Assembly: GCA_031260865.1 (NCBI GenBank)
Contig: JAISKQ010000116.1
Location: forward strand, 1-12,613
DNA: 12,613 nucleotides
Source: Prevotella sp.
GTDB lineage: Bacteria; Bacteroidota; Bacteroidia; Bacteroidales; Dysgonomonadaceae
Direction of reading: 5' to 3'
In this document: positions 1 to 12,613 of the stretch, one piece after another
How positions within the stretch are numbered: the stretch's first letter is position 1
Layout of the letters: every line of letters begins with the position of its first letter
The notes under the pieces: generated by a model
Seen by the model: only the letters and a program-made list of their open reading frames with translations
Database searches by the model: none
What the model was told of the DNA's origin: nothing
Position numbers and translations under genes: made by a program

Positions 1-1
1 A

Positions 2-346
2 GCGAATGTCGATAGCGGAAAATCGCTTTCACTTAATTCGGGTCATGGCAGCAGAAGTTTCCGCTGAGGCGGACAATGTGATGGCGAAAGAGATATTCGG
101 ACTAGCATGCAGACATCCGAATTTCGTTTCTGGTCGGTAAAACGCACCGAAGCGCAAATCAAAGAAAATATGTATGGTATCGCGCCAAACACACCCGGAT
201 TGGAAGTATATTGGCGATGCAACGAAGGTAGTGGAAAAGATATAATTGATGCTTCCGGTCACGGTCGCGACGCCGTTATTGGTACAGCTACTTCAACGCC
301 AAAATGGAATCTGAATCAATCTGTTGAAGTAGGAAAACAAAATTAA
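2..346 (+). pseudogene. 3' end of LamG-domain surface protein gene, interrupted by an in-frame TGA
   Basis: Frame 2 reads as the end of a concanavalin-like (LamG, Laminin_G_3) jelly-roll domain. The segment FRFWSVKRTEAQIKENMYGI followed by LEVYWRCNEGSGKDIIDASG is the usual strand pair and 'Y-W-x-x-N-E-G-S-G' motif near the end of LamG domains in Bacteroidota surface lipoproteins, many of which also carry DUF1735. The same frame is plausible upstream (VDSGKSLSLNSGHGSRSF) but is cut by TGA at 65-67. TGG (Trp) there would restore continuous coding: FR-W-GGQCDGERDIR. No frameshift is needed. The gene continues off the left edge and stops with TAA at 344-346, 30 bp before the next lipoprotein gene, so the two are probably one operon. 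It is either a nonsense allele or a sequencing error. The domain family is fairly sure; the ligand cannot be told. Confidence 0.6.
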
Positions 347-376
347 CTAATGTATCATTTTTAAATATATAAACAG

Positions 377-1423
377 ATGAAGAAGATATTTATAGTATTA
401 CTTGGTGCGGTTGGCTTATTGTCGGCTTGCAGTGAGGATGATGCACAAGGTCAAAAAGATGTGCAAGAAATCAATATAGTAGGCGTGTCAAACGACACTA
501 TTAAAATTGACAAATCGGATACTTACCAACTGAATATAACTACCACGCCGGCAAATGCCGCCGGCGCGGTAAAATATGTTTCCAGTAATTCCAGAATATT
601 TACGATTAGCGAGACCGGCTTTATTACAGCTAACGCCAGTGGCGTAGGCTCTGTCACTATCATCGCGCCTAACGGTGATTCGTGGACAAAAGTCAAATGT
701 TTTGTCGAAGTTTTCGAATATGTTGATTCCATAGCTGTCAATACAGCGGGTCTTGTCTTGGCAAAAGATGAAACTAAGGATCTAAGTACTCTATTCACAG
801 CATATCCGGTTACAGCCAGCAATCGTGATATGATATATAAATCATCAGATCCTTCAATTGTATCGATTGATGAAAAAGGTATTTGCAAGTCGGTTTCAAA
901 AGGAATTGTCGAAATCACAGCTACTCCTGCCGATGGGAAAAACGATGTTGTATCTAAACCGGTTAAGATTTTTTCTCAATATTCTACCGTCCCGTTAGAC
1001 CGAAAGGATTGGACAGCTGTTGCGAACAGCACCCAAGGAGGATATTCTCTTTCCAATCTGTTTGACGGAAAAACCGGTACCGATTGGGAAGCTAAATGGT
1101 CGGAAAACCCTCCTTTCTGGATATTGATAGATACACATAAATTGTCGGAATTCCATCAGGTTAAATTCATTCAATCTTCTTATCGTGAAGCTAAGAATAT
1201 CGAAGTTTATACTACTCCTGTAACGACAGACGGTATCACAGCCGATGATAATTCATTCAAAAAGATTGGTAGTGTCTTTTTTAACGACAATACAGACAGT
1301 CGTATATTGACATTGCTTCCGGAACTTCAAAAGAGCCGTTATGTCAAGGTTGTGTTCCTTGATTCCAGAGCGGGCAATTATATCAGTTTAGCTGAAATTT
1401 ATATGTATAAAGTTTCAGAATAG
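377..1423 (+). CDS. Surface lipoprotein with two Ig-like (BIG2) domains and a C-terminal F5/8 type C (discoidin) domain
   Basis: 348 residues. The N-terminus is a lipoprotein signal (MKK, hydrophobic stretch, lipobox L-S-A-C with Cys18), followed by the acidic S-E-D-D that in Bacteroidota favours export to the cell surface. Residues about 32-113 and 115-199 are two bacterial Ig-like group 2 folds, each with the pattern V-x-S-S/S-S-D-P-S-I-V-S-I...G...V-S-x-G-x-V/I-T-I. Residues about 203-345 are an F5/8C (CBM32-like) beta-sandwich: S-L-S-N-L-F-D-G-K-T-G-T-D-W-E, then W-I-L-I-D-T, and the closing R-Y-V-K-V-V-F...I-S-L-A-E-I-Y-M-Y. Such proteins often occur next to SusC/SusD pairs and are thought to bind glycans at the surface. 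The convergent GH3 glycosidase supports that. It sits 30 bp after the LamG gene and ends just before a bidirectional terminator. The glycan bound is unknown. Confidence 0.87.
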   Translation: MKKIFIVLLGAVGLLSACSEDDAQGQKDVQEINIVGVSNDTIKIDKSDTYQLNITTTPANAAGAVKYVSSNSRIFTISETGFITANASGVGSVTIIAPNGDSWTKVKCFVEVFEYVDSIAVNTAGLVLAKDETKDLSTLFTAYPVTASNRDMIYKSSDPSIVSIDEKGICKSVSKGIVEITATPADGKNDVVSKPVKIFSQYSTVPLDRKDWTAVANSTQGGYSLSNLFDGKTGTDWEAKWSENPPFWILIDTHKLSEFHQVKFIQSSYREAKNIEVYTTPVTTDGITADDNSFKKIGSVFFNDNTDSRILTLLPELQKSRYVKVVFLDSRAGNYISLAEIYMYKVSE

Positions 1424-1457
1424 TTTTTTAGGTATTAGGTTAAAGCATTTTCGCAGT

Positions 1458-1491
1458 AAAAAGCCGTCCATAATCATGGACGGCTTTTTTT
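1458..1491. terminator. Bidirectional rho-independent terminator between convergent genes
   Basis: Perfect 10-bp inverted repeat AGCCGTCCAT (1462-1471) and ATGGACGGCT (1476-1485) around the loop AATC. It is followed on the + strand by seven T (1485-1491) and preceded by AAAAA, which becomes the U-tract on the - strand. It lies 34 bp after the lipoprotein stop and 36 bp from the stop of the convergent GH3 gene, so it can end both transcripts. Confidence 0.92.
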
Positions 1492-1526
1492 ATACGCTTA
1501 AAAATAAGCATTATCGAGTGTGGCAA

Positions 1527-3740
1527 TTAATCTACGATATAGTCGCCGCCTGTTATTTGAAATTCCGCTTCAATTATCGGTAATTGTTTCGCGCTTGTTT
1601 TTGAGGGGGAAGTTCCTCCAATATAGATTTTTCTTTTTCCCGCGCTTACCTTTAATACGCCGTAATCATCTACCAACCCGAGTTCTCTTGGCGACAAGCT
1701 AAATTCTACATTTTTACTTTCGCCTGCTTTCAGTGATATTCGTTCAAACCCTTTTAAAGCGGATAGAGGCGACAAGCTTTTATTACCGTCAGGATAAGAC
1801 AGATATAATTGCACGACTTCTTCTCCATCTAATTTTCCTGTGTTTTTCACATTGACAGTGACTTTGAGGTTGTCTCCCGCCTTTACGGTCGGTGCCAACT
1901 GTATAGAAGCATATTCAAATCCGGTATAGCTCAATCCGTACCCGAATGGATATTGCGTTTGCCCGTTAAAGTAGCGATATGTCCTGTTTTTCATCTCATA
2001 AGAGTTGAACGCGGGCAGGTCGCCGTCTTTCGCGTAGAATGTCACAGGCAGCCTCCCCGACGGGTTATAATCCCCGAAAAGGACGTCGGCGATGGCCGTT
2101 CCCGCATCCTGTCCTCCATACCATGAGTTGAGTATGGCGGGAATATTCACCGATTCCCATTCTGTGGCAATGGCGCCGCCTGTCATCATCACAAATGCCG
2201 TGGGAATATTTTCGGCCACAAGGGCTTTCATCAGGTCTGTTTGTATTTTAGGAAGCTTGATGGATGTCCTGTCCCCACCTGTAAATCCGTCTATTTTGAC
2301 GCGCAAATCTTCCCCTTCCAGTTCGGGTGAGATACCGCCGACAAAAATAACCACATCCATACCTTTCAGCCTTTTTACAAGCGAAGCTATTTCTTCTTGA
2401 CTGTTAGCTGTTGGTATAACAAATTCAACGCCTTTCTCATAGATCACTTCCGCGTTTTTCAACTTGTTCTTTATCGCTTCGTAAGGAGTGACTATTTCTG
2501 TTGGGAAACCGTTATAATTACCAAGTACAGACACTTCGTTATTCGCGTTGGGACCTATAACCGCCACTTTCTTTAATTTCTTGCTCAGCGGCAGGAAATT
2601 GTTTTCATTCTTCAGCAGTACAATGGATTCCCGGGTTATTTTCAGAGCCAGGTCTTTGTGCGCTTGAGATTCGAGGACGGATAACGGTATTTTTGAATAC
2701 TGCACGTTTTCGGCAGGGTCAAACATTCCTAATCTGAAACGAATTGTAAACAAGCGTTTTAATGAAATATCAATCTGGGCTTCATCGGTTAATCCGCTGT
2801 TGACGGCATCCACCAATGTTTTATAAGCCTCGTTGCCGCAATCGATGTCAGTCCCGTGAAAGATAGCATCCGCGGCGGCATATTTTGCTTCGGTGTGTGT
2901 CTTGTGATAATTGTAAAAGTCTTCTATCGCGCCGCAATCCGACGTTACATATCCTGTAAAATGCCATTGATTCCTCAATATTTGTAGCAGAAGCAAATCG
3001 TTGCCGCAACAAGGCTGACCGCTATACGCGTTGTACGCGCACATAACTCCGGCTACGTTCGCGTCAACCACTAAGTCGCGGAAAGCAGGGAGATAAGTAT
3101 CCCATAAGTCGTATGGGGAAACAACGGTGTTGAATGAATGACGCGTGTTTTCAGGGCCGCTGTGCACCGCGTAATGTTTAGCGCAAGCGGCGGCTTTAAG
3201 GTATTTAGGATCATTCCCTTGTAATCCCGCCACAAAGTTTTTCGCCAAAGCTCCCGTAAGGAAAGGATCTTCTCCATACGTTTCCTGTCCGCGTCCCCAA
3301 CGAGGGTCTCGGAATATATTGATATTGGGAGTCCAGTATGTTAATCCATGATATATCGTCCTGTTTCCTTTAGCGGAAGCATCGTTGTATATCGCCCGTC
3401 CTTCGTCCGAGATAGCCGTCGCCACGTCTTTCATCAACTGCTTGTCCCATGCCGCCGCCATGCCGATAGCCTGCGGGAATACGGTTACTTTGTATTTGGT
3501 TCGTCCTATGCCATGAAGGCATTCGTTCCACCAGTTGTAAGACGGGATGCCCAGCCTTTCGACGGCAGGCGCGTTGTTCAACATTTGCGATACTTTTTCT
3601 TCTAATGTTAATCGTGAAACTAAATCCGTGACACGCTCCTCAACAGTTAGGTTTGTGTTTTGGAAAGGATAATTTTGTCCGAATACGGAATAGCTGCAAA
3701 ACGCGGAAATAGCGATCAGCGCGAGTTTTAGATTTTTCAT
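1527..3740 (-). CDS. Glycoside hydrolase family 3 protein (beta-glucosidase/beta-xylosidase type), exported
   Basis: 737 residues, full length for a three-domain GH3. A Sec signal peptide (MKNLKLALIA..., likely cut near Gly21-Gln22) without a lipobox suggests a periplasmic enzyme. The (beta/alpha)8 domain spans about 30-345: D-P-R-W-G-R-G-Q-E-T-Y-G-E-D-P at 145-159, A-K-H-Y at 187-190, and Y-V-T-S-D-C-G-A-I at 264-272, where Asp268 is the expected nucleophile. The alpha/beta sandwich domain spans about 366-600, with G-N-Y-N-G at 407-411 and the E-L-E-G-E segment at 473-477 as the likely source of the acid/base Glu. A fibronectin type III-like domain follows at about 620-695 (final R-E-L). The S-D-C-G-A-I signature and G-N-Y-N-G resemble xylosidase-type members, but substrate cannot be fixed from sequence. 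It retains non-reducing end sugars by double displacement, as is known for GH3. ATG at 3740 directly opens the signal peptide. Confidence 0.93.
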   Translation of the reverse strand: MKNLKLALIAISAFCSYSVFGQNYPFQNTNLTVEERVTDLVSRLTLEEKVSQMLNNAPAVERLGIPSYNWWNECLHGIGRTKYKVTVFPQAIGMAAAWDKQLMKDVATAISDEGRAIYNDASAKGNRTIYHGLTYWTPNINIFRDPRWGRGQETYGEDPFLTGALAKNFVAGLQGNDPKYLKAAACAKHYAVHSGPENTRHSFNTVVSPYDLWDTYLPAFRDLVVDANVAGVMCAYNAYSGQPCCGNDLLLLQILRNQWHFTGYVTSDCGAIEDFYNYHKTHTEAKYAAADAIFHGTDIDCGNEAYKTLVDAVNSGLTDEAQIDISLKRLFTIRFRLGMFDPAENVQYSKIPLSVLESQAHKDLALKITRESIVLLKNENNFLPLSKKLKKVAVIGPNANNEVSVLGNYNGFPTEIVTPYEAIKNKLKNAEVIYEKGVEFVIPTANSQEEIASLVKRLKGMDVVIFVGGISPELEGEDLRVKIDGFTGGDRTSIKLPKIQTDLMKALVAENIPTAFVMMTGGAIATEWESVNIPAILNSWYGGQDAGTAIADVLFGDYNPSGRLPVTFYAKDGDLPAFNSYEMKNRTYRYFNGQTQYPFGYGLSYTGFEYASIQLAPTVKAGDNLKVTVNVKNTGKLDGEEVVQLYLSYPDGNKSLSPLSALKGFERISLKAGESKNVEFSLSPRELGLVDDYGVLKVSAGKRKIYIGGTSPSKTSAKQLPIIEAEFQITGGDYIVD

Positions 3741-3880
3741 ATGATAATAATTTAGATTTTAGTTGCCATATGGAACTCGCCTGATTTTTATTATCATGGA
3801 CTTTGGTGATTTGACAAAAATCATGCTTCGTTTCATAATGTCGTGTTGTGGGGTTTTTCGGAATTTCTTGGTATCAAGCA

Positions 3881-3911
3881 CAAAGTCTCCCGATATAGTC
3901 AAGAGACTTTG
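3881..3911 (-). other. Inverted repeat just downstream of the P-loop protein gene
   Basis: Perfect 9-bp inverted repeat CAAAGTCTC (3881-3889) / GAGACTTTG (3903-3911) with a 13-nt loop, beginning 16 nt after the stop codon of the - strand gene. No T-run follows on the - strand (TGCTTGATACC), so it is not a textbook intrinsic terminator. It could mark the mRNA 3' end or slow decay. The rest of 3741-3926 shows no gene and no clear TAnnTTTG box for the GH3 gene. Confidence 0.4.
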
Positions 3912-3926
3912 TAAATATATAGCTTA

Positions 3927-5660
3927 TTATTCATTAATCAAAGAGAATAACTCTTCCGCCGCTTCTTTCGGTCCTTCTTTGGATTTACCGTCGATGGCCA
4001 ACGATGTATGTATTTCTCCGATTTGGGTTCCTGCTTTTTTCATGTCATTAAAATACGACCGGACAAGTTTTTCCGTTTTCTCACGTTCCTGCACAGGACC
4101 AAACGGATTGGCGAAATAGGATTTCACAAGTCCTTTTTCGGTGGTTGTACCCTTCGCGCGGCGTGCTCCGTCTTCAAATACGGAAATCGCCTCGTCCAAA
4201 TCGTCGTAGATGAGTATCTTCTTAACGGCCTCCTCGTAGTTATTCGCGTAAAGGAAGTAATCGATAGGGTATCCTTTTGAAATAACTTCGTATGTGGAGA
4301 TAGCGATTGTAACGCGCGCGTTTACCTGATCCATATTGGTGTATACCCCCCTGTCGAGCTGCGCGAAGGCATAAGCGGGATCAAGGTCGTCAACGCGGAC
4401 AAACGCCCCTATTTCTGTTCCATAAGCCTTGATAACGCCGTCTTTTTCTTTCTTCAGGTAACCCATGTCGTCAAAGATGACGCGCATGTGGCGGATATAA
4501 CTTTCGTTCAGGGTACGGAACGCTTCAAGGCTTTCCGATTTTCCGGCGCCGCTGTCGCCCATTATGATGATGTTGGACTCTTTGCCGTTGCGAAGCACGA
4601 TGTTCACCATCGCGCCGTGTATAGGAAGCCTGTTCTTCTCTATTTGTTTCACATTGTGCAAGGTAAGAAGCATCTTCTTCATATAGCCGAAATAGTCTAT
4701 ATCGTCGCAATAGTTCGCGTAGCCGATAAGAATATCATTTTTCTTGTCTTTATAGTAGAATGTACGTTTTTCGTCATATCCGTCCGGGTATCCGAACACA
4801 TAGATTATATCCGGTTTCTTACCGATGTATTCGCTTTCCGTCGCCAGTTCAAACAGGTTGGAAAGTCCTACGCCGTGTACCATAAAGTCTTTATGGAAAT
4901 AAACAAACGTAAGCATATTGCCTACTTTTACAGGAAATACAAACCAATCGTCTTCGTTCAGCACGATGTTCTCAATCGGGTTTTGTTGATGTTCCCGAAA
5001 TATGCCGTCGCGTGTGTTTTTTTTGGTATATGAGATATATGGCGGATGGAAGACAACTGTACTGATAAATGGTATGCCGGCAAGTCCTCTGTATTCCACC
5101 GGGCAATTCCAATTTACATCAGTCAATGTCAGCCCGGCGTTCGACCCGGCTGTCGATTGGCGGAAAATACGCGTTTCGCGCCCGTTTACAGTCGTTTGTA
5201 TCCTACGCCCTGTAGATAACACAAGGTCGTTGAACATGTCATTCGCCTGAATAAAACGCACATTCTGCAAGCCTTCGCCCAAACGGTTGTTCCTTACTAT
5301 CGTATAACGTTCCAACCTTTTCCAATAATCGAAAAGCAATTCGGTGACTTCAATAAACAAGTCCTTATCTTCAAAGAACTTAGAGTATTTATTATCAACG
5401 GCGATAACTTCATCAATGTCGAAAACAGTCAATAATTTAAAAACTTCTATCATAGAGTCAACAAGATTATCTTCAGAACCAAAATGTTCGGTATAGTAGT
5501 TGTATATCACTACTTCATCTTTCTTTAATACTTGTTTAATAAATGATTCGACCACGCGTCTAAAACCATAGCTATTGAGAAGCTTTTGCTTTGTGTCACA
5601 GTATTTCAACGTGAAATTAATCATTGCCCGTCCTCTCGAAAGCGTAAATTCATGTAACAT
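3927..5660 (-). CDS. Conserved PEP carboxykinase-like / HPr kinase-like P-loop protein of unknown substrate
   Basis: 577 residues. The C-terminal part resembles the HPr kinase/PEPCK nucleotide-binding fold: I-H-G-A-M-V at 347-352, Walker A G-D-S-G-A-G-K-S-E at 368-376, and V-I-F-D-D-M-G at 394-400, in the same order and spacing type as the H-G, G-x-S-G-I-G-K-S-E and V-A-D-D motifs of HPr kinase/phosphorylase. Family members are commonly labelled phosphoenolpyruvate carboxykinase because of this. The other 345 residues (M-L-H-E-F-T-L-S-R-G-R-A start, R-L-E-R-Y-T-I-V-R-N, G-E-G-L-Q-N-V-R-F) do not match classical PckA (about 540 residues) that I can recall, and I see no signal peptide. It is probably a cytoplasmic ATP- or GTP-dependent kinase-like enzyme; the phosphoacceptor is unknown. 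ATG at 5660 begins the motif expected at the protein's N-terminus. The gene appears monocistronic, with 186 bp to the GH3 gene. Confidence 0.8.
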   Translation of the reverse strand: MLHEFTLSRGRAMINFTLKYCDTKQKLLNSYGFRRVVESFIKQVLKKDEVVIYNYYTEHFGSEDNLVDSMIEVFKLLTVFDIDEVIAVDNKYSKFFEDKDLFIEVTELLFDYWKRLERYTIVRNNRLGEGLQNVRFIQANDMFNDLVLSTGRRIQTTVNGRETRIFRQSTAGSNAGLTLTDVNWNCPVEYRGLAGIPFISTVVFHPPYISYTKKNTRDGIFREHQQNPIENIVLNEDDWFVFPVKVGNMLTFVYFHKDFMVHGVGLSNLFELATESEYIGKKPDIIYVFGYPDGYDEKRTFYYKDKKNDILIGYANYCDDIDYFGYMKKMLLTLHNVKQIEKNRLPIHGAMVNIVLRNGKESNIIIMGDSGAGKSESLEAFRTLNESYIRHMRVIFDDMGYLKKEKDGVIKAYGTEIGAFVRVDDLDPAYAFAQLDRGVYTNMDQVNARVTIAISTYEVISKGYPIDYFLYANNYEEAVKKILIYDDLDEAISVFEDGARRAKGTTTEKGLVKSYFANPFGPVQEREKTEKLVRSYFNDMKKAGTQIGEIHTSLAIDGKSKEGPKEAAEELFSLINE

Positions 5661-5719
5661 AATGTTTTTTATATAGTTAATTTGTCGTTAAAAGAGATAT
5701 TTCTTTGTTATAAGATAAA

Positions 5720-5727
5720 CAAAGATA
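5720..5727 (-). promoter_or_regulatory. Putative -7 promoter box for the P-loop protein gene
   Basis: On the - strand the sequence is TATCTTTG, an exact match to the Bacteroidota primary-sigma -7 consensus TAnnTTTG, about 60 bp upstream of the ATG at 5660. No good TTTG-like -33 element is seen at the usual 19-21 bp. It overlaps the inverted repeat CTTTGTT/AACAAAG (5703-5724), which could be an operator. Confidence 0.4.
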
Positions 5728-5822
5728 AAGAAATAATTTCTACTTACAGTTTTTTTGCTAAAACATATACGTGGATTCTTCTGTTAAATATTCTTGTAAC
5801 CTGCTAATTTAGACGTCTAATT

Positions 5823-5854
5823 ACAAAACAAAAAATCAAGTTGTTTTGTTTTTA
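5823..5854 (+). terminator. Weak AT-rich terminator-like hairpin
   Basis: A 9-bp inverted repeat ACAAAACAA (5823-5831) / TTGTTTTGT (5841-5849) is followed by a T-run on the + strand (5849-5853). The stem has only two G-C pairs and no gene precedes it, so function is doubtful. Confidence 0.22.
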
Positions 5855-5935
5855 TAATAGAGAGTAGGTAGTTGGTGATATATATAAGACAAAGTTTAGT
5901 GTTCATTTAGGTCTAATTTTTTCATGATAATTGAA

Positions 5936-5973
5936 GAAGTCTTGTGCGTTGGTTAGCACAGGGCTTCTTTTTT
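5936..5973 (+). terminator. Strong rho-independent terminator with no gene in front of it
   Basis: A 12-bp stem GAAGTCTTGTGC (5936-5947) / GCACAGGGCTTC (5956-5967) contains two G-U wobbles in RNA, has an 8-nt loop, and is followed by six T (5968-5973). The wobbles are favourable only when read on the + strand, and only that side has a U-tract. No + strand coding gene lies between 5661 and 5935, so the transcript it ends is unknown; a small RNA is possible. Confidence 0.75.
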
Positions 5974-6114
5974 ATCGATTCAACCCGAAAGGTTGTGGAG
6001 GATGGGGAAACAAGCTCATATCTCAACAAAAATGATTTTAACTTTTTATAACATAAATTACTGCCCCAAACGGCTAAAAACCGTCATCTCTTTTTTACAA
6101 AATTATCTATATAT

Positions 6115-6680
6115 GAGTTGGAAGTTTTGAGTAATAAGTTTTGAGTTTACAAGAAGAATAGTAGGAAGCGGTGTTACCCGAAAAGTGTTACTTTTGTCAC
6201 CTCTTTTTTAAATTTTGTAGTTTACAAGCTTGCAAGTGTACAAGAACGAAGAATGGTGCGAAGCGGTGATGACCGAAACTGTTACTTTTGTTACTTTTTA
6301 TAGTTTTGAGTTTACAAGCTTGCAAGTGTACAAGTTTACAAGGATGAAGAATGGTGGGAAGCGGTGTTACCGAAAAGTGTTACTTTTGTCACCTTTTTAA
6401 GTTTTGAGTTTACGAACTTGCAAGTGTACAAGTTTACAAGAACGAAGAATGGTGCGAAGCGATGATGACTAAAAGTGTTACTTTTGTCACCTTTTTGAGT
6501 TATGTAGTAAGTAATGAATTTTGAATAATGAGTTTACAGGAAAGAATGAAGAAAGAATAGCTCAAAGCGATGATGACTAAAAGTGTTACTTTTGTCACCT
6601 TTTTAAGTTTTAAGTTTTGAGTTTACAAGCTTGCAAGTGTACAAGTTTACAAGAAAGAAGGATGGCGCGATGCGGTGATA
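6115..6680 (+). repeat. Nested tandem repeat array: six degenerate units built from 7-mers, 8-mers and a conserved core
   Basis: Approximate units: 6115-6210, 6211-6300, 6301-6400, 6401-6496, 6497-6604 and 6605-6680 (last truncated). Each has up to three parts. First is a heptamer run RAGTNNN (GAGTTGG, AAGTTTT, GAGTAAT, AAGTTTT, GAGTTTA at 6115-6149). Second is an octamer run CAAGNNNN (CAAGCTTG, CAAGTGTA, CAAGTTTA; three more or fewer copies per unit). Third is a core of about 50 bp with GAAGAATGGTGCGAAGCGGTG and ending AAAAGTGTTACTTTTGTCAC plus CTTTTT. The shared GTTACTTTT starts at 6187, 6281, 6379, 6477 and 6585, giving periods of 94, 98, 98 and 108 bp. The core carries a dyad AAAAGT-GTT-ACTTTT in four units, broken in the second. 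No ORF runs through it. It is not a CRISPR array: there are no constant-length unique spacers. Function unknown. Confidence 0.9.
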
Positions 6681-6792
6681 CAAAGGGGCTTTGGAGACGA
6701 TAAAAAGAGATAAGCCTGTATTACTTATTTCTTTATACCATAAGGGGAAAGACTTTTTAGAGAAGATACTGGTGGCATATCCTAAGGAATAA
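6679..6792 (+). pseudogene. Decayed C-terminal fragment of an FkbM-family methyltransferase
   Basis: The + strand reads Y-KGALETIKRDKPVLLISLYH, then KGKDFLEKILVAYPKE and TAA at 6790-6792. This matches what I know of the end of FkbM (Methyltransf_21) proteins: L-K-G-A-x-x-T-I-K-x-x-K-P-x-L-x-I-S-x-Y-H-K-x-x-D-F. Only about 37 codons remain. The frame is closed by TGA (6676-6678) immediately upstream, where the repeat array begins, and there is no start codon or remaining SAM-binding part. The last bases overlap the 3' end of the convergent TIGR02757 gene by about 11 bp. It is therefore a gene remnant that was cut back to, or replaced by, the repeat array. The family call is from memory of the motif, not from a search. 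Confidence 0.55.
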
Positions 6793-7564
6793 TACACTTT
6801 TCCTCGATAGAGATGCCGAACAGGGCAAAATCGTATCTGGAAGGGTCGGCGGGGTCAAGTATCCGTAGGTTTTCCGTCAATTCCATCGCCGCTTTCCAAT
6901 CCGGCTTGTCGCGTTCTAATAAGCCTGTTTTGCGGGCGGTACGTTCCACATGGAGGTCGAGAGGGCAGATCAGTCGGCTTGGGTCGACTTTGTTCCACAG
7001 TCCGAAATCCACCCCTTTGTCATCGTCGCGTACCATCCAGCGCAGGTACATATTCAGACGTTTGCATGCCGACTTCTGAGCGGGAGAAGGAATGTGCTTC
7101 CGTGTACGATGTGGAGCATCGGGATGAGAAAAGAAGTAGCTCTGAAAATGATTGAGAGCGGATTCCACTTCCATATTCCATTCAGGGAAGAAAGCGTCTT
7201 CCAAGCTGTCATACAGGGAGTAGTGCCGTTTCATAAAATCGATGCAATAGAGCAGGTCGGTATCGTTGAATGTCCTGTGCTTAAAGCCCAACAGCTTTTT
7301 CAGGTCGGTATCGCTATGCGTTGTGATGAACAGATAAGGTGAATTGTTCATCCTCTCCGATAATTCGTCGCACTTGTTGATGATTGTTTTTCGTTGTCCC
7401 CAAGCGAATATAGCGGCGAAAAAGCCCATGATTTCGATGTCTTGCTTGACCGAAAAACGATGGGGAATACAAATTGGATCGTTGGGTATAAAATCGGGAG
7501 TATTGTATTGCTCTACCTTTTTGTCTAAGAAATCCTTTAAGCCGTAAATATCTATATTTTTCAC
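6782..7564 (-). CDS. TIGR02757 / DUF2400 family protein
   Basis: 260 residues from GTG 7564, close to the usual family length (about 255-260). Recognisable conserved stretches are K-V-E-Q-Y-N-T-P-D-F, N-D-P-I-C-I-P-H-R-F-S-V-K-Q-D-I-E-I, G-F-F-A-A-I-F-A-W-G-Q-R, then N-M-Y-L-R-W-M-V-R-D-D-D-K-G-V-D-F-G-L-W and R-L-I-C-P-L-D-L-H-V near the C-terminus. The family is helical and widespread in Bacteroidota with no established activity; a relation to helix-hairpin-helix DNA glycosylase-like folds has been suggested and is not proven here. An ATG at 7633 would add 23 residues, but the family homology starts after residue 24 and a promoter box lies within that extension, so GTG 7564, preceded by AAAAAGG, is preferred. 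No signal peptide, hence cytoplasmic. Confidence 0.88.
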   Translation of the reverse strand: MKNIDIYGLKDFLDKKVEQYNTPDFIPNDPICIPHRFSVKQDIEIMGFFAAIFAWGQRKTIINKCDELSERMNNSPYLFITTHSDTDLKKLLGFKHRTFNDTDLLYCIDFMKRHYSLYDSLEDAFFPEWNMEVESALNHFQSYFFSHPDAPHRTRKHIPSPAQKSACKRLNMYLRWMVRDDDKGVDFGLWNKVDPSRLICPLDLHVERTARKTGLLERDKPDWKAAMELTENLRILDPADPSRYDFALFGISIEEKCIIP

Positions 7565-7584
7565 TTGTTTACCTTTTTGGTGGG

Positions 7585-7592
7585 CAAAGTTA
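7585..7592 (-). promoter_or_regulatory. -7 promoter box for the TIGR02757 gene, decides the start codon
   Basis: TAACTTTG on the - strand matches the Bacteroidota consensus TAnnTTTG exactly. Transcription would begin near 7578-7580, downstream of the ATG at 7633 and about 15 nt upstream of GTG 7564. A clear -33 box is not evident at 19-21 bp. Confidence 0.55.
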
Positions 7593-7710
7593 CTAAAAAA
7601 TACAGGCTCTGTTATAAATGATAGAATAAGCAATATTAAGGAACTGTTAAAAAAAAGTTGGTTCTTGTGGGTAAAATTATCATATTAATACTTAATTTTA
7701 CTTCGTGTTT

Positions 7711-7732
7711 TTAGAAACTAATTAGAAACTAA
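7711..7732 (+). repeat. Perfect 11-bp tandem repeat in the mscS leader
   Basis: TTAGAAACTAA occurs twice head to tail (7711-7721 and 7722-7732), ending 12 nt before the ATG of the channel gene. It could be a protein-binding site or simply chance in an AT-rich leader. The intergenic 7634-7744 shows no exact TAnnTTTG box on the + strand. Confidence 0.6.
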
Positions 7733-7744
7733 AATTTAACGATT

Positions 7745-8614
7745 ATGTTATTAGAAGTTCTTTCTCCGGATAGTATCGATATATCCAGCGCGGCGGCGAC
7801 TGTATCAACGTTAGACCGGTTACTCAACCATCTGATTGATTTAGCTACCACGTTAGGCCTAAAAATAATAGCGGCTATTGTTGTCTTTATCATAGGTCGA
7901 TGGGTTATAGGTTGGTTGCGAAAGCTTATTAATCGTTTTCTGACGCGGCGGCATATAGAGAAAACCGTAAGCTCGTTTTTGGATAGTTTGGTAAATATAA
8001 CATTAAAAATCGTACTGCTTCTTCTAATAGTGAATATACTGGGCATTGAAACGACATCCTTTGCAGCTATATTGGCTGCTGCGGGTCTTGCCATCGGTAT
8101 GGCGATGAAAGATAATTTATCAAATTTTGCCGGAGGTGTTATGTTGTTGATCAACAATCCATTTAAAGTTGGCGATCGGATTGTTGTTCAGGGTATGGAT
8201 GGGACAGTGCAGTCGATAGGTATATTATATACCGTATTGCTGACCGCTGACAATATCACTATTTATGTTCCTAACGGTCCCTTATCGACAGGCAATATTA
8301 CGAATTATTCCGCGCAAAAGGAGAGGAGGGTTGACATTACCTTCAATATAAACTATGGAGCGGATGTGGATGTTGTGAAAAATATATTGAATACCGTTAT
8401 CGTGGAAAATAAGTTGATAAAAGACGATCCGGCGCCCTTTGTGGGGGTAACGCGTATCAACAACGGCAATATAGATGTTTCCATCAAAGCATGGGTAAAC
8501 AGTAGCGATTATACAACCGTGTCTGTCGATTTGAACGAGAGTATATACAAGGCGCTGACCGAAGAGGGAGTGTATGTTTCATCTACTGTCAGTGTGAGAA
8601 TGTTGAAAGATTAA
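7745..8614 (+). CDS. mscS: Small-conductance mechanosensitive channel, MscS family
   Basis: 289 residues, almost the same length as E. coli MscS (286). It would be a homoheptameric inner-membrane channel that opens under membrane tension and releases solutes on hypo-osmotic shock. Visible parts: TM1 about 36-56, TM2 about 83-100, and pore-lining TM3 about 104-135 with the Ala/Gly-rich pattern F-A-A-I-L-A-A-A-G-L-A-I-G-M-A-M-K-D. Then come N-N-P-F-K-V-G-D-R-I (137-146) leading into the beta domain, and Y-V-P-N-G-P-L-S-T-G-N-I-T-N-Y-S (174-189), the usual signature. The C-terminal alpha/beta domain spans about 193-285. It is divergent from the TIGR02757 gene, with 180 bp between the preferred starts, and stands alone; 124 bp separate it from the next lipoprotein gene, which has its own promoter. 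Start at ATG 7745 follows the 11-bp tandem repeat. Confidence 0.95.
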   Translation: MLLEVLSPDSIDISSAAATVSTLDRLLNHLIDLATTLGLKIIAAIVVFIIGRWVIGWLRKLINRFLTRRHIEKTVSSFLDSLVNITLKIVLLLLIVNILGIETTSFAAILAAAGLAIGMAMKDNLSNFAGGVMLLINNPFKVGDRIVVQGMDGTVQSIGILYTVLLTADNITIYVPNGPLSTGNITNYSAQKERRVDITFNINYGADVDVVKNILNTVIVENKLIKDDPAPFVGVTRINNGNIDVSIKAWVNSSDYTTVSVDLNESIYKALTEEGVYVSSTVSVRMLKD

Positions 8615-8682
8615 AAAAAATTAAAACACAGCTCCTTCTCTTAAATATATTATCCTCATTTTCTTTTCTAATAAAGAAAAGG

Positions 8683-8690
8683 TAGCTTTG
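8683..8690 (+). promoter_or_regulatory. -7 promoter box for the OmpA-like/TPR lipoprotein gene
   Basis: TAGCTTTG matches TAnnTTTG, 48 bp upstream of ATG 8739. A T-rich stretch (CATTTTC near 8657-8663) sits about where a -33 element would be. An inverted repeat CTTTTCT/AGAAAAG (8663-8669 / 8675-8681) lies between the two elements and could be a regulator site. Confidence 0.55.
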
Positions 8691-8738
8691 TAAAGACAAG
8701 GAAATTAATAGACGTTATATAAATATTATTTTGAAATT

Positions 8739-10439
8739 ATGAAAAGATTGAATTTAATCCGACTTTTTTCACTGCTTGTTATCATTGCCGTTATCTCGGC
8801 ATCTTGTGGAAAAAAGACAATCCCTCCTTTATCAAATTCATTATTTACCACAAATCCTTCTCCGTTGGAACTTGTTGGTAATAAAGTGCCTGTAACGATG
8901 AACGGACGTTTTCCGGCTAAATGGTTTGATAAATCATTGACAATAGTTGTTACTCCGGTATTGAAATACAACGGAGAAGAAACTTTGGGTACACCTTATA
9001 CTTATCAAGGTGAAAATGTAGCGGGAAACGGTATTGTAGTACCATACGAAGCAGGTAGCGCTATCACGATGAAATCGGAGTTTGATTATATCCCTGCGAT
9101 GAAGAAATCGGAACTGTTCTTACGTTTCGACTTTTACCGAAACCATAAACAAGTAGTCGGGTTCGGTGACGTGAAGATAGCCGACGGTATTGTTGCCACA
9201 CAGGCGCTCGCCAATGCGGCGACATCAGCCCCTGCTGTTGCTCCTGACGCATTCCAGCGTATTATCAAAGAAACATACGACGCGGATATTATGTTCCTTA
9301 TTCAGCGCGCGGAGCTTCGTTCCGGCGAGTTGAACTCCACGAATATGGCGGCATGGAAAGACCTTGTGAAAGAAGCTGACAGAAACGACCGAAAGAATGT
9401 GAATGTGGAAGTATCTGCTTATGCGTCTCCCGACGGCGGTTTTAAACTGAATGACAAACTTGCCGAACAACGCGAAAAGAATACAACCACCTATCTGAAT
9501 AAAGAGTTCAAGAAGAATGGCATTGACTCGGAGATAAATGCCAAATATACAGCTCAGGATTGGGACGGATTCCAAAAATTAGTGCAGGCGTCCAGTTTGC
9601 AGGACAAAGACATTGTACTGAGGGTATTATCCATGTATCCCGATGCTGAAACAAGAGAAAAAGAGATTAAGAACATTTCCCTTGTTTATTCGGATTTGGC
9701 GGGGACAATCCTGCCTCAACTCCGCCGTTCTCGCTTGATGGCTAACGTGGAAGTAATAGGAAAAACCGATGAAGAGCTGGCAAACTTAGTTTCAGGCAAC
9801 AACTACGGAGACCTCACCGTTGAAGAATTGTTATATGCCGCTAATTTGGACGGTGTTTCAAAGGAAAAGATATATACAGCCATTACTCAAAAATACCCGA
9901 ACGATTATCGCGGATGGAATAACCTGGGCGCGTATTATTATAAGAACGGACAAAACAGCAAAGCTATCCCGGCTTTCAATAAAGCAGCCAATATATCTTC
10001 CCGTGCGCCCGAAGTAAATATGAACCTCGCTTTGGTATCGCTTGCCGATGGTAATACCGCAAAAGCGGAACAATTACTGGGTAATGCCGCCGGAGCTAAT
10101 TCGTTAGGCGAAACCATGGGCTTGATGTATCTACAAAAGGGCGACTATAACAAGGCTGTGCAGTCGTTTGGTAATACGGTATCCAACAATGCCGCTTTGG
10201 CGCAGATACTGACAAAAAATTACAGCAAAGCACAACAAGTGCTTGACGCTGTGCCAAATAAAGACGCGGTTACCTATTATCTTGCCGCTCTTGTCGCCGC
10301 AAGGACAAACAGTACATCCGGTGTTGCCGGCAACCTGAAGTCCGCGATACAGAAAGGCGCTTCTACTAAGGATATAGCAAGCGATATAGAATTTGCCAAG
10401 TTCCTGACAAATCCTGATATTCGTAATATGCTGTTCTAA
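8739..10439 (+). CDS. Outer-membrane lipoprotein with an OmpA-like domain and C-terminal TPR repeats
   Basis: 566 residues. Lipoprotein signal with lipobox I-S-A-S-C, Cys23. Residues about 40-150 form a beta-rich domain without a family I can name (N-G-R-F-P-A-K-W-F-D-K-S, Y-I-P-A-M-K-K-S-E-L-F-L-R-F-D). A linker rich in Ala/Pro (155-170) leads to an OmpA-like domain at about 185-345, shown by V-N-V-E-V-S-A-Y-A-S-P-D-G (221-233), then N-D-K-L-A-E-Q-R and the late R-R-S-R-L-M-A-N-V-E-V, as in peptidoglycan-associated OmpA C-domains. Residues about 385-555 hold TPR repeats (Y-P-N-D-Y-R-G-W-N-N-L-G-A-Y-Y-Y-K-N-G, then A-P-E-V-N-M-N-L-A-L and L-Q-K-G-D-Y-N-K-A). It probably links outer membrane and peptidoglycan and binds partners through the TPRs. 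The ASPDG loop form is common in Bacteroidota; the physiological role is unknown. Own promoter and terminator, so monocistronic. Confidence 0.87.
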   Translation: MKRLNLIRLFSLLVIIAVISASCGKKTIPPLSNSLFTTNPSPLELVGNKVPVTMNGRFPAKWFDKSLTIVVTPVLKYNGEETLGTPYTYQGENVAGNGIVVPYEAGSAITMKSEFDYIPAMKKSELFLRFDFYRNHKQVVGFGDVKIADGIVATQALANAATSAPAVAPDAFQRIIKETYDADIMFLIQRAELRSGELNSTNMAAWKDLVKEADRNDRKNVNVEVSAYASPDGGFKLNDKLAEQREKNTTTYLNKEFKKNGIDSEINAKYTAQDWDGFQKLVQASSLQDKDIVLRVLSMYPDAETREKEIKNISLVYSDLAGTILPQLRRSRLMANVEVIGKTDEELANLVSGNNYGDLTVEELLYAANLDGVSKEKIYTAITQKYPNDYRGWNNLGAYYYKNGQNSKAIPAFNKAANISSRAPEVNMNLALVSLADGNTAKAEQLLGNAAGANSLGETMGLMYLQKGDYNKAVQSFGNTVSNNAALAQILTKNYSKAQQVLDAVPNKDAVTYYLAALVAARTNSTSGVAGNLKSAIQKGASTKDIASDIEFAKFLTNPDIRNMLF

Positions 10440-10468
10440 TTAGAAGAATAGATATAAACAAGATATTG

Positions 10469-10505
10469 AGAGGTCGGAAGTTATTTTCCGACCTCTTGCT
10501 TTATT
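10469..10505. terminator. Terminator hairpin between convergent genes
   Basis: Perfect 11-bp inverted repeat AGAGGTCGGAA (10469-10479) / TTCCGACCTCT (10486-10496) with a 6-nt loop, 29 bp after the lipoprotein stop. The T-tract is broken on the + strand (TGCTTTATT), so it is less canonical than the one at 1458. It may also act on the converging - strand gene. Confidence 0.75.
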
Positions 10506-10547
10506 GATACTTGATACTTAGAACTCATTACTTACAACTTGGTACTT
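10506..10547 (-). repeat. Six perfect heptamers of the RAGTNNN motif
   Basis: Read on the - strand: AAGTACC, AAGTTGT, AAGTAAT, GAGTTCT, AAGTATC, AAGTATC with no gaps. This is the same 7-bp motif that opens the units of the large array 4 kb away, in the opposite orientation, and it lies between the terminator hairpin and the stop codon (10550) of the - strand gene. Confidence 0.8.
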
Positions 10548-10549
10548 GT

Positions 10550-12613
10550 TCACTGCATATTCTTTATCTGTGTTCTTTTGTATATGATATGTCCATCGCG
10601 GGTAATCCCTTCTATTACCACCATGTAGGTAGTTGGTTTATCGGATGCGTAGAAATCAAAAGAAGCTGCTCCATTCTTGTTTGTATCAATATTGGGCTTC
10701 CAAAACAAGGTAGTACGGTAATCAAGAAGACCGCTCGTCTGCTGTTCCTCGGCTTTATATACCGGAGAATAAAACTCCGTCGGGATAAAATAGCCTAAAG
10801 GTCTTATTCGATTGACGTTGAATTGATTAATGTAACGATCCGGATCGGATTGTCCGCTTTTTGTGGTAATCGATATAACGCCGGAACCACCTCTTGAACC
10901 CCATATAACAGAACTTCCTGAACTAAAAATATCCACTCGCTCTATATCATTTATATTTAACATACTTAATTCATAAGGAAGTCCATTAGAATCTCTATTT
11001 CCTTCGTCAGACTCTAAAATCAGTCCGTTGATAGCAAAAGCAGCCCCGGTTTCACCATAATGAATACTTGATGGGGATCGTACAATAACTTTACGATTTA
11101 CAACATCTACACGAACACCGGCAGTATGATACAATACATCAACTAAGGAAGAAACCATGTGTTCTTCAAACCACTTGGTATCATACGATCGATCAGCCAT
11201 TCGTTGAAAAGCGTCAGGCTGCTCTTTCTTTTTTCTTGTGGCGCTGACTTCTATATCCTTAAGCCGGATCAAGCGAATGCCATTGATAAACTCTTCCCCT
11301 GCCCGGTAGAGCATTTCTTCTTCAGGTTCAGCAGCGTCCTGTTTCACAATCGGAATATGTACATATCCGGATTCTACCGGAGGAAATTCATCTTCATTTG
11401 TTATTAGTTTTACCCTATCGCTACCTTTAGCAGAATGTGCCTGTAGTATAAATTCTGTATTATCAGGAAAGTTCAATCCGGTAAAAGCAAACCCTCCATT
11501 TTCATCTGTAGCTACTTCATTGAAATACAGGTTTTTCATAGAAATAATATTCACTTTAGCATTGGCAACCCCTTTCGTACGAATCAAGCCTTTTACCACT
11601 CCTGATATTTCCTGCCCCAATTCGATAAATCCGGTTGATTCTTCTAAATTTCCCCTTATTATTTTAGGGATATTGTAACGTCTCCAGCCCTGTGTAAGCA
11701 TCAGATTATCCAAAGCCTCAATAGCTAAGGAATTATTCTTTTCGAAATAAAAAGCCGGGTTTTCAATATAACCCTTTAAATCGGAAGTCAACAAAAGAGA
11801 TGTGAGAATATTCGATGTGGTATCAATGGCTACTTCGTTATTGGTAACGGATACGGAGAAATTGCCTTCAAGCGGAGTATTATTTTTGTCGCTCAAGTGT
11901 AAGTCAACGGACAGATGTTCTCGAGCCTTGAAACTTTCTTTGTCAGGTTTGAAAGACAAAGCGGCTTGATCATTTTCGTTAGTACAGAACAAAAGCCTTT
12001 CACTCAGTGGATTCACATTTTTATCTAAAAGAAGCGCTTGCAAAACGCCGGAAGGAAAATCTTCCTGTTTCAAATCGATATACCGGACGGATGGACTCCA
12101 AGGTTCGGCATACGCCACAACTCCTCGCGAGTGCACAATCAAGAATAGGGTATCAGACGCTTGTCTGTCAACGGAATGATTTATAGACAAACGAAATCTA
12201 TTCTTATTTACGGTTACAGATAAGGAAGAGGCTCCTTTAGCGGCGGCGGGTAATTCAACTTTTCGCTCAATCCCTTTATCATTCCTTACAAGGGCGTAGT
12301 ATGTTTTCCCTGCTTTTGGCGTCAAGGTAAAATGTCCCATTCCTTTGTAAAGCGATTCAAAGGAAGGAATAACCATCGCACCGGTATTGTCAACAATCTC
12401 TCCCTTTACATTATCAGCCAAACCATTGTTTTTTATCGCTTTAAAAGCTATTTTACAGGGCTTTCCTTCCACGAGGTTTCCACCTTCGGGGAAGAACGAA
12501 AGGGCGTAATCCTCTTTAGGAAAAGGAATCGGAATGTATTTGCTGAAATAATAATTACCTTCATCATATTCTATATATAGTACCCTCTTTAGACTGTTGT
12601 CCGGGAGCGAAAA
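10550..12613 (-). CDS. Macroglobulin-like protein with carboxypeptidase-regulatory and TonB plug domains, no beta-barrel (C-terminal part)
   Basis: 687 residues are visible; the frame is open to the right edge, so the start lies outside. The first residues, Y-A-L-S-F-F-P-E-G-G-N-L-V-E-G-K, are the F-F-P-E-G-G motif of macroglobulin-like (MG2-type) Bacteroidota surface proteins, followed by beta-sandwich repeats to about residue 290. L-M-L-T-Q-G-W-R-R-Y-N (304-314) is a family hallmark. Residues about 325-400 resemble a carboxypeptidase regulatory-like domain (G-V-V-K-G...A-T-D-E-N-G-G-F-A-F). Residues about 480-590 form a TonB-receptor plug: S-S-L-V-D-V-L-Y-H-T-A-G-V, then I-N-D-I-E-R-V-D-I-F and W-G-S-R-G-G-S-G-V-I-S-I-T-T. 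Only about 100 residues follow, too few for a 22-strand barrel, so it is not a receptor. Some proteins of this type are annotated as TonB-dependent receptors or hypothetical. Role unknown; probably an outer-membrane or periplasmic adaptor. Confidence 0.85.
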   Translation of the reverse strand, partial: FSLPDNSLKRVLYIEYDEGNYYFSKYIPIPFPKEDYALSFFPEGGNLVEGKPCKIAFKAIKNNGLADNVKGEIVDNTGAMVIPSFESLYKGMGHFTLTPKAGKTYYALVRNDKGIERKVELPAAAKGASSLSVTVNKNRFRLSINHSVDRQASDTLFLIVHSRGVVAYAEPWSPSVRYIDLKQEDFPSGVLQALLLDKNVNPLSERLLFCTNENDQAALSFKPDKESFKAREHLSVDLHLSDKNNTPLEGNFSVSVTNNEVAIDTTSNILTSLLLTSDLKGYIENPAFYFEKNNSLAIEALDNLMLTQGWRRYNIPKIIRGNLEESTGFIELGQEISGVVKGLIRTKGVANAKVNIISMKNLYFNEVATDENGGFAFTGLNFPDNTEFILQAHSAKGSDRVKLITNEDEFPPVESGYVHIPIVKQDAAEPEEEMLYRAGEEFINGIRLIRLKDIEVSATRKKKEQPDAFQRMADRSYDTKWFEEHMVSSLVDVLYHTAGVRVDVVNRKVIVRSPSSIHYGETGAAFAINGLILESDEGNRDSNGLPYELSMLNINDIERVDIFSSGSSVIWGSRGGSGVISITTKSGQSDPDRYINQFNVNRIRPLGYFIPTEFYSPVYKAEEQQTSGLLDYRTTLFWKPNIDTNKNGAASFDFYASDKPTTYMVVIEGITRDGHIIYKRTQIKNMQ

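Follow-up and report, generated by a model that had tools for sequence, protein, structure and literature searches.

How does a gene-free stretch of chromosome come to consist of heptamer and octamer words nested in units of about 98 bp, and what keeps such a structure in place? The question is raised by an array beginning near position 6114 of a 12,613-nt stretch of DNA (hereafter the window, meaning this whole stretch), for which a recombination substrate, a protein-binding array and a selfish repeat had all been considered. The window belongs to a 2.54-Mb, 74%-complete draft genome of 335 contigs; its host, predicted from the bare sequence to be one of the Bacteroidales, is indeed such a bacterium, of the genus Dysgonomonas.

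Organization of the array

Self-comparison of positions 6114-6680, against a background of 500 dinucleotide shuffles, revealed significant periods of 7, 8, 16 and 98 bp (z = 5.2, 6.5, 6.6 and 11.3, respectively), with z = 2.9 at lag 9, only 1.8 at lag 14, and values slightly below the background at lags 5, 6 and 10. The 98-bp period was found independently by TRF. The two-level tandem array is therefore real, and its periodicity outlasts the comparison with shuffled sequence. A search for the 20-bp core AAAGTGTTACTTTTGTCACC, with up to four substitutions allowed, reproduced the spacings already noted of 94, 98, 98 and 108 bp (Table 1); of the six units thought to share this core, five possess it and the sixth is core-less. 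The right edge of the array stands as first placed, and the left edge was moved upstream to about 6035, where homology with further copies from this genome begins.

The core had also been described as a conserved dyad which, together with the T-run following it, could form small RNA hairpins. The variant AAACTG, which replaces AAAGTG in one of the five window cores and in 92 of 164 cores from array-bearing stretches of the same genome, breaks the dyad, so the latter is not conserved. RNA folding of four window units was no better than that of shuffles (z = +0.4, -1.1, -1.1 and -1.0), which leaves the hairpins unconfirmed.

Directly 3' of the DUF2400 gene, a single core oriented as the window's array was found in D. 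mossii and Dysgonomonas sp. 521, and no such core at the other eight of the ten loci of the nearest DUF2400 orthologues (76-84% identity). Consequently, the site beyond this gene is probably old, and the window's array would be an expansion of it.

Table 1. Array components and flanking genes, in window coordinates
Feature	Position	Strand	Remarks
Left arm with leader (3' end AAAATTATCTATATAT)	6035..6114	+	Homologous to DNA directly 5' of the TerS-like gene (three copies from this genome that bear it)
Junction, first heptamer words AGTTGGAAGTTTTGAGTAATAAGT	6116..6139	+	Homologous to the bases right after the TerS-like stop codon; gene missing
Tandem units, five full and a sixth without core	6140..6679	+	Spacing, periodicity
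Unit make-up: heptamers (AGTNNNN), octamers (AAGNNTAC), GAAGAATGGYGCGAAGCG-like word, core, T-run	within 6140..6679	+	
Core 1 (double nonamer TGTTACTTT/TGTCACC)	6182..6201	+	0 mismatches
Core 2 (AAACTG variant)	6276..6295	+	3 mismatches
Core 3	6374..6393	+	0 mismatches
Core 4	6472..6491	+	0 mismatches
Core 5	6580..6599	+	0 mismatches
Sixth unit, core-less	6608..6679 (approximate)	+	Local alignment to an earlier full unit
DUF2400/TIGR02757 gene, array neighbour	6782-7633	minus	
577-aa ORF, other array neighbour	3927-5660	minus	P-loop and HPr-kinase-like matches, all sub-threshold

The repeat family across genomes

Rather than a peculiarity of a single locus, as it had appeared, the array belongs to a family spread through the genome and the genus. 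Its DNA matches at least 38 other contigs of its genome, where AAAGTGTTACTTTTGTCACC with at most one mismatch occurs 299 times and the double-nonamer core 503 times (none in the reversed control in either case); the next highest core counts per genome were 301 and 261. The double nonamer TGTNACNTTTGTNACNTTTT was detected in 20 of 25 genomes of the genus and 4 of 6 genomes of a sister genus (g6), in none of the 70 other genomes of the family, and, at one or two copies each, in 5 of the 394 further genomes of a phylum sample. The favoured middle base of the core differs among the five genomes tabulated.

Clusters of at least three cores numbered 39, in 39 stretches (the window and 38 others of the same genome). 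Cluster sizes (gaps <250 bp) ranged there from 1 to 7, most commonly 4 and 5, and in samples of four relatives from 1 to 3; the 38 additional stretches (G000) were picked for having matches, so the array sizes do not constitute a random sample, and they may be misassembled, the draft genome being fragmented and 15 of the 39 stretches having a core no more than 600 bp from the contig end. The clusters are intergenic, with cores 65-125 bp apart in most of them. The repeat did not prove to be a known family or an IS end in the sources searched: no Rfam family reached its gathering score for the array, phage and plasmid collections contained no DNA match to it, and the literature matches listed describe neither a Dysgonomonas repeat family nor a solitary TerS element.

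A typical copy consists of a leader (TTTATCTATA; in the window's genome AAAATTATCTAATATA and its relatives), words of 7 or 8 bp, and then one or more cores. In genome G005, the similarity between closely related pairs of copies begins at the leader and ceases just beyond the last core. The closest copies in this genome are opposite-orientation neighbours 7-25 kb apart (L198/L199, L205/L206, L212/L213, L215/L216), which look as if produced by local inversions or by gene conversion between copies. Other short-word repeats, CGCAAAGACGCAAAG, CACTGAGGTTCACTGAG and GTCATGCTGACGAA, occupy the same gaps in G005 and at further loci of the genus (e.g., L198, L203, L099, L307), which suggests a common word-growing process.

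The TerS-like gene

Among the ORFs located between leader and core, three related proteins of about 230 aa from genome G003 matched Pfam HTH_Tnp_1_2 and the PHROG terminase small subunit (TerS). Some family members thus encode a TerS-like protein, and these gene-bearing copies had been missed in the original prediction. The homology to TerS, in both sequence and fold, includes the HTH region and extends beyond it (residues 1-123 in one comparison). The predicted structure is confident mainly over the first 160 residues, and Foldseek gave no match at E 0.001 or better against the PDB. No catalytic transposase domain was detected with Pfam, PHROG or NCBIfam, the matches to transposase families being confined to the HTH. 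The C-terminal tails of some TerS-like proteins (L167, L273, L288) resemble translations of the same short words as in the repeats (KVKSEELKVEN, LKMKNEKLKMKND).

A single-protein search recovered the gene in 20 of 25 genomes of the genus, with up to 20 matches each, and a profile search in 33 of 101 genomes of the family, strongly in genera g1, g6 and g13. After exclusion of two of the 68 distinct genes (mechanically called ORFs), which had <250 nt of downstream sequence, a leader was present within 300 bp upstream in 57 of 66 genes versus 21 of 454 control ORFs, and a nonamer pair lay on the same strand no more than 300 nt downstream in 35 of 66 versus 10 of 454; both patterns had been widened after variants emerged, and the same widened patterns were applied to the controls. 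On the opposite strand, the corresponding downstream counts were 0/66 and 1/454. In genera g1 and g6 the gene was present in all 23 genomes with at least six cores and in 2 of 8 with fewer (Fisher 4e-5, ignoring relatedness of the genomes), incomplete assemblies making up five of the six low-count genomes in g1 and one of the two in g6; several genomes lacking both gene and core are MAGs of 55-82% completeness. To this pattern there are two exceptions, G016 with five genes but no core and G004 with one weak match and no core. G036 has ten gene matches and likewise lacks the core, its copies terminating in another sequence.

In some genomes, genes of different TerS clades adjoin different nonamers. 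This relation between HTH and repeat is not one-to-one: TGTTAC is common to different clades in G003, and similar HTHs pair with TGTCAC in one genome and with TGTTAC in another (L306, L302). Recent duplicates combined with plain linkage could be the source of the association.

Origin of the gene-less array

The window's genome possesses three copies of the TerS-like gene, whose upstream arm matches the window up to position 6114 at 82-93%. In blastn, the left arm aligned with L320 at 92.6% over 81 bp, with L318 at 84.9% over 106 bp (from 6010) and with L319 at 81.8% over 132 bp (from 5987). Immediately beyond, window positions 6116-6139 are identical at 22 of 24 bases to those following the stop codon in L319 and L304 (the third copy, L320, ends at the contig end), and further 3' both of these continue with like words, GAAGAATGGCGC...GATG, and a core. 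With the leader matched before the gene and the post-stop sequence matched after it, the window's array corresponds to the same unit minus the gene. Judging from these alignments, it very likely derives from a TerS-like element in which the leader became joined to post-gene sequence, tandem amplification following; the gene-less form arose either by deletion or by copying of an already gene-less element. A second repeated block, GTCGGGCGTCAGCCAACGCC and CGTTTAGCCTTTAAGC, was noted in this genome after gene copies and some arrays (L318, L319, L065, L074).

The ends of the unit are best seen in G036, where nine gene copies share the left end and six of these also the right one. Mean ungapped identity was 0.70 and 0.77 inside these ends versus 0.29 and 0.26 outside; in the 15 bp before the left end it was 0.55, so this edge is not perfectly sharp. 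The G036 copies contain no nonamer core and terminate in AAAAAACGTTCTTTTAA: leader and gene are constant, and it is the 3' end that differs from genus to genus. In window positions 6025-6700 the ends are not paired by any inverted repeat, all four inverted pairs of at least 11 nt being internal. Of two G036 copies checked, L370 shows weak AT-rich pairing across the two sides of the gene (15 nt, 80%), and the second shows none. By eye, target duplication was not evident in the flanks of the six G036 units with both ends. In L370 and L374 of the same genome, a block 3' of the TerS-like gene is bounded by inverted repeats of 20-25 nt (80-95% complementary) that involve the right-end sequence of the gene.

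The local change in copy number proposed for the array was borne out: unit pairs more than 90% identical made up 20% of 160 pairs within arrays versus about 1% of 2500 sampled between arrays, a pattern consistent with slippage or unequal recombination locus by locus.

Alternative explanations

Gene context gives some reason to regard the repeats as regulatory. In 800 kb of G003, chosen blind, 26 gaps contain a core, of which 16 lie in gene direction, 2 against it and 8 between divergent genes, and none of the 47 convergent gaps does (two-sided p = 0.0013 for 16 versus 2, and 0.034 for convergent gaps); a separate orientation sample comprised 60 stretches, each selected for a core. Moreover, at 40-240 bp 3' of the last core there is an excess of the -7 promoter motif TAnnTTTG (e.g., 20 G005 loci gave 11 occurrences in one 40-bp bin, the background being 0.027 per locus and 40 bp). 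The core would then bind a regulator, be it the TerS-like protein or a different one, just 5' of promoters, controlling or insulating the downstream gene, and its copies would be retained for that use. We consider this unlikely, given that the window's own array faces against both neighbouring genes, that distances from core to promoter range widely, that the downstream genes are unlike each other and that copy numbers vary hundreds-fold between species. It is very unlikely that the repeats are transcribed elements, with the leader as a promoter followed by an rRNA-type boxA and the core as the end of a non-coding RNA or a terminator. A boxA-like TCTTTGA, similar to a word present in rRNA leaders, does follow the leader at a distance of up to 120 nt in 12 of 19 copies in G005, 11 of 39 in G003 and 5 of 14 in G011 (reversed control 0), yet it follows none of the 27 leaders in the window's genome and none of six in G017; a terminator would be expected to favour the convergent gaps, none of which held a core in the G003 sample, and, of the genomes compared, G017 but not G000, G003, G005 or G011 often has an inverted partner of the core (in G017, upstream half in 17 of 20 cores, complementary in 11). 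Many copies in G003, G005 and G011 contain the boxA-like word GTTCTTTGAAATATTGA about 35 nt past the leader, resembling a word of the 16S rRNA leader (L278-L287).

The word periods of 7, 8 and 9 bp, the expansion of units within arrays and the similar words in relatives are also what a passive minisatellite would produce, if words simply grew by slippage in AT-rich gaps, as in STRR or STAR repeats, and the link to the TerS-like gene were incidental. The fixed leader and core, the gene-bearing copies with the same ends and the co-occurrence of gene and core make this quite improbable. Homology of the protein to phage TerS would likewise agree with degenerate prophages, of which the genes and arrays would be phage and packaging-site remnants. 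Yet eight of the ten genes flanking five copies match ordinary chromosomal families (two match none), no large terminase or other phage gene is among them, and many sites carry one shared compact unit, so that prophage remnants appear highly improbable. One viral contig (L410, IMGVR_UViG_2795385464_000001) has a single match to the core pattern (8173-8191) and a weak TerS-like match (1570-1800); no direct repeat of at least 9 nt was found near terS of a Porphyromonas phage. Finally, mobilization by a Y1 transposase, as in a REP/RAYT pair, is hardly credible. Three Y1_Tnp genes occur in the window's genome, one about 0.75 kb from an array on the same contig, but such genes are present in only 10 of the 25 genus genomes; they were not found in the core-rich G019 (301 cores), G012 (171), G007 (128), G017 (83) and G005 (50), and G013 has four of them and no core.

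Comparison with known systems

Cyanobacterial STRRs are heptamer words in tandem in intergenic gaps; in Dysgonomonas, by contrast, the larger unit combines a heptamer module with octamers, a fixed word and a double-nonamer core. A heptamer-only STRR was rejected, as periods of 7, 8, 16 and 98 bp occur together with a conserved core. REP/RAYT systems comprise many gene-less repeats and few gene copies flanked by the same sequences, and the Dysgonomonas family likewise has few gene-bearing and many gene-less copies; its partner, unlike theirs, is a TerS-like HTH protein instead of a Y1 transposase, and there is no conserved hairpin. The REP/RAYT assignment was rejected, the Y1 partner being missing in several repeat-rich genomes, the dyad being often broken and the window units folding no better than shuffles. 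The core of STAR repeats is GC-rich and probably differs from the Dysgonomonas core; a short conserved core with variable spacing in intergenic regions is a STAR-like feature encountered here. The STAR repeats of Staphylococcus are, as here, interspersed intergenic direct repeats that expand and contract in number and are unevenly abundant among species; the cited portion of their description mentions no protein partner (PMC3532100), whereas the Dysgonomonas element has one. BrickBuilt of Porphyromonas gingivalis is, in the excerpt cited, a MITE with a 23-nt repeat unit, IS5-like terminal inverted repeats and 19 copies (PMC4596501). It resembles the present family in its Bacteroidales host, intergenic position, leader followed by tandem repeats, repeat number varying from copy to copy and narrow host range (PMC4596501), and, to the extent of that excerpt, differs from it in that the latter has units of about 98 bp built of 7-, 8- and 9-bp words, numbers its cores in the hundreds, carries a TerS-like gene when intact and shows no inverted repeat pairing the ends of the window's array. 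A MITE with terminal inverted repeats was rejected, since the ends of the window's array are unpaired and the parent copies carry a TerS-like gene with no catalytic transposase domain. As regards phages, the pac site of SPP1 is described in the passages cited as direct repeats around the start of the small terminase gene (PMC4737164). An HTH protein of the TerS kind with direct repeats beside its own gene is thus common to both systems (PMC4737164); unlike in that partial account, there is here no large terminase or phage, the repeats lie 3' of the gene, and hundreds of gene-less copies are dispersed. Among the literature matches listed, BrickBuilt and STAR, so far as the cited excerpts describe them, are the nearest described repeats.

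Proposed mechanism

We propose that the window's array is a gene-less, amplified copy of a TerS-like element, and that its core nonamer pairs are binding sites of the TerS-like protein; this reading is probable, though with considerable reserve. Recognition of the nonamers by the protein is likewise probable, judging by their linkage to the gene and by the association of HTH and repeat within genomes. That it also mobilises gene-less copies in trans is put forward tentatively, at slightly below even chances. The few gene-bearing copies would express the protein, which would bind nonamer pairs in cis and in trans; through this binding gene-less copies may spread and persist, with the cutting or copying activity presumably supplied from elsewhere, by host or phage. 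After insertion, slippage or unequal recombination would raise the number of units, so that a locus mostly has 3-6 close-packed cores in the contigs examined from this species versus 1-3 in the four relatives sampled. Against this explanation, the nonamer pair is missing within 300 nt of 31 of the 66 genes, G016 and G036 have the gene with no core, a search for a nuclease partner found none, and the DNA-binding domain of SF6 TerS, in the excerpt cited, has little sequence preference (PMC4737164). Of the roles considered at the outset, a selfish repeat and a protein-binding array still seem the likeliest.

A further proposal is speculative and, on present evidence, unlikely: that we are dealing with a minimal mobile element of a new class, a lone phage-type TerS gene with a pac-like site, living phage-free on the chromosome and shedding hundreds of gene-less arrays, each of which could serve as a packaging start for passing phages or gene-transfer agents, the element spreading via packaged chromosome stretches.

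Significance

Families of dispersed non-coding repeats that include a few gene-bearing parents are already known, but those parents carry transposases. Here the parent gene encodes a solitary protein of phage-packaging type, and repeat types track HTH clades within single genomes. The long-open question of what sustains intergenic repeat families, and whether a non-catalytic DNA-binding protein can drive one, has thereby become testable. Since arrays lie near many contig ends, the family also affects the assembly of such genomes. If the repeats are packaging sites, they would bear on the movement of chromosomal DNA by transduction in gut bacteria; if the TerS-like protein recognises them, the pair would represent an unfamiliar kind of genomic parasite.
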